This document shows positions 1 to 64,000 of a stretch of DNA of 64,000 nucleotides, in pieces (the stretch's first letter is position 1; every line of letters begins with the position of its first letter). The translations under genes were made by a program, and so were the position numbers. The notes under the pieces were generated by a model. That model was not told where the DNA came from. It saw nothing but the letters and a program-made list of their open reading frames with translations, and searched no databases. The stretch is from an uncultured Roseovarius sp. (lineage in GTDB: Bacteria; Pseudomonadota; Alphaproteobacteria; Rhodobacterales; Rhodobacteraceae): positions 1 to 64,000 of the forward strand of contig CANMFU010000003.1 in the NCBI GenBank assembly GCA_947497295.1. Reading direction: 5' to 3'.

Positions 1-77
1 TGCATCGACGACCTCATGCCGTGGGCATTCCAAAAGCCGTCAAGCTGAAACCCCGGCGGGGCTCAGGCACCGCTTAC
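1..77 (+). mobile_element. Right end of an IS66-family element (TnpC tail plus terminal repeat)
   Basis: The window opens inside the last 15 codons of an IS66 transposase: positions 1-48 read CIDDLMPWAFQKPSS and a stop, matching the family's usual ending (..RIDDLLPW..). A GC-rich stretch follows and finishes in CGCTTAC at 71-77, the reverse complement of the GTAAGCG that starts IS66 terminal repeats. The element therefore ends at 77. The DNA immediately after it is the interior of another IS66 transposase gene, so this copy lies inside a second one. The left part is outside the window, so whether the element is intact cannot be judged. Confidence 0.8.
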
Positions 78-264
78 CACAGACCGGCGGCCGCGCCGCC
101 GCAATCGCCTGCACCTTGATCGAAACCGCCAAACTGAACGGCGTCGATTCGCAGGCATGGCTGGCAGACACGCTCGCCCGCATCCCAGATTACAAAATCA
201 ACCGCATCGATGATCTGCTGCCATGGAAAACCGCATCATAGGGGCGGCAAGGCCGGACGCTTAC
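78..264 (+). mobile_element. Remnant of a second IS66 element: transposase C-terminus and right end
   Basis: Codons from 77 to the stop at 239-241 encode the TnpC C-terminus (TGGRAAAIACTLIETAKLNG and later RIPDYKINRIDDLLPW), the typical IS66 tail. Downstream, a GC-rich stretch ends in CGCTTAC at 258-264, the family's right terminus. The reading begins abruptly at the end of the first IS66 copy (77), so the gene was interrupted by that insertion. The last base of the inserted element and the first of this gene share the frame. Only about 55 codons of a transposase of roughly 500 residues are visible. It is a non-functional remnant as seen here. Confidence 0.78.
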
Positions 265-303
265 GCTGAAAACGTGGGAATTGCCCGAACCACAGATCAT
301 CAA

Positions 304-1440
304 TCAACGTTGTGGAGCAGCGCCGTCAATAGCGATATCGTGCGAATAGCCCCATTCTTCAAAGTACGGCTTCCAAGCCTCATGAAGGCGCTCAGCGACT
401 GCCGAATTCAGTTGTGGGTACTGGTTCTTCCGATATCCGCTAATTGAGTCAAGGTAGGCGGCCATCCTTTTTTCCGCATAGGAAAAGTCTGGCAAGTCTA
501 GATTATCATAGGCAAGCCTCATAGTCTTCGAAGGATCCTTTTCAAGTTCCTCAAAGGCTATTTCAGCATATCGACCCTTGAGGATAGACGGCCGATCTTC
601 AAAAAAGCAACGAAACATTTCCGAAAATCCACGGATTGCTTCCGTTCTCAATTCTTCCTTTTTTTCCTCAGCCAATGCACCCATCATCTTGGAAACCATG
701 TTCTCATAAGATTGGAAAATAAGAAATGGGTGGCGACTTATGTGCACGAAACGTGCATCGGGGAATGTCTCTATCAACATGCGAACCCGGGCAGTATGCG
801 CGGGCGACTTGAGGACGATCGGCCGATCATACTTTACCGTCAGCTTTCGAACAAAAAAATGGAGTGCCTCCTTCCATTCCGATCGCTCGCCTTCCGTAGC
901 ATCGTGAAACGACAAGTACTTTCTGAGCCGGGGCACTGCCCCTGGATAGAGTTCCCCAAGAAGGGGCGACTTTCGGGTCATCGCGGCCAGCGCAAACTCG
1001 TCCTCCGCCGCCGTAAATAGCCCAGCCAGCATGTTGTCCTGCAAGCGAGTTTCTAGAGGTGCTTTCCCAAATCGCTGCAGAGCACGTTCTTCGGTCGAGA
1101 GAAATGTGTGCGGGTTGCAGACTTCAAAATGGTTTGGAACTGCAAACCGATCATCGGCAGCAAAGAGATTGTGTAGGTGCGTAGTACCGCTGCGCCAAAA
1201 GCCGAGAATGAAGATTGGCGGATGTACATCGGAGCGCTTTACGCGCGCGCTGTAGCATAGTTGCTCCTTCAACCGCTGAGTGGAGTTTCGAGTGGAAACA
1301 AGTGTCGCCTTGGCAAAGAATGCCTTCCCTCGCCGCGGCTTGCCGTGTCTCAGGATTAGTTGGAGCCACCCACTCAGGGTCATCCCGCAAACCCACAAGG
1401 GGAGCTCTGTTCTCCGAACTCTTTTCACGAAATCTCGCAA
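304..1440 (-). CDS. Sulfotransferase family protein
   Basis: A 378-residue protein predicted to transfer a sulfuryl group from PAPS to an unknown acceptor. The 5'-phosphosulfate loop is seen as FILGFWRSGTTHLHNLF (about residues 76-92), and the 3'-phosphate-binding segment as RFVHISRHPFLIFQSYENM in the middle of the protein. The C-terminal YFEEWGYS resembles the ends of other bacterial members. There is no signal peptide, so it is probably cytoplasmic or membrane-peripheral. The frame opens at a TTG preceded by GAGGG, and a GTG five codons in is the alternative start. The gene stands alone between IS66 debris and an integrase module, so it is probably cargo of the older element. In this setting, capsule or lipid decoration is a guess. 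Confidence 0.82.
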   Translation of the reverse strand: MRDFVKRVRRTELPLWVCGMTLSGWLQLILRHGKPRRGKAFFAKATLVSTRNSTQRLKEQLCYSARVKRSDVHPPIFILGFWRSGTTHLHNLFAADDRFAVPNHFEVCNPHTFLSTEERALQRFGKAPLETRLQDNMLAGLFTAAEDEFALAAMTRKSPLLGELYPGAVPRLRKYLSFHDATEGERSEWKEALHFFVRKLTVKYDRPIVLKSPAHTARVRMLIETFPDARFVHISRHPFLIFQSYENMVSKMMGALAEEKKEELRTEAIRGFSEMFRCFFEDRPSILKGRYAEIAFEELEKDPSKTMRLAYDNLDLPDFSYAEKRMAAYLDSISGYRKNQYPQLNSAVAERLHEAWKPYFEEWGYSHDIAIDGAAPQR

Positions 1441-1651
1441 CCAACCCTCGCTTCAACCCTCCCTCCAAAAACCACTGTCGAAAGGATCACCTCAATTGTC
1501 CGCTCTCTCGATCAATTTTAAAGGACTAGCCTAGCAGACTTGCTCTGTCGACCTTTCCTGACCGAAAGACCGTCCTTTTTTGTCGCCCATATTCTGGTGC
1601 CCATCAGATTCTAGTGGGCACTAGATTGCCCGCTCACCTGGCTCACACATC

Positions 1652-1933
1652 CTAGTCCGCCATGGCTCCAAAGGGCGCGCGTGGGGCGCGGCAAGACATG
1701 CAATAGAACTCATCCGGCGCAAGTTTGCCCGACTTCTTCCGCATCCGGCTTTCAATGAAACGCTTGAGGTCATGGCCAAGGATCAGATGCGGCTTTTGGC
1801 TATCCAGCACCGCCAGCCCCACCGAACGCCATCCGCGCACCGTATGGGCCGTGACGCCCAGCACATCGGCGGCACTTTCATATGTGTATTGTCGATGAAT
1901 CTTGACCCGGCGCGCCGAAACACGCTTGACCAT
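1652..1933 (-). CDS. Helix-turn-helix protein of an integrase module, probably C-terminally truncated
   Basis: A 93-residue basic protein. Residues about 18-40 (YESAADVLGVTAHTVRGWRS) look like a MerR/excisionase-type helix-turn-helix, and a CMSC pair near the C-terminus begins what in relatives (from memory of similar alphaproteobacterial proteins) is a zinc ribbon with a second Cys pair. Here the frame ends at TAG right after ..FGAMAD, so the second pair is missing. The ATG shares its A with the TGA of the excisionase remnant upstream, an operon-like coupling int-xis-HTH. Likely role: regulator or directionality factor of the older element. It may be inactive because of the truncation. Confidence 0.6.
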   Translation of the reverse strand: MVKRVSARRVKIHRQYTYESAADVLGVTAHTVRGWRSVGLAVLDSQKPHLILGHDLKRFIESRMRKKSGKLAPDEFYCMSCRAPRAPFGAMAD

Positions 1934-2067
1934 CAGTCGCGCCCCACCTTCGCGGGTTCAACCCGGTTTGCCTCGGCCCAAGCGTTCAGATCAGCGCCGC
2001 GATAGATGATCTTGCGTCCCAAGCGGTAGAACGCCGGCCCCATGCCCTTGTGACGCCACTTCGCCAA
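1933..2067 (-). pseudogene. 3' remnant of an AlpA/excisionase-like gene
   Basis: In a frame different from the adjoining integrase, 44 codons read LAKWRHKGMGPAFYRLGRK, then a short IIYRGADLNAWAE segment and a stop at 1933-1935. This is the characteristic second half of small winged-helix excisionase (AlpA/Xis-like) proteins. A stop codon lies immediately upstream at the junction with the integrase gene and no start is available. The 5' half was therefore lost in the deletion that also removed the 3' end of int. The stop overlaps the ATG of the downstream HTH gene. Confidence 0.65.
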
Positions 2068-2927
2068 CTAGTCCCGGTCTCGTCTGTCAGTGGCACCCGG
2101 TGATCCACCCCCGTCTTCATGCGGATCGCGGGGCAGGTCCAAAGCCGCGCGTCAAAGTCGATCTCTTCCCAGCGCAGGCCCAGCGCCTCGCCTGTCCTTG
2201 AGCCGGTCAAGCAGGTAAACATCAGCGCGTTTGCGGCCATAGCGTCGCGGGTCTTCAGATCGGCATAGAAGGCGGGGACGTCCTCCCATTTCATTGCGTT
2301 GTGATGTTTCACCTTGGTTTTAACCTTTGACAAAGCGTGCGCATCCTTGATCGCGGTCACGGGGTTCTCGCCATCGCGGAACCCTTTCGAGCGCGCGACG
2401 TCCAGCACAGTCTTGATCCGTTGCGCCAGCCGTTTCGCGGTTTCGTGCTTGTCCGTCCAGATCGGCGCAAGGCACATCATCACCTCGGGTTGGTCGATGC
2501 TGTCAATCGGCATCCGGCCAATCTTGGGAAAGGCATAGTCGCGTAGGGTGTTGATCCATTGTTGGCCATGCTTGGCGTTTTTCCACGTCGGCATCCGCTC
2601 GATATCGACCTGCTTGGCGAACTCTTCAAAGGTTGGCACCTTTTGGCGCACATTGAAACGCGGGTTCAGCCCCTGCTTGGCCATGCGGCGATATTCGAGC
2701 GCCCGCTCACGCGCCTGATTGAGCGTAACGATGTCCGCACCACCCAAACCAAAGTCAGTGCGCAGCGGCGCGCCCTTCTTGTTCTTTTGGCCTTTGACCA
2801 CCACCCGCACGATCCAGCGCCGCGCGCCGGATGGATCAACCACCAGATACAGCCCATTACCATCACCATGGCGCCCAGCGCCAAGATTCTCGACCAGTTT
2901 CTTTGTCACCTTGCCAGATCGGGCCAT
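1986..2927 (-). pseudogene. Tyrosine recombinase (P4-type integrase), catalytic end deleted
   Basis: Residues 1-90 form the DUF4102-like arm-binding domain of P4-type integrases (KVTKKLVENLGAGRHGDGNG, then YLVVDPSGARRWIVRV). A core-binding domain follows, then the first catalytic Arg region (TCLTGSRTGEALGLRWEE). Homology stops at RVPLTDE (around 2080). After that the frame runs out of phase through an excisionase gene (WRSGVTRAWGRR..). The HxLR box, the His/Trp box and the nucleophilic Tyr are all missing, so it cannot recombine DNA. The ATG chosen encodes MARSGK; an in-frame upstream start exists at 2942. It is divergent from the intact integrase across the 22-bp att copy at 3080. Confidence 0.8.
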
Positions 2928-3079
2928 CCGTAAATACCACATTCCATACCACTCAAGGGACGAATATAAGCATCATCGAAAGAAACTCAGGTCAAACCAA
3001 GGACCGCGTCAAAGCTATGCAAACAAAAGAAAAAGGCCGCCAAAGACGACCCATTCAAATTCTAGAAAATGCTAGTCTC

Positions 3080-3101
3080 GCGGAGCGACAGAGATTCGAA
3101 C
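3080..3101 (+). repeat. Attachment-site copy (att) of the tRNA-Ser 3' end
   Basis: These 22 bases equal 12035-12056 except for one A/G difference at the sixth base of the T-arm part. They copy the acceptor and T arm of the tRNA gene but lack the CCA-encoding bases that precede the gene copy at 12033-12035. It separates the decayed integrase on the left from the intact one on the right, so it serves as a boundary for both elements. Confidence 0.75.
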
Positions 3102-3177
3102 GCGACAATCTGCGCGCTGAAAATGCCTTAATTTTATGGTTATTTCGCCATCGTTGAGGTTCAAGGATGGGTCGAAA

Positions 3178-3200
3178 TGTGTAGCAAAATGTGTAGCAAG
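3178..3200 (+). repeat. Left arm-type double repeat (TGTGTAGCAA motif twice)
   Basis: Two tandem TGTGTAGCAA-like units, identical over 23 nt to 11932-11954 at the other end of the element, and in the same orientation. The location, just inside the att core and 50 nt before the integrase start, fits integrase arm-binding sites. Confidence 0.6.
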
Positions 3201-3249
3201 GCTATTGCTCGAAGTTTGCGACGTCGAGTGAGAAAGAAAGGTGGCACAG

Positions 3250-4575
3250 ATGGCAGGACTGATCAAGCGCGGACAAACCTGGCACCTGCGGATGCGGGTG
3301 CCCAAGCGGTATCTCGCCGTCGCTGGCCGCAAGGAAATCCACCGCAGCCTGGAGACCGACAGCGAGCGCCGTGCGCGCGAGTTGCTGCCTGATGTGAAGG
3401 CCAAACTGCTTGCCGAACTCGACCAGATGACGATCATCAGGGCGCGGCCGGACGACGCCGATGCATACCGCGCGGCGCAGAAGATCGCACAGGCCAGAGG
3501 CTTCGCCTACCGGCCGCTCTCCGACTTGCTGGAGGCACCTATGGAAGATCTACTGGAGCGCGTGGAGGTGGCGAGTGCCGATCCGGCCACAGAGACCGCC
3601 AAGGCGCTCCTCGGGGCTGTGGAAGAGCCCGCTCTACGGCTCTCTAACCTGGTCGATGAGGTCGAGCGCATCGCGGCCCACGACAACCGCTACAAGAGCG
3701 AGAACCAGATGCGCCTTTGGCGCAATCCGCGCAAACGGGCGGCTGCCAATCTGCAAGCCGCCCTCGGTGGCAGGGATGTGTTGGTGTCGGAGATCGACCA
3801 CGCCGCCGCGCTCAAGCACAAGGCGTGGTGGCAGAAAAAAATCGCCGCCGAGAATCTCTCGGTGGAGAGCGCCAACAAGGATTTTGCCAACATGGCCGGG
3901 ATGTTGCGACGCTACTACGAGAGCATCGCCCAGCCTGATCCCCCATTTCCGTATCACCGGGTCTCATTGAAGGACCGGCACAAGACCGAGAGCCGAAAAC
4001 TCGAGATTCCCGTGGATTGGATCACCGAGAAATGGTTCGCGCCTGGCGCCTTCGATGGCACCAACGCCGAAGCACGGGACATTCTGCTGATCTCAATCGA
4101 GACGGGATGCCGGCAGTCCGAGATTCACGACCTCCCGCCTGGTGCGTTCGTGCTCGATCATCCATTCCCGCACTTCGAGATCAAATTCGAGGACGGGGAC
4201 AACCGGCGTGAGATCAAGAACAGCGCATCCACGCGGGTCGTGCCCCTGGTCGGTGTCGCGCTGGCGGCGGCCAAGCGCCATCCCGATGGCTTTCCACGCT
4301 ATCGCGGCAAGAGCACCTACTCGGCGACGATGAACAAACATATGCGCAGCAATGGCCTGCTGCCGTCGCCAAATCACACCATCGGTGGCGTCCGCCATAC
4401 GTGGGAGAGTCGTCTCCTGGCGGAGACCAAGCGGATGGAACTCAGCGGCGAGATGATGGGCCACAGCGTCAAGCAGATTCGGGCGCGTCCGGTCTATGGC
4501 GATGCAATGGCATTGCCAGACAGGCACGCGCTGGCGAAAAGGGTTATGCTTCCAGTGCCGGACCACTTGGCATAG
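3250..4575 (+). CDS. Tyrosine-type recombinase/integrase (DUF6538 N-terminus)
   Basis: A 441-residue integrase that should cut and join the tRNA-Ser att sites. The N-terminus (GLIKRGQTWHLRMRVPKRYL) is a DUF6538-type arm-binding module. Residues about 130-230 are the core-binding SAM-like domain. Catalytic Arg288 lies in ETGCRQSEIHDL, Arg382 in IGGVRHTWE, His in MMGHS, and the likely nucleophile Tyr416 in RPVYGDA. In the second box the position usually occupied by His/Lys (three before Arg382) is Gly, which is unusual. The ATG at 3250 has AAGGTGG six bases upstream; a GTG at 3241 is in the same frame. The gene sits just inside the left att and its arm repeats, as expected for an element integrase. 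Confidence 0.88.
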   Translation: MAGLIKRGQTWHLRMRVPKRYLAVAGRKEIHRSLETDSERRARELLPDVKAKLLAELDQMTIIRARPDDADAYRAAQKIAQARGFAYRPLSDLLEAPMEDLLERVEVASADPATETAKALLGAVEEPALRLSNLVDEVERIAAHDNRYKSENQMRLWRNPRKRAAANLQAALGGRDVLVSEIDHAAALKHKAWWQKKIAAENLSVESANKDFANMAGMLRRYYESIAQPDPPFPYHRVSLKDRHKTESRKLEIPVDWITEKWFAPGAFDGTNAEARDILLISIETGCRQSEIHDLPPGAFVLDHPFPHFEIKFEDGDNRREIKNSASTRVVPLVGVALAAAKRHPDGFPRYRGKSTYSATMNKHMRSNGLLPSPNHTIGGVRHTWESRLLAETKRMELSGEMMGHSVKQIRARPVYGDAMALPDRHALAKRVMLPVPDHLA

Positions 4576-4664
4576 GACTGCCGAAGTAAAATTGCCCGCC
4601 ACGGCGGCGGCGTTGTCACTGGTGCGTTTCCAACCGCGCACGAATGGTATGCGAGGGACCAAAA

Positions 4665-5591
4665 ATGAAGATTTCAATGGGAAGAGCGATCAAGTTCCGA
4701 GAGCAAATCCTCAAGGATCTTCGAAAGCCTTCATGTTTGCTGATATCTGATCGCGATGACACCTATGCGCGGGATATTGAGGAACGGATCAAGGGCGCGT
4801 TTGCGTTCTACGTCGATTCCGACGGAGTGAATTTTCTTCAGGAAGGTGTCCAGAAACTTGGCGAGGAAGATTTCTTTTACGCGATTTCCAATGTGCGGCT
4901 TCCCTTTGAGTCGATCTGGCTTGAGTTCGACGCGGCAAGCGATGATGGCAAGCACGAGGGGCGCATTGGGGTCCTGGCGGATTTCACGCCAGAGGGATTA
5001 CGTGTCTTCTCCGCCCAGTTGTTCAAGAGGCCACGAGATAAAGGTTTCTTGATTCACTACCCGGGCTCGGACGTGCTTTTCCGGCGCAACGGACAGGTTG
5101 AGATGTCCGATACGCCGGTGGCATTTTATCGGGATGTAGTGACTGAAGCGGATAGGGGCCAGATACGGCGCGGTGTCCCGTTGCGAGACCAGATCGGGAC
5201 GGACACCGTCCATGAGCGCGAACATGAGGCGGTCAGATATGCCATACGCTGCGTGGCATTGCTCTTGGCGATCGCGGGTCTCCATCGACGGCCAGAGGTA
5301 TTGAAGATCGAAGAAGCCCGGCTGCCATCCAAGCAGGTCGTCAAACAGTTTGAACGGCGCGGAGAAGCAGCCCCGAAGTATGAACTTTCCGTCATTCGCC
5401 TTGGCGAGGAAGGCTATGCCGCAGCGAAGGTTCAGCACGAAGATGCCCGCGCCGATGGCAGGCTCAAGCGGTCGGCACATTGGGTGAGGGGGCATTTGTT
5501 TCTCGCGAGGAATGGCAAGCTCACGTGGCGCAAGGCCCATGTTCGCGGCGAGGGAAATCGCATCGTCAAACCCCGCCACGTCACATCATAG
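4665..5591 (+). CDS. Hypothetical protein of the element, downstream of int
   Basis: A 308-residue protein with no recognised family. The ATG at 4665 is preferred over an in-frame start 21 bases earlier because GAGGGACC lies just upstream. The first half is acidic/aromatic and looks globular. A hydrophobic helix occurs near the middle (YAIRCVALLLAIAGLH), too short and polar-flanked for a confident membrane call. The C-terminus contains SAHWVRGHLFLARNGKLTW and then KAHVRGEG. Paired VRGH/HVRG motifs of this kind occur in many short phage and plasmid proteins of unknown role. It lies 89 bp after int on the same strand, possibly cotranscribed. Confidence 0.6.
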   Translation: MKISMGRAIKFREQILKDLRKPSCLLISDRDDTYARDIEERIKGAFAFYVDSDGVNFLQEGVQKLGEEDFFYAISNVRLPFESIWLEFDAASDDGKHEGRIGVLADFTPEGLRVFSAQLFKRPRDKGFLIHYPGSDVLFRRNGQVEMSDTPVAFYRDVVTEADRGQIRRGVPLRDQIGTDTVHEREHEAVRYAIRCVALLLAIAGLHRRPEVLKIEEARLPSKQVVKQFERRGEAAPKYELSVIRLGEEGYAAAKVQHEDARADGRLKRSAHWVRGHLFLARNGKLTWRKAHVRGEGNRIVKPRHVTS

Positions 5592-5647
5592 CGGATGTCT
5601 TCACTGAGGGACCCGCGCGAGTTCAGGAACTTCCGCCCAGAAACGTA

Positions 5648-5908
5648 TTACGCCGCCCGGTGAGGGGCGGCGTGGCTGGTGATTTCGGCGGCTTGGAGGA
5701 GGAGGTCTTGGGTCTCTTCGAGCCTGGCGAGTTCGGTGTTGAACCGTTTTAGCAGGGGGAGCATCCACTCTTCGCCGTTGGTGATCTGTCTTGCGATCTG
5801 CGTTCTGGCGTTTCGGACCCTGTCGATTTCGCTTTGCAGCGACCTCGTCGGGGTCCGGATGTGGGCGGTTTCGGGAGCCGCTGCCCGCGCGGCGGGTCTG
5901 GTCGACAT
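5648..5908 (-). CDS. Small coiled-coil protein downstream of the mobilization genes
   Basis: An 86-residue protein starting at ATG 5908 (MSTRPAARAAAPETAH). The middle, from SLQSEIDRVRNARTQIARQI to LLKRFNTELARLEETQDLLL, is a helical, heptad-like segment suited to dimerization. The frame extends upstream without a start codon context, so the longer 156-residue reading is not favoured. It is the last gene of a minus-strand group (relaxase, 141-residue protein, this one), and accessory relaxosome or copy-number proteins are common there. That role is inference. Confidence 0.5.
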   Translation of the reverse strand: MSTRPAARAAAPETAHIRTPTRSLQSEIDRVRNARTQIARQITNGEEWMLPLLKRFNTELARLEETQDLLLQAAEITSHAAPHRAA

Positions 5909-6110
5909 GGCACTCCATACCCCACCACCGCAGGCGCGCGGCTGGTTTCGGGGGCGGGAGGCTGGGTGCTTACATGTCGGGTCTCCAATGTTCGGCCCTG
6001 TGATATAGCCAACGCAATCGCGTTTGATTAGCCTCGGGTCTGGAAACAGTGTGTTGCCGGAGCTGTGGCGAGTTTGGCCCCGCGCGCTTTCTGCGCACGG
6101 GGCAGCAAAG

Positions 6111-6536
6111 TCACGCATGATCGTCAGCGTCGGGCTTGACCTGCGCGGCGTTCAGCGCTGCTGCCTTGGCGGCCTCTTCTTCTACCTTCCAGCGATCGAT
6201 CAGCTTCTGCACGCGCTCTGCGACGCCTGCGGGGGCCTTGTCGTGCTTGAAGATCCGGCGCCGGTTGGTGGCAGTGGCGAGGCAACCAAGTTCGAAGAAC
6301 ATGTCCTCGACTTGCTCGGGGGCTTCATCCTCCAACCCTTCGAGCCAGGCGTCGAAGGTCTCGACGATGGCGGTGCGGGCTTGGCGCTGGATCTTGTCGT
6401 CCTTGCGTGCCTCCTTGTCGGCAAGGGCCCCGACCCGTGCTGCGGCCCTATCCATGTGCCTCTGCATCTCGGGGGTCATCTCAAACTGCGGCTTGCGGGG
6501 TTTACGAGCGGGTTTCTGCGACAGGAATTTCTTCAT
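6111..6536 (-). CDS. Hypothetical protein downstream of the relaxase
   Basis: A 141-residue protein with a very basic N-terminus (MKKFLSQKPARKPRKPQFEM), an acidic central helix (FDAWLEGLEDEAPEQVEDMF) and a helical tail rich in Ala, Lys and Glu. GGAG lies about nine bases before the ATG. It has no hydrophobic segment. It lies between the MobV-like relaxase and a small coiled-coil gene on the same strand. Its charge pattern suggests a DNA- or protein-binding accessory factor of mobilization, but no family is recognised. Confidence 0.55.
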   Translation of the reverse strand: MKKFLSQKPARKPRKPQFEMTPEMQRHMDRAAARVGALADKEARKDDKIQRQARTAIVETFDAWLEGLEDEAPEQVEDMFFELGCLATATNRRRIFKHDKAPAGVAERVQKLIDRWKVEEEAAKAAALNAAQVKPDADDHA

Positions 6537-6763
6537 TTTCGGTACTCCAGTTTTGCTTTTGCGGTTTCACCGAAGCCTTGGGTTTTCCGCCCGCCGCATC
6601 CGGCTTGCGCATAACGTGGATGCGAACAAATCCGCGAATGAATCGGGCGAACACGAAAATTGGCGGGTTGACTGCTATGCTTCTGAAACGATTGGATATG
6701 TTTTTTCGCCAAAACTTTTTTCTCTTGCTGTAGAAAGATTCCGAAGATTTATGCGCCCCTTTT

Positions 6764-7990
6764 TCAGGGGTCGCCGACGCCCGGTTCAGAGCCTTTCGAA
6801 CGACCTTTCGCGCGCGGATCGAGGGCCATGATTTTCGCGGTGAGCTTGCGCCGGATCTGCGCGATCTTATGGCGCTGTCCGGATGGGAAGTGGCGAACGA
6901 TCTCGACGATCACATCATCGGCGGCCTTGATCTCGGCGATCTCGGCGGCGATGCGTTCCTCCGCCGCGCGCCTCGCCTTTGCCTCGGCGCTTGCCCGCAG
7001 TCGCTTCGCAGCGGTGCGGAAGGCCTTTCTCGCGGCGGCAAAGCCGCGGGTGGCCTTTCGAAGCAGCAAGGCCGATTGTTGCTTCGCGCCGGTATCGACG
7101 GGTTCGACCGCTCGCCCGTCCGCGTCGATCTCGCCCGCTGACACCGCATCGGCGAAGGCCAGGATCGCTGCTGCGTCCTCTTCGCGCTCAGCGACATCGC
7201 GCTCGCGCACCTCAACCTCAGCGGCCTTCCCGGCGAGGCGCCTCTCTTCTTTCGCCCGCCACTCTGCCGGGCGAACATGGCGCGGATTGACCGGCGGCGT
7301 CCGCCCATCGTTCAACGCATCGCGGATCGCCTGCTTGCGCCGTTCGCCGCGCGCAAGGCCGATCTCGCTGAACCATTCACCGACGCTGTCCTGCGCCGCC
7401 TCGTAATCCCTGATCAGCGGCTGGGCGGACGGTTGCAGCACCCGGCACTCTGTCCCGTATTTCTTGACCGTTGCGCGCGGCAAGATGACAGCGTGAATGT
7501 GATAGGCCTGCTCGTCGAGATCGGCGCGCGCGTGGATCACGTCATCGCCGAAATTCTCCCTGAGCCAGGCCACTGCAAGCTCCTCGAACTGCTCTTCGCG
7601 CGCGGTGCTGAACATCTCGTCACTGCTTTCCGTGTGCTCGAACCATTCCTTGTTGGCGGTGAGGATCAGCTCGCGCATTGGGCCGTGGCGGGAGGCGCGC
7701 CACGGATCGCGCGGCCCCTCAATGCGGCGTTTCGCCAGATCCTTGCGGCGATTGCGCCGGTCGAGATCCTCGAGTTCTGCCGCGAAGGTCTCGATCTTCA
7801 TCAGCTCGATCTCTGCCAGGGCTTCTTGCGCCCAAGTTTCGGTGCCGAGCAAGCGGCGCGGTGCGGGTTTGTTGCGGTCGATGTGGCCGAGATCGCCGCC
7901 GCGGCGCATGCGATGCGTCTCGTATCCGCCGATATCGCTCGGATCCATGCCCTCGAACCGCAGGACCACCGGGTATTTCTTGCTTGCCAT
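6764..7990 (-). CDS. MobV/Pre-type relaxase
   Basis: A 408-residue protein likely to nick the element at an origin of transfer. The start is ATG 7990 with GGAGGT five bases upstream; the longer TTG reading is unlikely. The metal-binding signature of MOBV enzymes (DE..xHxH) is seen as ADLDEQAYHIHAVILP near residue 155-170, followed by KKYGTECRVLQPS and LIRDYEAAQDSVGEWF as in plasmid mobilization proteins of alphaproteobacteria. From about residue 245 the protein becomes a long Arg/Ala/Glu-rich coiled coil. The Tyr nucleophile typical of other relaxases is not obvious, which is acceptable because MOBV enzymes may use His. Downstream genes at 6536 and 5908 share the strand. Confidence 0.72.
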   Translation of the reverse strand: MASKKYPVVLRFEGMDPSDIGGYETHRMRRGGDLGHIDRNKPAPRRLLGTETWAQEALAEIELMKIETFAAELEDLDRRNRRKDLAKRRIEGPRDPWRASRHGPMRELILTANKEWFEHTESSDEMFSTAREEQFEELAVAWLRENFGDDVIHARADLDEQAYHIHAVILPRATVKKYGTECRVLQPSAQPLIRDYEAAQDSVGEWFSEIGLARGERRKQAIRDALNDGRTPPVNPRHVRPAEWRAKEERRLAGKAAEVEVRERDVAEREEDAAAILAFADAVSAGEIDADGRAVEPVDTGAKQQSALLLRKATRGFAAARKAFRTAAKRLRASAEAKARRAAEERIAAEIAEIKAADDVIVEIVRHFPSGQRHKIAQIRRKLTAKIMALDPRAKGRSKGSEPGVGDP

Positions 7991-8002
7991 TTTGACCTCC
8001 AA

Positions 8003-8628
8003 AGATTGAGGTCAGGAAATGGGTTCATCTGTTTTTGGATCGGAACAAACAGTCAGCCATAGGCGCGAATGGATGTGCGGAGAGATTACTCACTAAACAG
8101 CCCGCACTCCGGCGCCTTCGGCACCTCTGTTCGGCCTGCCGTTCGTCCGGGCGCTGCCCCGGAACCCCGCCCGCCGGGGGCGCCTGTGCAGCGGGCACTC
8201 CTGCGCGGAGGGCGGCAAGGTCATCGTTCCGCACCCCCCTTGCATCCCCTGCTCCCGGGGGAGCGTCGTTCCGCACTCCTCCCCCGAACCCCCGCCTGCT
8301 CGCAGGGGCTGTTCGCCACGCCCCTGCACCCACTGGCGTCTTCCGACGGGCTGGGAGCATTGCGCATCTCCCAGACGTCAAGCCACCAGACGATTGGTCG
8401 GTTAGTTTCGGGTATCAGCTAGTAAGCGCCCCTCTCCATCCAGGGCACGCTTCTTGCGACCCGCTCTGGATGGAGAGAGCGGCAACAGAAATAAATAATC
8501 AAACTTAGCCCACGGCTAACCCTTTTCACGCAGTTTGCATTACCGGGCGCCGGAAAATCCGAGAGCAGGCAGCTTACTCGTCATTGGCCTCCATATCTAA
8601 TACGCTGAAAAACGCCGGCTACGAAATT
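8003..8628. other. Long non-coding stretch between relaxase and AIPR gene, candidate oriT region
   Basis: About 626 bp with no credible gene; the open frames present are GC-driven and have no conserved look. It lies directly upstream of the relaxase start, the usual position of oriT. Contents: a very GC-rich part (8100-8330) with TCGTTCCGCAC repeated at 8224-8234 and 8266-8276, and an inverted repeat at 8432-8477 described separately. The right third turns AT-richer towards the AIPR 3' end. No T-tract terminator is seen. Confidence 0.45.
8432..8477. repeat. Inverted repeat with 12-bp perfect arms, loop sharing a 13-mer with 10698-10747
   Basis: Arms CTCTCCATCCAG (8432-8443) and CTGGATGGAGAG (8466-8477) flank a 22-nt loop. 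The loop contains CGCTTCTTGCGAC (8448-8460), identical to the loop and inner stem of another long hairpin at 10698-10747 whose arms are unrelated. No U-tract follows on either strand, so it is not a simple terminator. Possible oriT or recombination hairpin. Confidence 0.7.
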
Positions 8629-10428
8629 TTATTTCGTACGTAGCTCAACTTGCCCCACAAATTTTAAAAATGTCGATTTATGGGGTTCTTTCAGTGAGTC
8701 CACTACCCCAACAAAATTAGGTATTACCTTAACTACAGATTCATTGGTGACCCTGTCCCTTGAGAAAGCCCCGTCCAGCTGGCTAGAAAGCGACAGGAAC
8801 ATATCTACAATTGGCAGCCATATTTTTTCGCCGTGAGTTGGTGACACATTTCTTTTAAATTGCAAATCTATCCTATTTGATATGGCTTTACCGACAATGG
8901 TCTCCATGCATTCCGACGCTGCCCAGACAAGTAAGTAAGCTGAACCCTTCCTGTTAAGGAAGATAAGCGATCTTTCCTCAACTGAGGTTAATCCGCTCGC
9001 TTTCTGCTTTTGTCCAAGTGCAATTTTTCGGGAGTTTATGCCAGACAGAAGAGAATAGCAGAATACAATATGCCTAGCAGAAGTTCTGTCGGTAAATATT
9101 TGTCGGTAATGTTTTTCATTCGTCCAAAGCTCAGATTTCTTGTCATATGCGGTGACTGGATCACCATGAAACGCAGCTAGAGCCTGCCCGACGGTGTAAG
9201 ATGGGAGGGTATATTTACTCCTCCTGATGATATCACTTGCCCCACCCCTCCGGCCGCCTTCATATTCGGCGTTTGGAATGGTCTCGAATTCTGATCTTAG
9301 TCTTTCCTGTATAGGGTCATTGCTCCTGAAATCGGCTGCTTGAATTTTGTTTTGCGTATTATTGTACTGCACGACGCTTGATACGATCGATTCACGTGCA
9401 GATTTGACAAACTTGATGGCAACCTTAAGGTCTTTGGGTGGTGCAAATCCTAAACTTGAGATTGACCCTGTCGTTTGAGCTCCATTGACAATTGACATCC
9501 CATATATAACAAGTTTCCTACCAGCCTTCGTCTTTCTACCAAGTTCATAATTCAAGACTACTGCGGTGATCCCGTTATTATAAACGTAGAAGTTTTCAGG
9601 CTCTTCCCTTGCTGTGTTTTTTATCCCATTATTTATGTTTGAGTCACTTTGTCGGGAGCCAAGATACCCCCTGAGGTTCGCGGAGAATAAGTCAGTTTGG
9701 TGTGTGCTATATAAGCCGCTGAGCCATTCACCGGATACCACAGTGGAAAGCGCACTCCAATCATCACTTTTGACTTCATATGCATCGGGAACAACCGTTT
9801 CCAGTCTGTCAGTTACAATAATTGTCCTCTCAGCTTGTGTATATAGCCTCTCCAGAGTTTAACTGCATATCTCATCAGAAAAGACGCTTACATCCTTGCC
9901 TCCATCAAGATGCTTCAAGGCGCTTTTTGCTGTTGTTTCTACACCTATCAATTCTTTTTTCACATTTTTCGATGGAGGTAAATTATGGACATACCAAATA
10001 TGCAGTTGACGCACTTCTCCTTGCGCGACTGCCACTCGCAGTTCCTCTGCACGCCCCTTCAATCCTTCTGGCAGATGTTCGATGTCAGTGCCTAAAAGCC
10101 AAGTCACCGCTGTATTTAGATCAGACGCCTTGTTTGAGGGGGCCGCGTCTTTCGCCTTCTGTGACATGTAACACTGTCCGAGCACAGCAATTTGCTTTTC
10201 TTTGTCAACATATAAAACGTCACACTTTTTGTCGTCGCCGCCGCCTGTGATGGACTCACTAGCAATCGTTTGGAAGTCGTCCAGCCCGAACCGTAGGTTG
10301 ATAGCGAAGACGCCGAGAGCATCGCTTCCCAGAGGGAAATCTTCCTGAAGCTGGGAAAATGATTTTTCCCAATTATTTGTAAGCGTCGGAACTGCAATGG
10401 TGCTGTCGTTAATAAGAATTGGACCTGA
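8629..10428 (-). pseudogene. AIPR-family abortive-infection protein gene, interrupted by one in-frame stop
   Basis: Two pieces lie in exactly the same frame, separated only by TAA at 9859-9861. The 5' part reads DALGVFAINLRFGLDDFQTI, GGGDDKKCDVLYVDKE and AVLGQCYMSQ, the nuclease-like N-terminal region of AIPR proteins. The 3' part has LFSANLRGYLG, NNGIKNTAREEPENFYVYNN and SIVNGAQTTGSIS, the hallmark AIPR (PF10592) core. A CAA-to-TAA change would explain the stop. No ATG, GTG or TTG exists between the upstream stop (10429-10431) and the conserved N-terminal block, so the start is either a rare ATT or also lost. AIPR proteins are linked to phage resistance. It is either a recent pseudogene or a split protein: the 3' part could start at GTG 9741. 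Confidence 0.75.
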
Positions 10429-10802
10429 TTAGCCTGATTTATGGGGAGCCTAGTGCCTAACCACCAGGGATGCCAGCCCCTCTACTTGCCGGTTTGGGAC
10501 CGCAGATCCTTATGAAGGTGAGGCCGTTACCTTGAATTTTTAAAAGGGAAGTTACGGCGCTTGGTCATGTGCCTGATTGGATCGATTGCAGGTGAAACAT
10601 ATTCGGACCGGTATCAGTTCTCTTTCTACCCCATCCCTGAAGCTACCACACTGTCAAATTTTGACGAGAGGCCGCCCCCTCGTCGCTCTCCCGATAGGGC
10701 TCCCGCTTTGCCGCGCGCTTCTTGCGACGCGCAGCAAATCGGGAGCCTTGAACAAAGGGGTTCCACCGCTGGTGTCTTTTTCACACAGCAAGGAGACCTC
10801 GA
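10429..10802. other. Intergenic region between AIPR and PemK-like genes
   Basis: About 374 bp between divergent genes, so it should hold both promoters. No protein-coding signal is seen. The main structure is the long inverted repeat at 10698-10747. AAGGAGA is placed seven bases before the ATG at 10803. Promoter boxes could not be assigned with confidence. Confidence 0.5.
10698..10747. repeat. Inverted repeat with 20-bp arms (18/20 paired) carrying the shared 13-mer
   Basis: The left arm 10698-10717 starts GGCTCCCG and the right arm 10728-10747 ends CGGGAGCC. Two mismatches interrupt the 20-bp stem, and the loop is 10 nt. CGCTTCTTGCGAC at 10716-10728 is identical and in the same orientation to 8448-8460 in the other hairpin. 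Neither strand shows a following T-run. Together the two hairpins bracket the AIPR gene. Confidence 0.7.
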
Positions 10803-11312
10803 ATGTTTCAATATCCCCAACCCTTTACCCACGATTTCAACTGGAAAGACCTGATCGAGCGCGGCGACGTCGTGAAGTTCCGCTTTCCCGTTGCCGACGA
10901 GATCGCCCCGGGCGAACAGCCCAAGCTGCGGCCCTGCCTGCTGCTGGATGTCATCGAGCGCAACGGCGAGACCTTTGTAGAACTCGCCTATGGGACCTCG
11001 TCCGATGGTTGCGCAAACCGCGGCTACGAGGTTCTCGTCAAACAGGCCGGTTCCCGCGCGGCTGCTGGCCTCGACAAGCCGACACGCTTCGTCTGCGCGC
11101 GGCGCGTCATCGTGCATATCGACCATTCAGGCTTTGAGTGCGACGACGAGAATTTCGGTCCGCTGCTCGGTCGCCTGGATAAGCCTCTGCTGGAACGGAT
11201 GAATGATATCCGGGCCCGGATACAGGCAGAAGCCGACATCGCCGCGCACTACCGCGAGGAGCGGCGCAGAGAACAGGTTAGGTGGGTGATCAAAGACCGC
11301 GGTTTCCGGTAA
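10803..11312 (+). CDS. PemK/MazF-like protein, possible toxin
   Basis: A 169-residue protein whose pattern fits the PemK/MazF fold. RGDVVKFRFPVAD (residues 20-32) is the first strand pair, then KLRPCLLLDV corresponds to the K/R-RPxLVL strand, AYGTSS to the central strand, NRGYEVLV to the next strand, and LGRLDKPLLERMNDIRARI to the usual C-terminal 'lG.L....l..v' helix. It is longer than classical MazF (about 110) because of N- and C-terminal extensions. A strong AAGGAGA precedes the ATG. No classical antitoxin gene is adjacent; the next gene encodes a helical protein 50 bp downstream. It could instead be a non-toxic member of the fold. Confidence 0.5.
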   Translation: MFQYPQPFTHDFNWKDLIERGDVVKFRFPVADEIAPGEQPKLRPCLLLDVIERNGETFVELAYGTSSDGCANRGYEVLVKQAGSRAAAGLDKPTRFVCARRVIVHIDHSGFECDDENFGPLLGRLDKPLLERMNDIRARIQAEADIAAHYREERRREQVRWVIKDRGFR

Positions 11313-11362
11313 GGAACCGCGCTCTCGACGCCTCCCCCCACCCATCATCAACAAGGATAAAT

Positions 11363-11809
11363 ATGATGAACACCATTACTTTCCCGTCCGGCATCAACAT
11401 CAGCGCATTGGCCGCCGAATGCATCAGCCTCGCCCGGATCTCGGCGACCGGCATCGAAGAGGATGTGCTGGACCTCGCGTTGCCAGCCACCAAGCAGATC
11501 GCAACTGTGCTGCTGTCCAACATCCGCCAAGGAACCCTTATAAACAATGGCGTGCTGACGCTGCTCGAAGCTCTTCTCGACGCCATCGACGATGAGATCG
11601 AGGAAGGCACGCGATGGATCACCCGCTACGACCACAGCGAGGAGAATGTTTCCGGCAATACAAGCTGGCAGGAGACAACTTACAGCCCCGAGGCGGAGCG
11701 TCTGATTAACATTTTCGTGGTGCTGGAGGAGTTCCACGTCCTTCTCTTGCAGCTCTATGCCACCCTGCAAGCAGAAAAGACGCTGACGGTCCTTCGCGCG
11801 GCGTCATAA
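11363..11809 (+). CDS. Helical hypothetical protein following the PemK-like gene
   Basis: A 148-residue acidic protein predicted to be mostly alpha-helical, with amphipathic segments such as LTLLEALLDAIDDEIEEGTR and a C-terminal leucine-rich helix (FHVLLLQLYATLQAEKTL). AAGGAT lies seven bases before ATG 11363; a second ATG follows at once. It starts 50 bp after the PemK-like gene on the same strand, so they are likely cotranscribed. It may be the partner or regulator of that gene, but it has no DNA-binding motif typical of MazE-like antitoxins. No family is recognised. Confidence 0.55.
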   Translation: MMNTITFPSGINISALAAECISLARISATGIEEDVLDLALPATKQIATVLLSNIRQGTLINNGVLTLLEALLDAIDDEIEEGTRWITRYDHSEENVSGNTSWQETTYSPEAERLINIFVVLEEFHVLLLQLYATLQAEKTLTVLRAAS

Positions 11810-11931
11810 TCCCCACAGCGAACACGCGGACCTGAACACCCGCGTCAGGGCGTGCCGACGAACCTTCTGCTGCACACAGATGTCGGCGCGCCCGCCTTCG
11901 AGGCCAAAAAAAGATTGGCGAATCGAGGATT

Positions 11932-11954
11932 TGTGTAGCAAAATGTGTAGCAAG
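11932..11954 (+). repeat. Right arm-type double repeat
   Basis: Identical over 23 nt to 3178-3200 and in the same orientation, about 80 nt inside the right att core. Matches the expected layout of integrase arm sites on both arms of the element. Confidence 0.6.
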
Positions 11955-12032
11955 GAGCGCGGTCCAGTGTTGGAGGGATTCCGCTAACCCACTGATTTTA
12001 TACTTATTTTCCGGCCATCATGGGCCTAAAAA

Positions 12033-12122
12033 TGGCGGAGCGACAGGGATTCGAACCCTGGAGACGGTCTCCCGCCTACACACTTTCCAGGCGTGCGCCT
12101 TCGACCACTCGGCCACCGCTCC
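12033..12122 (-). tRNA. tRNA-Ser (anticodon GGA)
   Basis: A 90-nt serine tRNA with a long variable arm. The acceptor 5' end GGAGCGG pairs with TCGCTCC, followed by a G discriminator and an encoded CCA (12033-12035). The D arm starts GGCCGAGTGG, the anticodon loop reads CTGGAAA, and the T loop is GGTTCGAATCC. It decodes UCC/UCU. Its 3' end faces left and is the integration point of the mobile element: bases 12035-12056 are repeated at 3080-3101. Integration regenerates the acceptor, so the gene remains whole. Confidence 0.95.
12035..12056 (+). repeat. Attachment-site copy within the tRNA-Ser gene
   Basis: This 22-bp stretch spans the T arm and acceptor of the tRNA gene and is the right-hand partner of 3080-3101 (one mismatch). 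It marks the boundary between the element and the chromosome. Confidence 0.75.
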
Positions 12123-12195
12123 GTTGTGTCTCTTTACCGTTCGACATGCACGGTGTTCAAGCGGATAATCGCACGTGCGCCCAGCTTATGCCGTG

Positions 12196-12930
12196 CTAGC
12201 CGTCGAGGTGTAGATAGACGCGGCGGTTTTGGCGGCCTTTCTTTTCGATCTTGCCCAAGCGAAGGCGGCCAATCTCGCTGGTGCGCGCAACATGGGTTCC
12301 GCCGCACGGCTGCAGGTCAACCATCTCATCGCTATTGCCGATCTGGATCAGTCGTACGTGCGCGGCGCCGCGCGGTGGCGCGACCGACATCGTTTTGACG
12401 AGGCCGGGATTGGCAGCCAGATCAGCATCGGTGATCCAAGTCTCGCTGATCGGCAGATCGTCGTCGATCATGCGATTTAGCCGCGCCTCCAGCGTTTCGC
12501 GATCCTCGGGCGCATCGGGCATGTCAAAATCAAGGCGGCTGCGTGTCTCGGCCACCGCCCCGCCAGAAACTGGCAGCGGGATGACAACCGATAGCAGGTG
12601 CAGGCCAGTATGCATCCGCATCAAGCGATAGCGGCGGGTCCAGTCAAGGTGCTGCTCGACCCGCGTGCCAACCGGAGGCAGCGCCTGCGGGGCCGCGGGG
12701 ACCAGCACGATATCGGGAGCGCCGCTGGCGCCTGCACCGCCTTTGACAGTGGTTGCGATCTGCATGGCGCCGCCCGCCCATGTCAAATGCCCGCTATCGC
12801 CAGGCTGTCCGCCACCGGTCGGATAGAACAGTGACCGGTCCAGCACCACACCGCCCTCTGCGGTATGCGCAACCACTTGGCCGGGCGCCTCGGACAGGTA
12901 GGCGTCCGTGAGGAAATAAGGTGTGTTCAT
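12196..12930 (-). CDS. Alanyl-tRNA editing protein, AlaX type
   Basis: A free-standing editing protein of 244 residues that would hydrolyse Ser or Gly wrongly attached to tRNA-Ala. The zinc ligands are visible: His107 and His111 in RMHTGLHLL, and Cys209 and His213 in QPCGGTHV, the same arrangement as the AlaRS editing domain. The N-terminal half (TDAYLSEAPG, SLFYPTGGGQPGDSG) is the AlaRS-like beta-barrel, so this is the AlaX-M type. The start ATG overlaps the stop of the MscS gene (ATGA). It is the last gene of a long minus-strand directon. Confidence 0.9.
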   Translation of the reverse strand: MNTPYFLTDAYLSEAPGQVVAHTAEGGVVLDRSLFYPTGGGQPGDSGHLTWAGGAMQIATTVKGGAGASGAPDIVLVPAAPQALPPVGTRVEQHLDWTRRYRLMRMHTGLHLLSVVIPLPVSGGAVAETRSRLDFDMPDAPEDRETLEARLNRMIDDDLPISETWITDADLAANPGLVKTMSVAPPRGAAHVRLIQIGNSDEMVDLQPCGGTHVARTSEIGRLRLGKIEKKGRQNRRVYLHLDG

Positions 12931-15419
12931 CGATCCGCGTCCCCTGCCCCGCCATCGCCGCCTGAATCATCGACGCGCTGCGGTTCGGCATGCGGCGCGC
13001 CCGACATGTCTGATGTGTCAGGAGGCGGCTTGCTCAGCCGGTCGCGGCCTGCACCCACCGCTCCGACAAGGGTCTCGGGATTGCGTAGCCAAATATCGCG
13101 CTGCTGATAGGGCATCTCAATGCCTTCCTTGGCAAATCGCGCGGCAATCTCGTGGTTGATGTCCGACGTTACGTTCATCACGAAATTGATGTCGCGCAGG
13201 ATGAGGCGCACTTGAAAATCATAGGATTCGGTGCCGATACCCGAGAAAATTATGGTCGGTTCAGGGTTCATCAACACCATCGGATGGGCGCGGGCAATCT
13301 CGCGCAGGATGCCTTCCACCCATTTGGTATCCGTGCCATAGGCGACACCGACCTTTATGATCAGGCGGCCGACCGTGCTGCCCTTGGTGTAGTTCGTCAC
13401 CACGCCACTGACCAGATCGGAGTTGGGGATGATCAGGTCCGAGCGGTCAAACGTCTCGATCCGGGTGGAGCGGACCGAAATTTCGCGTACCGTGCCATGC
13501 TGGCCATTCACCTCGATCCAGTCGCCCTGGCTGATGGGCCTCTCGATCAAAAGGATGATGCCGGACACAAAGTTCGAGACAATTGTCTGCAAACCGAAAC
13601 CGATACCGACCGACAGCGCACCGGCGACGATGGCGATGTTGCTCAGATCGAGCCCCGCGCTGGTCACGGCGATCAGACCGGCCAGGAAGATGCCGATATA
13701 TCCGACACCCGAAACGATGGCATCGCGCCCGCCTGTGTCGATCCTGGTCTTGGGCAACAGCGAATTCTTCAGCGTGCCTTGAATCATCCGCGTGATGACG
13801 AAGCCGATTGTGAAGACGATGCCGAGCGTCAGGAAAATCGTCGGCGAAATGGTCAGATCGCCCACGGTGATCCCGCGTGTGAAGTTCAACCACAGCTCGC
13901 TCAGATCGGTGACGCGCGCGCCCCAGATCAGCGCGAACAAAGGCAGCGATATCAGCACCAAAAACGACCCCATCAGCATGGGTGTCAGCTCGTCCCCGGC
14001 ACCTTCGCGGCCCCGCGCCGCAAGGATATAAAGCTCGCGGATAACCTGCTGCATGATCAACAGAATCGTCATCAGTAGCAGTGACATCAGCGACGGCATC
14101 AGCAAATTGACGCCCGCCTTGAAATACCCAATCGCAACCAATGCCGGACTGACGACGGCGATGGCCATCAGCACCTTTGACAATAGCCGCGCCAGCCGCT
14201 TGCGATAGCTGTCGCTCCCGGCGCCAACCTCGTCTTCCTCGTCCGTATCGCCCAGCGCGGCCTGCGTGTGCTGCGCCAGCAACCGTGCCAGTGGGATCAG
14301 CAGTATGCCTGCAAGGACGATGACGGGAAACAATATGACAACGCGCGCCTCTATGGTCCAGCCTTGATCCAGACCGACCCTATAGAGGAAATAGATCACA
14401 GCCATGACCAGGCCCAGCACGCCGCCATAGAGCCGTCCGGAACGGCGCTCCTCAGGGCTCAACTGAAGCGGCAGGCGGTTCTCGTCCTGACGGGGACAGG
14501 CGCGCAGTGCAGTCCAGCGGACGACCAGAAAGATCAGCACCGGTATTTGCAGCCTGTCCAGCACGGTCGCGCTGTGTGATGCGAAAAGTCCGCTGAAGTC
14601 GATTGCGTAGATCAGGATCAAGAGGCCGAAAAACGGAATAACCATCTGGCCCATCGACACCAGAAAACCGACTATCCAGCGCCCGGATGTGGCCGATTGC
14701 GGCCGCACCAGACGCATCAGAAATTCCGACCAGAAACGCCCGCGCAGCAACAAAAACAGCCCAACCGCCGCGAGAAGCAGGGTGACCGGCAGCCTGGCCG
14801 TCAACTCAGAGCGCTGAGTTTCACTTGCAAGCCCACTGGCGATTTCAGCGCGCATATTTCCGAACGTCGTGGCGAGGGCATTCAGCCCTGCGCCCCAATG
14901 GGCCGGATTGAGCGGGGATGGCCCACGCTCGAGCAGTTCCTCGGTCGAGCGCTCGCGCACGATCCGGTCGATGCTCTTGATCATTTCGTCGGCCTTGCTG
15001 AAGGCCAGTTGCGCCTGTTTGACCGGCGCGCGCAGGTCTGAAAGCTGTTCGTTCAACGCGGTGCGCTGCGCGGCGATCTCGGGTGCCTCGGACGGCTCAC
15101 CCTCCGCCGGTGCTGGCCCCAGCGCGCGCAGTTGCGCATCCAGCGTCCCAATCGCGTTGCCGTTGACGTTTTGCGCAGCACCAAAAACGCTGCGCCATTC
15201 TGCCAACTGATCGCGCAGACTTTCAAAGGCAGAGGTCGACGCGCGCTGGTTTTCAATCGACGTGATCGCGCGCTGACTGATCGTCTCCCAGCGGTCGTAA
15301 TCAGGACCGGACGGGGGTTGCTGCGCCGCGACCATGGTCGCCGTCAGCCCAAGCGTCGCCGCCCCCGGAAGCAGGGCAAGCGTCAGGGCTAGAAGAAGAT
15401 GGCGCAGCAGTGCCATCAT
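12927..15419 (-). CDS. MscS-family mechanosensitive channel with DUF3772 domain
   Basis: An inner-membrane channel of 830 residues, predicted to open under hypo-osmotic membrane tension. A signal peptide (LLLALTLALLPGAATLGL) is followed by a coiled periplasmic region containing the DUF3772 area, about ten membrane segments (residues about 200-590), and the MscS core: GIGFGLQTIVSNFVSGIILL is the pore/TM3 region, then IERPISQGDWIEV and GTVREISVRSTRI form the beta domain. ATG 15419 overlaps the cysK stop by four bases; a longer reading inside cysK is rejected. It is far longer than E. coli MscS (286) and belongs with the large MscK/YbdG-like forms. Confidence 0.9.
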   Translation of the reverse strand: MMALLRHLLLALTLALLPGAATLGLTATMVAAQQPPSGPDYDRWETISQRAITSIENQRASTSAFESLRDQLAEWRSVFGAAQNVNGNAIGTLDAQLRALGPAPAEGEPSEAPEIAAQRTALNEQLSDLRAPVKQAQLAFSKADEMIKSIDRIVRERSTEELLERGPSPLNPAHWGAGLNALATTFGNMRAEIASGLASETQRSELTARLPVTLLLAAVGLFLLLRGRFWSEFLMRLVRPQSATSGRWIVGFLVSMGQMVIPFFGLLILIYAIDFSGLFASHSATVLDRLQIPVLIFLVVRWTALRACPRQDENRLPLQLSPEERRSGRLYGGVLGLVMAVIYFLYRVGLDQGWTIEARVVILFPVIVLAGILLIPLARLLAQHTQAALGDTDEEDEVGAGSDSYRKRLARLLSKVLMAIAVVSPALVAIGYFKAGVNLLMPSLMSLLLMTILLIMQQVIRELYILAARGREGAGDELTPMLMGSFLVLISLPLFALIWGARVTDLSELWLNFTRGITVGDLTISPTIFLTLGIVFTIGFVITRMIQGTLKNSLLPKTRIDTGGRDAIVSGVGYIGIFLAGLIAVTSAGLDLSNIAIVAGALSVGIGFGLQTIVSNFVSGIILLIERPISQGDWIEVNGQHGTVREISVRSTRIETFDRSDLIIPNSDLVSGVVTNYTKGSTVGRLIIKVGVAYGTDTKWVEGILREIARAHPMVLMNPEPTIIFSGIGTESYDFQVRLILRDINFVMNVTSDINHEIAARFAKEGIEMPYQQRDIWLRNPETLVGAVGAGRDRLSKPPPDTSDMSGAPHAEPQRVDDSGGDGGAGDADR

Positions 15420-16447
15420 TCCTCGAACACTCCGGGGATCGAGCGGGGCGCGCCATGCATCCAGTCGGGCACCGGCAGATCCTTTTCGCGCAGAAATTCG
15501 GGGTTGAACAGCTTGGACTGATAGCGCGAACCATAGTCGCACAGGATCGTCGCGATGGTGTGGCCCGGCCCCATTTCGCGCGCAAGGCGGATGGCGCCCG
15601 CGACGTTCACGCCGGTCGATGCGCCCATGCACAGCCCCTCGTGATGCAGCAGGTCGAACACGATCGGCAGCGCCTCGTCATCGGTGATCTGATAGGCATA
15701 GTCGGGCGTGAACCCTTCGAGATTGGCGGTGATGCGCACCTGACCGATGCCCTCGGCGATCGAGCTGCCCTCAGCCTCAAGTTCGCCGGTGGTGTAGTAG
15801 GAAAACAGCTTGGCGCCCATCGGGTCGGCTATGGCCACTTTCACGCCCTTGGGTTGCAGCGCCATGCCGACGCCCGCCAGCGTGCCGCCCGATCCGACCG
15901 CGCAGCAAAACCCGTCCAGCTTGCCGCCGGTCTGTTCCCACATCTCGGGGCCAGTGCCCTCGATATGGGCCTGCCGATTGGCAACATTGTCAAACTGGTT
16001 GGCCCAGATTGCGCCGTTCGGCTCGGTCTTGGCCAGCTCGTTGGCCAGACGCTCGGAATAGCGCACAAAGTTATTGGGGTTGCTGTAGGGCGCGGCGGGC
16101 ACCTGCACCAGTTCGGCCCCGGCAAGGCGCAGCATGTCCTTTTTCTCTTCGCTCTGGGTCTCGGGAATGACAATCACGGTCTTGAACCCCATCGACGCGC
16201 CAACCAGCGCCAGACCGATACCGGTATTGCCGGCGGTCCCCTCGACGATGGTGCCGCCCGGTTTCAGCGTGCCGCGCTTGATCGCATCGCGTATAATATA
16301 AAGCGCGGCGCGGTCCTTGACCGACTGGCCGGGGTTCATGAACTCGGCCTTTCCGAGAATGGTGCAGCCCGTCTCTTCGCTGGCGCGGCGCAGCTTGATC
16401 ATCGGGGTGTTGCCGACCGCGTCGGCCAGATCCTGTGCAATGCGCAT
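15416..16447 (-). CDS. cysK: Cysteine synthase A
   Basis: A PLP enzyme of 343 residues joining O-acetylserine and sulfide to make cysteine. The Schiff-base lysine is Lys44 in NPGQSVKDRAA, the phosphate loop is EGTAGNTGIG (residues 69-78), and the glycine loop is CAVGSGGTLAG. The start is ATG 16447 (MRIAQDLADAVGNTPMI) with GGAAAGGA upstream; an extended frame is dismissed. It is about 20-30 residues longer at the C-terminus than E. coli CysK. It directly follows trgA and trgB, the order reported for the Rhodobacter sphaeroides tellurite-resistance locus, where cysteine supply contributes to resistance. Confidence 0.93.
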   Translation of the reverse strand: MRIAQDLADAVGNTPMIKLRRASEETGCTILGKAEFMNPGQSVKDRAALYIIRDAIKRGTLKPGGTIVEGTAGNTGIGLALVGASMGFKTVIVIPETQSEEKKDMLRLAGAELVQVPAAPYSNPNNFVRYSERLANELAKTEPNGAIWANQFDNVANRQAHIEGTGPEMWEQTGGKLDGFCCAVGSGGTLAGVGMALQPKGVKVAIADPMGAKLFSYYTTGELEAEGSSIAEGIGQVRITANLEGFTPDYAYQITDDEALPIVFDLLHHEGLCMGASTGVNVAGAIRLAREMGPGHTIATILCDYGSRYQSKLFNPEFLREKDLPVPDWMHGAPRSIPGVFEE

Positions 16448-16506
16448 GGGGCGTCCTTTCCAGCGTGAAAACATGGGTCCACATTTAGGCGCGATAGCCC
16501 GCCAAC

Positions 16507-17631
16507 TCAAGCCAATGCGCGCAACCGGTCCCGCTGCCGCGCCAGCCAGAGCAGCGACAGGATCAGCGGGCCATTATCGGCCTCGCCCGTGTCCAGCAGC
16601 GTCATGGCCGCATCGAAATGCAACACATGCAGGCGGATATCCTCAGCCTCGCTGTCCAGACCGCCATAGCGGGGCAGATCGTCCGGCAGATCGGCGATGC
16701 CCACGAAATTGTGAAAGTATTCTGTAGAATAGCCCGGGGTGCAGTAGTAGCCGCCGACCCGCTCCAGCCGCGTCAGGGTCAGCCCCGCCTCCTCCATGCA
16801 TTCGCGATGCGCGGCCTCTTCGGGTGTTTCGCCGGGATCGACGCGGCCCGCCACCGGCTCCAGCATCCAGGGTCGGGGATCGCCGCGCCCATAGGGGCCG
16901 ATGCGAAACTGCTCGACCAGCAGCACGCGGTCGCGCAGCGGATCATAAGGCAGCACCAGCGCCGCATCCGTCGCTATGAAAACCTCGCGGCGCAGTGCAT
17001 CGCTCATTCCGCCCTGAAACGTTGGATAACGCAGCACGCGCGCCTCGGTGCGGTAAAACCTGGCATGCAGAACCTCGGTTTCAATCGCCTCGATGGCCCC
17101 CGCGCCGGTATCGCTGCGCAGTTTTGCCGGAACGCCGGTCGCCGCCAGATGCGACGCCGCCCGCGCGCGGATCATCGGCATCCGCCGGGCCAGATCCTGA
17201 GGACTGCACGTGCCGAAATATCCCATCGCCTCGGTCGCGGCGCGCCGGCTGATCGCGCCCCATCGCCGCGCCCAATCGTCAAGATCAAAGGGTGCGCCAG
17301 GCTGCCATAGCCCCGGTTGCGGAAAATAGACGCTGGCGCAGTGCGCTGCTCCGTCGCTGCGTACGCTGACCTTGCGCAAGTCATAGCCAAAGCCGCCCTC
17401 ATAGAAATCTAGGCGCTCCACCTCTTGTGGGGACAGATCCTTTAGCAACAAACCTTGCGCGTCCGCGCCATTCTGCGCCGTGACAGTCGGGAAAATCTGC
17501 CCTTCGGCCCAGGTTACCGCATGATCCGGCAGGATTGCCGGCTGCATGGACACCGCATCCGCGCGCGGCCCCAGAACGATCCGCAGCAGAACGATATCAC
17601 GCAAGGTGCCATACAGGAAAAGCGCGTTCAT
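16507..17631 (-). CDS. trgB: TrgB: gamma-glutamylcyclotransferase-like domain fused to NUDIX hydrolase
   Basis: A 374-residue two-domain protein. The N-terminal part (LFLYGTLRD, FYEGGFGYDL) is an AIG2/GGCT-like fold. The C-terminal part is an ADP-ribose-pyrophosphatase-like NUDIX domain with a complete box, GRVDPGETPEEAAHRECMEE, followed by AGL, and a preceding RPWMLEPVAG. The NUDIX part should cleave ADP-ribose or a related nucleoside diphosphate; the first domain's activity is unproven. Start at ATG 17631, four bases after the trgA stop. In R. sphaeroides the trgAB genes contribute to tellurite resistance. The symbol rests on this domain architecture and the conserved trgA-trgB-cysK order. 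Confidence 0.8.
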   Translation of the reverse strand: MNALFLYGTLRDIVLLRIVLGPRADAVSMQPAILPDHAVTWAEGQIFPTVTAQNGADAQGLLLKDLSPQEVERLDFYEGGFGYDLRKVSVRSDGAAHCASVYFPQPGLWQPGAPFDLDDWARRWGAISRRAATEAMGYFGTCSPQDLARRMPMIRARAASHLAATGVPAKLRSDTGAGAIEAIETEVLHARFYRTEARVLRYPTFQGGMSDALRREVFIATDAALVLPYDPLRDRVLLVEQFRIGPYGRGDPRPWMLEPVAGRVDPGETPEEAAHRECMEEAGLTLTRLERVGGYYCTPGYSTEYFHNFVGIADLPDDLPRYGGLDSEAEDIRLHVLHFDAAMTLLDTGEADNGPLILSLLWLARQRDRLRALA

Positions 17632-17635
17632 ACGG

Positions 17636-18094
17636 TCAGGTCCAGCGCCGCGCCGCATACTCGGCCAACAGGCCGCAGATCATTCCGCCAACCAGCAGCG
17701 TGGCGATAAGCGCCGGATCGACCAGGAATCGCGCATAATCCAACGCATTGCCGAAAATGGCGACCAGCGCCTCGACCGGGCCGTCGAATTTTTGTTCCAG
17801 TGACTGCTTGAGCATCAAGTTGAAGCTCTGGACAAAAAACGCCCAGATGATCAGCGCCAAAACTCCGGTCAGGCCATTGGCCAGCGCTTCGGCGTATCCA
17901 CGCCCCGCCCGGCTGCCGATGACGAACCATCCGCACAGCACACCCAAGGCGACGTTGACATAATTGAACCAGCCAAAGGCGGTGTGCGGCGGCATCAGGG
18001 GGCGGACCATGTCGGACCCGATCCAGCCCAGCACGCCCAACGCGATCGCCGCGACCAGGCGGGCAGCAGTCGGCAGGGTGCGTATCTTTGGCAT
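17636..18094 (-). CDS. trgA: TrgA family membrane protein (tellurite resistance)
   Basis: A small inner-membrane protein (152 residues) with four predicted transmembrane helices: AARLVAAIALGVLGWIGSDM, YVNVALGVLCGWFVIG, LTGVLALIIWAFFVQSFNLM and LIATLLVGGMICGLLAEYAA. The pattern MPPHTAFGWFNYVN..LG...GW between the first two helices is typical of TrgA. It begins a few bases after the methyltransferase gene and ends four bases before trgB, so the three are surely cotranscribed. Its biochemical role is not known; the family name comes from genetic work in Rhodobacter. Confidence 0.82.
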   Translation of the reverse strand: MPKIRTLPTAARLVAAIALGVLGWIGSDMVRPLMPPHTAFGWFNYVNVALGVLCGWFVIGSRAGRGYAEALANGLTGVLALIIWAFFVQSFNLMLKQSLEQKFDGPVEALVAIFGNALDYARFLVDPALIATLLVGGMICGLLAEYAARRWT

Positions 18095-18097
18095 GGC

Positions 18098-19306
18098 TTA
18101 TCCGGGCTTTGCGATGGTGATTTGCGTGACGTCGCAATTTCCTGCATGAAACGATCCGGCGCAAGAGGTCAGATAGAAATTCCACATCCGCCGGAACCGT
18201 TCGTCAAATCCGAGGGCTGCAACGCTGTCCCACTGATCGTTGAAACGGTCATGCCAGCGGCGCAGGGTCTGGCTGTAGCTTTCTCCGAATTCCATCGATC
18301 CGGCGACGGTCAGACCTGCGCGCTCGACCTCTGCGCGCAGGGCGGCAGGGCTGGGCAGCATACCGCCCGGAAAGATGTATTTCTGGATGAAATCGACGCC
18401 GCGCCGGTAAACGTCCCAGCGCGCATCGCTGATGGTGATGATCTGAAGCGTTGCGCGTTTTCCGGGGTGCAGCCGGTCGCGCACGGTCTCGAAATAAACC
18501 GGCCAATATTGCTTTCCAACCGCCTCGAACATCTCGATGCTGGCGATGCCATCATACGTGCCACGCTCGTCGCGATAATCCTGCAACTTGAAATCCACCA
18601 GATCCGAAAGTCCTGCCTTTTCAATGCGCTCTTGCGCATAGTTCAACTGCTCCTGACTGATCGTGAGCCCCGTGACTCTCAAACCACGCTGACTGGCCGC
18701 ATATTCGGCAAAGCCGCCCCAGCCACAGCCGATTTCCAGCACGTGTTCGCCCGGCTGGACCTCCATCCGGTCCACCATCGAGGCGTATTTCGCCGTCTGC
18801 GCCTTCTCCAGGCTTTCCTGCCCGGTCTCGAACAGGGCGCTGGAATAGGTCATCGTCTCGTCCAGCCAGAGGCTATAGAAATCATTCCCCAGATCATAAT
18901 GATGGCTGATATTGCGCCGTGCCTGGCCTCTGGTGTTGCCGCGCATCCAGTGGCGCAGTCGCTCGAACGCGCGCACAAGGTTCATGCCAGGAAAGCCGTC
19001 ATAGACATCCTCATTGTCGGTGCAGATGAAATCCATCAGCGCCTGCAAATCCGGGCTGCTCCACCAGCCATCAAGGTAGGCATCGCAGAACCCCAGATCG
19101 CCCTCACGGATCAGGCGCGCGAAGACATCGGTATTGTGCAGATGCACCTCGCCCACAGGGCCGGGATTGGGCCCATCGGCGCGAAACACCCGGCCGTCGG
19201 GCAGCACGAAATCCAGCCGCCCGCGGTTGATCCCCTTGGTTTTTTCGAACACCCGCGCAAAATAGCGTGGCAGGTTCTTCTGGCCGTCCGTCGAAGTCAG
19301 AATCAT
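18098..19306 (-). CDS. Cyclopropane-fatty-acyl-phospholipid synthase family methyltransferase
   Basis: A 402-residue SAM-dependent enzyme of the CFA/MMA synthase family, expected to methylate or cyclopropanate unsaturated membrane lipids. The N-terminal region (DVFARLIREGDLGFCDAYLD) is the family's accessory domain. NISHHYDLGNDFYSLWLD is the substrate-side signature, VLEIGCGWGGFAEYA (about residues 178-192) binds SAM, and SIEMFEAVGKQYW and FIQKYIFPGGMLPS are conserved catalytic-region motifs. It heads a tightly spaced run with trgA-trgB-cysK, suggesting membrane protection together with redox stress. True CFA activity versus another lipid methylation cannot be settled here. Confidence 0.88.
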   Translation of the reverse strand: MILTSTDGQKNLPRYFARVFEKTKGINRGRLDFVLPDGRVFRADGPNPGPVGEVHLHNTDVFARLIREGDLGFCDAYLDGWWSSPDLQALMDFICTDNEDVYDGFPGMNLVRAFERLRHWMRGNTRGQARRNISHHYDLGNDFYSLWLDETMTYSSALFETGQESLEKAQTAKYASMVDRMEVQPGEHVLEIGCGWGGFAEYAASQRGLRVTGLTISQEQLNYAQERIEKAGLSDLVDFKLQDYRDERGTYDGIASIEMFEAVGKQYWPVYFETVRDRLHPGKRATLQIITISDARWDVYRRGVDFIQKYIFPGGMLPSPAALRAEVERAGLTVAGSMEFGESYSQTLRRWHDRFNDQWDSVAALGFDERFRRMWNFYLTSCAGSFHAGNCDVTQITIAKPG

Positions 19307-19364
19307 ATCGTTTTTTCCGTTTCTTGGCCGATCTCGAATATCGGCAATGTCATCGCAACGCGCA

Positions 19365-20786
19365 TCAGAACGACCGGTCCTGATACGCGCTCAACGCCCG
19401 GTCGCGCCCCTCCGGCAGCGTCACAACGGGCGCGGGATAGTCATCATCCGCTGACAGCCCCCAACTGTGCGGGATCGCGTCATAGTAGCTCAGCGCGGAT
19501 TTGCTGGGCTCATCATTGCCTTCCGCGATCCACGCACGGGCGTAATGTCCCTTGGGATCGAACTTTTCCAGCTGGGTTTCGGGGTTGAAGATGCGAAAAT
19601 AGGGTGCGGCGTCCGGCCCCGAGCCTGCCGCCCATTGCCAGCCCATCGCGTTGCTGGCGATGTCCCAGTCGGTCAGATGGTCGTCAAACCACGCCTGCCC
19701 GATGCGCCAATGGGTCATCAGGTGCTTGGTCAGGTAGCTGGCGACGATCATGCGCGCGCGGTTGTGCATTCGGCCCGTCACATACATCTCGCGCATCGCG
19801 GCATCGACAAAGCGGATGCCGGTGCGCCCCTGTTTCCACGCCATGACTTCGGGCGTCCCGCCATCCTCGTTCCACGGAAAATCGTCCCACTTTTCGCGCC
19901 AGTTGCGCGTGGCAATCTGCGGCGTGTGGTAGATCAGGTGATAGGCAAATTCGCGCCAGACCAGTTCCTTGACCCATGTCTCGGCCCCCGTAGCGCCCTC
20001 GTGCAGCGCGCGCACGCCCGCGTGCCAGCATTGCGCCGGGCTGATTTCGCCAAGGGCGAGGTTTCCCGACAGGTTTGAGGTGCCGTCGATACCGGGCAGA
20101 TCGCGGCGTGTTTTATAGCGGTCGATGCTGTCCTCGATGAACCACGCCAGCCGGTCCTGTGCGGCCTGCTCGCCTACCTGCTGATACGGCAGGCAAACCT
20201 GCGCGCCCCGGTTCATCGCCGCGCCCATCTGCCAGTCGGCCAGATCGTCGCTGGCGGGCCATGCGTCGGGCGCTTTCAGACCACCGGGCGCGGACAGCGG
20301 CGCGGCAACGTCGCGATCCTTCACCGCACGCCACATCGGCGAATAGACCTTGTAATACCCGCCCTCCTTGGTCTCGACCGTCCAAGGCTCGAACAGCAGA
20401 TGGCCCGAATGGCTGCATGCATCCACGCCGTCCTCTTTCAGCGCCGCCTTCACTTGCTTGTCACGCACGATGGCCTCCGGGTCATAGAGTCGCGACCAAT
20501 GCACCGCCCCTGCCCCCGTCTCGGCCACCAGACGCTGCAGCACCTCCAGCGCGTCGCCGCGCCGCAGGATCAGGCGGCTTCCCTTGGCCTCCAGCGTTTG
20601 GGCGATCCGCTCCAGACCCAGACCCAGCCGCCACTTCGGCGCGGCGCCAAGGCTGGCAACCGTGTCATCGAGAATAAAGACCGGAATGACCGGTCCCCCG
20701 ACATCCAATGCGGCGCGCAGGGCGGGATGATCGCTCAGCCGCAGATCGCGGCGCAGCCAAAGAAGGGTGGGTTTACTATCGCTCAT
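19365..20786 (-). CDS. phr: Deoxyribodipyrimidine photolyase
   Basis: A 473-residue flavoprotein that repairs cyclobutane pyrimidine dimers with blue light. The N-terminal alpha/beta antenna domain starts LLWLRRDLRLSDHPAL. The C-terminal FAD domain shows TSNLSGNLALGEIS, WVKELVWREFAYHLI, RTGIRFVDAAMREMYVTGRM and HLTDWDIASNAMGWQWAAGS, the class I CPD photolyase pattern with NAMGWQW. ATG 20786 (MSDSKPTLLW) is chosen over an upstream in-frame Met because the conserved domain starts there. It follows the desulfurase-like gene on the same strand with 54 bp between. Cryptochrome function is possible but less likely. Confidence 0.92.
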   Translation of the reverse strand: MSDSKPTLLWLRRDLRLSDHPALRAALDVGGPVIPVFILDDTVASLGAAPKWRLGLGLERIAQTLEAKGSRLILRRGDALEVLQRLVAETGAGAVHWSRLYDPEAIVRDKQVKAALKEDGVDACSHSGHLLFEPWTVETKEGGYYKVYSPMWRAVKDRDVAAPLSAPGGLKAPDAWPASDDLADWQMGAAMNRGAQVCLPYQQVGEQAAQDRLAWFIEDSIDRYKTRRDLPGIDGTSNLSGNLALGEISPAQCWHAGVRALHEGATGAETWVKELVWREFAYHLIYHTPQIATRNWREKWDDFPWNEDGGTPEVMAWKQGRTGIRFVDAAMREMYVTGRMHNRARMIVASYLTKHLMTHWRIGQAWFDDHLTDWDIASNAMGWQWAAGSGPDAAPYFRIFNPETQLEKFDPKGHYARAWIAEGNDEPSKSALSYYDAIPHSWGLSADDDYPAPVVTLPEGRDRALSAYQDRSF

Positions 20787-20840
20787 GCCGCCTCCGGGCC
20801 AATATGCATCCGGGGGGAACATAGGGCGCGGCGCGGCAGA

Positions 20841-22067
20841 TCAAAGCACGTCGTCCAGCGCGGTCAGAAGCTGATCGATTTCGGCCCGGCTGGTGTAGTG
20901 CACGAAACTCAACCGCAGCACGCCATGGTTTGGATCAACGCCCATCGCACGCAGGGCGCGCACGGCATAGAAATCACCGCCTCCGGCCATGATGCCATGC
21001 GCCGCTAAGTCACCTGCCACCTCCGCGCCCGGGCGGTCCAGACGCACAGCGACTGTGGGCGCACGGCCCTGCGCACTGTCCGGGCCCAGCAGACGCACCG
21101 AATTGCGCGACTTGAGGTAATCCAGCAGCGGTGCCAGCAGCACTTCCTCATGGCTGCGCATCAGATCGTGCACGCCAGCGGCGCGCGCTGCCGCGTCTCC
21201 GTTCAGCCCGTGGTGATCCGCCAGCGCATCGATGTAGTCGGCCATCCCTGCGCTGGCGGCCACCTGCGCATGATCCGGCCCAGCGGGGGTAAAGCGTTTG
21301 TACAGGCTGGAGTCGTTGAAATAATGTCCCTGATTTGGCAGTTGCATCCCCAGCTCGCGCCGAATGGTCATGATGCCCTGATGCGGCCCGTAGGTCTTGT
21401 AGGCCGAAAACAGGTAAATATCCGGCCCCATCAGCCCGATATTTGGCAACCCGTGGGGCGCGTAGCTGACCCCGTCCACACAGACAAAAGCCCCCGCGGC
21501 ATGGGCCAGCGCGGTGATCTCGACCACCGGATTGACCTCGCCCACCACGTTCGAGCAGTGCGGAAAGCAGACAAGGCGCACGCGCTCGTCCAAGAGTTCC
21601 TCCAGATCGGCGGGGTCCAGATGGCCGCTGTCGGGGTCAATCTGCCATTCGCGGATCTCGAACCCCTCATCGGCCAGCCTGCGCCACGGACCGGTATTGG
21701 CCTCGTGATCCTGATTGGTGACGACGATCGCATCCCCGGGGCGCATCCACTGCGCAAAGGCGCGCGCCAGAACATAGGTGTTCTGCGTGGTCGAGGGGCC
21801 AAAGCTCAGCTCGTCGGTATCCACGCCCATCATCGCGGCAAGACGCGCACGCGCCTCGTCCATCTCGGCGCCGCCCAGCGTGGACGCCTCGTAGGGTGCA
21901 TAGGGCTGCACCTTGCGCTGGCGATAGAACCGCGTCAGCCGGTCAATGACCGGCGCGCAGGTGTACGACCCACCGGCGTTCTCAAAAAACGCCTGCCCCC
22001 GCAACGGCGCCTCACTGAAGGCCGGGAATTGCCCGCGCACGAAATCCAGATCCAATGTGGTGCTCAC
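20841..22067 (-). CDS. Cysteine desulfurase-like PLP aminotransferase (class V)
   Basis: A 408-residue class V PLP enzyme related to NifS/CsdA. The PLP lysine lies in FSAYKTYGPHQG, the aspartate pairing with the ring nitrogen is in FVCVDGVSYAPHG, and SFGPSTTQNTYVLARAF is the phosphate-binding region. The catalytic Cys loop typical of genuine desulfurases is not evident in the C-terminal third, and sequences of this 'desulfurase-like' group are often annotated without a proven substrate. GTG 22067 with GGAGAG upstream is the best start. It is separated from the upstream BCCT gene by a terminator, so it probably has its own promoter. Confidence 0.8.
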   Translation of the reverse strand: MSTTLDLDFVRGQFPAFSEAPLRGQAFFENAGGSYTCAPVIDRLTRFYRQRKVQPYAPYEASTLGGAEMDEARARLAAMMGVDTDELSFGPSTTQNTYVLARAFAQWMRPGDAIVVTNQDHEANTGPWRRLADEGFEIREWQIDPDSGHLDPADLEELLDERVRLVCFPHCSNVVGEVNPVVEITALAHAAGAFVCVDGVSYAPHGLPNIGLMGPDIYLFSAYKTYGPHQGIMTIRRELGMQLPNQGHYFNDSSLYKRFTPAGPDHAQVAASAGMADYIDALADHHGLNGDAAARAAGVHDLMRSHEEVLLAPLLDYLKSRNSVRLLGPDSAQGRAPTVAVRLDRPGAEVAGDLAAHGIMAGGGDFYAVRALRAMGVDPNHGVLRLSFVHYTSRAEIDQLLTALDDVL

Positions 22068-22106
22068 TGCCGCTCTCCGCTGATACCTTTGCGCAGAAAA
22101 CAGCAA

Positions 22107-22135
22107 AGCCCCCGGTCGCGCAAGCGCCGGGGGCT
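22107..22135 (-). terminator. Rho-independent terminator of the BCCT transporter gene
   Basis: A perfect 9-bp stem, AGCCCCCGG/CCGGGGGCT, with an 11-nt loop. On the minus strand it is followed by CTTTGCTGTTTT. It lies 30 bp after the BCCT stop and before the desulfurase-like gene. Confidence 0.75.
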
Positions 22136-22166
22136 GTGTCCTTGTTCCAGCGGCCGCTTTTTCCTG

Positions 22167-23885
22167 TCAGGACGGCGGCGTCTTTGCCTTTTCCAGCCGA
22201 AGTCCTTTGAAGATCGCCCAGCACATCACCAACAGAACCAGCGTGAAGGGCAGACCCGTTGTGATGACCGCCGATTGCAGCGCTGCAAGGCCACCGCCGA
22301 TCAGCAGCACGATAGCCACCGCGCCCTCGAAAATGGCCCAGAACACCCGTTGCGTCACCGGCGCGTCCACCTTGCCGCCGGCCGTGATCGTGTCGATCAC
22401 AAGGCTGCCCGAGTCCGATGAGGTGATGAAGAACACCACAACCAGAATAATCCCGATCGTCGAGGTGATGGTCGCCAGTGGCAATTGGTCCAGCATATAG
22501 AACAGCTTCAGCTCCAGCGCTGCATCTTTGGCCAGGGTATAACCGTCATTGACCACCTGGCTGATGGCAACACCGCCAAAAACGCTCATCCACAGCACGC
22601 AGACCATGCTGGGGATCAGCAGCACGCAGATCAGGAATTCGCGCACAGTCCGGCCCCGGCTGACGCGGGCGATGAACATGCCCACAAAGGGCGACCAGCT
22701 GATCCACCACGCCCAGTAAAACGCCGTCCAGCCCTGCACGAAATTGGTGTCATCGCGTCCGAACGGATTGCTGAGCGGGATCAGGTTTTGCAGATAGGCC
22801 CAAAGGCTGTCGGCAAAGAATGTCAGCAGGATAATCGGCCCACCGACAATCAATGTGAACAGCAGCAAAATACCGGCAAGGCCCATGTTGATTTCCGACA
22901 GCAGCTTGACCCCGCCATCTAGGCCCCGCACGACCGAAATCAGCGCAACAGCGGTGATACCCGTGATCAGCAGCACCAGCAGCAGGCTGGAATCGGCAAC
23001 GCCGCTTTCCTCGGTGTTGCCATATGTGATGCCCAGCAGGCTGCGCGTGCCCTCCGCCGCGTCGCCCGATCCATAGAGAAAGGTCAGGCCAGATGCCGCC
23101 TGCTCGGCCCCGAAGCCCAGCGATGTAGCAAGGCCGAACAAAGTGGCGAACACCGCCAGCGTATCAATGACATGGCCGGTCCAGCCCCAGACACGTTCGC
23201 CGAACAGCGGATAGAAAGCGGAGCGCAGAGTGAGCGGCAGCCCCTTGTTATAGCTGAACAATGCCAGCGCCAGCGCAACGACCGCATATATCGCCCAAGG
23301 GTGCAGGCCCCAGTGGAAAATCGTCGCTGCCATGCCCAGACGCGTTGCCGCCGCCGCATCGCCGCCCGCTGCGCCCAGCGGCGCCCAATCGGTGCGCAAG
23401 TCGCCCTCTACGGTTGTCCCCGCGAGCGACGTATCAAAATGGCTCATCGGCTCGGACACACCAAAGAACATCAGGCCGATGCCCATACCAGCGGCAAACA
23501 GCATCGCAAACCAGCCGATATAGTTGTAGTCAGGCGTTGCGTCCGAGCCGCCCAACCGGATCGAGCCATAAGGACTGAAAATCAGGAATAGGCAGAACAG
23601 CACAAAAATATTGGCCGCACTCAGGAAAAACCAATCAAAGCGTGTTGTGACAAAGGTAAACGACCATTCAAACGCTGCATTCGCCTGATCAGGCAACGCC
23701 AGTGCGAAGAACACAAAGCCCATGATCGAAATCCCGGCCAAGGCGAACACGGGGTTATGAAAGTCCAGACCGAAAGGCCCGATAGATGCTGTAACATTGT
23801 CCTGACCTACTTCGTAATTCGTATCGATCAGGTCTGCATCGCCCTCTGGTGGCGGAATTCCCTGTTCCCCCGATAAATCGGACAT
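22167..23885 (-). CDS. BCCT family (betaine/carnitine/choline) transporter
   Basis: A 572-residue inner-membrane transporter with about 12 helices, probably importing glycine betaine or a related quaternary amine or DMSP with Na+ or H+. Family motifs are clear: GMGIGLMFFGVSEPM, FHWGLHPWAIYAVVALALA, and the Trp-rich TM8 signature FYWAWWISWSPFVGMFIARV, followed by SRGRT. It has a short hydrophilic N-terminus and no long C-terminal regulatory tail. It is monocistronic: a long upstream gap and its own terminator. Substrate specificity cannot be read from sequence, though a sarcosine oxidase operon in the same window makes betaine catabolism plausible. Confidence 0.92.
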   Translation of the reverse strand: MSDLSGEQGIPPPEGDADLIDTNYEVGQDNVTASIGPFGLDFHNPVFALAGISIMGFVFFALALPDQANAAFEWSFTFVTTRFDWFFLSAANIFVLFCLFLIFSPYGSIRLGGSDATPDYNYIGWFAMLFAAGMGIGLMFFGVSEPMSHFDTSLAGTTVEGDLRTDWAPLGAAGGDAAAATRLGMAATIFHWGLHPWAIYAVVALALALFSYNKGLPLTLRSAFYPLFGERVWGWTGHVIDTLAVFATLFGLATSLGFGAEQAASGLTFLYGSGDAAEGTRSLLGITYGNTEESGVADSSLLLVLLITGITAVALISVVRGLDGGVKLLSEINMGLAGILLLFTLIVGGPIILLTFFADSLWAYLQNLIPLSNPFGRDDTNFVQGWTAFYWAWWISWSPFVGMFIARVSRGRTVREFLICVLLIPSMVCVLWMSVFGGVAISQVVNDGYTLAKDAALELKLFYMLDQLPLATITSTIGIILVVVFFITSSDSGSLVIDTITAGGKVDAPVTQRVFWAIFEGAVAIVLLIGGGLAALQSAVITTGLPFTLVLLVMCWAIFKGLRLEKAKTPPS

Positions 23886-24216
23886 GAGGATTCCTTTCTG
23901 TTCGGAGGGCAGAGGGGCAAAAACTTTAAGTATTGTGCCCTTCCGGACCTCTGGTTTTTATCTGGTCCGGCGGCATTTTTGCAGCCGTCTAATCATTCAG
24001 TAACAAAAGTAAATGGTGCGTGCCAACCGCCAACAGCAAAAATAGTTCCATAAAACGACCGGAAATTCTCAACTGCGTCATCCCAGAATAACGGTCTGGG
24101 CAGCCACGGCCTCTGGTGGGTGACCCTAAGCCAAAACGAAATGCACCACAAAAAAGAGCGGCCCGCGTCGGGCCGCTCGTGATCATTTTAAACGTGTTGC
24201 GACGCGCAAACCTGCG
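23886..24216. other. Intergenic region upstream of the BCCT gene
   Basis: About 331 bp. It contains the terminator of the htrA operon (24156-24178) and presumably the BCCT promoter. Otherwise no gene, repeat or riboswitch-like structure is recognised. It is noticeably richer in A and T than the flanking genes. Confidence 0.5.
24156..24178 (-). terminator. Rho-independent terminator of the hflKC-htrA operon
   Basis: A perfect 10-bp stem, GAGCGGCCCG/CGGGCCGCTC, with a 3-nt loop, followed on the minus strand by CTTTTTTG. It lies 38 bp after the htrA stop. This is the strongest terminator in the window. Confidence 0.9.
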
Positions 24217-25686
24217 TCAGTCGTCCTCAAGCGTCAGCGCAACAAAGCGTGGCTGACCCGCCGAGCGCACCAACAGCAACAGCGATTTTCGTCCCGCCTC
24301 GCGCGCATCGTCAATCCTGTCTTCCAGATCATTGACCGTGGCAAGCGTCTGCTGCCCTGCTTCGGTCAGGACGTCGCCTGCCCGCAGACCTTTCTCATAG
24401 GCCTCCGACATCGGGTCGATATCGCTCACCACAAGCCCGGTAGCGTTATCGGCAAGCTCCAGTTGGGCGCGCAACTCGTCGTCCAGTGGGCTAAGCGTCA
24501 TGCCCATCATTGTCTCCGGCTCTGGCGCGGAACCCGGTCCACCGCCCGGCAGCGACGTGCCCTCGGCATTTTCGGCATCCTCGCGGCGGCCCAGCGTCAC
24601 CTTCAGCGTCTGGGTGCCACCATCGCGGAACACCAGAACGCGCACCGATTTGCCAACGTCGGTCTCGCCGACCTGACGCACCAGCTCGCGCGTATCCGGA
24701 ACCTTGACCCCGTCAAAGGACATTATCACGTCACCGGCCATCATGCCCGCTTCGGCGGCGGGGCCAGTGGGAACGTCCGTGACCAGCGCGCCGGTCGCGT
24801 CGTCCAGGCCCATTGCCTCGGCCACATCATCCGTTACGTCCTGGATACGCACGCCCAGCCATCCGCGCCGCGTCTCGCCAAATTCCTGCAACTGATCGAC
24901 CACCCGCTTGACCACGTTCGACGCCATCGAAAACCCGATCCCGATCGACCCGCCATTGGGGCTGAGGATCGCAGTATTCACGCCAACAACGCTGCCATCC
25001 ATATCGAAAAGCGGCCCGCCAGAATTGCCACGGTTGATCGCCGCATCGGTCTGAATGTAGTCGTCATAAGTACCTGAAAGCGCCCGGTTACGCGCCGAGA
25101 CGATGCCCGCGCTGACCGAGAAGCCCTGGCCCAGCGGATTGCCCATCGCCATGACCCAATCGCCAACCCGGGCGTTGTCGCTGTCACCAAAGCTGACAAA
25201 GGGCAGCGGCTTGTCCGACTCAACCTTGAGCAGCGCAATGTCGGTCTTGGGGTCCGTGCCAATTACCTTGGCCTCCAGCTCCCCGCCCTCGTAAAATTCG
25301 ATAATGATCTCATCTGCGGATTCGATCACGTGATTGTTCGTGACGATATAGCCGTCCTCGGAAATCACAAATCCCGAGCCGAGCGCCGAACTGCGCCGCG
25401 GGCGGTCGCCACCGTCGCCCTGATCGCGGAACTGTCGAAAGAAATCCTGGAACGGCGATCCATCAGGCACCATCGGCACCGGGCCTACACCCTGAGCCAC
25501 CGTGGTCGAGGTCGTGATATTGACCACCGCCGGGCTGAACTTCTGCGCCAGATCGGCAAAGCTTTCGGGCCGTGCATGGGCCGCAATGGCCTGCGCCATG
25601 ATCAGCGCCGCGGCCAGCATCGTCAGGGCCAGCGCCCTGATTGCGCCGACCTGCGATATGGTTGCCGTTCGGATATTATCTTTCAC
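24217..25686 (-). CDS. degP: Periplasmic serine protease Do/HtrA
   Basis: A 489-residue periplasmic protease/chaperone that degrades misfolded envelope proteins. The N-terminal signal peptide is basic then hydrophobic (LALTMLAAALIMAQAIAAHA). The catalytic triad is His119 (TNNHVIE), Asp149 (TDIALLK) and Ser222 (GNSGGPL). Two PDZ domains follow (about 285-375, starting WLGVRIQDV, and 400-485, GLVVSDIDPMSEAYEKGLRAGD). It is the last gene of a stress-quality operon with hflK, hflC and a DUF2065 gene, 150 bp after the latter, an arrangement seen in many alphaproteobacteria. The choice between degP and its paralogue degQ as symbol is by convention. Confidence 0.93.
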   Translation of the reverse strand: MKDNIRTATISQVGAIRALALTMLAAALIMAQAIAAHARPESFADLAQKFSPAVVNITTSTTVAQGVGPVPMVPDGSPFQDFFRQFRDQGDGGDRPRRSSALGSGFVISEDGYIVTNNHVIESADEIIIEFYEGGELEAKVIGTDPKTDIALLKVESDKPLPFVSFGDSDNARVGDWVMAMGNPLGQGFSVSAGIVSARNRALSGTYDDYIQTDAAINRGNSGGPLFDMDGSVVGVNTAILSPNGGSIGIGFSMASNVVKRVVDQLQEFGETRRGWLGVRIQDVTDDVAEAMGLDDATGALVTDVPTGPAAEAGMMAGDVIMSFDGVKVPDTRELVRQVGETDVGKSVRVLVFRDGGTQTLKVTLGRREDAENAEGTSLPGGGPGSAPEPETMMGMTLSPLDDELRAQLELADNATGLVVSDIDPMSEAYEKGLRAGDVLTEAGQQTLATVNDLEDRIDDAREAGRKSLLLLVRSAGQPRFVALTLEDD

Positions 25687-25836
25687 TGCCGGTTCTCCTC
25701 ACTTTGTATTCAACCTGTGTATTCAACCTGTCGCCGGGCGCGTGCCCGGTTTGCTAAGGGTAACTTAGGGACTGGTACGCACGGTGCAAATGGTTGCTGG
25801 CTTTTTCACGCGAAGGTGACAGCAAAGCGAGCCACT

Positions 25837-26034
25837 TCATGCACCCAAAGTCTTGCCCAGCCAAACCAGAAAAACACCTGTCGCCAACGCCGCGAGGCCC
25901 AGCAAACGCCGGGCCTCGGGTGGAATGGCGCGCAGGGCGGCCAACATTTCTTCGACGATGCGCGGGGCCAACGCGTATATCAGCCCTTCAACGATCAGCA
26001 CCAGCCCAAGGGCAAGCAAGCCGACCGCAAGCAT
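25837..26034 (-). CDS. DUF2065 domain-containing small membrane protein
   Basis: A 65-residue protein with two hydrophobic helices (LAVGLLALGLVLIVEGLIYAL and LLGLAALATGVFLVWLG) separated by a short basic loop with IPPEARR. The motif pattern EGL.Y.L.P....... and RR.GL....G......L is that of DUF2065 (YjeT-like). Its ATG overlaps the hflC stop (TAATG), so it is translationally coupled to hflC. The function is unknown; its constant position beside hflKC suggests a role with the FtsH-HflKC membrane complex. Confidence 0.85.
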   Translation of the reverse strand: MLAVGLLALGLVLIVEGLIYALAPRIVEEMLAALRAIPPEARRLLGLAALATGVFLVWLGKTLGA

Positions 26035-27065
26035 TACTCTGCCGCCGCTTCGACGTTATCCGTTTGGGCTTCCCCGGTTTGAGCGTCCCCGGTTTCAGCC
26101 CCCGCTTGGGGCTGATCGGTGCCGGGCTGCGGTGTCTCAGGCGCGTCCTGCGCCGCCCCCTCTGGCGCACCGCTGTCCGCCTGCGATGCGGACGCAAAAG
26201 AGCTACCGGCATTATTGAAATACCGGAAGAAATCGCTTTCCGGTGACATAACGATCGACGAATTGCGGCCTTTCAGCGCCATGCGATACGCATCAAGCGA
26301 GCGGTAGAATTCAAAGAACTCTGCGTTTGCGCCAAACGCCTCGTTAAAGATCGCGTTGCTCCTTGCGTCAGCCTCGCCTCGGGTGATCTCGGCCTGACGC
26401 TTGGCGTCCGACACCAGCTCGACCTTGGTACGGTCGGCCTGTGCGCGTACGCGCTGTGCGGCCTCGTTACCGCGCGCAATCTCATCGGCCGCCTCGCGTT
26501 CACGCTCGGCCCGCATCCGGGCGAAGGTGGCGTCAAGGTTTTGCGCGGGCAAGTCTGTGCGCAGCAGGCGAACATCGACAACTTCGAGCCCAAGTTCGCG
26601 CGCCTCGGTGATCGCCGCGTTGCGGATGCGCAGCATCAGCGTCGCACGGTCCGAGCTTAGGATATCGTTCGAGCTGACCGAACCCAGCACCTCACGCGTC
26701 TGCGCGCGCAGGATCGAATCCAGCCGGCTTTCGGCGAATGGGATACCGCCATCGCCCACCGCCTCGCGGAAGCGACGCACGTCGGCGATACGGTAGCGCG
26801 CAAAGGCATCTACAACGAGCCGCCGATCGTCCAGCGGCGTCACTTCCAATGGTTCCATATCGCGGCTCAGGATCCGGTCGTCATATCGGACGACCTGCTG
26901 GATGAACGGGATCTTGAAACCAATCCCCGGCTCCTCCTTCACATCTATGATCTTGCTGAATTGCAGCACCAGCACCTTTTCGCGTTCGTCGACGATGAAC
27001 ACAGACAGGATGCCGATCACGGCGGCCACTGCGATGACAGGTATCAAGAAAGCTGTTTTACGCAT
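26034..27065 (-). CDS. hflC: HflC, FtsH protease modulator subunit
   Basis: A 343-residue SPFH/prohibitin-family protein with one N-terminal membrane anchor (FLIPVIAVAAVIGILSVFIV) and a periplasmic SPFH domain (VDEREKVLVLQFSKI, PGIGFKIPFIQQVVRYDDRI). A long Ala/Arg/Glu coiled coil follows (MRAEREREAADEIARGNEAA), and then the conserved FEFYRSLDAYRMAL region. With HflK it forms the large ring or cage around FtsH and modulates its proteolysis. An unusual Ala/Gln/Gly-rich low-complexity tail of about 50 residues follows the last conserved segment (FFRYF). The gene starts three bases after the hflK stop. Confidence 0.93.
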   Translation of the reverse strand: MRKTAFLIPVIAVAAVIGILSVFIVDEREKVLVLQFSKIIDVKEEPGIGFKIPFIQQVVRYDDRILSRDMEPLEVTPLDDRRLVVDAFARYRIADVRRFREAVGDGGIPFAESRLDSILRAQTREVLGSVSSNDILSSDRATLMLRIRNAAITEARELGLEVVDVRLLRTDLPAQNLDATFARMRAEREREAADEIARGNEAAQRVRAQADRTKVELVSDAKRQAEITRGEADARSNAIFNEAFGANAEFFEFYRSLDAYRMALKGRNSSIVMSPESDFFRYFNNAGSSFASASQADSGAPEGAAQDAPETPQPGTDQPQAGAETGDAQTGEAQTDNVEAAAE

Positions 27066-27067
27066 GA

Positions 27068-28225
27068 TTATTGACCTTCCGAGTTCTTGCGCAGCTCGTT
27101 GAGCGGCAGGTAGGGTACGACGCCCTGGGCGCCGCCGGACTGGTTCTGGTCCAGAATGATCTTGTCCATATCGCCCAGAACCTCTTCCATCGCTTCAATG
27201 TAAAGACGCGTGCGCGTTACCTCCGGGGCCTTGTCGTATTCGCCCAAGACGGCGCTGAACCGGCTGGCCTGACCTTGGGCCTCGTTTACCACGCGGGCGC
27301 GGTAACCTTCAGCCTCCTCCAGGGTCTGTGCGGCCTGACCGCGCGCTTCGGCGAAAACGCGAGCGGCGTATGCGTCCGCCTCTTTTTCCAGTCGGTCGCG
27401 CTGCTGCGCGGCGGCCTGCACATCGCGGAAGGCGTCGATCACCTGTATCGGTGGGTCGGCCTTGTCAAAGTTGACGCGGATGACGTTCAGACCACTGTCG
27501 TAGCTGTCCAGTGTCAACTGTACCAGATCCCCCAGCCGCTGGGCGATCGAGCCACGGTCGCGGTTCAGGATCGGCGCCAGTCGCGACTGCGCGATAATCT
27601 CGCGCATGGCAGACTCTGATACGGCGCGGATTGTCGCCTTGGGATCGCGCAGGTTGAACAGGTACATCGCGGGATCGTTGATGTTCCAAACCACCTGAAA
27701 ATCAATATCGACGATATTTTCGTCACCGGTCAGCATCAGCCCCGCTTCGCTGCCGCGATCGCTGACGCCGATATCTTCGTTGCGTTCCGAGGTCACCGCG
27801 ACCTTTTCGTAGGTAATCAGCGGCCAAGGCGCCAAATGCGGCCCGGAACCGGTGGTGCGGTGGTATTCGCCCAGAAACAATTCGACAGCGCGCTCTTCGG
27901 GTTTCACAGTGTAAAAGCTGGCAAACAACCACAGGCCAACCAGACCCAAAAGGCCCAGAATAACAGTTCCGCGCGTAATCGCAGGACCGCCGCCGCCATC
28001 GCCGCCGGGGCCACCGGTGCCGCCGGACCGACCGCCGCGACCGCCCATCAGGACGCGCAGCTGGTCCTGGCCTTTTTTCACCAGTTCGTCGATTTCCGAC
28101 ATTTGCCCACCGCTGGGGGGACGGCGTCCATCGCCATTGCCATTTTGGCCCTTGCCATCATCGTTCCCCGAGCCGCCCCCAGAGTTACCGCCGCCGCCCC
28201 ATGGGCCGCCCGACTGTCCCGCCAT
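27068..28225 (-). CDS. hflK: HflK, FtsH protease modulator subunit
   Basis: A 385-residue partner of HflC. The N-terminus is a Gly/Asn/Asp-rich cytoplasmic segment (MAGQSGGPWGGGG..) of about 95 residues, typical of HflK. It is followed by a single membrane helix (GTVILGLLGLVGLWLFASFY) and an SPFH domain (VKPEERAVELFLGEYHRTTG, GLNVIRVNFDKADPP), then a coiled coil rich in Ala and Glu. ATG 28225 is preferred; a 33-residue upstream extension has no conserved content. First gene of the hflK-hflC-DUF2065-htrA group, which ends at a strong terminator. Confidence 0.92.
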   Translation of the reverse strand: MAGQSGGPWGGGGNSGGGSGNDDGKGQNGNGDGRRPPSGGQMSEIDELVKKGQDQLRVLMGGRGGRSGGTGGPGGDGGGGPAITRGTVILGLLGLVGLWLFASFYTVKPEERAVELFLGEYHRTTGSGPHLAPWPLITYEKVAVTSERNEDIGVSDRGSEAGLMLTGDENIVDIDFQVVWNINDPAMYLFNLRDPKATIRAVSESAMREIIAQSRLAPILNRDRGSIAQRLGDLVQLTLDSYDSGLNVIRVNFDKADPPIQVIDAFRDVQAAAQQRDRLEKEADAYAARVFAEARGQAAQTLEEAEGYRARVVNEAQGQASRFSAVLGEYDKAPEVTRTRLYIEAMEEVLGDMDKIILDQNQSGGAQGVVPYLPLNELRKNSEGQ

Positions 28226-28334
28226 GTATACAAATCCTCTTAATGTCCCTGCCCGCGCCGCCTGAGGCGCTGACCTGTTATAAACTGTATGGTCCGGGGG
28301 GAAATTCAACCCGACCTCGCCCATCTTGTTCCGC

Positions 28335-29690
28335 TCAGCTGGTGCGAACGGGTGATTTCATTGTCACCAATTCTTCCGCCATTGTCGGGTGCACCGCGCA
28401 AACGCGGTCGAAATCCTCTTTTGTCGCGCCCATCTTGACCGCGATGCCGACCATCTGGATCATCTCGCCTGCGCCGGGCGCGACGATGTGACACCCCATG
28501 ACGCGGCGGGTTTTCTGGCTGACGACCAGCTTCATCAACACGCGGTTGCTGCGCCCGGCAAAAGCTTGTTTCATCGGCCGGAAGGAGGTGCAGTAAATCT
28601 CAACCGGCTCGATTGCGCGCGCATCTTCCTCGCTCAGACCCACAGTGCCAACCTCTGGCTGGGTAAAGATCGCGGTCGGGATCAAGTCGTGATCGACCGG
28701 CGTTGGCTTGCCGTTGAACACCGTCTCGACAAAGGCCATCGCCTCGCGGATCGCCACCGGCGTCAGGTTCACCCGATCGGTCACATCGCCGATGGCATAG
28801 ATCGACGGCACGGCTGACTGGCTGTATTCGTTGACCTCGACCTGCCCGTAACGGCCCAGCTTTACGCCCAATGCCTCCAGCCCCAAGCCATCGGTGTTCG
28901 GGTTACGGCCGGTCGCAAAGAACACCTTTTCGAACCATTTTTCGGTGCCTTTGGTAGATTTCACCACATAGCCGCCGCGCTCGGGCTGAATATCCAGAAT
29001 GTTGGTGCCCAGATGCAGGTCGATGCCGTTCTCGATCATCTCTTCGGACACCAGCCCCCGCGCCTCGCCATCAAAGCCGCGCAGAATCTGCTCGCCGCGA
29101 TAGTACTGCGTCACGTCAACGCCCAGACCGTTGAGAATGCACGCAAATTCACAGGCGATATAGCCGCCGCCAACCACGAGCATACTGCGCGGCAACGTGT
29201 CCATCTCGAAGATGTCGTCGCTGACGATCCCATGTTCGGCGCCCGACACTTCGGGGCGCACAGCCGCGCCGCCGGTGGCGATCAGGATATGTTTGGCGGT
29301 AAAGCTCTGGCCGCTGTCCAGCGTGACGGTATGAGCATCGCTGAGCGTGGCGCGCGCGTCGTAGGTCACGACGTTGCTGTTTTTCAGAAGGCTGCGATAG
29401 ACATCCTCCAGCCGGTCCAGCTCGGTCGTCAATGTGCTGTGAAATCTGGACCAGTCAAAGCCGCCCGCATGCACGGTCCAACCAAATGCCTGCGCATCGC
29501 GCATCTCACCGGGGAATTCGCTGGCGTAGACCATCAGCTTTTTCGGCACGCAGCCGCGGATGACGCAGGTGCCGCCGTACCGGCTTTGCTCAGCCAGTGC
29601 CACGCCGGCGCCGGTCGCGGCCGCCACGCGCGCGGCGCGCACACCGCCCGAGCCGCCGCCAATCACGAATAGATCATAGTCGAACGTCAT
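28335..29690 (-). CDS. gor: Glutathione-disulfide reductase
   Basis: A 451-residue FAD/NADPH oxidoreductase keeping glutathione reduced. The FAD fold starts FDYDLFVIGGGSGGVRAAR. The redox disulfide Cys42/Cys47 lies in GGTCVIRGCVPKK. The NAD(P) fold is VVGGGYIACEFACILNGLG, and the C-terminal dimer domain carries the His-Glu pair near VHPTMAEE. The redox motif CVIRGCVPKK (rather than CVNVGCVPKK) is the form common in plant and alphaproteobacterial GR. It follows rpiA with a 38-bp gap on the same strand. It fits the redox-stress theme of trgAB-cysK and sodB. Confidence 0.93.
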   Translation of the reverse strand: MTFDYDLFVIGGGSGGVRAARVAAATGAGVALAEQSRYGGTCVIRGCVPKKLMVYASEFPGEMRDAQAFGWTVHAGGFDWSRFHSTLTTELDRLEDVYRSLLKNSNVVTYDARATLSDAHTVTLDSGQSFTAKHILIATGGAAVRPEVSGAEHGIVSDDIFEMDTLPRSMLVVGGGYIACEFACILNGLGVDVTQYYRGEQILRGFDGEARGLVSEEMIENGIDLHLGTNILDIQPERGGYVVKSTKGTEKWFEKVFFATGRNPNTDGLGLEALGVKLGRYGQVEVNEYSQSAVPSIYAIGDVTDRVNLTPVAIREAMAFVETVFNGKPTPVDHDLIPTAIFTQPEVGTVGLSEEDARAIEPVEIYCTSFRPMKQAFAGRSNRVLMKLVVSQKTRRVMGCHIVAPGAGEMIQMVGIAVKMGATKEDFDRVCAVHPTMAEELVTMKSPVRTS

Positions 29691-29728
29691 CTCTGCCCCT
29701 TGCCTGTCTTGGATCCGATCACGTGAGA

Positions 29729-30517
29729 TCAGTCCATCATGTCTTTGAAAAGGTTTTCGGATTCCACAAATTCCACTCGATCATGTTCAATGGTGCCTTC
29801 ATTGATGTCACGCATCTCAACCCGTCCGTCGCCATGGCCGATCACCACAATATCGCAGATATCGATAAACAGGCCGTTCTCCACGATCCCCGGTATTTGG
29901 TTCAAAACCATGGCCAACTGGCGCGGATTGCCGATCCGGCCCAGATGCAGATCAAGGATATGATTTCCCTCATCGGTGACAAACGCATGACCGCCATTCA
30001 TCCGCAGCGTCACATCGCGCCCCATTACATCGACCGATACCAGCATTTCCTCGATCAGTGCGCGGGTGGTCTGCCAGCCAAACGGAATAACCTCCACCGG
30101 CAGGGGAAACGCGCCCAGCGCGCCGACTTCCTTGGCTGCGTCAGTGATCACGATCATCTGGTCGCTGGCGGTCGCCACGATTTTCTCTTGCAACAGCGCG
30201 CCGCCGCCACCCTTGATCAGGCTCAGTTCGGCATCGAATTCATCCGCGCCGTCGATGGTCAGGTCCAACCATTTCGCCTCATCCAGACTGATCACCTCGA
30301 TGCCGACCTCGCGGGCCAGTTCGGCGGTGCGGGTGGATGTCGGCACACCCCGTATTTTCAGCCCATCATTGCGCACCAAATCGCCCAGACAGCGTACCAT
30401 CCACGCAGCAGTAGACCCTGTGCCCAGCCCGACACGCATGCCGTCCTCGACATAATCAACCGCGCGCTTGGCGGCGACGAATTTGGCCTTGTCGATGGGC
30501 GACAATTCTCCGGTCAT
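29729..30517 (-). CDS. rpiA: Ribose-5-phosphate isomerase A
   Basis: A 262-residue cytoplasmic isomerase interconverting ribose-5-phosphate and ribulose-5-phosphate in the pentose phosphate pathway. Signature segments: GLGTGSTAAWMVRCLG (phosphate loop), TIDGADEFD with the catalytic Asp, LIKGGGGALLQEKIVA, and VDVMGRDVTLRMNGG. The ATG at 30517 gives the family length; the upstream extension to 30682 overlaps the divergent peptide-binding-protein gene and is rejected. It is divergently oriented to that gene, with about 170 bp for both promoters, and is followed closely by gor, linking NADPH-producing and NADPH-using steps. Confidence 0.93.
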   Translation of the reverse strand: MTGELSPIDKAKFVAAKRAVDYVEDGMRVGLGTGSTAAWMVRCLGDLVRNDGLKIRGVPTSTRTAELAREVGIEVISLDEAKWLDLTIDGADEFDAELSLIKGGGGALLQEKIVATASDQMIVITDAAKEVGALGAFPLPVEVIPFGWQTTRALIEEMLVSVDVMGRDVTLRMNGGHAFVTDEGNHILDLHLGRIGNPRQLAMVLNQIPGIVENGLFIDICDIVVIGHGDGRVEMRDINEGTIEHDRVEFVESENLFKDMMD

Positions 30518-30687
30518 GGCAGCGACTCCGTAGTGTTTTGCGTGGTTATAGGGAAGATGGCCGCAAGGTGCGAGAGGCAATGGGCCGCAATCGCGCCGTG
30601 TGATTTGCGTTCTGCGCCGCATTGCAGGACAAATGGTATGGTGAAGGCGCGAATCCCGCGCCCGCCGCCACGCCGGAGACACTATTC

Positions 30688-32391
30688 ATGACCCGAGGCC
30701 CCAGATCCGACAGGCCCCTGCCACGCTGGCTGCGCCGAGAGGCGGCGCGCATCGCGGGTGGTCCGGACAATGCGGCCCGGCGCGAATTTCTGGCACAGGC
30801 CACCGCCTTTGGCGCCAGTGCCAGCGCGGCTTATGCGCTGATCGGCCTGCCAACCCCGGCCAACGCGCAGCAGCCAGGCGACAGTGGCGCGCCCATCGGC
30901 GGGCTGAACAAGGCGACCCGCCCCGGACAGGTGCGCATCCAGATGTTCGTGCATGATCTGGGCGATCCGCGCAGCTTTGACTGGTTTCAGGCAGCAAACG
31001 TGACGCGCGGCTGGCTGGAATACCTTGTCAGCTATGAAAACGACGGCACTTTCCGCCCCCGGCTGCTGAAGGGCTGGCAGATCAGCGATGATGCCGCGCA
31101 TTATACACTCTATGTTCGCCAAGGCGTGACATGGAATGACGGCAGCGCCTTTACCGCCGCAGATGTGGCGCGCAACATCGCGCGCTGGTGTGACCGTACC
31201 GCGCCGGGCAATTCGATGGCGACACGGTTTGCCGTGCTGATCGACCCGGACACCGGTCAGGCGATCAAGGGCGCGATCAACGCGCCGGATGCCCATACCG
31301 TCACGCTGACCTTGCCTCGTCCGGATATCTCGCTGATTGCCAGCATGGCCGATTATCCGGCGGCCGTCGTGCCGCCGGGGTTTGACCCCGATACGATGCT
31401 GGAAAACCCGGTCGGCACCGGCCCCTATCTGCCCGAAGAATTCGTACCCGGCCAGCGCGCCGTGCTGGTGCGCAACGATGCCCATGCCTGGTGGAACGCA
31501 GGCAATGGCGCCTGGATGGAGCGGATCGAATTCGTCGACACCGGCACCGATCCCGCCTCGGCCTATAGCGCCGCGCTGGCGGGCGAGATCGACATGACCC
31601 ACACCGTCGAGGGCAGCTATATCGCAGCCTTTGATCAGCTGATCGGCTGGCGCGCGCATGATATCCGCACCGCGGCAACGATCACGATCCGTGGCAATCA
31701 ACTGGCCGAGGTAGAAGGCCGTCGCCCCTACGCCGATATCCGCGTGCGCCGCGCGCTGCAACTGGCGATGAGCAACGATATCCTGCTGGAGCTGGGTCAC
31801 GGTAATCGGGGGGAAGTGGCAGAAAACCACCACGTCTCGCCACTGCATCCCAGCTATGCCCCGATGCCGGCGCCGCAGTATAACCCCGCGCAGGCCCGGC
31901 AACTGATGAGCGAGGCCGGTATGCTGGATTTCGAGCACGAGCTGATCTCGCTCGACGACAGCTGGCGCCGCAACACTGCCGATACCGCCGCCGCCCTGCT
32001 GATTGACGCAGGTCTGCGCGTGCGCCGCACCATCCTGCCCGGTCCGCGCTATTGGGAGGGGTGGAACACCTTCCCCTTCAGCTCGACCGACTGGGGCCAT
32101 CGCCCGCTGGCGGTGCAGACCTATGCGCTGGCCTACCGCTCGGGCGAGCCGTGGAACGAATTTGGCTGGGCCAATTCCGATTTCGACACCCTGCTGCAAG
32201 AGGCGCTGGCGACGCTCGACATCGACGCGCGGCGCGCCATCATGGCCAAACTGGAGGCGCTGGTGCGCGAGGACGCCGTGACTGTGCAGCCCTATTGGCG
32301 CACGCTGCGCAACCACACCCGCACCGGCCTGCGCGGGGGCGGTCATCACATCGGGTTTGAAATCCGCCCGGCCGAATTGCGCTGGACCTGA
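30688..32391 (+). CDS. ABC transporter substrate-binding protein, family 5 (peptide/opine type), Tat-exported
   Basis: A 567-residue SBP_bac_5 periplasmic protein. The N-terminus has a twin-arginine signal: NAARREFLAQATAFGASASA (Arg31-Arg32), then a hydrophobic stretch ending TPANA. Export folded through Tat is therefore likely. Domain landmarks include LLKGWQISDDAAHYTLYVRQ, GVTWNDGSAFTAADVARN, NPVGTGPYLPEEFVPGQR and RPYADIRVRRALQLAM. No permease or ATPase genes are adjacent (an MFS gene follows), so it must work with components encoded elsewhere. GGAG lies about 12 bases before ATG 30688. The ligand cannot be inferred beyond peptides or similar. Confidence 0.88.
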   Translation: MTRGPRSDRPLPRWLRREAARIAGGPDNAARREFLAQATAFGASASAAYALIGLPTPANAQQPGDSGAPIGGLNKATRPGQVRIQMFVHDLGDPRSFDWFQAANVTRGWLEYLVSYENDGTFRPRLLKGWQISDDAAHYTLYVRQGVTWNDGSAFTAADVARNIARWCDRTAPGNSMATRFAVLIDPDTGQAIKGAINAPDAHTVTLTLPRPDISLIASMADYPAAVVPPGFDPDTMLENPVGTGPYLPEEFVPGQRAVLVRNDAHAWWNAGNGAWMERIEFVDTGTDPASAYSAALAGEIDMTHTVEGSYIAAFDQLIGWRAHDIRTAATITIRGNQLAEVEGRRPYADIRVRRALQLAMSNDILLELGHGNRGEVAENHHVSPLHPSYAPMPAPQYNPAQARQLMSEAGMLDFEHELISLDDSWRRNTADTAAALLIDAGLRVRRTILPGPRYWEGWNTFPFSSTDWGHRPLAVQTYALAYRSGEPWNEFGWANSDFDTLLQEALATLDIDARRAIMAKLEALVREDAVTVQPYWRTLRNHTRTGLRGGGHHIGFEIRPAELRWT

Positions 32392-32458
32392 GCCGGCACC
32401 GGGCGTAAGGGGCCGATGCGCTGCCTGCGTCCAGACCCGTTCCGCGAAAGACCCCTAC

Positions 32459-33685
32459 ATGCGTAAACCCATTGCCACGCTGCCGATCCCCGAGTTTGTC
32501 ATACTGCTGGCCTTCATGGTGTCGATCACGGCGCTGGCGACGGACATCATGCTGCCTGCGCTGGATGTGATGGGCCATGATCTGGGCGTGGATGATCCCA
32601 ATTCGGTGCAGTTGATCGTGTCCTCGCTGTTTCTGGGCTTTGCTGTGGGTCAGGCGCTGGCCGGGCCGCTGTCGGACAGTTTCGGGCGCAAGCCGGTGAT
32701 CTATGGCGGCTATATCATCCTCATCATCGGCTGCCTGATGTCGCTCTTTGCCGCCAGTTGGGAGATGATGATCGCGGGCCGCGTCCTGCAAGGCTTTGGC
32801 GCCGCCGCGCCGCGGATCGTGACGATGGCGCTGGTGCGCGACGGGTACGAGGGGCGCGCGATGGCGCGGATCATGTCCATCGTCATGGCGCTCTTTATCC
32901 TTGTGCCCACCATCGCGCCGGCGCTTGGGCAGGTCGTGATCTGGCTCAGTGGGTGGCGTGCCACCTTCGTCGTGCTGATTGTGCTAGCGATAGGCGCCTG
33001 CCTTTGGTTCGCGCTGCGCCAGCCAGAAACGCTACCCCAATACGAGAGGCGCGCCTTTTCCGCCCGCAGCATCGGTGCGGGCCTGCGCGAGATCATGGCC
33101 TCGCGCGTGGCGGTCGGGCACACTGTGGCGCTGGGGCTGATATTCGGCGTGTTCCTCAGCTATCTCAGCACGGCGCAGCAGATCTTTCAGGTGGCCTATG
33201 ACACCGGCGCGCTGTTCGCGCTTTATTTCGGGATGGCGGCGCTGACCATTGGCGGCGCGTCGGTCGTCAATTCCTTGCTGGTAATGCGCATGGGCATGCG
33301 GCATCTGACGCGGCTGGCGCTGATCGGGCTGTCGGGGCTGGCCTTGCTGTTCGTGATCCCGATATATCTATGGGACGGCACACCCCCGCTGGCGCTGTTC
33401 ATGGTGTGGCTGATGGCATCGTTTTTCTGCGTCGGCATCCTGTTTGGCAACCTGAACGCCATCGCGATGGAGCCTTTGGGCCATATCGCAGGGCTTGGCG
33501 CCGCGCTGATCGGATCGTTGTCGAACTTCATCGCGTTGCCGATTTCGTTCTATATAGGTCATCAGTTCAACGGCACCGTCGTGCCGCTGGTACTGGGCTT
33601 TGGCATAGTGGGCATCCTCGCGCTGTTTGCGGTCAACTGGGCGGGACGCGCCAGCCCTACACCCAGCCCGCAAACTGGTGCATAA
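32459..33685 (+). CDS. MFS multidrug efflux transporter, Bcr/CflA family
   Basis: A 408-residue 12-helix drug/H+ antiporter. Motif A appears as GPLSDSFGRKPVIYGG between TM2 and TM3. The first helices are EFVILLAFMVSITALATDIM, LPALDVMGHDLG and VSSLFLGFAVGQALAG, the standard Bcr/CflA opening (TD..LPA). GRVLQGFGAAAPRIVTMALVRD is the TM4-5 family signature. The start at ATG 32459 follows the preceding gene by 67 bp on the same strand. Its likely substrates are amphipathic drugs or amino-acid derivatives; the specific compound is unknown. Confidence 0.9.
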   Translation: MRKPIATLPIPEFVILLAFMVSITALATDIMLPALDVMGHDLGVDDPNSVQLIVSSLFLGFAVGQALAGPLSDSFGRKPVIYGGYIILIIGCLMSLFAASWEMMIAGRVLQGFGAAAPRIVTMALVRDGYEGRAMARIMSIVMALFILVPTIAPALGQVVIWLSGWRATFVVLIVLAIGACLWFALRQPETLPQYERRAFSARSIGAGLREIMASRVAVGHTVALGLIFGVFLSYLSTAQQIFQVAYDTGALFALYFGMAALTIGGASVVNSLLVMRMGMRHLTRLALIGLSGLALLFVIPIYLWDGTPPLALFMVWLMASFFCVGILFGNLNAIAMEPLGHIAGLGAALIGSLSNFIALPISFYIGHQFNGTVVPLVLGFGIVGILALFAVNWAGRASPTPSPQTGA

Positions 33686-33730
33686 GACAGGCAAGCAAAC
33701 CGATTCACCAGCGCCACAAGGACACCAGCC

Positions 33731-35023
33731 ATGCATGACATCCGTGCGATCCGCGAAAACCCCGCCGCCTTCGACGCCGCCCTGACGCGCCGCGGAGGGG
33801 ATGCCGCATCTGCCACCATTCTGGCACTGGACGAGGCGCGCCGCGCCCGCATTTCCGCCGCCGAAACGGCGCAAGCCGAACAAAACAAGGCCTCCAAGGA
33901 TGTCGGCGCAGCCAAAGCCGCAGGCAATGATGCCGAATTCGAACGCCTGCGCGCGCTGGTCGGCGAGAAGAAGGCCGAGATCGCCGCGATGACCGCCGAG
34001 GCAAAGGCGCTGGACGCCGAGCTGACCGACATGCTGCTGGGTCTGCCCAACCTGCCGATGGACGATGTGCCGGACGGCGCGGACGAGGCCGATAACGTCG
34101 AGCTGCGCCGCTGGGGCACGCCTGCAACCTATGATTTTACACCGAAAGAGCATTACGAGATCACCGGCGTCCTGCCCGGCATGGATTTCGAGGCGGGCGC
34201 AAAACTCAGCGGCACGCGCTTTGTCGTACTGTCAGGCGCCGTTGCACGCATCCACCGCGCACTGGCGCAGTTCATGCTGGATACCCATGTCGATGAAAAC
34301 GGCCTGCTGGAGACATGGACGCCGGTTCTGGTGCGCGAGGAAATGATGGTCGGCACCGGGCAGCTGCCGAAATTCGGCGAGGACAGCTATCAGACCACCG
34401 ATGGCTGGTGGCTTGTCCCAACCGCCGAGGTGCCGGTGACAAACCTTGTCAACGGTGAGGTGGTCGACGAAGCCAGCCTGCCCCGCCGCCACGTCGCGCA
34501 CACGCAATGCTTCCGCTCCGAAGCGGGCAGCGCGGGGCGTGACACCTCGGGCATGCTGCGCCAGCACCAGTTCGAAAAGGTCGAGATGGTCAGCATCGCC
34601 CACCCCGACACCAGCCGGGACGAGCTGGACCGCATGACCGCCTGCGCCGAGGGCATTCTGGAAAAGCTGGGCATCCCCTACCGCACCATCGTGCTGTGCA
34701 CCGGCGACATGGGGTTTGGCGCGCGGCGCACCCACGACATCGAGGTATGGTTGCCGGGGCAGGATACCTATCGTGAGATCAGCTCGGTGTCGGTCTGCGG
34801 CGATTTTCAGGCGCGCCGGATGAATGCGCGGTTCAAGCCCGCCGATGGCGGCAAGCCGCAATTCGTGCACACGCTGAACGGCTCGGGGTTGGCTGTCGGG
34901 CGCTGCCTGATCGCGGTCCTTGAAAACGGCCAGCAGGCCGACGGCGCGGTGCGCCTGCCCGAGGCGCTGCAGCCCTACCTGGGCGGAAAATCGGTGCTGA
35001 GCGCCGAGGGCGTGCTGGTCTGA
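33731..35023 (+). CDS. serS: Seryl-tRNA synthetase
   Basis: A 430-residue class II synthetase charging tRNA-Ser. The N-terminal two-stranded coiled coil (residues about 28-105, from [20 protein letters not shown] to [12 protein letters not shown]) reaches the long variable arm of tRNA-Ser such as the one in this window. The catalytic core has motif 2 at [20 protein letters not shown] and motif 3 at [22 protein letters not shown] 33731 starts the expected [11 protein letters not shown]. The gene follows the MFS gene by 45 bp. Confidence 0.96.
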
Positions 35024-35108
35024 CGACCTATTCGCGCTTGACCCGGGGAATGGCGCGCTAAGTCGCAAATCGGGCGGCCTGCAACCGCCCGAATAGAAGG
35101 ATGCCGCC

Positions 35109-35828
35109 ATGTCTGCGATCGTGATGCCTGTTCTCGTGCTGCTTGCCGCCCTCGCCTTTGCCCTGTCGCCGCTGCTGGCGCCGGGCTTTGGCGGATTTGA
35201 TGCAAATCAGTTCCCCATTCCCCAAGTCGATCCGCCGGTGCAGCCGGCCGGATATGCCTTTGGCATCTGGGGGCTGATCTACCTTTGGCTGATCATCGGC
35301 GCGGCTTATGGCGCCTGGAAGAAGTCGACCGACACGCGATGGGCACCGATGCGCCTGCCGCTGATCTTGTCACTGGTGGTGGGCGCGACATGGCTCCCGA
35401 TTGCACAGACCAGCGCAGTCTGGGCGACAATCCTGATCTGGGTGATGTTGGCGTTCGCCGCATTTGCGATACTGCGCGCGCCTCAGGGTGGGGGCACAAA
35501 TGCGTGGCTGGGCCGCGCGCCTGTTGCGCTTTACGCAGGCTGGCTGACAGCAGCTTCGTCCGTATCGCTGGGCCTGATGGCCGCGGGCTATGGCGTGATG
35601 GGCCAGATCCCCGCCGCCATTCTGTCGTTACTGCTGGCGCTGGTTCTGGCCGTGCTGATCGCGCGCAAACGCCCCGATGCTTTTGGATATTTGGTCGGTG
35701 TGATCTGGGCGCTGATCGCTGTATGCGTGCAAAACTGGCAGGGCGGCGCGACGGCGGTACTGATCACCGCCGCCATGGGCGCCGCATTGCTCGCTGCTCT
35801 TGCCATCGGGAACATCAAGCGCCCCTGA
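35109..35828 (+). CDS. TspO/MBR-like tryptophan-rich membrane protein
   Basis: A 239-residue membrane protein with about seven predicted helices, rich in Trp, Ala and Leu. The segment QPAGYAFGIWGLIYLWLIIG resembles the TspO core (P.Y.FGIWWTILY), and a later Trp-containing helix (WATILIWVMLAFAAFAIL) fits. Classical TspO has five helices and about 160 residues, so this is an enlarged relative; roseobacter genomes encode such proteins under the name tryptophan-rich sensory protein. Tetrapyrrole or lipid binding is possible but not shown. It stands alone after serS, convergent with der. Confidence 0.6.
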   Translation: MSAIVMPVLVLLAALAFALSPLLAPGFGGFDANQFPIPQVDPPVQPAGYAFGIWGLIYLWLIIGAAYGAWKKSTDTRWAPMRLPLILSLVVGATWLPIAQTSAVWATILIWVMLAFAAFAILRAPQGGGTNAWLGRAPVALYAGWLTAASSVSLGLMAAGYGVMGQIPAAILSLLLALVLAVLIARKRPDAFGYLVGVIWALIAVCVQNWQGGATAVLITAAMGAALLAALAIGNIKRP

Positions 35829-35869
35829 CGCCGCAAGCCTGACACGCTTGGTCGCGAAAAATTGCCGCC

Positions 35870-37321
35870 CTATTTCGGCGGTTTGCCCAGATGTTTGCGC
35901 AGGCTGGACGGGCCGGCCTTCTTCTTGGCCTTGTAGGGGTTCTTGTCCGACTGGCTGCGCATATAAAGGCGGATCGGCGTACCGGGCATGTCGAAATCCA
36001 CGCGCAGGCCGTTGATCAGATAACGCGTATAACTTTCCGGCAGCTTTTCGGGATGGCTGCACATGACCACAAATCCGGGCGGACGGGTCTTGGCTTGCGT
36101 CATGTAGCGCATCTTGATCCGCTTGCCGCCGGGCGCGGGGGGCGGATGTGCCTCCAGCATGCCGGTGAGCCAACGGTTGAGCTGCGCTGTGGTGACGCGG
36201 CGATTCCAGACGTCATGTGCCTTTTCCACCGCCGCGCGCAAGCGGTCCAGCCCTTTGCCTGTCATGGCCGAGACGGTCACCATCGGCGCACCGCGCAGTT
36301 GCGGCAAGAGCCGCTCGAACGATTCGCGCAGATCGCGCAGTTTTTGCTGCTTTTCCGGCTCCAGATCCCATTTGTTGACGGCAACGACCACGGCCCGCCC
36401 CTCGCGCTCGGCCAGATCGGCGATGCGCAGATCCTGCTGCTCGAACGGGATCGCGGCGTCCAGCAGAACAATCACCACCTCGGCAAATTTCACCGCGCGC
36501 AAACCGTCGCTGACGCTGAGCTTCTCCAGCTTTTCCTGCACGCGCGCCTTCTTGCGCATGCCCGCTGTGTCAAAGATCCGCGTATGCAGCCCGTCCCATT
36601 CGATCTGAAGCGATATGGCGTCGCGGGTGATCCCCGGCTCGGGCCCGGTCAGAAGGCGATCTTCGCCCAGTATCTTGTTGATCAGTGTTGATTTTCCGGC
36701 ATTGGGCCTGCCGACAACAGCGATCTGCAAAGGCCTTTTCGCGGTCGGAACGCGCGGCGCGTCCGGGTCGTCATCGTCAACCGGGACATCCACGTCAGGC
36801 GCATCAGCCGCGGCGCGTTCTTCGAACCCGTCAGCCAGCGGCATCAGGATCGAATAAAGATCGTTCAACCCCTCGCCGTGTTCGGCGGACAGGCGGATAG
36901 GCTCGCCCAGCCCCAGCCCGTAAGCCTCGATAACGCCCGCATCGGCGGCGGAGCCTTCGGCCTTGTTGGCCGCCAGGATCACATGTTTTGACCGCTTGCG
37001 CAGGATTTCCGCGAACACCTCATCGGTGGGCGTCACGCCGGTGCGCGCGTCGATCATGAACAGGCAGATATCGGCCATATCGACGGCCCGCTCGGTCAGT
37101 TTGCGCATGCGCCCTTGCAGCGATTCGTCTGTCGCCTCTTCCAAACCGGCCGTGTCGATCACGGTAAAGCGCAGATCGCCCAGACGCGCCGCGCCCTCGC
37201 GCAGATCGCGCGTAACGCCGGGCTGGTCATCGACCAGCGCCAGACGCTTGCCGACAAGGCGGTTGAAAAGCGTGGATTTGCCCACATTCGGGCGCCCCAC
37301 GATAGCGAGGCTGAAAGTCAT
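35870..37321 (-). CDS. der: GTPase Der (EngA)
   Basis: A 483-residue double-G-domain GTPase needed for 50S ribosomal subunit assembly. G domain 1 begins [20 protein letters not shown], with DTAGLE and NKAE boxes. G domain 2 begins [18 protein letters not shown], with [11 protein letters not shown] and NKWDLE. The C-terminal KH-like domain ([33 protein letters not shown]) is complete. An acidic linker ([15 protein letters not shown]) joins the two G domains, as in many alphaproteobacterial Der proteins. It is downstream of bamB and yfgM on the same strand, the conserved yfgM-bamB-der cluster. Confidence 0.96.
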
Positions 37322-37369
37322 TTTGGCGCTCCGAGACGGATCAAGCCGCCGTGTTACAGCAAACCGCGG

Positions 37370-38722
37370 TCAGCGGAAAGCGTGCAGTTGGCCGTTCGTG
37401 CCCACGACATACAGAACACCGCCCGCGACGACCGGGTTCGTCGTGGCGCCACCCGGAACCGCGACACTGCCGCGCAAAGCGCCCGAGGTCGGATCAAAGA
37501 ACCGCAGGTAGCCGTCATTGGACGCCACGACCAGTTGGCCGCCCGCCATGACGGGACCGTAATGGGCAAAAACCTCGGCTTGACGCTTGGGCTTGTCCTT
37601 GACGAAGAAGGGCAGTTTTGCGCCCCAGACGCGGCTGCCATCGGCCGCGCGCAGGCGTACCAGTTCGTTCTTGTCCGAGACAAAGAATATCGAATCATCC
37701 GTCGGCCAGACCGGGTTCATCGGCCCCTCATTTGCGGTCCAGAGGCGCTGGCCATTGGCCAGTTGCAGCGCTGCGATGCGACCCGACTGATTGCCGACAT
37801 AAACGCGGTCGCCGTAAATCACCGGGTCACCGGCAATCGTGTTCATCCGGCTTTGGGCCAGGCCGACGCGGCGCCCGGCGATAGAGGCATCCCACATCCG
37901 CAGACCGCCTTGGCGGAACGCGCCCTGCACCTCGCCCGAGCCGAAGGCAAAGACGGCGTATTTGTCCGACAGGGCCGGCGCGGGGCCGCCCAGTATGTTA
38001 TTGATATTGGGCGTGGCCACCAGCCGCCATTCGATGCGGCCCGTGTCGGTGTTCAGCGCCCATGCGGTTTCGTCGCCCGCGACGATATAGACCAGCTTGC
38101 CCATGACGGTCGGTGTGGCTGTGCCGGTCTCCAGCAGTTCCTGCTGCCAGATCGTGCGCCCGGTGGCCGGGTCCAATGCGGTAATGCGGCCAAACCCGGT
38201 CGATGCGAAAACCTTGCCGTCACCATACGCCAAGCCGCCGCCACTGCCGTCTTTGGGCGAATCGGTCGCCGGAACAAGATTGGCGGTCCAGAGGGCGGCG
38301 CCGCTGGTGCTGTGTGCGCTGACCTGCGCGTTGGCGTCCATCGCAAAGATGCGCCCGCCCGCAACCACCGGATCTGCCGTGATGCGCGCGCGCGCGCTGT
38401 CGCCCGCGCCGATGGAGGCCGACCAGATCCGACTGGGCGCCGCGCTGAGGCTGGGATGGGCCGCACGCGTGGCGGGGGTGCCAATCCGCTGGGTCCAGCT
38501 TGCGTTCACGGATGCGCCCGGCAGGCGCACAGGCGCTACCACGTTGGGGCCAGCCGCGCCGACAACCTCGCTTGCCGCTGCTTCGGCCTGATCTGTGACC
38601 AGTACCTCGCGCAAGCCTTCGCGCTTGCCCGGCAGGATCACTTGTTTTTCGGAGCAGGCAGCCAGAAACATCGCAGACGCGACGAGGCCAATGATCGTTC
38701 CATTACGTGTCACCGCGGGCAT
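37370..38722 (-). CDS. bamB: BamB-like outer-membrane assembly lipoprotein (PQQ-like beta-propeller)
   Basis: A 450-residue lipoprotein of the BAM complex that folds outer-membrane beta-barrels. The signal peptide ends in a lipobox FLAAC (Cys23). The rest is a PQQ-type beta-propeller with repeated blades: ALDPATGRTIWQQELLETG, ALNTDTGRIEWRL, ALQLANGQRLWTANEG, and RAADGSRVWGAKLP. ATG 38722 has GAGGA almost touching it, so a GTG three codons later is a credible alternative start. It is flanked by yfgM upstream and der downstream on the same strand, which supports the BamB assignment. Confidence 0.88.
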   Translation of the reverse strand: MPAVTRNGTIIGLVASAMFLAACSEKQVILPGKREGLREVLVTDQAEAAASEVVGAAGPNVVAPVRLPGASVNASWTQRIGTPATRAAHPSLSAAPSRIWSASIGAGDSARARITADPVVAGGRIFAMDANAQVSAHSTSGAALWTANLVPATDSPKDGSGGGLAYGDGKVFASTGFGRITALDPATGRTIWQQELLETGTATPTVMGKLVYIVAGDETAWALNTDTGRIEWRLVATPNINNILGGPAPALSDKYAVFAFGSGEVQGAFRQGGLRMWDASIAGRRVGLAQSRMNTIAGDPVIYGDRVYVGNQSGRIAALQLANGQRLWTANEGPMNPVWPTDDSIFFVSDKNELVRLRAADGSRVWGAKLPFFVKDKPKRQAEVFAHYGPVMAGGQLVVASNDGYLRFFDPTSGALRGSVAVPGGATTNPVVAGGVLYVVGTNGQLHAFR

Positions 38723-38766
38723 TCCTCTTTTCGTCTTCGCTTGTGCTGCAAAATCCACGCATTGGC

Positions 38767-39495
38767 TTATTCGCCAGTTGCGGTGTCTGCGGCGCTGTCC
38801 TGTGCGGTGGCATCATCGCCGGTTTCCGCATCTGCGTCTATCAGGGCCGGATCCACATCTGCGCCCAGCGCTACAATCACTTGTGTCGCTCGGCGGCGCA
38901 AGCCCGGCGTTGCATCCGCAGCGCCAGCAATATCGCGAAGGCGATCGGCTGCCGCGCCCCTGTCGCCTTCCTCGATGTCGAGATAAGCCAGCTGTTCTTC
39001 GGCCAATAGTCGCACCACACCCCCGCCCAGCGCCAAACCGTCCAGTTGCTGGCGCCGCGCGTCTGCGTCCATGCCTCCGCCCGGAATCATCACAGCCTTC
39101 AGCGTGGCGATCTGGCGATATATGGACGAGACGTCCTGATCTTGTGCGATACGCAGCAGGCGCTGCTGCGCGCCGTCGGGATCATCCTCCAGCGCTTCGG
39201 CGGCGGCCAGCATGGCGATCACGGCGCGGCTGCCCGGTCCGGCGGCGGACACCTTGTCCAAATCAGCCGTGCGGGCGCTACTGTCGTCTGCTTCCATAGC
39301 GGCCATCATGGCATCGCCCAGCGCCTCGGCCTGTGCGCGGTTTTGGGCCTTTTGCCATTCATTGTAAGCGGCGCCGCCGACCAAAACGATGACCGCAAGG
39401 ATCGCGATCCAGCCATAGCGGCGCATAAGGCCGAACAGGCGATCACGGCGGACCTCTTCGCTGACCTCTTCGATGAAACTGTCGCTGTCACTCAC
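38767..39495 (-). CDS. YfgM-like tetratricopeptide membrane protein
   Basis: A 242-residue protein with a cytoplasmic N-terminal stretch (FIEEVSEEVRRDRLFGLMRR), one membrane helix (YGWIAILAVIVLVGGAAYNEW) and a periplasmic TPR-like domain, the arrangement of YfgM, an ancillary SecYEG-associated factor. The C-terminus is acidic and low-complexity (DADAETGDDATAQDSAADTA). It lies 44 bp upstream of bamB on the same strand, matching the yfgM-bamB-der cluster of other proteobacteria. The ATG at 39495 gives the conserved MSDSDSFIEEV start. Confidence 0.85.
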   Translation of the reverse strand: MSDSDSFIEEVSEEVRRDRLFGLMRRYGWIAILAVIVLVGGAAYNEWQKAQNRAQAEALGDAMMAAMEADDSSARTADLDKVSAAGPGSRAVIAMLAAAEALEDDPDGAQQRLLRIAQDQDVSSIYRQIATLKAVMIPGGGMDADARRQQLDGLALGGGVVRLLAEEQLAYLDIEEGDRGAAADRLRDIAGAADATPGLRRRATQVIVALGADVDPALIDADAETGDDATAQDSAADTATGE

Positions 39496-39703
39496 TGGGG
39501 GCGCCTGCCTTGCCTTGCTGCGGTTTTGCCCCTCTTAGCGTGTCATGCCGCGCCTGCCAAGGGCCGCGCGCCGCGCGGCTTTTCGCGCAAGACGGCCAGA
39601 GGGCGATCCGATCTGTATCAGGGACCGTATCAAGGGTACAAGAAACCTGTGACGCCGCGCACAATCTGCGCTATCAGCGCGGGGAACTGTCTAAGGGTGT
39701 TTC

Positions 39704-40930
39704 ATGCGTCTGTTTTCGATCCTCGCGGCGATCGCCGTGTCGCTGGCGATCTACGCCTTCGTTTTCGAACGTGAATGGCTGACCAACACCCTGCGCCTGC
39801 AATCAAAAACCGAAGCAACAGCACCTGCGCCAGACGGTGCCGAACAGAGCGCGCCGGGCACGATCGGCGTCATCGCCATCCACAGCCGCGCGCAGAACAT
39901 CGACAGCGCCGTGGTGCTGCGCGGCCAGACACAGGCCGACCGGCAGGTCGAAGTGCGCGCCGAAACCTCGGGCAAGGTGATCAGCGCCCCCCTGCGCAAA
40001 GGCAGCTTTGCCGAGGCGGGTCAAACGCTTTGCCGCCTTGCCCCGGGCACACGCGATGCTGCTTTGGCCGAGGCCCGCGCCCGCCGCTCAGAGGCAGAAA
40101 CGCGCGTGCCCGAAGCGCAGGCGCGACTGGCCGAGGCAGAGGCGCGGCTGGCCGAGGCGCAGCTGAACAATACCGCTGCCACGACGCTGGGCCAAAGCGG
40201 TTTTGCGTCCGACACGCGCGTTGCGGCCACGCGCGCCGCGCTCAGCGCCGGAGAGGCGGCGGTTCAGGCCGCAAAATCGGGGCTGGACGCTGCCCGCACC
40301 GGGATCGAAGGCGCCGAGGCCGGCGTTGCCGCTGCCGAGGAGGAGCTGGCTCGCCTCGATATCACCGCACCGTTTGACGGCCTGCTGGAGACGGACACAG
40401 CCGAGCTGGGCAGCCTGCTGCAACCCGGCGCGCTGTGCGCAACCGTGATCCAGCTGGACCCGATCAAGCTGGTCGGCTTTATCTCAGAGGCAGACGTCGC
40501 CCGTGTCGAGCTGGGCGCAGACGCGCAGGCGCGACTGGTGGGCGGCCAGAACGTCAGCGGCGCCGTGACCTTTGTGGCGCGCGCGGCCGACCCCGAAACC
40601 CGCACCTTTCGCATCGAAATCACAGCCGAAAACGCAGATTTATCCCTGCGCGACGGTCAGACCGCCGAAATAGTGATCGCCTCGGACGGTACGCCGGCGC
40701 ACCTGCTACCGCAATCGGCGCTCACCCTGAATGACGAGGGTACGCTGGGCGTGCGCGTCGTCACTGCGGATAGTGCCGCCGATTTTGTCCCCGTAGTACT
40801 GACCCGCGACACTGCCGAGGGTATTTGGGTCACGGGCCTGCCGGACGCCGCCGATGTCATCGTGATCGGGCAGGAATATGTCGTCGCAGGCGTGCCGGTC
40901 GCGGCCAGCTATGAGGACACTGCACAATGA
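39704..40930 (+). CDS. RND efflux periplasmic adaptor (membrane fusion protein)
   Basis: A 408-residue HlyD/AcrA-type adaptor linking an RND pump to an outer-membrane channel. One N-terminal hydrophobic anchor (LFSILAAIAVSLAIYAFVF) lacks a lipobox. The lipoyl-like half (VRAETSGKVISAPLRKGSFA) is followed by an Ala/Glu coiled hairpin (residues about 115-215) and the second lipoyl half (ITAPFDGLLETDTAELGSLL). Beta-barrel and membrane-proximal domains complete the chain. The stop overlaps the start of the pump gene (ATGA), so the two are translationally coupled. About 208 bp separate it from the divergent yfgM gene. Confidence 0.9.
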   Translation: MRLFSILAAIAVSLAIYAFVFEREWLTNTLRLQSKTEATAPAPDGAEQSAPGTIGVIAIHSRAQNIDSAVVLRGQTQADRQVEVRAETSGKVISAPLRKGSFAEAGQTLCRLAPGTRDAALAEARARRSEAETRVPEAQARLAEAEARLAEAQLNNTAATTLGQSGFASDTRVAATRAALSAGEAAVQAAKSGLDAARTGIEGAEAGVAAAEEELARLDITAPFDGLLETDTAELGSLLQPGALCATVIQLDPIKLVGFISEADVARVELGADAQARLVGGQNVSGAVTFVARAADPETRTFRIEITAENADLSLRDGQTAEIVIASDGTPAHLLPQSALTLNDEGTLGVRVVTADSAADFVPVVLTRDTAEGIWVTGLPDAADVIVIGQEYVVAGVPVAASYEDTAQ

Positions 40931-43900
40931 CCGGCATCGTCGACTGGGCCGCCAGCCGTGCGCGCATGGTGCTGGCCTTTATCGTGCTCAGCCTGCTGGC
41001 CGGCACGCTGGCCTATGTCGGCCTGCCCAAGGAGGGCGAGCCGGATATCGAGATCCCGGCGCTGTTCGTCTCGGTCATCTTTCCGGGCATTTCCGCCGAG
41101 GACAGCGAAAAGCTGCTGGTCAAGGTCATGGAGACCGAGCTGAGCGATCTGGACGGGCTTAAGGACATGACCGGCACCGCCGCCGAAGGTTATGCCGGTG
41201 TCGCGCTGGAATTCGAATTTGGCTGGGACAAGACCCGCGTCATGGCCGACGTGCGCGACGCGATGAGCGCCGCCGAGGCCAAATTTCCCGACGGGGCCGA
41301 GAAATATTCACTGACCGAAATCAACTTCAGCGAATTTCCGATCCTGATCGTCAACCTCACCGGCAATGTGCCCGAACGCACCATGGCGCGCGTCGCAAAT
41401 GACCTTCAGGACCGCCTTGAGGGGCTGGAGCCGGTGCTGGAGGCCGGTATCGCCGGCAACCGCGACGAACTGGTCGAGGTGGTGATCGACCCACTGCGCC
41501 TGGAAGCCTACGACATCACGGCGGGCGAGCTGATCAATGTGGTGCGCAATAACAATCTGCTGGTCGCAGCTGGCGAGCTGCGCAGCGAGAACGGCGCCTT
41601 TGCGGTCAAGATTCCGTCGTCGTTCGAGGGCACGCGCGATATCTATAACCTGCCGGTCAAAACCAACGGCGACCGCGTTGTCACGCTGGGCGATCTGGCG
41701 CAGATCAACCTGACCTTCGAGGACCGTGCCGGCACCGCGCGTTTCAACGGACAGAATACCGTTGCGTTGCAGGTGGTCAAGCGCAAGGGCTTCAACATCA
41801 TAGACACTGCCGCACAGGTGCGCAGCAGCGTGGCCGAAGCGCAGGACGCATGGCCCGAGGGGCTGAAGGCTGCCGTGACCGTGGGCGCGTCGAACGATCA
41901 GTCGCGCACCGTCGGTTCGATGGTGCGCCAGCTGGAAGGATCGGTGCTGACGGCCATCGCGCTGGTGATGATCGTAATGCTGGCGACGCTTGGCATCCGC
42001 CCCGCGCTGCTGGTGGGGTTTGCCATTCCGACATCGTTCCTGCTGTGCTTTGCGCTGATGGCCGTGATGGGCATCACCATCTCGAATATCGTGATGTTCG
42101 GCCTGATCCTGGCCGTCGGCATGCTGGTGGACGGCGCGATCGTCGTGGTCGAATATGCCGACCGGCGGATAACCGAAGGCTCGGGGCCGATGACAGCCTA
42201 TGTCGAGGCCGCAAAACGCATGTTCTGGCCCATCGTCAGCTCGACCGCGACAACGCTGTGTGCGTTCCTGCCGATGCTGTTCTGGCCGGGCGTGCCGGGG
42301 CAGTTCATGGGGATGCTGCCGGTCACGATGATTTTCGTTCTGTCAGCGTCCCTGCTGGTCGCGCTGGTCTATCTGCCGGTTCTCGGCGGTGTCACCGGGC
42401 GGCTGGAAAACTGGTTCAACGCCCGCACCGCGCAGATCGCGGACGGCTGGTGGCTGTGGCATCTGGCGCTGTTTCCGATTGCGGCGCTGGCTGTGGCCAC
42501 CGCCGGTGCCGCCGTGCCGACCCTGCTGTCGCTGGTGCAGGCCACCTTTGCCGCCATGGACATGTCCGCAATTCTCGGATCGGTCATTCCGTCGCTGGCC
42601 ACCGCCTTTGCCCTACTGGCCCTCGTGGCCGTGCTGGGCGCGTTGGCAGTGGCTGGCGTCATTGCGATCCTGCTGGGCCTCATGGCTGGCTGGCGCCGGG
42701 TCTCGGGCGCTGTCCGGCGCATCGGCATGCGGGTGCTGCCACGCCGCCGCGAGCGGGTGCGCGCAGGGTATCGGCGCAGCCCGTTCGGCTGGGCGATCCA
42801 CGCCATCGTGGGCAACCCGGTCATGCCGCTGGTCGCCTTCGGCGCCGTGTTCATCATCGTCGGCACGACGCTGATCTTTTACATGAACAACAATAACGGC
42901 ACCGAATTTTTCGTCGAATCCGAGCCCGAGCAGGGTATTGTCTATGTGCGCGCACGCGGCAACCTGTCGCTGGAGCAAAAGGACGATCTGGTTCGCCAGG
43001 TGGAACAGGTCGTGCTGGCCGAACGGGGCATCGAATCAGCCTTCGCCTTTGCTGGCGATGGCGGGCTGAACAGCAACACCGGCGGCGCGCAGCCGCCCCG
43101 CGACACTATCGGTCAGGTCCAGTTCGAAACCACCGCATGGGAAGACCGTCCGACCACGACCGAGCCTTGGCTCTGGGGTTTTTGGAACCGACAGATCAGC
43201 GATCCTGCGGTCGATGGCGATCTGATCATCGAGGATCTCACAACCAAACTGAGCCAGATTCCCGGCATCAAGATCGAGATTCTGGCCCAGACCGGCGGCC
43301 CCGCCTCGGCCAAGCCTGTGCATTTGCGCCTCAAGAGCGACAATTGGGCGCAACTGATGGCAGCGACGGAAATCGTGCGCAAGAAATTCGAGGCGACGAA
43401 AGGGCTGAGACTGGTTGAAGACACCCTGCCCCTGCCCGGCATCGACTGGCAGATCGACGTCGATGTCGAAAAAGCCGGCCGTTTCGGCGCCGATGTGGCC
43501 ACCGTCGGCGGCATGGTGCAACTGGTCACGCGGGGCCTGTTTCTGGACACGATGCGCGTGCCCTCCTCGGACGAGGAGATCGACATTCGCGCCCGCGTGC
43601 CGGAAAAAGACCGCGTTCTCAGCACTCTGGATACGTTGAAGGTGCGCACCGATCAGGGGCTGGTGCCGCTGAGCAATTTCATCACACGCCAGCCGGTCGA
43701 GAAGCTCGCCCAGATCGACCGGATCGACCAGACCCGGTTTTTCGACGTCAAGGCCGCCGTCACGTCCGGCATGACCGTCGCCACCATCAGCCCCGACGGC
43801 ACCGAGACGACCCAACCGCTGACCGCGAACGAGCGGATTGCCCACCTGACCGAGTGGCTGGAGAGCGGCGCCCTGCCCACCGGAATCGCGTATGAATGGA

Positions 43901-44742
43901 CCGGCGATCAGGAAGATCAGGAGGAATCCGGTGCCTTCCTGCAAAAGGCGTTTCTGGGCGCCCTCGGCCTGATGTTCATCATCCTGCTGGCGCAGTTCAA
44001 CAGCGTCTATAACGCGGTTCTGGTGCTGCTGGCGGTGGTGCTGTCCACCACCGGCGTGCTGATCGGGATGCTGGTGATGGGGCAGACATTTTCGATCATC
44101 ATGACCGGCACCGGGATCGTGGCGCTGGCCGGGATCGTGGTGAACAACAACATCGTTCTTATTGATACCTATCAGGAATTCAGCCGCTATATGCCCCGAA
44201 TCGAGGCGATCACCCGCACCGCCGAGGCGCGTATCCGGCCTGTTCTGCTGACCACGATCACGACCATGGCGGGCCTTGCGCCGATGATGTTCGGCCTGTC
44301 CTTGGATTTCGTGAATGGCGGCTACAGCTTTAACAGCCCGACCGCGCTGTGGTGGAAGCAACTGGCGACAGCGGTGGTGTTCGGCCTGGGCATCGCTACC
44401 GTTCTGACGCTGATCTTTACCCCATCGATGCTGGCATTGCGGGTCTGGCTGGCCACCTATGCCGGATGGCTGGCGCGTGCGGCGGCAGCGCTGTCGATGG
44501 GCCGCACCAGCCGTGCCGCGCGCGACTGGTCGCTGCAACGCGCCGCACGCGGCAAAGCTGCACCTGAAATTATCTGGGACGATGGCAGCCAACCGGCAGC
44601 GCCCTCGGATTACATGAATGTTGTGGGGAAGGATCTGCAACTGGATGATCTCAAGCGCATCCTGAAGGTGCGCAGCAGCCCTGATGAGATAGAAGAAAAC
44701 ACCGCAGAGCATCCGAAACGGCCGCTCCGCGCCGCAGAATAA
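40927..44742 (+). CDS. RND efflux pump permease with extended central insertion
   Basis: A 1271-residue resistance-nodulation-division pump, longer than the usual 1020-1050. Standard features: TM1 region (MVLAFIVLSLLAGTLAYVGL), PN/PC porter domains, the TM4 motif MLVDGAIVVVEYADRR, and the second-half signature FILLAQFNSVYNAVLVLLAV-like segment. Between TM6 and TM7 lies an extra stretch (about residues 505-628) with three or four hydrophobic helices and a basic loop (RRIGMRVLPRRRERVRAGYR). In the TM4 proton-relay pair, Asp402 is kept but the second Asp of AcrB is Gly403. The C-terminus has an added hydrophilic tail of about 80 residues. Substrates are unknown. Confidence 0.9.
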   Translation: MTGIVDWAASRARMVLAFIVLSLLAGTLAYVGLPKEGEPDIEIPALFVSVIFPGISAEDSEKLLVKVMETELSDLDGLKDMTGTAAEGYAGVALEFEFGWDKTRVMADVRDAMSAAEAKFPDGAEKYSLTEINFSEFPILIVNLTGNVPERTMARVANDLQDRLEGLEPVLEAGIAGNRDELVEVVIDPLRLEAYDITAGELINVVRNNNLLVAAGELRSENGAFAVKIPSSFEGTRDIYNLPVKTNGDRVVTLGDLAQINLTFEDRAGTARFNGQNTVALQVVKRKGFNIIDTAAQVRSSVAEAQDAWPEGLKAAVTVGASNDQSRTVGSMVRQLEGSVLTAIALVMIVMLATLGIRPALLVGFAIPTSFLLCFALMAVMGITISNIVMFGLILAVGMLVDGAIVVVEYADRRITEGSGPMTAYVEAAKRMFWPIVSSTATTLCAFLPMLFWPGVPGQFMGMLPVTMIFVLSASLLVALVYLPVLGGVTGRLENWFNARTAQIADGWWLWHLALFPIAALAVATAGAAVPTLLSLVQATFAAMDMSAILGSVIPSLATAFALLALVAVLGALAVAGVIAILLGLMAGWRRVSGAVRRIGMRVLPRRRERVRAGYRRSPFGWAIHAIVGNPVMPLVAFGAVFIIVGTTLIFYMNNNNGTEFFVESEPEQGIVYVRARGNLSLEQKDDLVRQVEQVVLAERGIESAFAFAGDGGLNSNTGGAQPPRDTIGQVQFETTAWEDRPTTTEPWLWGFWNRQISDPAVDGDLIIEDLTTKLSQIPGIKIEILAQTGGPASAKPVHLRLKSDNWAQLMAATEIVRKKFEATKGLRLVEDTLPLPGIDWQIDVDVEKAGRFGADVATVGGMVQLVTRGLFLDTMRVPSSDEEIDIRARVPEKDRVLSTLDTLKVRTDQGLVPLSNFITRQPVEKLAQIDRIDQTRFFDVKAAVTSGMTVATISPDGTETTQPLTANERIAHLTEWLESGALPTGIAYEWTGDQEDQEESGAFLQKAFLGALGLMFIILLAQFNSVYNAVLVLLAVVLSTTGVLIGMLVMGQTFSIIMTGTGIVALAGIVVNNNIVLIDTYQEFSRYMPRIEAITRTAEARIRPVLLTTITTMAGLAPMMFGLSLDFVNGGYSFNSPTALWWKQLATAVVFGLGIATVLTLIFTPSMLALRVWLATYAGWLARAAAALSMGRTSRAARDWSLQRAARGKAAPEIIWDDGSQPAAPSDYMNVVGKDLQLDDLKRILKVRSSPDEIEENTAEHPKRPLRAAE

Positions 44743-44762
44743 GTATCCAGTGGCTTGCGGCG

Positions 44763-45104
44763 TCAACGCCCGCGCGCGCGGGTGACATCGTCCAGATCAG
44801 CCCACCAATCAGCATAGCTGCTGTCTGCCGGGGTGTTCCCGGCCTCGTCCGGGGCGCCGCCATCCCACCAGACCGGGCCGCGTTCGCCCAGACGGATCTT
44901 GGCCGCATCGACGGCGGCGCGCGCCGCGCGCATGGCCGCCTGATCGCTGCCTGCCTGCATGGTAGCACGGCGCGCCTGCATCAGCGCCTTGATACCCGCG
45001 CGGCGGGTGGTGTCATCCAGCGCTGGGTTCGTGCAGCGGTTCAGCCGTCCGCGCGCCACGAAATAGCGGCCATCAGGCGTGTGGGGCCGGTCCTTTCCGG
45101 CCAT
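44763..45104 (-). CDS. Conserved small hypothetical protein coupled to the ABC exporter
   Basis: A 113-residue basic protein starting MAGKDRPHTPDGRYFVARGR, then LNRCTNPALDDTTRR and a Trp-rich end (ERGPVWWDGGAPDE, YADWWADL). Similar short proteins in roseobacters are sometimes labelled 'biopolymer transporter Tol', a name without visible support: there is no membrane helix. ATG 45104 shares its bases with the stop of the ABC exporter (TGATG), so translation is coupled. The function is unknown. Confidence 0.65.
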   Translation of the reverse strand: MAGKDRPHTPDGRYFVARGRLNRCTNPALDDTTRRAGIKALMQARRATMQAGSDQAAMRAARAAVDAAKIRLGERGPVWWDGGAPDEAGNTPADSSYADWWADLDDVTRARGR

Positions 45105-46933
45105 CAGGCGGCCTCGTCGGACTGCTGGCGCCGCCAAAGCCCCGCATAGTGTCCGCCCGCCTCCAGCAGCCCGGAATGCGTCCCATCCTCGACGATATGC
45201 CCGTCATCCAGCACGATGATGCGGTCCGCGTCCGCCACGGTGCTAAGCCGGTGCGCAATGATCAGAACGGTGCGGCCCTGCCCTGCGCGTGCCAGCGCGC
45301 CCTGAATGTCACGCTCGGTCGCGGTGTCCAGCGCGCTGGTCGCCTCGTCCAGCAGCAGAATCGACGGATCTTTCAGCAGGGTGCGGGCGATGCCAACCCG
45401 CTGCTTTTCGCCGCCCGACAGTTTTAGCCCGCGCTCGCCCACGGTGGTGTCGTAGCCGTCCGGCAGCGAAACGATGAAGTCATGGATCGACGCGGCGCGC
45501 GCAGCCTCGATCACTTCGGCCTGTGTCGCATCCTCGCGGCCATAGGCGATATTATAGCCGATAGTGTCGTTGAAGAGGACCGTGTCCTGCGGCACGACGC
45601 CGATCGCATTGTGCAAGCTTTTCTGCGAAACGCTGCGCACATTCTGCCCGTCAATCAGCAGCGCGCCCTGCGACACGTCATAAAACCGGAAGAGCAGACG
45701 CCCGATAGTGGATTTGCCCGACCCGGTCGGCCCGACAATGGCAACGGTCTGCCCCGGCTCGGCGGTCAGGCTGACGCCCTTGAGGATTTCGCGGTCCGCG
45801 TCATAGCCGAAATGCACATCGCGCAGCTCGACTTTGCCGCCGGTGATTTTGAGAGGCGCTGCGTCTTGGGCGTCCGACACGTCAGGTGCCTGATCCAGCA
45901 AGCCAAACATCTCGCCCATATCGACAAGGCTCTGGCGGATCTCGCGGTAGACCGTGCCAAGGAAGTTCAGCGGCATGGTGATCTGGATCATATAGGCGTT
46001 GACCATGACGAAATCGCCCACCGTCAGCGTGCCGTTCTGCACGCCGATGGCGGCCATGACCATGACGATCACAAGGCCGGTCGTAATCAGCAGCGATTGG
46101 CCGAAATTGAGAACCGAAAGCGAGTATGAGGTACGCACCGCTGCGCGCTCGTACCCTGCCATGGCGACATCATAGCGCGCCGCTTCGCGATCCTCGGCGC
46201 CGAAATATTTGACCGTCTCATAATTCAGCAGGCTGTCGACGGCCTTCTGGTTGGCATCGGTGTCCTGATCGTTCATCTCGCGGCGCAGTTTCACGCGCCA
46301 TTCCGTCACCTTGAAGGTGAACGCGACATATAGCGCGATGATGACCACCACCACGACCAGATACCAAAAATCAAACGCCGCCCAGAGAATGATACCGACG
46401 AGGAAAAGCTCAAGTATCAGCGGAAAAATCGAGAAAATCAGGAAGCGTAACAGAAAATCCACGCCTTTGACGCCGCGTTCAATGATGCGGCTCAGGCCAC
46501 CCGTCTTGCGGCTGATATGATATCGCATCGACATTGCATGTATATGGCGGAACGTGCGCAGCGCCACTTTGCGCAGCGCACGTTGGCCCACCGGGGCGAA
46601 CAGCGCGTCGCGCAACTGTTGCAGGCCCACGTTCATCAGCCGCGCCACGCCATACGCAACGGTCAGCCCGATAGCCCCGGCGCCCAGCGTCCAGGCCGCG
46701 TCTGCGCTGGCGTCACCTGACAGCGTATCGACCGCTGCCTTGTAGAAAAACGGCGTGCCAACCGCGATCAGCTTGGCCGCGAACAGAGCGGTGAGGGCCA
46801 GCACCACGCGCCGCTTGACCCATGCGCCGCCAACCTTGGGCCACAGATAGGGCACGACGCGCATGATCGTCGCCCAGCCGGAGGCGTGTCTTTCGGTATT
46901 TGTTTGCGGGGGCTCGGCGGAAAGGGGGCGCAT
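45104..46933 (-). CDS. ABC exporter of the Atm1/heavy-metal type
   Basis: A 609-residue half-transporter: an N-terminal six-helix ABC membrane domain (residues about 40-335) followed by an ATPase domain. Walker A is GPTGSGKSTIGR, the signature is LKLSGGEKQRVGIARTLL, and Walker B is ILLLDEATSALD. The membrane domain has the Atm1-like region RTSYSLSVLNFGQSLLITTG and NFLGTVYREIRQSLVDMGEM. Bacterial Atm1 proteins export glutathione conjugates or metal-glutathione complexes, which fits the thiol and tellurite genes nearby, though that link is inference. The start is placed at ATG 46933; an in-frame Met lies 30 bp upstream. Confidence 0.9.
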   Translation of the reverse strand: MRPLSAEPPQTNTERHASGWATIMRVVPYLWPKVGGAWVKRRVVLALTALFAAKLIAVGTPFFYKAAVDTLSGDASADAAWTLGAGAIGLTVAYGVARLMNVGLQQLRDALFAPVGQRALRKVALRTFRHIHAMSMRYHISRKTGGLSRIIERGVKGVDFLLRFLIFSIFPLILELFLVGIILWAAFDFWYLVVVVVIIALYVAFTFKVTEWRVKLRREMNDQDTDANQKAVDSLLNYETVKYFGAEDREAARYDVAMAGYERAAVRTSYSLSVLNFGQSLLITTGLVIVMVMAAIGVQNGTLTVGDFVMVNAYMIQITMPLNFLGTVYREIRQSLVDMGEMFGLLDQAPDVSDAQDAAPLKITGGKVELRDVHFGYDADREILKGVSLTAEPGQTVAIVGPTGSGKSTIGRLLFRFYDVSQGALLIDGQNVRSVSQKSLHNAIGVVPQDTVLFNDTIGYNIAYGREDATQAEVIEAARAASIHDFIVSLPDGYDTTVGERGLKLSGGEKQRVGIARTLLKDPSILLLDEATSALDTATERDIQGALARAGQGRTVLIIAHRLSTVADADRIIVLDDGHIVEDGTHSGLLEAGGHYAGLWRRQQSDEAA

Positions 46934-47067
46934 GACGGCTCTTTTATCTGGTGCAAGTGACACCAGATAGGCCGTGGACGCCCGGATATCCAGCGCAAGC
47001 GCCCCGCGGCCCCTGAATACCCGGTGGCTGGCGTCCGTATTTGAGTATTTTCAAGCTGTTGACAGTG

Positions 47068-48306
47068 TCAGTCGGGCAAGGTGAAGACCTGTCCGGGATA
47101 AATCAGATCCGGGTTGCGGATCCGCTCTGCGTTGGCCTCAAACACACGGACATAGAGCAGACCTTCGCCATATGTCTCGCGCGAGATCGCCCAGAGCGTA
47201 TTGCCCGGCTGCACGGTCATCACGCGGATCGTCTGGGGCTGGGTATCTGCGGCGGGCGTGTCCTGATCGGGCGCGCCTGTGTCCTGCAATTCAGCCAGCA
47301 GCGTGCGGTCTTCTCGCTTGAAGGGGGTCTCGACGCGGCTGGCGACCGTGCCGCTGGGTGTAAGTTCGTCAATGCGCAGGGTGTAGACGCCAGCATCGAC
47401 CTTTGGCAGGGACATGCGCCACGTGCCATCCACCGCGATGGGCGACAGGGTTATGGGGCGGTTGTCGAGGTAGACGCGCACGCTGCCTTTGCCCACCGCG
47501 CGCCCGGCAAGCTGAACGCCACCGTCGCTTGAGTAGCTGATCGTATCGAGCGCGACGTTGGACAAAACACGCGGTGCGGTTTCCGTATCTGGGGCTTGCA
47601 GAACCCTGGCGCCATCGGCATCGGTCATCATCACGATCTTAGACGCGTCGCCGGACACCTGCGACGTAGCGGTGCCTGAACCGGTGTCTGCGGCTGCGAC
47701 TGCATCGGCGGTATCCTCTTCCGGCTGGGGCGCAGCGGTGTCCGCCGGGTCGATACCCTCCGGCTCTGGCTGTTCGGAGGCGACCTCTACGGCGGCAACT
47801 GCTGCGGGGGGCGCTGGTGCGACGACAATCTGCTGTGTGCCCTCAATCTGCGTGCGGTCATCTACATAAAGCATCCGCAGCGACAGAACGCGCGGACCCG
47901 TCGCGTTCGGCAGGCTCAGAAAGGTTGCGAATTTGCCGTCGCTGCCCGGTGTCGCAGTGCTGTGCACTGTGCCATCCAGCAGGATCTGTATGGTCCAACC
48001 GGGCGCGGCCTGTCCTGCAACCAGCGCTTCGCCGTCGGGCTGCAAGCGAAAGATGTCGATTTGCGGCGCAGGCGGCGTTTCAGCGGCTTGCCCGGTGGTT
48101 TCTGCCAACTGCGGCGCTGGCTGGCCATCAGGCACGGGTTGCAGCGCGGCACTGTCGTGCGAGCTGTCCAGAGGATCGCCGTCATGCTCTGTTCCAGGCC
48201 CGATGAGGCCGGCCAGATAGAGCGCCACGACGGCCAACACCGCGACACCTGCCGCAATGGCAGCTTTGCCTATGCGAGCATCGCGGGTTGCTGACGGATT
48301 GGTCAT
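47068..48306 (-). CDS. LysM peptidoglycan-binding protein with N-terminal anchor
   Basis: A 412-residue envelope protein. One membrane helix near the N-terminus (AAIAAGVAVLAVVALYLAGL) is followed by a long Pro/Ala/Glu-rich low-complexity periplasmic region with two Ig-like or Big-type segments (GWTIQILLDGTVHSTATPGS, VRVYLDNRPITLSPIAVDG). The C-terminal LysM domain reads VQPGNTLWAISRETYGEGLL and ends YPGQVFTLPD. LysM would hold it on the murein. The ATG 48306 is chosen over a longer frame that lacks a signal. It is divergent from the LOG-family gene 113 bp away. Such proteins are common in roseobacters but have no defined function. Confidence 0.82.
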   Translation of the reverse strand: MTNPSATRDARIGKAAIAAGVAVLAVVALYLAGLIGPGTEHDGDPLDSSHDSAALQPVPDGQPAPQLAETTGQAAETPPAPQIDIFRLQPDGEALVAGQAAPGWTIQILLDGTVHSTATPGSDGKFATFLSLPNATGPRVLSLRMLYVDDRTQIEGTQQIVVAPAPPAAVAAVEVASEQPEPEGIDPADTAAPQPEEDTADAVAAADTGSGTATSQVSGDASKIVMMTDADGARVLQAPDTETAPRVLSNVALDTISYSSDGGVQLAGRAVGKGSVRVYLDNRPITLSPIAVDGTWRMSLPKVDAGVYTLRIDELTPSGTVASRVETPFKREDRTLLAELQDTGAPDQDTPAADTQPQTIRVMTVQPGNTLWAISRETYGEGLLYVRVFEANAERIRNPDLIYPGQVFTLPD

Positions 48307-48419
48307 GCTTCCGGCCTCCGATCCCTGCCGTGTGGCGCGCAGAACGCCGCCTTGTTGCCTGAACCTACCAACAGCGGTATCACCGGTCAAAATAACAAGT
48401 ATCAATAGGCAGGTCTAAC

Positions 48420-48986
48420 ATGCGCACTCCGTCAATCTGTGTCTTTTGCGGCGCACGTGAGGGCGCGCGCGCCCGATATGGCGCTGCCGCGGACGATCTG
48501 GGGACCGCGCTGGCACAGGAACGCTGGCGGCTGGTCTATGGCGCGGGCGATGTCGGGCTGATGGGGCGCTGTGCGCGCGCAGCAATAAAGGCGGGCGGCG
48601 CAACGCTGGGTGTGATCCCCCACCATCTGGTCGGGCTGGAGGCAGATGCCGGTGCGGACCATATCGTGACCGAGACGATGCACGAGCGCAAGAAGGTCAT
48701 GTTCATGAACGCCGATGCGTTCCTGCTGCTGCCCGGCGGCGCCGGATCACTGGACGAGCTGTTCGAGGTGCTGACGTGGCGCCAGTTGGGACTGCATGAA
48801 AAGCCGGTAATCCTGCTGGACATCGACAACTATTGGCGTCCTCTGACCGCATTGCTGGAGCATGTCGTGAACGAAGGCTTTGCCGGGACGGACCTTTCGG
48901 GCGGTTATATGACCGTACCGGACGTGCCTGCCGCCCTTGCCGCCTTGCGCGCCGCCCTGCCCCGGCGCAGCGACGAGGCAGTGTAG
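48420..48986 (+). CDS. LOG family protein (TIGR00730), nucleotide phosphoribohydrolase
   Basis: A 188-residue Rossmann-fold enzyme of the lysine decarboxylase-like/LOG group, which releases bases from nucleoside 5'-monophosphates (in plants, active cytokinins). SICVFCGAREGARARYG is the N-terminal phosphate site. LPGGAGSLDELFEVLTWRQL is the diagnostic PGGxG(T/S)xxE motif, with Ser in place of the usual Thr. HERKKVMFMNADAFLLL precedes it. It overlaps by 82 bp the 3' end of the convergent rarD gene, a rather large convergent overlap. Confidence 0.9.
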   Translation: MRTPSICVFCGAREGARARYGAAADDLGTALAQERWRLVYGAGDVGLMGRCARAAIKAGGATLGVIPHHLVGLEADAGADHIVTETMHERKKVMFMNADAFLLLPGGAGSLDELFEVLTWRQLGLHEKPVILLDIDNYWRPLTALLEHVVNEGFAGTDLSGGYMTVPDVPAALAALRAALPRRSDEAV

Positions 48987-49822
48987 ATCGCCAATGCGGT
49001 CCAGATCATGGCAAAGGCGATGGCATGCCACAGGGTAAACGCCTCGCGGAAGATCAGCGTCGCCACCAGAAATTGCAGCGTCGGGTTCAGATATTGCACC
49101 AGGCCGATGGTCGCCAGAGACACCCGGCGCGTAGCGTACGAGAACAGGATCAGCGGAATGGCCGTCAGGATACCAGCAAAGGCCAGCATCAGTGATGTCA
49201 CAAGGTCCGTGCCGAAATGCCCGTCGCCGCGCGAATGGACCACCGCCAGGAACGCCAGTGCAAAGGGTGTGAGCATGGCCACCTCGGCGGTGACAGAGAC
49301 GACCGGGCCAATAGACAGGCTTTTCTTGACCACGCCATAAAGACCGAATGACAGCGCGAGCACCAGCGCCACCCATGGAGTGACTTGCAGCCCCACAGAC
49401 AGGACCACTACCGCGCAAGTCGCCAATCCGACCGAGATCAGTTGCGCGCGGTTCAGCTTTTCCCGGTAAAAGATCGCCCCCAGCAGGACAGCGGCAAGCG
49501 GAAAGATATAGTATCCCAGCGATGCGTCCGTGGCATGCCCCAGCTGGATGGACGAGATGAAAACAAACCAGTTCAGCGAAATGACAAACGCTGCGAAGGC
49601 GACGATCGCAAACGAACGCCTTGTTGCCACTGCCGCGGGGAGCGCTTTCAGGCGGCCCTGAAACAGCAGGACGATGACAAAGAAAACAAACCCCCAAAAC
49701 GTGCGGTGACTGAGAATTTCAATGGGGGGCACATGGTCGAGCACCTTGTAATATATGCCGGACAGGCCCCAGACGGTGCATGCGCCAATCATGGCAAGGA
49801 CGCCCTTTGCCTCGTCTGTCAT
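48905..49822 (-). CDS. rarD: RarD-like EamA-family transporter
   Basis: A 305-residue ten-helix membrane protein of the drug/metabolite superfamily. The opening (GVLAMIGACTVWGLSGIYYK, VPPIEILSHRTFWGFVFF) is the RarD signature, and later SLATIGLVQYLNPTLQFLVA is conserved in RarD. The original name came from chloramphenicol sensitivity in E. coli; the true substrate is unknown. ATG 49822 is used because the conserved start lies there. The last 82 bp are convergent-overlapping with the LOG-family gene, so the C-terminal tail (SSLRRGRAARKAARAAGTSG..) is antisense to its last 27 codons. Confidence 0.85.
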   Translation of the reverse strand: MTDEAKGVLAMIGACTVWGLSGIYYKVLDHVPPIEILSHRTFWGFVFFVIVLLFQGRLKALPAAVATRRSFAIVAFAAFVISLNWFVFISSIQLGHATDASLGYYIFPLAAVLLGAIFYREKLNRAQLISVGLATCAVVVLSVGLQVTPWVALVLALSFGLYGVVKKSLSIGPVVSVTAEVAMLTPFALAFLAVVHSRGDGHFGTDLVTSLMLAFAGILTAIPLILFSYATRRVSLATIGLVQYLNPTLQFLVATLIFREAFTLWHAIAFAMIWTALAIYTASSLRRGRAARKAARAAGTSGTVI

Positions 49823-49940
49823 GCTGCCCGCGCCCCTTAAACATGTGTGATGCCTGTCTAGCTGCATATCCCAGCCGCATAGGCTTAGGAAGGGGCGCGG
49901 TCCACCATTGCCCCAGACGGGTGGGAACCTGTGCCAAACG

Positions 49941-50396
49941 CTAGATCTGGGCGAGGTGTTTCTTGATCATCTGCTCGACCTCATCCAACGGATGATTTGT
50001 CAGATCCTTATCAATCTCGGCAATAATCTTGTCCGTGACTTCCTTGTGCAACTCGCCGCGCAGGGCGCCCAGTGTTCTTGCAGCGGCGACGATCACTATG
50101 TGATCAAATGCGCCCCGATGTGCCTGTTTGTACAGACGATCCGCCAGATCGCTTGCAAACCTTTCCTTGGCCAGCTCGTGCCAGTCGGTATCGTCAAAGG
50201 CCGACCGGTGGCCCGGACCATTATCGGCCATGCGGCCCGGTCTGTTGGCGGACTGGTCGATGTCCTTGGGATTGTCCTGCTCGTCGATGCGTACGACATT
50301 CAAATCGGGCGCCTGAGCGTCCCCATCATTACGCAGAAACAGCGCCTTTTCACCATCGCACACCAGCACCCACGTCCCTGTTTTCAGCTCAGCCAT
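49941..50396 (-). CDS. Host attachment family protein
   Basis: A 151-residue soluble protein of the host_attach family (BaeRF-like; first noted in Agrobacterium attachment). TWVLVCDGEKALFLRNDGD is the first strand pair, FASDLADRLYKQAHRGAFDH the central helix, and IVIVAAARTLGALRGELHKE the C-terminal strand-helix with the R.LG.LR..L signature. The fold is related to eRF1 domain 2/BaeRF families implicated in ribosome-associated biology, so 'attachment' is only a historical label. It follows sodB on the same strand with a terminator between them. Confidence 0.8.
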   Translation of the reverse strand: MAELKTGTWVLVCDGEKALFLRNDGDAQAPDLNVVRIDEQDNPKDIDQSANRPGRMADNGPGHRSAFDDTDWHELAKERFASDLADRLYKQAHRGAFDHIVIVAAARTLGALRGELHKEVTDKIIAEIDKDLTNHPLDEVEQMIKKHLAQI

Positions 50397-50475
50397 GTCG
50401 TATCCTCCGTTTTCATTGTATCCGCAGAAGAAAAACAGCGCGGCGGCCCATGCAGTTCCTCCCGAACACAAAAAA

Positions 50476-50503
50476 GCCCCCGCTGGAACGCTCCACCGGG
50501 GGC
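50476..50503 (-). terminator. Rho-independent terminator of sodB
   Basis: GCCCCCG/CGGGGGC outer stem (50476-50482 with 50497-50503) plus an inner TGGA/TCCA pairing. On the minus strand it is followed by TTTTTTGTG. It lies 23 bp after the sodB stop. Confidence 0.85.
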
Positions 50504-50525
50504 CGACCTCTTGGGTAGACGCAGT

Positions 50526-51125
50526 TTACATGCGGCTCGCCACGTTTTCCCAATTCACCAGTGAACTCAAGAAGTTATCCAGATACGCAGGGCGCTTGTT
50601 GCGGAAGTCGATGTAATATGAATGCTCCCATACGTCGCAACCGAGCAGGGCAGTTTGACCAAAGCAGATCGGATTCACACCGTTTTCAGTTTTCGTGACT
50701 TTCAGGCCGCCATCCTTGTCCTTGACCAACCAAGCCCAACCCGAACCAAACTGACCACCGCCTGCAGCCGAGAATTCCTTCTTGAATTCGTCGACGCTGC
50801 CAAAGCTGTCCTTGAGCGCGGCTTCCACTTCGGACGGCATGCTGGGCTTGCCGGGGCTCATCATTTCCCAGAACTGGTTGTGATTCCAAAGCTGGCTGAT
50901 GTTGTTGAAGATGCCGGACTGGGCTACGGCGTTTTCGTCGTAGGTACCCTTGATAATTTCTTCGAGGGATTTGCCCTCCCATTCTGTGCCGGCGATCGCC
51001 TTGTTACCGTTGTCGACATATGCCTTGTGGTGGATGTCGTGATGGTACTCCAACGTCTCCTTGCTCATGCCGTTACCGGCCAGAGCGTCGTGAGCATAGG
51101 GAAGATCAGGAAGTTCGAATGGCAT
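50526..51125 (-). CDS. sodB: Superoxide dismutase (Fe type)
   Basis: A 199-residue enzyme converting superoxide to hydrogen peroxide and oxygen. Metal ligands lie in ETLEYHHDIHHKAYVDN (His), NHNQFWEM (His), and GCDVWEHSYYIDFRNKR (Asp and His). FGSGWAWLVKDKD and AAGGGQ favour the iron or cambialistic group over manganese enzymes. There is no signal peptide, so it is cytoplasmic. Monocistronic: about 190 bp upstream and a terminator downstream. It fits the oxidative-stress genes gor and trgAB-cysK of this region. Confidence 0.93.
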   Translation of the reverse strand: MPFELPDLPYAHDALAGNGMSKETLEYHHDIHHKAYVDNGNKAIAGTEWEGKSLEEIIKGTYDENAVAQSGIFNNISQLWNHNQFWEMMSPGKPSMPSEVEAALKDSFGSVDEFKKEFSAAGGGQFGSGWAWLVKDKDGGLKVTKTENGVNPICFGQTALLGCDVWEHSYYIDFRNKRPAYLDNFLSSLVNWENVASRM

Positions 51126-51262
51126 GGATTAGCCCCCTTTAAAGTGCAAATTCAGATGGCTCCTAGATGGTAGCCTTATTACCGCAACGTCAAGGGTGTC
51201 GGTAAGGTTCCAGCCGCGCAATACAAAGAGGCTTGCGCGTCGGTCCGGCAGACAAATAAAAC

Positions 51263-51289
51263 CCCCCGCACCAGTATCTGGCGCGGGGG
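51263..51289 (-). terminator. Rho-independent terminator of the sarcosine oxidase operon
   Basis: CCCCCGC (51263-51269) pairs with GCGGGGG (51283-51289), extended by CCA/TGG. The minus strand continues GGTTTTATTTG. It lies 24 bp after the soxG stop. Confidence 0.82.
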
Positions 51290-51312
51290 AATTTTCCTGC
51301 CCAAAGCAGGGT

Positions 51313-51891
51313 TTATCGCGCCATGTACCGCACTTCGCTGCCCGGCGCGGTGGCGCCTTTCAACAGGTCGAACACATACTGCGCGACCGAGCGGAAACAG
51401 ACGATGCGTGCCTCTCCGGTATCAGCCATCCACACTGCGGCCGGCACCTGCGCCATGCGCGAGCGGCGGAACTGGCCGATCTTGAACGCAGCAGGCGACA
51501 GATCGACCGGCATCAGCTTGGCCAATGCCTCGCGTACCAGCGCATCGTCGCCGCTGACGGCGAACATGCAGCGCGCGTCCGAGACGTTGACCGCCATGTG
51601 ATGCGCGTCCCCCATCCCTTTGGTGATCTCGGCCAGCTTGGCGTCGGCGTCGGCATAGGGCACGACGATCAGCAGCTCGTCCGGTGACATCCACGCGGCA
51701 GAGCCCGCATCGCTCAGGCTGATGTGGCCCGCGCTCGGCATGTCGCCGCCTGCAGCGGTTTTCACGGCATTCTTGATGGCAGCCGCCGACAGATCACCGC
51801 GCAGGGTGATCATGCCTTGCAGGCCCATATCGCGGACCGTGGCGAACCCGGTGGCGCTGGCGCCGTTCAAGGCGCTGACTGAATTAGACAT
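51313..51891 (-). CDS. soxG: Sarcosine oxidase subunit gamma
   Basis: A 192-residue smallest-but-one subunit of the heterotetrameric enzyme. It resembles the GcvT fold in simplified form: AAWMSPDELLIVVPYAD, AVNVSDARCMFAVSGDDALV, and KLMPVDLSPAAF then IGQFRRSRMAQVPAAVW, where the QFRR/RSR segment is typical. Residues after about 175 (VAQYVFDLLKGA) form the conserved end. Its ATG at 51891 overlaps the soxA stop by eight bases. It is the last gene of soxBDAG, followed by a terminator. Confidence 0.92.
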   Translation of the reverse strand: MSNSVSALNGASATGFATVRDMGLQGMITLRGDLSAAAIKNAVKTAAGGDMPSAGHISLSDAGSAAWMSPDELLIVVPYADADAKLAEITKGMGDAHHMAVNVSDARCMFAVSGDDALVREALAKLMPVDLSPAAFKIGQFRRSRMAQVPAAVWMADTGEARIVCFRSVAQYVFDLLKGATAPGSEVRYMAR

Positions 51892-54800
51892 TCTGCTTCT
51901 CCCCGTCCTTGTCGAAGAATACCGGATCAACGATTTTCGCGCGCATCACGGTGCCGTCAAGGCGCGGGAATTCCAGCACCTCACCCATCCGGTCCGGCCC
52001 GTTCAGCACCAGCCCCATGGCAATGCCACGCTCCAGCGTGGGCGAATGATAGGTCGAGGTGACCCGCCCTTGCGTCTCGCGCTGGCCATTGGCGTTCTTG
52101 CCTTCGGCGGTGGCATAGGCCCCATCGGGCAGCACACCGCCATCGACGGTTTCCAGCCCGACCAGCTTCCACCGCGTCGGATCGGTCATATGGCTGCGGG
52201 CCTGCGCACGCTTGCCGATATAGTCGTCTTTCTTCTTGGAAATCGCCCAGTTCAGCCCCAGATCCTGCGGGATCACGGTGCCGTCGGTCTCATCCCCCAT
52301 CATGATAAAGCCCTTTTCGGCCCGCATGATGTGCAGCGCCTCGGTGCCATAGACGGTGATGTTGGCAGGCTGCCCCGCCGCCAGCAGCGCATCCCACAGC
52401 GCCCGGCCCTCGGACGCCTTGACCGCGATCTCATAGCTCAGCTCGCCCGAGAAGGAGATGCGGTAGGCGCGCGCCGCGATCCCGCCCAGCGTGATGTCCT
52501 TCCACGCCATGAACGGCAGCGCCTCGCCGCTGATGTCGTCGCCGGTCAGTTTTTCCAGCGTTTCACGGGCACGCGGGCCGACGACGGCGATCTGGGCATA
52601 TTGCTCGGTCAAGTTGGCGACGTAGACGTCCCAATCCCACCATTCGGTTTGCAGCCATTCCTCCATGTGACCATGGATCGACTCGGCCCCACCGGTGGTG
52701 GTGTGGCACAGGAACGTATCATCGTCGATCCGCGCAACCACGCCGTCGTCGATCAGAAACCCGTTCTCGCTGCACATCAGGCCATAGCGGCAGCGCCCCG
52801 GCTTCAGCGTGCTCATCATATTGGTGTAAAGCATGTCGAGGAATTTGCCCGCGTCCTTGCCCTTGACCACCAGCTTGCCCAGTGTCGAGGCGTCCAGCAT
52901 GCCGAGGCTGGCGCGTGTCGCCTTGACCTCGCGGCTGACCGCCTGCTCGATGGTTTCGCCCGATTTCTGATAGGTATAGGGGCGGCGCCACTGGCCTACA
53001 GGCTCGAAAAACGCGCCGTTTTCCACGTGCCAGTCATACATCGGCGTCTGGCGGATCGGCATGAACCTTTCGTCACGCGCCTCGCCGGTGATCGAGGCCA
53101 TCGAGATCGGCGTATAAGGCGGACGGAACGTGGTCGTGCCGGTCTGCGGAATGGGTTGACCCAAAGCATCAGAAAGGATCGCCAGCCCGTTGATGTTGCT
53201 GAGCTTTCCCTGATCCGTTGCCATGCCCAGCGTGGTGTAGCGCTTGGCATGCTCGACCGACTCGTAGCCCTCTTGTGCGGCCAGTTGAATATCCGACACC
53301 TTGACGTCGTTCTGATAATCCAACCACGCTTTTTGACGCTTTTTGACGCCTGCCCCTTGCGGCATCATCCAGACAGGAGCCATCCGCGCCTCGTCGATAT
53401 TCTCAACTTCGGGGACGGCTACGGCATCGCCGGTATGGCCTGCCGCCTTGGCCGCAGCGGCGCCAGCGGAGGTTGCATCAGACAGCACGTTGCCCAGGGA
53501 CAGCGCGCCATTGGCCGCGCCGGCGGGGGTCACGAATGCCTCGCCCTTGGCGCCAGTCGGCGCATTGTCCACATCCGGGCGGAAGGCGGCTGTCGCCTCG
53601 TCCCAGATCAGCTTGCCGCCGCAATGCGACCACAGATGCACCACCGGCGACCAGCCGCCGGACATGGCGACGGCGTCGCAGGCGATCTCTTCCAGCACGG
53701 CGCCCTCGCCGGCCTGAGAGCAGACACCCACACCTGTTACGCGCTTGCCGCCCTGAACCGAGGATACGCCGTGGCCCATCAGAACGCGGATGCCGAGCCC
53801 TTTGGCTTCGGCCATCAGCGGGCTGTCTTGGGTCGGCACACGTGCGTCCAGGATCGCAGGCACGTCCAGGCCGTTCTTCTTAAGGGTGATCGCGGTGCGA
53901 TAGGCGTCGTCATTATTGGTAACGACGACCGTGCGGTCGCCGATTGAGACACCGAAATCGACGACGTAGTCCCGCACGGCGGACGCCAGCATGACACCCG
54001 GAATATCGTTACCGGCAAAGCTGAGCGGGCGTTCGATGGCGCCTGTCGCGGTCACGATCTGCGCGGCGCGGATGCGCCACAGGCGATGGCGCGGGCCCTT
54101 GGCTGCGGGCTGGTGATCGCCGACACGCTCGTAGCCAAGCGCATAGCCGTGATCGTAGACGCCCGCGCCCATGGTGCGGTTGCGCATCGTGACGTTGTCC
54201 ATCGCGGCCAATTCCGCCACGATTTCATCCACGAACTTATCCACAGGCTGGCCGCCCACGGTGCCGCCATCGACCGGCGCGCGGCCGCCCCAATGGGCGG
54301 TCTGCTCGATCAGCAGAACCTTGGCGCCGGTGGCACCCGCCGCGCGGGCCGCTTGCAGGCCGGCAACGCCGCCGCCGATGACCAGCACGTCGCAGAAGGC
54401 ATAGAAATGCTCGTAAGTGTCGGTGTCACGCTGATCGGGCGCGCGGCCCAGGCCAGCGGATTTGCGAATGATCGGCTCGTACACGTGCTTCCAGAAGGGG
54501 CGCGGGTAGATGAACATCTTGTAGTAGAAACCCGCGGGCAGGAAGCGCGACAGCTTGGTGTTGATTGCGCCGACGTCGAAATCGAGCGACGGCCAGTGGT
54601 TCTGCGAGGTGCAGGTCAGCCCGTCAAACAGCTCGGTCGTGGTAACGCGCTGGTTCGGCTCGAAATCCGCGCCGGTACCCATGCCGACCAGGCCGTTCGG
54701 CTCCTCGGCGCCAGAGGCGACAACGCCGCGCGGGCGGTGGTATTTGAACGAGCGCCCGACCATCATCTGATCATTGGCCAGCAGCGCAGAGGCGATTGTG

Positions 54801-54898
54801 TCGCCCTCGAAACCGCGCATGCGTTTGCCGTTGAAGGTGAAATCGATCTTGCGGCCCTTGTCCAGAAGGCGGCCGCCATTTGCCAGACGTGTGCTCAT
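51884..54898 (-). CDS. soxA: Sarcosine oxidase subunit alpha
   Basis: A 1004-residue subunit that binds NAD+ and tetrahydrofolate and passes the one-carbon unit from sarcosine to THF. From the N-terminus: a ferredoxin-like segment (IDFTFNGKRMRGFEGDTIAS, ALLAND), an FAD/NAD domain (VLVIGGGVAGLQAARAAGAT, about residue 170; a second nucleotide fold near DRTVVVTNNDDAYRTAI), and a C-terminal GcvT-like folate domain (TRASLGMLDASTLGKLVVKG, then GTEALHIMRAEKGF). This length is standard for SoxA. It starts at ATG 54898, 61 bp after soxD, and overlaps soxG by eight bases. Confidence 0.95.
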   Translation of the reverse strand: MSTRLANGGRLLDKGRKIDFTFNGKRMRGFEGDTIASALLANDQMMVGRSFKYHRPRGVVASGAEEPNGLVGMGTGADFEPNQRVTTTELFDGLTCTSQNHWPSLDFDVGAINTKLSRFLPAGFYYKMFIYPRPFWKHVYEPIIRKSAGLGRAPDQRDTDTYEHFYAFCDVLVIGGGVAGLQAARAAGATGAKVLLIEQTAHWGGRAPVDGGTVGGQPVDKFVDEIVAELAAMDNVTMRNRTMGAGVYDHGYALGYERVGDHQPAAKGPRHRLWRIRAAQIVTATGAIERPLSFAGNDIPGVMLASAVRDYVVDFGVSIGDRTVVVTNNDDAYRTAITLKKNGLDVPAILDARVPTQDSPLMAEAKGLGIRVLMGHGVSSVQGGKRVTGVGVCSQAGEGAVLEEIACDAVAMSGGWSPVVHLWSHCGGKLIWDEATAAFRPDVDNAPTGAKGEAFVTPAGAANGALSLGNVLSDATSAGAAAAKAAGHTGDAVAVPEVENIDEARMAPVWMMPQGAGVKKRQKAWLDYQNDVKVSDIQLAAQEGYESVEHAKRYTTLGMATDQGKLSNINGLAILSDALGQPIPQTGTTTFRPPYTPISMASITGEARDERFMPIRQTPMYDWHVENGAFFEPVGQWRRPYTYQKSGETIEQAVSREVKATRASLGMLDASTLGKLVVKGKDAGKFLDMLYTNMMSTLKPGRCRYGLMCSENGFLIDDGVVARIDDDTFLCHTTTGGAESIHGHMEEWLQTEWWDWDVYVANLTEQYAQIAVVGPRARETLEKLTGDDISGEALPFMAWKDITLGGIAARAYRISFSGELSYEIAVKASEGRALWDALLAAGQPANITVYGTEALHIMRAEKGFIMMGDETDGTVIPQDLGLNWAISKKKDDYIGKRAQARSHMTDPTRWKLVGLETVDGGVLPDGAYATAEGKNANGQRETQGRVTSTYHSPTLERGIAMGLVLNGPDRMGEVLEFPRLDGTVMRAKIVDPVFFDKDGEKQNV

Positions 54899-54959
54899 GA
54901 CGATACCTCCGCGCAAAGTGATATGTTGGAATTTTGAGTATTTTTACCAAGATGAAGCA

Positions 54960-55289
54960 TCATGCGAATTCCCTCCACGACCAGCCGGGGCGTTTGGCCG
55001 AGATCGCGTCCTTGATGGATTGCGGCGGCTGAGTGGTCTGGGCGGGATATGTGCCATAGACTTCCAGCGTGACGGTGTCGCGCGCGGCGTGGAACCACTT
55101 GCCACAGCCGTTGTTGTGGCGCCAGCGTTCCAGGTGGACACCCTTGGGGTTCACCTTGGAGAACAGGTAGTCGTGAAACGCCTCGTCGGTCGAGCCTGGG
55201 CCGAAGCGCTTCAGATGCGCCTCGCCGCCGCCGTGAAATTCGGTTTCCTCGCCAGTTACGCCGCAGCAGGGGCAGGTCAGGATCAGCAT
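54960..55289 (-). CDS. soxD: Sarcosine oxidase subunit delta
   Basis: A 109-residue zinc subunit. The N-terminal cysteine pair is MLILTCPCCG and the partners are in HNNGCGKWFHAARDT, the family's zinc-finger-like arrangement; YLFSKVNPKGVHLERWRH is the conserved core. It stabilises the beta/alpha assembly. The order soxB-soxD-soxA-soxG is the classical one; 76 bp separate it from soxB. The C-terminus ends RPGWSWREFA. Confidence 0.93.
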   Translation of the reverse strand: MLILTCPCCGVTGEETEFHGGGEAHLKRFGPGSTDEAFHDYLFSKVNPKGVHLERWRHNNGCGKWFHAARDTVTLEVYGTYPAQTTQPPQSIKDAISAKRPGWSWREFA

Positions 55290-55365
55290 GTTTTGCCTCC
55301 GGTATGATCAGCGCCGGGCGCGGTGTGTCGCGCGGGGCGAATGTTCTGGGAAATGAGTTTGGCCA

Positions 55366-56610
55366 TCAGTGTGCTACCCCGGCCGCGACGCTTTCATCAA
55401 TGAAGCGGCCCTCGTAGAAGCGGTTCAAACCGTATGCCTCGGTCAGTGGGGAGTGGCCCTTGGCCATCAGTTCGGCAAAGCCCCAGCCGGAGCCGGGGAT
55501 CGCCTTGAACCCGCCGGTGCCCCAGCCGCAATTGACGAACATGCCGTCGACGGGGGTTTTGCTGAGGATCGGCGAACGGTCGCCGGTGACGTCTACGATG
55601 CCGCCCCATTGGCGCAGCATTTTCAGCCGCGCGACCATCGGGAAGGTTTCGACCAATGCGCGCACGGTTTCCTCGATATGGTGGAAGGCGCCGCGCTGGG
55701 TGTAGTTGTTATAACCGTCAGTACCGCCGCCGATGACCATTTCGCCCTTGTCGGACTGGCTCATGTAGCCGTGGACGGTGTTGGCCATCACGACCACGTC
55801 CATGCAGGGTTTGATCGGCTCGCTGACCAGCGCCTGAAGCGAGACTGACTCGATCGGCAGGCGGAAGCCGGCCATATCGGCCAAGTGGCCCGAATGGCCT
55901 GCGACGACAACGCCCAGCTTGTCACAGCCGATGGTGCCGCGCGTGGTGTTGACGCCCGTCACCTTGCCGCCGGACTGCTCGATCCCGGTGACTTCGCATT
56001 TCTGGATGATGTGCATGCCCATGTCGCTGCACGCACGGGCGTATCCCCATGCGACCGCATCGTGGCGCGCCGTGCCGGCACGTTCCTGCCAGATCGCGCC
56101 CAGAACCGGGTAGCGGGGGCCGTCGATATTGATGATCGGGACCAGCTGCTTGACCCGCTGGGGGCCGATATACTCGGTCTTGACGCCTTGCAGCGCGTTG
56201 GCATGGGCCGTGCGCTCGTATCCGCGCACTTCGGCTTGGGTCTGGGCCAGCATCATGACGCCCCGCGGGCTGAACATGATGTTATAGTTCAGGTCCTGGC
56301 TGAGCGTCTCATAGAGGCTGCGGGCCTTTTCGTAGATGGCGGCCGACGGGTCCTGAAGATAGTTCGAGCGGATGATGGTGGTGTTGCGGCCGGTATTGCC
56401 GCCGCCCAGCCAGCCCTTTTCCAGAACGGCGACATTCGTGATGCCGAAATTCTTGCCCAGATAATAGGCCGTCGCAAGGCCATGGCCACCGGCACCTACG
56501 ATAATCACATCGTATTTCTTTTTGGGTTCGGGTGACGCCCAGGCGCGCTCCCATCCTGTATGGTTGCGAAGCGCCTCACGGGCGACGGCGAAGGCAGAAT
56601 AACGTTTCAT
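55366..56610 (-). CDS. soxB: Sarcosine oxidase subunit beta
   Basis: A 414-residue FAD/FMN subunit that oxidises sarcosine to glycine. The FAD dinucleotide fold is YDVIIVGAGGHGLATAYYLG. The segment around TGRNTTIIRSNYLQ precedes the region of covalent flavin attachment, and IVDVTGDRSPILSKTPVDG and NCGWGTGGFKAIPGSGW are the conserved C-terminal flavin-binding motifs. It starts at ATG 56610 (MKRYSAFAVAREAL). First gene of soxBDAG; the upstream 232 bp divergent from ccmI should hold the promoter. No riboswitch-like structure was recognised there. Confidence 0.94.
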   Translation of the reverse strand: MKRYSAFAVAREALRNHTGWERAWASPEPKKKYDVIIVGAGGHGLATAYYLGKNFGITNVAVLEKGWLGGGNTGRNTTIIRSNYLQDPSAAIYEKARSLYETLSQDLNYNIMFSPRGVMMLAQTQAEVRGYERTAHANALQGVKTEYIGPQRVKQLVPIINIDGPRYPVLGAIWQERAGTARHDAVAWGYARACSDMGMHIIQKCEVTGIEQSGGKVTGVNTTRGTIGCDKLGVVVAGHSGHLADMAGFRLPIESVSLQALVSEPIKPCMDVVVMANTVHGYMSQSDKGEMVIGGGTDGYNNYTQRGAFHHIEETVRALVETFPMVARLKMLRQWGGIVDVTGDRSPILSKTPVDGMFVNCGWGTGGFKAIPGSGWGFAELMAKGHSPLTEAYGLNRFYEGRFIDESVAAGVAH

Positions 56611-56842
56611 GCGCGGTCTCACTTTTGCGATGGATTCGCGGGTGGCGACGGGAATGGACTATTTATGAGGCCAGCGCCGCGTGATCCTTATACACGATGC
56701 GGCACGAGATGTGCAAAATGCGACGGCGATGCGGCACAGGTGCCAACCGCGACATTTGGCACCATGTGCGCCTGCCCGGCGCATCGCCCCTTTCGCCGGG
56801 CGGCGCGCGCCGTTATGTGGACGGCATGACAGGAGGAATGCC

Positions 56843-58099
56843 ATGATGTTCTGGGCTATCGCTGCGACTTTGGCGCTGGTGTCCAGTGGCCTGATTGCCG
56901 CCGCTTTGCTGCGCGGGCGCAAACATGCAGTGCCGCATGCGGCGTATGATCTGGACGTCTATCGCGTGCAGTTGAAAGACGTCGACAAGGATCTGGCGCG
57001 CGGCGTCATCACCCCTGCCGAGGCCGAGCGTGTGCGGACCGAAGTATCGCGGCGCATTTTATCCGCTGATTCGCAGTTGCGTCAGGCCGGCGCTGGTGTC
57101 ACGCAGCCCGGCGGCGGCGCTTCCGTGCTGGCCGTTGTGCTGGCGGTGGCGCTTACAGCAGGGGCGCTGGCTGGATATCTGGCTCTGGGTGCGCCGGGAT
57201 ACCAGGATATGCCACGCGGCGCGCGGTTGGCTGCGTCGGACGCGGCCCGCGCCAACCGGCTGCCGCAGGCCGAGGCTGTGGCGCGCTTTGGCACGCCCGA
57301 AGCGCCGATTACCCCAGGCGAAGATTTCGCACAGTTGATTGAGCAGCTTCGCGCCGCTGTTGAAAAGCGTCCGGACGACGTGCGCGGTCTTGCACTGCTG
57401 GCGCGCAATGAAGCGGGCCTTGGCAACACATCGGCGGCGATTGACGCACAGACCCGATTGATCGCTGCGCTGGGTGATCAGGCGGCCGGCGGCAATTACG
57501 CGTTCCTTGCCGATCTGCTGATCACTGCCGCAGGCGGCTATGTCTCGAAAGAGGCGGAGGCCGCGCTGCGCACCGCGCTGTCCAAAGATCCGGCCCAGCG
57601 CGAGGCACGCTATTATCTGGGCATTTACTACGATCAGGTCGACCGGCCCGATGCCGCGTTCCGTACGTGGGAGCAGTTGCTGCGCGACAGCCCGCCGGGC
57701 GCGATCTGGGTCCAGCAGCTGCGCGACATGACGGCGGGCGCGGCAGATCGCGCTGGCATCCGCTATACCCTGCCCCCATTGGGCGCATCGCCCGGCCCCG
57801 CGTCCCCCGGTCCCAGTGCCGCCGATGTCCAGGCCGCAGGCGACATGACCGATGCGGACCGCCAGCAGATGATTCGCGGCATGGTCGACGGGCTGATGGG
57901 GCGGCTTGCCGAACAGGGCGGCCCGCCCGAGGATTGGGCGCGCCTGATCTCTTCTTTGGTTATTCTGGGCGAGGCAGAGCGCGCCGCCGCAATCCGCGAT
58001 GAGGCGCTGAGTATTTTCCAAGACGACCCGGAGGCGCTAAAGAAGATCCGCGCGGCAGCCCAAAGCAACGACCCCCAAAGCCGCGAGACGGCGCAGTGA
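56843..58099 (+). CDS. ccmI: Cytochrome c biogenesis protein CcmI
   Basis: A 418-residue apocytochrome c chaperone of system I. Two membrane helices bracket a cytoplasmic leucine-zipper-like loop: TM1 at MMFWAIAATLALVSSGLIAA, then DLDVYRVQLKDVDKDLARGV and VRTEVSRRILSAD, and TM2 at SVLAVVLAVALTAGALAGYL. The periplasmic TPR domain (RPDDVRGLALLARNEAGLGN and so on) binds apocytochrome tails. AGGAGGA precedes ATG 56843. The stop overlaps the GTG of ruvX. The remaining ccm genes are not in the window. Confidence 0.9.
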   Translation: MMFWAIAATLALVSSGLIAAALLRGRKHAVPHAAYDLDVYRVQLKDVDKDLARGVITPAEAERVRTEVSRRILSADSQLRQAGAGVTQPGGGASVLAVVLAVALTAGALAGYLALGAPGYQDMPRGARLAASDAARANRLPQAEAVARFGTPEAPITPGEDFAQLIEQLRAAVEKRPDDVRGLALLARNEAGLGNTSAAIDAQTRLIAALGDQAAGGNYAFLADLLITAAGGYVSKEAEAALRTALSKDPAQREARYYLGIYYDQVDRPDAAFRTWEQLLRDSPPGAIWVQQLRDMTAGAADRAGIRYTLPPLGASPGPASPGPSAADVQAAGDMTDADRQQMIRGMVDGLMGRLAEQGGPPEDWARLISSLVILGEAERAAAIRDEALSIFQDDPEALKKIRAAAQSNDPQSRETAQ

Positions 58100-58572
58100 T
58101 CTTTGAGGACCTGACCGAATATGTCGCCGCCCTGCCCCCGGCGCATGGCTTGATGGGCCTTGATCTGGGGGATAAGACGATCGGTGTGGCGATATCGGAC
58201 CCGCGTTGGTCAGTCGCCAGCCCGCATGAGACAGTGCGAAGGCGCAAATTTGGCCTCGACGCAGCCCGCCTGCTGAAAATCATCGCCGCGCGCGATATCG
58301 GCGGCGTCATTCTCGGCCTGCCGCGCAACATGGACGGAAGCGAAGGGCCGCGCTGCCAATCGACCCGCGCCTTTGCACGTAATTTCAGCCGCCTGACCGA
58401 CCTGCCGATCGGGTATTGGGACGAAAGATTATCGACCGTTGCCGCCGAACGCGCGCTATTGGAGGCGGATACGTCTCGAAAACGTCGCGCTGAGGTTATC
58501 GACAACATCGCCGCATCGTATATCCTGCAAGGTGTGCTGGACAGGATCGGGCACATAAGGAGCGTGCAATGA
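58096..58572 (+). CDS. ruvX: Holliday junction resolvase-like protein RuvX/YqgF
   Basis: A 158-residue RNase H-fold nuclease linked to 16S rRNA 5' maturation and proposed Holliday-junction cleavage. LMGLDLGDKTIGVAISDPRW carries the first catalytic Asp, VILGLPRNMDGSEGPR the characteristic GLP..MDG motif, and IGYWDERLSTVAAERAL the D/E-ER(L/M)ST motif. Start GTG 58096 overlaps the ccmI stop (GTGA). The stop overlaps the ATG of the next gene, so the three are coupled. Confidence 0.93.
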   Translation: MIFEDLTEYVAALPPAHGLMGLDLGDKTIGVAISDPRWSVASPHETVRRRKFGLDAARLLKIIAARDIGGVILGLPRNMDGSEGPRCQSTRAFARNFSRLTDLPIGYWDERLSTVAAERALLEADTSRKRRAEVIDNIAASYILQGVLDRIGHIRSVQ

Positions 58573-58832
58573 TGGACGGCGACGATAATCTGGCAGCCCA
58601 GCCCCCAGTCTGGACACGGGACGAGGTGCAATCGCCCTGCGTGCAGATTTGCGTCGTGCATCCCGAAGCGCGGATTTGTACCGGCTGCTTGCGCAGCATT
58701 GACGAGATCACCCGTTGGTCGCGGATGACAGATGATGAACGCGCGATGATCATGGACGGACTCCCCTCACGCGCTGTTCTGCTACGCCAAAGGCGCGGTG
58801 GGCGCGCCGCCCGTCTGGGGCGCGCCGACTGA
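58569..58832 (+). CDS. DUF1289 domain-containing protein
   Basis: An 87-residue protein with the DUF1289 pattern: SPCVQICVVHPEARICTGC, then LRSIDEITRWSRMTDDER. The four cysteines suggest binding of zinc or an Fe-S cluster. ATG overlaps the ruvX stop (ATGA-type junction) so it is translated with ccmI-ruvX. The C-terminus is a basic tail (LLRQRRGGRAARLGRAD). The function is unknown. Confidence 0.87.
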   Translation: MMDGDDNLAAQPPVWTRDEVQSPCVQICVVHPEARICTGCLRSIDEITRWSRMTDDERAMIMDGLPSRAVLLRQRRGGRAARLGRAD

Positions 58833-58864
58833 GTTTGAATGGCGCCCGATGCGCGGCGGCAAAG

Positions 58865-59284
58865 TCAGCCCTTGCTGCTTGCTTCTGCCATATCCGAGCA
58901 CGTTACCGGTCCCGCGCCTGTCGCCTCATTACGCAGAGTTGCCTCTGCGCCCTTTGTCCACCATTCGCGCGCCCCGGATACATACCGCGCGCCGGACCCC
59001 GAGATTACGTTGACGAAAATCAGGTCATCTCCTGCCAGCCGGATCATCGCCAGCGCATTGGCTCCGATGTTGATGTATTGCACATTCAGTTCTGTTCCAT
59101 CATTGCAGGAATAGCGGATCGAGCGTAGCTCGTCCTGCGGACCCATTTTTAACGACAGCGACAAAGGCGCGCCAGCCAGTGCCGGCGCGGCCCCCATTGC
59201 CAAAACAGCCACCAAAGCCCAGCGGGCAAAGATCGGGCGAGGCATTTGGCCGGTCGATATGCGCAAACTGCGTAACATGGTCAT
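58865..59284 (-). CDS. MliC-like periplasmic protein
   Basis: A 139-residue protein with an N-terminal signal peptide (FARWALVAVLAMGAAPALAG). The mature part resembles the membrane-bound lysozyme inhibitor MliC/PliC fold: IRYSCNDGTELNVQYIN, then DDLIFVNVISGSGARYVSG and AREWWTKGAEATL, with the YSC..G..L.V.Y opening and the G.RY.....W...G..A end. A final Cys (VTCSDMAEA) can pair with the Cys after the first strand. There is no lipobox, so it is soluble. Start ATG 59284, with a second Met two codons later. It is convergent with the DUF1289 gene. Confidence 0.75.
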   Translation of the reverse strand: MTMLRSLRISTGQMPRPIFARWALVAVLAMGAAPALAGAPLSLSLKMGPQDELRSIRYSCNDGTELNVQYINIGANALAMIRLAGDDLIFVNVISGSGARYVSGAREWWTKGAEATLRNEATGAGPVTCSDMAEASSKG

Positions 59285-59404
59285 GGATGTTGTCCTTCCT
59301 ATCTCGAAAACAGGGTGCAAGGCCCTGAACACGCAATGCGCGCACGATAGGCGCGCCGCTCGCTTTCATCAAGCAGATCCCGCGCCGCAAACACTGACGT
59401 GGCG

Positions 59405-60193
59405 TCAGCGTACCGACAGCCATTCAGCGCCCAGCCCGCTGAATTCCGGGCGAAAATACGCAATCATACGGCCCTCTTCCGGCGCATCTGCACCATCCGC
59501 CCAAGGCGCGACGCCATGCAGCGCCAGACGATGAACCAGCGTTGCTTCGCCGACCTGTGCGGGCAGTTCCACCCGCTTGCAGCGGTCAAAAACATCCCTG
59601 CGCGCATTTTGGTAAATATCGGTCAGATCAACCTCGCCCCACTGCGCGGGCGGCGTGCCCTCCAGCGCGGCCACAAAGGCGGTGCGCATCACCTCGTGGC
59701 TGCCCTCCCACACAACCAGAGGGCTGGCGTCATCGCTTGCATTTGTCAGCGGAACGCCAAGGATATAGGCGTGGCGCTCCTTCAGCATCCGCGCGCGGCT
59801 TGCGCCAATCGCCAACAGACCGTCCACATGCGCCGCGTCCCTGCGCAGGCGATAGCCAAAGGCCGCGTCCGTTTCGTTTGCGCGCGGGCGTGGATAGCCC
59901 GGATAGATCACCGACACCTGCCCCGCATGCAGCGGCAGATCACCATAGAGCACGCGCGCCGTATCAAAGGCCGGCCCTGTCAGCGGGCCGCTGCCTGCCA
60001 CCGCGCCGCTGGCGTCATTGGGCAGCGTATCCACCCCCACAAACCATGTTCCACCGCATTGCAACCACGCCTCCCGATGCGCCGGATCGGCCATGCGCGC
60101 CAGTGCCGCCCTGCGCGCCGCGCCTGCCCATGCCGCCATCGCCGGATCATGACCAAACCGAGCCCAGCCCTTTTGCAGCAGACCGCTTACCAT
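59405..60193 (-). CDS. Putative 2-oxoglutarate/Fe(II)-dependent oxygenase-like protein
   Basis: A 262-residue protein of no named family that I can recall. It carries a plausible iron-binding facial triad: an H-x-D in RRDAAHVDGLLAIG and a distal His in LVHRLALHGVAPW, followed by an Arg in GRMIAYFRPEF that could bind 2-oxoglutarate. The strand pattern (VSVIYPGYPRPR, AYILGVPLTNASDDASPLVV, WEGSHEVMRTAF) is phytanoyl-CoA-hydroxylase-like. This is inference from spacing alone. Its ATG overlaps the stop of the TauE/SafE gene upstream (frames overlap by seven bases). Confidence 0.5.
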   Translation of the reverse strand: MVSGLLQKGWARFGHDPAMAAWAGAARRAALARMADPAHREAWLQCGGTWFVGVDTLPNDASGAVAGSGPLTGPAFDTARVLYGDLPLHAGQVSVIYPGYPRPRANETDAAFGYRLRRDAAHVDGLLAIGASRARMLKERHAYILGVPLTNASDDASPLVVWEGSHEVMRTAFVAALEGTPPAQWGEVDLTDIYQNARRDVFDRCKRVELPAQVGEATLVHRLALHGVAPWADGADAPEEGRMIAYFRPEFSGLGAEWLSVR

Positions 60194-61011
60194 CCCATCG
60201 CCTTACGCAGCATGTTCAGCGCGATCAAGATCAGAAAAATGCCGAACATTCGTTTCAGCGGCTTGGCGTCCATCCCGTGAGCCAGCCGCACGCCCAAGGG
60301 CGCCGTCAGCAACGTCATCGCAATAATGATGACAAAGGCCGGTATGTTGACAGCGCCGACAGTCAGCAACGGACGCCCCTCAGGTGCGATATCCAGCAGC
60401 AGAAAACCGATGACCGACGGCACAGCAATGGCGGCGCCAAATCCGGCGGCCGTCGCAACGGCCCGGTGCATCGACACTCCATGAAGGCTCATCAGAGGCA
60501 CGCCAAAACTGCCGCCGCCGATCCCCATCAGCACGGACAGAAACCCCACGATTGGCGATATCACCGCGCGGAACAGCCCCGTCGGCATTGCTTCGCCCAA
60601 CCGCCAATGCGCCCGGCCCAGTAACATGTAAAACCCGACACACAGCGCCAGCCCGCCAAAGATTGCCTGCAGTGTGCCGGACCGCAGCCCCGCCGCCACG
60701 ATCACCCCCAGAACGGCGCCCAACGCAATGCCCGGCGCCCATGTGCGCAAAATCTGCCACTCTACCGCGCCACGGCGGGCGTGCGACAGAACCGACCGCA
60801 CAGAGGTGACAAAGATCGTCGCCAGCGATGTCGCAAGGCAGATCTGCATCAGCTGCGGGCCGCCATAACCCAGCGTCTGGAACGCGTAGAAAAATGCAGG
60901 CACCAGAATGATCCCGCCACCCACACCCAATAGGCCGGCCAGAACGCCCGCAAACGCGCCAATGGCCAGCAGCATGGCCGCCATGGCCAGCAGCAACATA
61001 GGATCAGGCAT
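60187..61011 (-). CDS. TauE/SafE family membrane transporter
   Basis: A 274-residue inner-membrane protein with about eight helices. The first repeat has LLGVGGGIILVPAFFYAFQT and the second LMGIGGGSFGVPLMSLHGVS, the G.GGG....P pair that defines TauE/SafE (sulfite or sulfoacetate exporter, or related anion transporter). The C-terminus (LKRMFGIFLILIALNMLRKA) fits. It is minus-strand and 60 bp downstream of dusA. The substrate is unknown, although the window is rich in sulfur genes (cysK, sulfotransferase). Confidence 0.88.
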   Translation of the reverse strand: MPDPMLLLAMAAMLLAIGAFAGVLAGLLGVGGGIILVPAFFYAFQTLGYGGPQLMQICLATSLATIFVTSVRSVLSHARRGAVEWQILRTWAPGIALGAVLGVIVAAGLRSGTLQAIFGGLALCVGFYMLLGRAHWRLGEAMPTGLFRAVISPIVGFLSVLMGIGGGSFGVPLMSLHGVSMHRAVATAAGFGAAIAVPSVIGFLLLDIAPEGRPLLTVGAVNIPAFVIIIAMTLLTAPLGVRLAHGMDAKPLKRMFGIFLILIALNMLRKAMGW

Positions 61012-61071
61012 GACGGTGGCTCCTTGTTTTGAGGGAGTTAACCGGGTTTGCCGCTGCGCTGCAAACGGAAA

Positions 61072-62085
61072 TCAGGCGGCGCGCGCAGCGGTCACTGCGA
61101 TCAGGGCCGCCTCGATCAATTCGGGCCCCGCGCCGTGGCGGTGCGCGCCCTCCGACAGCATGCGCCGCCACGCCCGCGCCCCGGGGCGCCCGGCAAACAG
61201 CCCCAGCATATGCCGGGTGATCTGGCTCAGCCGTCCGCCTGCGGCCATATGCGCCTCAATATAGGGCAGCATCGCCTGTACGGCTCGTTCGGCGGTGCTA
61301 TCAGGCGCCTGTGCGCCGAAAACCACGCGGTCAGCAGCGCAGAGGATATCGGCAGGCTGCTGGTAAGCCGCCCGCCCGATCATCACCCCGTCCAGCCCGG
61401 AATCCAGAAAACCGAGCGCTTTATCCAGAGAGGCAATGCCGCCGTTGACCGATAGATGCAGCGCCGGAAATTCGGCCTTCATCCGACGCACCAGCGCGTA
61501 ATTCAGCGGCGGAATATCGCGGTTTTCCTTGGGGCTTAGCCCGTCCAGCCATGCCATGCGTGCGTGGACGGCAAACCGCGTCACTCCCGCCGCCGAAACC
61601 CGGGTGATGAAATCGGGCAACACATCACGGGGCACCTGATGGTCCACGCCAATCCGGCATTTCACCGTGACCGGCACCGAAACGACAGCCATCATTGCTG
61701 CGCAGCATTCGGCCACCAGATCCGGCGACTTCATCAAAACCGCGCCAAACGTGCCCGATTGCACCCGGTCGCTGGGACAGCCAACATTCAGGTTGATCTC
61801 ACCGTAACCGGCAGCCGCCCCCAGCCGCGCCGCCTGCGCCAGCTCGGCCGGATCCGACCCGCCAAGTTGCAGCGCGACAGGGTGCTCGGCCGCATCGAAG
61901 TCCAGCAAATGCACCGCCCCGCCCCGCACCAGCGCAGGCGCCGTGACCATCTCGGTATAAAGCAGCGCGCAGTGCGACAACTGCCGGTGCAAGTAGCGGC
62001 AATGGCGGTCGGTCCAATCCATCATCGGCGCGACGGATAAACGGGATGCGTTGAGAACATTATATTTTTTATCTTTATCAGCCAT
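61072..62085 (-). CDS. dusA: tRNA-dihydrouridine(20/20a) synthase DusA
   Basis: A 337-residue flavoprotein reducing uridines 20/20a of tRNAs. The FMN barrel starts LSVAPMMDWTDRHCRYLHRQ. The catalytic Cys103 lies in NLNVGCPSDRVQSG, and KCRIGVDHQVPRDVL and VHARMAWLDGLSPKENR are DusA-specific. The first 15 codons (MADKDKKYNVLNASR) are strikingly AT-rich compared with the rest, as if the original 5' end had been replaced. An integrase fragment starts 109 bp upstream and divergent, the known arrangement when elements integrate into dusA. Confidence 0.93.
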   Translation of the reverse strand: MADKDKKYNVLNASRLSVAPMMDWTDRHCRYLHRQLSHCALLYTEMVTAPALVRGGAVHLLDFDAAEHPVALQLGGSDPAELAQAARLGAAAGYGEINLNVGCPSDRVQSGTFGAVLMKSPDLVAECCAAMMAVVSVPVTVKCRIGVDHQVPRDVLPDFITRVSAAGVTRFAVHARMAWLDGLSPKENRDIPPLNYALVRRMKAEFPALHLSVNGGIASLDKALGFLDSGLDGVMIGRAAYQQPADILCAADRVVFGAQAPDSTAERAVQAMLPYIEAHMAAGGRLSQITRHMLGLFAGRPGARAWRRMLSEGAHRHGAGPELIEAALIAVTAARAA

Positions 62086-62121
62086 TTATCGCTCAGCCAT
62101 CCGTCCCATTCTTGTCTCGTA

Positions 62122-62189
62122 TGTTGTAATTCGCGCCCATTTTTGGCATAGTTTACAACAAATGTTGTAACTCAGGCCTCATGTTGTAA
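62122..62189. repeat. TGTTGTAA repeats between dusA and the integrase fragment
   Basis: TGTTGTAA occurs at 62122-62129, 62163-62170 and 62182-62189, and inverted (TTACAACA) at 62153-62160. The inverted copy and its neighbour form an 18-bp palindrome with a 2-nt centre. Position between the att area in dusA and the integrase start suggests integrase or excisionase binding sites, or an operator for the integrase promoter. Confidence 0.6.
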
Positions 62190-62193
62190 CCCC

Positions 62194-62925
62194 ATGGGTA
62201 CCATCATCAAGCGCAAGCGGAAAGACGGCTCCACTTCCTGGCTCGCCCAAATCGCGATCCGGCGAGCAGGAAAGACGGTTTTTCGCGAGAACCGTACCTT
62301 CGAGCGCCGCTCGATCGCCGCAGCCTGGCTCGAGAAACGCGAGAAGGACTTGGCGAAACCCGGTGCGTTGGAGGACTTCCGCGCAGGCGACCACAAACGC
62401 CGTGATGTAACCCTCGCCGATGCCATAGATAAATATGTCGATGATAGCGCAAAGGCAATCGGTCGGACCAAGTCCCAAGTGCTCAAGAGTATTAAGAATT
62501 TCGACATCGCATCCAAGCCCTGCGCTGAGATCGACAGCGCGGACATCGTCGCCTTCGCACAGGAAAAACTGAAATCGGGTGTGACACCTCAGACGGTGTC
62601 AAACTACATGTCGCACATGAGCGCCGTCTTCACCGTTGCTGGACCCGCCTGGAACTATCCCCTGGACGAGAAAGCAATGCGTGACGCCCTGATTGTCGCG
62701 AAGAAGCTCGGCCTGACCCAAAAGAGCCGACATCGGGACCGGCGGCCGACGTTGGACGAGCTTGATCGACTGATAACGCATTTCCTCGACCGGTCGATCC
62801 GACGCCCCTCCTCCGTACCGATGCACCGCGTCATGGGTTGGCCGACTCGGCGGAGGCCGACCATACGCTGCGTCTGCGAAGGCTTCGTGCCAAAACGGCA
62901 GAAGCGGCTATTCAAGCCTGAATAG
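62194..62925 (+). pseudogene. dusA-associated tyrosine recombinase, cut off before the catalytic domain
   Basis: Residues 1-200 are the N-terminal part of a phage-type integrase: GTIIKRKRKDGSTSWLAQIA (arm-binding AP2-like strand region), VFRENRTFERRSIAAAWLEK, and a core-binding domain ending DRRPTLDELDRLITHFLDR and PSSVPMHRV. At about 62830 the homology ends. The frame continues as GWPTRRRPTIRC.. for about 30 codons to a TAG. All catalytic Arg/His/Tyr boxes are missing. In the next frame, 62838-62921 reads LADSAEADHTLRLRRL, ending AEAAIQA and a stop, which looks like the natural tail of an unrelated gene. A deletion joined the two. Confidence 0.75.
62838..62921 (+). pseudogene. C-terminal scrap of an unidentified gene joined to the integrase fragment
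   Basis: Twenty-seven codons (LADSAEADHTLRLRRLR.. to AEAAIQA) end in TGA at 62919. They read as an Arg/Ala-rich helix with natural-looking composition, unlike the integrase frame over the same bases. I cannot assign a family. Together with the integrase truncation it marks the far side of a deletion. It could also be chance, given the GC-rich bases. Confidence 0.35.
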
Positions 62926-63192
62926 ATCGAAACCCGCATGCCGGGCGGCAAACCAAGGTCCACTACGTGCGGAAAAGAGGCTTTGCAAAGTTGTGATATG
63001 CGTTACAAGTCAACGCTCTTAATCTACTCGCGGATTGAGCAGATTCCGCAACTGAAGATCTGAGTCCGAGGGGGCAGAGGAAACAGGGTTAGATCGACAT
63101 AAAAAATGCGTCAATCTCTACATCAAATGTATATACTTCCTCTTGGAATGAAAAATCTTCCGATCAAGTAAGCGGAATCAAACGAGAAAACT

Positions 63193-64000
63193 ATGAAAAA
63201 TAAGGACGGGCGCTGGCCACCTGAAAACGTCAGCCTTTGCTTAGCTTGCTCAAAACATCCTGAAGTCATGGAGCTGGTCAATAGTGACCTCGCTGAGGGA
63301 GCTTGCGGTTTATGCGGCTCCGATTCAGAATCAGTATTTAATCTTGAAACATTCGAAAAATTGCGAAATTTGATCCGTGCTCTGATCCGATTGTATTTTG
63401 ACGAGGATGCATACAACCACCATTGGGGAGGGTCATCGGTCCACGAATTGCTATCGATTCAAAAAAAACCCGATTGTATCGATAGCTTCATCGGACACTT
63501 ACGTTGATGAATTCATCTATCGCGTCCAGGAAGAAGGCGATGTTTATCCCGCTTCTGATAAAGGAATTTGTTTATACGCGGGTCATGGCGAAATGGGGAG
63601 AGAACTACAGTTTTCAATTTCCAACACCAACCACACTTCTTTGCGCAACATTGAATATCGACTTATCCGGGAGAACTTTCATCTTGTTGAGGCTGACATG
63701 GGGTGTTTATTGATCAAATCATAGACGACCTTGCATTCAGCATACCCGAAGGTGATCTTTGGTTTCGTGCCCGAACCGGCGTCAAGAAATCTTATACCGA
63801 GATGGGAAATTTCCAGATTTCGCATATCGCTGTTCCCTTCAAGTTTGATGAAATTGGTGCGCTTCCGCCGCGTTCGGCCTCGCCCGGCAGAACCAATCGA
63901 GAAGGAGTTTCTGTTCTTTAACTTGCGAATGAAATTGAAACGGCTGTAGCAGAGATCAGACCTCACCCTGGTCATATGATTTCAGTTGGTGGGTTTCGTG
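63193..64000 (+). pseudogene. HEPN/RES-domain toxin-like gene with two frameshifts and a nonsense codon, incomplete at window end
   Basis: The first frame (63193-63507) has two cysteine pairs (CLAC, CGLC) and a helical domain like the HEPN/RES N-terminal domain. At the A8 run 63461-63468 the sense continues in another frame (NPIVSIASSDTYVDEFIYRV, then DMG). At the GGGG run near 63700-63703 it shifts again into VFIDQIIDDLAFSIPEGDLW and FRARTGVKKSY. The RES signature FDEIGALPPRSASPGRTNRE follows, then VSVL-TAA-LANEIE, where families have LYLA: TAA at 63919-63921 replaces a Tyr codon. RES domains degrade NAD+ in known toxins (paired with Xre-type antitoxins). Sequence after the stop remains in frame to the edge. 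Confidence 0.72.

Follow-up and report, generated by a model that had tools for sequence, protein, structure and literature searches.

Integron attC sites have conserved ends and a variable middle, and their recombination point falls inside the site, within which the cassette ends lie. In defence islands and hotspots, different defence systems are reportedly swapped between constant flanks. In plasmid pMV158 it is the mob coding strand that is transferred, and in MOBV1 plasmids oriT is found directly at the mob gene (PMC5863519). Here we compare with these systems, throughout by sequence comparison, a mobile element in a 64,000-nucleotide (nt) stretch of Roseovarius DNA (hereafter the window), in which a pair of hairpins brackets a defence gene. 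Our best explanation, to which we give a probability of about 0.42 as a whole, combines four elements: a module made of a hairpin (LH) and the gene behind it, an adjacent slot in which defence cargo is swapped, an ancestral LH that was doubled around the cargo, and a role of LH as a single-strand control site. The family, its covariation, the slot and the positions are read from the sequence; the single-strand function is inferred.

The host element is approximately 9 kb long and is sited at a tRNA-Ser gene (Table 1). Between its probable attachment repeats lie, from left to right, a DUF6538 protein that is probably the element's tyrosine integrase, the MobV-type relaxase, the defence cargo and, behind the right hairpin, a gene for a MazF-fold protein. 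The relaxase domain scores 27.2 bits against Pfam Mob_Pre (cut-off 25.5), and 44.8 bits against the NCBIfam MobV model, under its cut-off of 100. The perfect inverted repeat at the relaxase start is a candidate oriT by analogy with its position in pMV158. Two more MobV-like relaxases are encoded in the same genome (G000:C2:305243-306433 and G000:C9:8080-9165), and a second, apparently shortened tyrosine integrase with Arm, core and partial catalytic domains (1986-2942, minus strand) sits just outside the presumed left attachment site. The cargo has a G+C content of 46% versus 61% for the window. As stated in a preliminary description of this DNA, its AIPR/AbiU reading frame alone lies between the hairpins; the frame is split by one in-frame stop, and the gene may therefore be inactive.

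Table 1 Features of the element and its surroundings, in window coordinates
Feature	Position	Strand	Remarks
Copy of tRNA-Ser 3′ end, probable left attachment site	3080..3101	+	22 nt, 95% match to 12035-12056
DUF6538 protein	3241..4575	+	Presumed tyrosine integrase of the element
MobV-type (Mob_Pre) relaxase	6764..7990	-	HxDExxxxHxH-like motif and start codon identified by inspection
Perfect 7-bp inverted repeat TGACCTC-N8-GAGGTCA	7993..8014	+	Just upstream of relaxase start
GTCTTCCGACGG motif, then small inverted repeat (CTGGGAG...CTCCCAG)	8338..8374	+	Similar motif left of LH in most near-empty elements
Left hairpin, putative LH copy on relaxase side	8432..8477	+	Loop CTTCTTGCGA at 8450-8459
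Cargo, AIPR/AbiU-type defence gene	8629..10430	-	Split by in-frame stop at 9859-9861
Small inverted repeat and GCTCTCCC	10666..10692	+	Immediately left of LH in many relatives
Right hairpin, LH proper	10698..10747	+	Loop CTTCTTGCGA at 10718-10727
MazF/PemK-fold protein, 169 aa	10803..11312	+	Fold; Pfam score below cut-off
Small ORF downstream of MazF-fold gene	11348..11809	+	No Pfam match
tRNA-Ser (GGA), probable integration target	12033..12122	-	Matching repeat at 12035-12056

The two hairpins share the 13-mer CGCTTCTTGCGAC (8448-8460 and 10716-10728) in identical orientation. The left hairpin has 12 perfect outer pairs and an apical stem that is weakly paired or partly mispaired; the right one has arms of 20 nt, 18 of them paired, and the MazF-fold gene begins 55 nt downstream of it. 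Folded as single-stranded DNA, both beat their shuffled versions on either strand (z from -4.3 to -6.5). At gathering score, Rfam matched tRNA alone in the window, and neither hairpin. The 13-mer occurs exactly twice in the 3,924,911-base genome, where approximately 0.16 occurrences would be expected at an assumed G+C content of 64%. Arms, positions and genome count thus bear out the earlier claim of two hairpins with a common loop in one orientation, and random copies, which would have spoken against a special role of the loop, do not occur elsewhere in the genome. Among relatives, the 13-mer is found in 28 of 194 genomes (own included) at 31 places, compared with about 45 places for a reversed control pattern; without an excess over this control, it was rejected as a marker on its own. 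The suggested search for the 13-mer in hairpins of relatives did find a pair around different cargo, in genome G092: of the 29 places that lie outside the window, these two alone belong to a long matching hairpin; the other 27 had no long stem, those in L021 and L022 having short ones. A 15-mer version, searched in viral contigs and 121 relatives of G092, had a matching stem, among the 134 matches listed, in G092's two places only, and an 18-mer version had no match in viral contigs. A plasmid search with the left hairpin region gave no match, and one with the right hairpin region gave three records, one of which is a Sulfitobacter relative.

A constant loop within variable stems, as first described for this pair, extends far beyond the window. 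Mobile elements of Rhodobacterales carry a family of hairpins, LH, with a freely varying, co-varying stem around a loop of approximately 10 nt that ends in about TTGTGA, which precedes a MazF/PemK-fold gene at a short and fairly constant spacing of some tens of bases. In a fixed-arm scan, 88 of 105 entries show a hairpin no more than 140 bp ahead of the gene, as opposed to 99 of 1,050 random places in the same loci; the entries are distinct genes after reduction, with one gene in two pieces (L032) counted twice. Some of the entries missed are at contig ends, and L101, L108 and L145 have their hairpin at 118-122 bp. Loop length is 10 nt in 62 of the 88 hairpins, and in these the ninth base is always G (62/62), the eighth mostly T (57/62) and the tenth mostly A (54/62); the closing CGCG is the only constant sequence of the stem. 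Across 43 aligned hairpins, 95.7% of cells are paired and 174 are changed on both sides, giving a covariation score of 0.699 (0.167 when shuffled, at most 0.105 when slid). In L080, unrelated sequence takes the place of the outer left LH arm, in a region approximately 130-55 bp ahead of the gene start (at 10001), and the loop and right arm are kept.

We built a covariance model, R1, from 43 of the 59 distinct hairpins with a 10-nt loop. By this model the right hairpin is one member of the family (46 bits, E 4.7e-12, itself among the 43 sequences), and the left hairpin matches weakly (14.7 bits, E 0.057). R1, whose E-values are rough, matches in 40 of 394 family genomes at E ≤ 1e-3. The best 28 places (E ≤ 1e-7) are all beside the gene, 27 of them within approximately 130 bp and one at 695 bp; many are in the model alignment, so that the informative part is the absence of strong matches elsewhere. 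Among the 23 weaker matches (E 1e-7 to 1e-3), seven are beside the gene, one is the left copy of G510 and 15 are elsewhere; at five of these 15 (L334, L335, L337, L339 and L342), no MazF-fold gene was seen by tblastn. Of 84 genomes of the window's genus (own included), 13 match at E ≤ 1e-3; besides the window, the gene was confirmed at G039, G056 and G020, and tblastn did not see it at the genus-scan matches L364-L368.

The AlphaFold model of the downstream protein (pLDDT 80.9) has a MazF fold, and a structure search gave nine PDB matches at E ≤ 1e-3, all of them MazF or mRNA interferase. The Pfam PemK_toxin cut-off of 23.1 bits is not reached by the window protein (17.6 bits) or by that of L034 (23.0 bits), a near-empty element on a plasmid of Cereibacter sphaeroides. 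RPCLVL and GTS motifs, presumably of catalytic meaning, are present in the MazF-fold alignment, and the predicted structure suggests a toxin-like protein. The gene occurs in 34 of 394 family genomes, in at least 62 loci of named genomes, in 17 plasmid records and in three viral contigs. In the Sulfitobacter pontiacus plasmid pls1 (L032, 8148-9912), it is interrupted by approximately 1.2 kb of other DNA.

Wobble pairs in the stems point to the strand that folds. On a 68-protein tree analysed by parsimony, mismatch events that would be G.T pairs on the strand opposite the gene number 36, compared with 10 on the gene-sense strand, and at pairs 2-12 the count is 23 versus 3 (p 9e-5); a cruder count gives 49 versus 15 cells, or 27 versus 13 distinct events (p 0.04). 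The register-choosing scan favoured gene-sense G.T, so its bias runs against this result. The count is without L132, L134, L161, L169, L170, L171, L174 and L178, which are doubtful in register or motif, and without short-protein loci and duplicate stems; L132 and L134 remain among the 88 hairpins. The left stem of G445 has G.T pairs on the gene-sense strand. Taken together, the folding strand would be the one opposite the MazF-fold gene, that is, the gene's template, and part of the asymmetry could reflect a mutational strand bias. A fold in the mRNA leader was considered and is disfavoured by the wobble asymmetry.

The same asymmetry would equally fit G.U pairs in a transcript of that strand, and the main rival to a single-strand control site is that LH is an antisense or other RNA from the opposite strand that controls the MazF-fold gene, like an RNA antitoxin or a copy-control RNA. 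The short, fairly constant spacing to the gene, the persistence of LH without a relaxase and the MazF fold of the neighbouring protein all suit such an RNA. However, that strand has no terminator-like T-run at the window hairpins, Rfam gives no match at gathering score, and left copies occur without such a gene adjoining. We therefore hold an RNA to be rather unlikely.

We next consider the relaxase, which had been suggested as one enzyme that could recognize the hairpins. In 64 entries without MobV, many of them on short contigs, hmmsearch with a relaxase profile gave one clear match (L126), which lies on the other side, and a marginal one (L173). Pfam searches of ten proteins, nine of them left neighbours of the gene in relaxase-free loci, gave no relaxase. 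LH thus appears tied to the MazF-fold gene, given its short, steady distance and its persistence where no MobV was found, and recognition by the relaxase is correspondingly weakened. The more specific idea that the MobV relaxase nicks the hairpins as oriT-type sites, with two copies allowing cargo to be deleted or exchanged, draws on the loop end TTGTGA, which in our reading loosely resembles the sequence around the pMV158 G/T nick, on the shared strand with the mob coding sequence, and on a similar relaxase-to-LH distance across elements with little or no cargo. Yet LH is kept where MobV was not found, its spacing follows the MazF-fold gene, and a separate inverted repeat stands at the mob start; rather than right upstream of mob, where an oriT would be placed, LH lies approximately 460 bp away or farther. 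Nicking at LH is accordingly distinctly unlikely.

Between the relaxase and the MazF-fold gene, relatives hold a wide range of defence genes. The two genes are more than 1.5 kb apart in 26 loci, and two further cargo elements, L352 and L351 (the latter with the gene end off the contig), bring the set to 28. Three elements have both hairpins (the window, G092/L033 and G445/L352), and these combine common flanks with different defence cargo; in G092 an N6-methyltransferase gene lies between the same flanks, in a cargo that presumably also holds an IS66-type insertion. PADLOC matched a model at E ≤ 1e-5 in 16 of 18 scanned elements: AbiU, methyltransferases, DarTG, a caspase model, NaeI-type restriction-modification (named from the record annotation), DRT UG13a, Gabija, DRT3, SIR2-HerA (twice), helicase-DUF2290, PifA, PglX-like and AriA/PtuA-like; a weak ThsA match is SIR2 plus STAND by Pfam. 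The scan covered one to three large ORFs per element and left out L078, L094, L105 and L141 (4/28). For six further elements, Pfam found defence-linked domains in four, and in L089 and L164 no clear link. No PADLOC model matched in L148 and L152, whose large slot proteins (L148 12102-17488; L152 12161-13585) are candidate unknown defence systems. According to its annotation, a relative on a Thioclava plasmid carries a retron beside the relaxase. Judged from the genes that it holds, the interval between the relaxase and the LH-gene module is a slot for swapped defence systems, and the suggestion that the segment between the hairpins is exchangeable cargo is upheld by the three elements with both hairpins and by the further systems found in relatives. 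With relatives carrying the same kind of hairpin beside a toxin-like gene and many defence genes in the slot, the hairpin is a real landmark.

Near-empty elements (n = 14, gap at most 1,152 bp) have a single LH, with a median relaxase-to-loop distance of 462 bp (range 359-1,065; L161, L169 and L170 are of doubtful register). The four left copies lie at similar distances from the relaxase, approximately 472 bp in the window, 448 bp in G092, 410 bp in G445 and 466 bp in G510, with LH-model scores of 14.7, 34.9, 22.5 and 28.8 bits, respectively. The pair therefore looks like one ancestral LH present twice around the cargo, and in our reading the left hairpin would be the LH of the relaxase side. 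A motif of the GTCTTCCGACGG kind, found left of LH in most near-empty elements, precedes the left copy in the window and G092 and, by eye, in G510. A left copy with this loop is seen in 4 of the 28 cargo-bearing elements. In six further close relatives, no left copy was seen and the left flank ends at 8329-8346 (window coordinates), and in another subgroup the motif is to the right of the cargo, so the insertion point within the interval is not fixed. L140, L078 and L153 have strong hairpins with other loops (TTGCGG, TTTCGG) close to the cargo's left end, at approximately 373 bp from the relaxase in L140 and 377 bp in L078 and L153. Across the group, 11 of 435 pairs of loops are identical, whereas in the three elements with both hairpins the left and right loops agree every time; these three elements are related, so the identity is suggestive only and may come from common ancestry. 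G510 has a left loop with one differing base, and the contig does not reach the right end of this element.

Breakpoints bear on the idea that the hairpins are paired cut sites. On the right, homology to relatives begins at 10659, with approximately 40 bp still to go to the hairpin. The left-hand end depends on the relative: 8376 for G092, 8367 for G445 and, for G510, 8474, the far edge of the hairpin. The right breakpoint speaks against exchange inside the hairpins, and the mixed picture on the left leaves room for it, the G510 end being the more favourable to that idea. Apart from the stretch around the loop (13, 18 and 15 nt), no exact match of at least 9 nt is common to the left and right flanks. 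Stems are intact on both sides of the elements with both hairpins, an arm pattern by which crossover in the loop is disfavoured, L080 being a possible exception. The few left copies, the outside right breakpoint and the self-complementary stems together give no support to cutting at both loops.

These observations weigh on a single-strand recombination site, attC-like in its logic, with cargo cassettes exchanged between hairpins. Three elements with like hairpins and different cargo, a bottom-strand fold that recalls attC and the end of the G510 homology at the hairpin edge are all in keeping with it. We nevertheless consider it improbable, as a left copy is present in only 4 of 28 cargo elements, the right breakpoint is outside the hairpin and the stems are self-complementary on both sides; moreover, as the preliminary description had already pointed out, LH has a conserved loop and varying stems in place of conserved ends. 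In a variant, LH would be a new kind of single-strand site, read through its loop on one particular strand, by which the elements capture and exchange defence cargo; the stems would be copied anew from the incoming side, which would keep each site self-complementary after exchange. Among 107 close pairs, which are not independent, the stem is less diverged than the flanks in 67, with no clear sign of excess divergence in stems, and the recopying idea is left to rest on L080 and L120; we regard it as quite improbable. That the hairpins are ordinary transcription terminators or insulators around the cargo is highly improbable and was rejected: strong stems at gene borders, short T-runs after LH in some relatives (L077, L032) and a similar hairpin between two unrelated genes in L364 would suit it, but on inspection no T-run follows the window hairpins on either strand, in agreement with the initial view and in departure from the G+C-rich stem and T-run of intrinsic terminators, most relative loci read by eye lack one as well, and a terminator does not need a conserved 10-nt loop.

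We thus return to LH as part of a module with the MazF-fold gene. In the small clade of the window, cargo would have come to lie beside an ancestral LH, with the left copy kept at the ancestral distance to the relaxase and the right copy at the ancestral distance to the MazF-fold gene. Cargo would probably be swapped through ordinary homologous recombination in the conserved flanks and not by cutting at the loops. LH itself may act as a folded single strand, the template strand of the MazF-fold gene, which by analogy with pMV158 would be the transferred strand. From this analogy, we propose that LH is a single-strand control site, either of the gene or of strand processing in mobilisation. Against this explanation, LH is present in many loci where no MobV was found, and a separate inverted repeat stands at the mob start. 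The stems are unlike known single-strand promoters, the left hairpin of the window is degenerate, and left homology to G510 ends at the hairpin edge.

A conserved loop on a free stem, with a clear folded strand beside a MazF-fold gene, poses a concrete question, open to experiment, about the use of single-stranded DNA or antisense RNA by mobile elements. The covariance model offers a sequence-level handle on a family of Rhodobacterales mobile elements with varied defence cargo, and since the slot holds many defence systems, its unknown genes are candidates for new defences.

We found no description of this hairpin or slot in the literature, which does not prove that none exists. Like defence hotspots, the locus has constant flanks, here a MobV relaxase and a hairpin-MazF-fold module, a combination that we did not find described. 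The MazF-fold protein resembles type II MazF/PemK toxins in its fold and its RPCLVL and GTS motifs, and differs by a long C-terminal helix, the upstream hairpin and a Pfam score below the cut-off. With integron attC, as portrayed in PMC2727003, LH shares a folded bottom strand and little sequence conservation; it differs by its conserved loop, its near-perfect stem and a right breakpoint outside the hairpin. The Frpo/ssi single-strand promoters of plasmid leading regions are similar in that the template strand folds shortly before a gene, and searches for Frpo rest on −35/−10 sequences (PMC11541004), whereas in LH only the closing pairs of the stem are constant; judged from stem conservation, the folded stem would lack −35/−10 elements. 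Finally, the oriT of pMV158 and MOBV1 plasmids, in the account given in PMC5863519, likewise has inverted repeats near a MobV relaxase gene, but LH lies approximately 460 bp or several kilobases away, is tied to another gene and is kept where no MobV was found.
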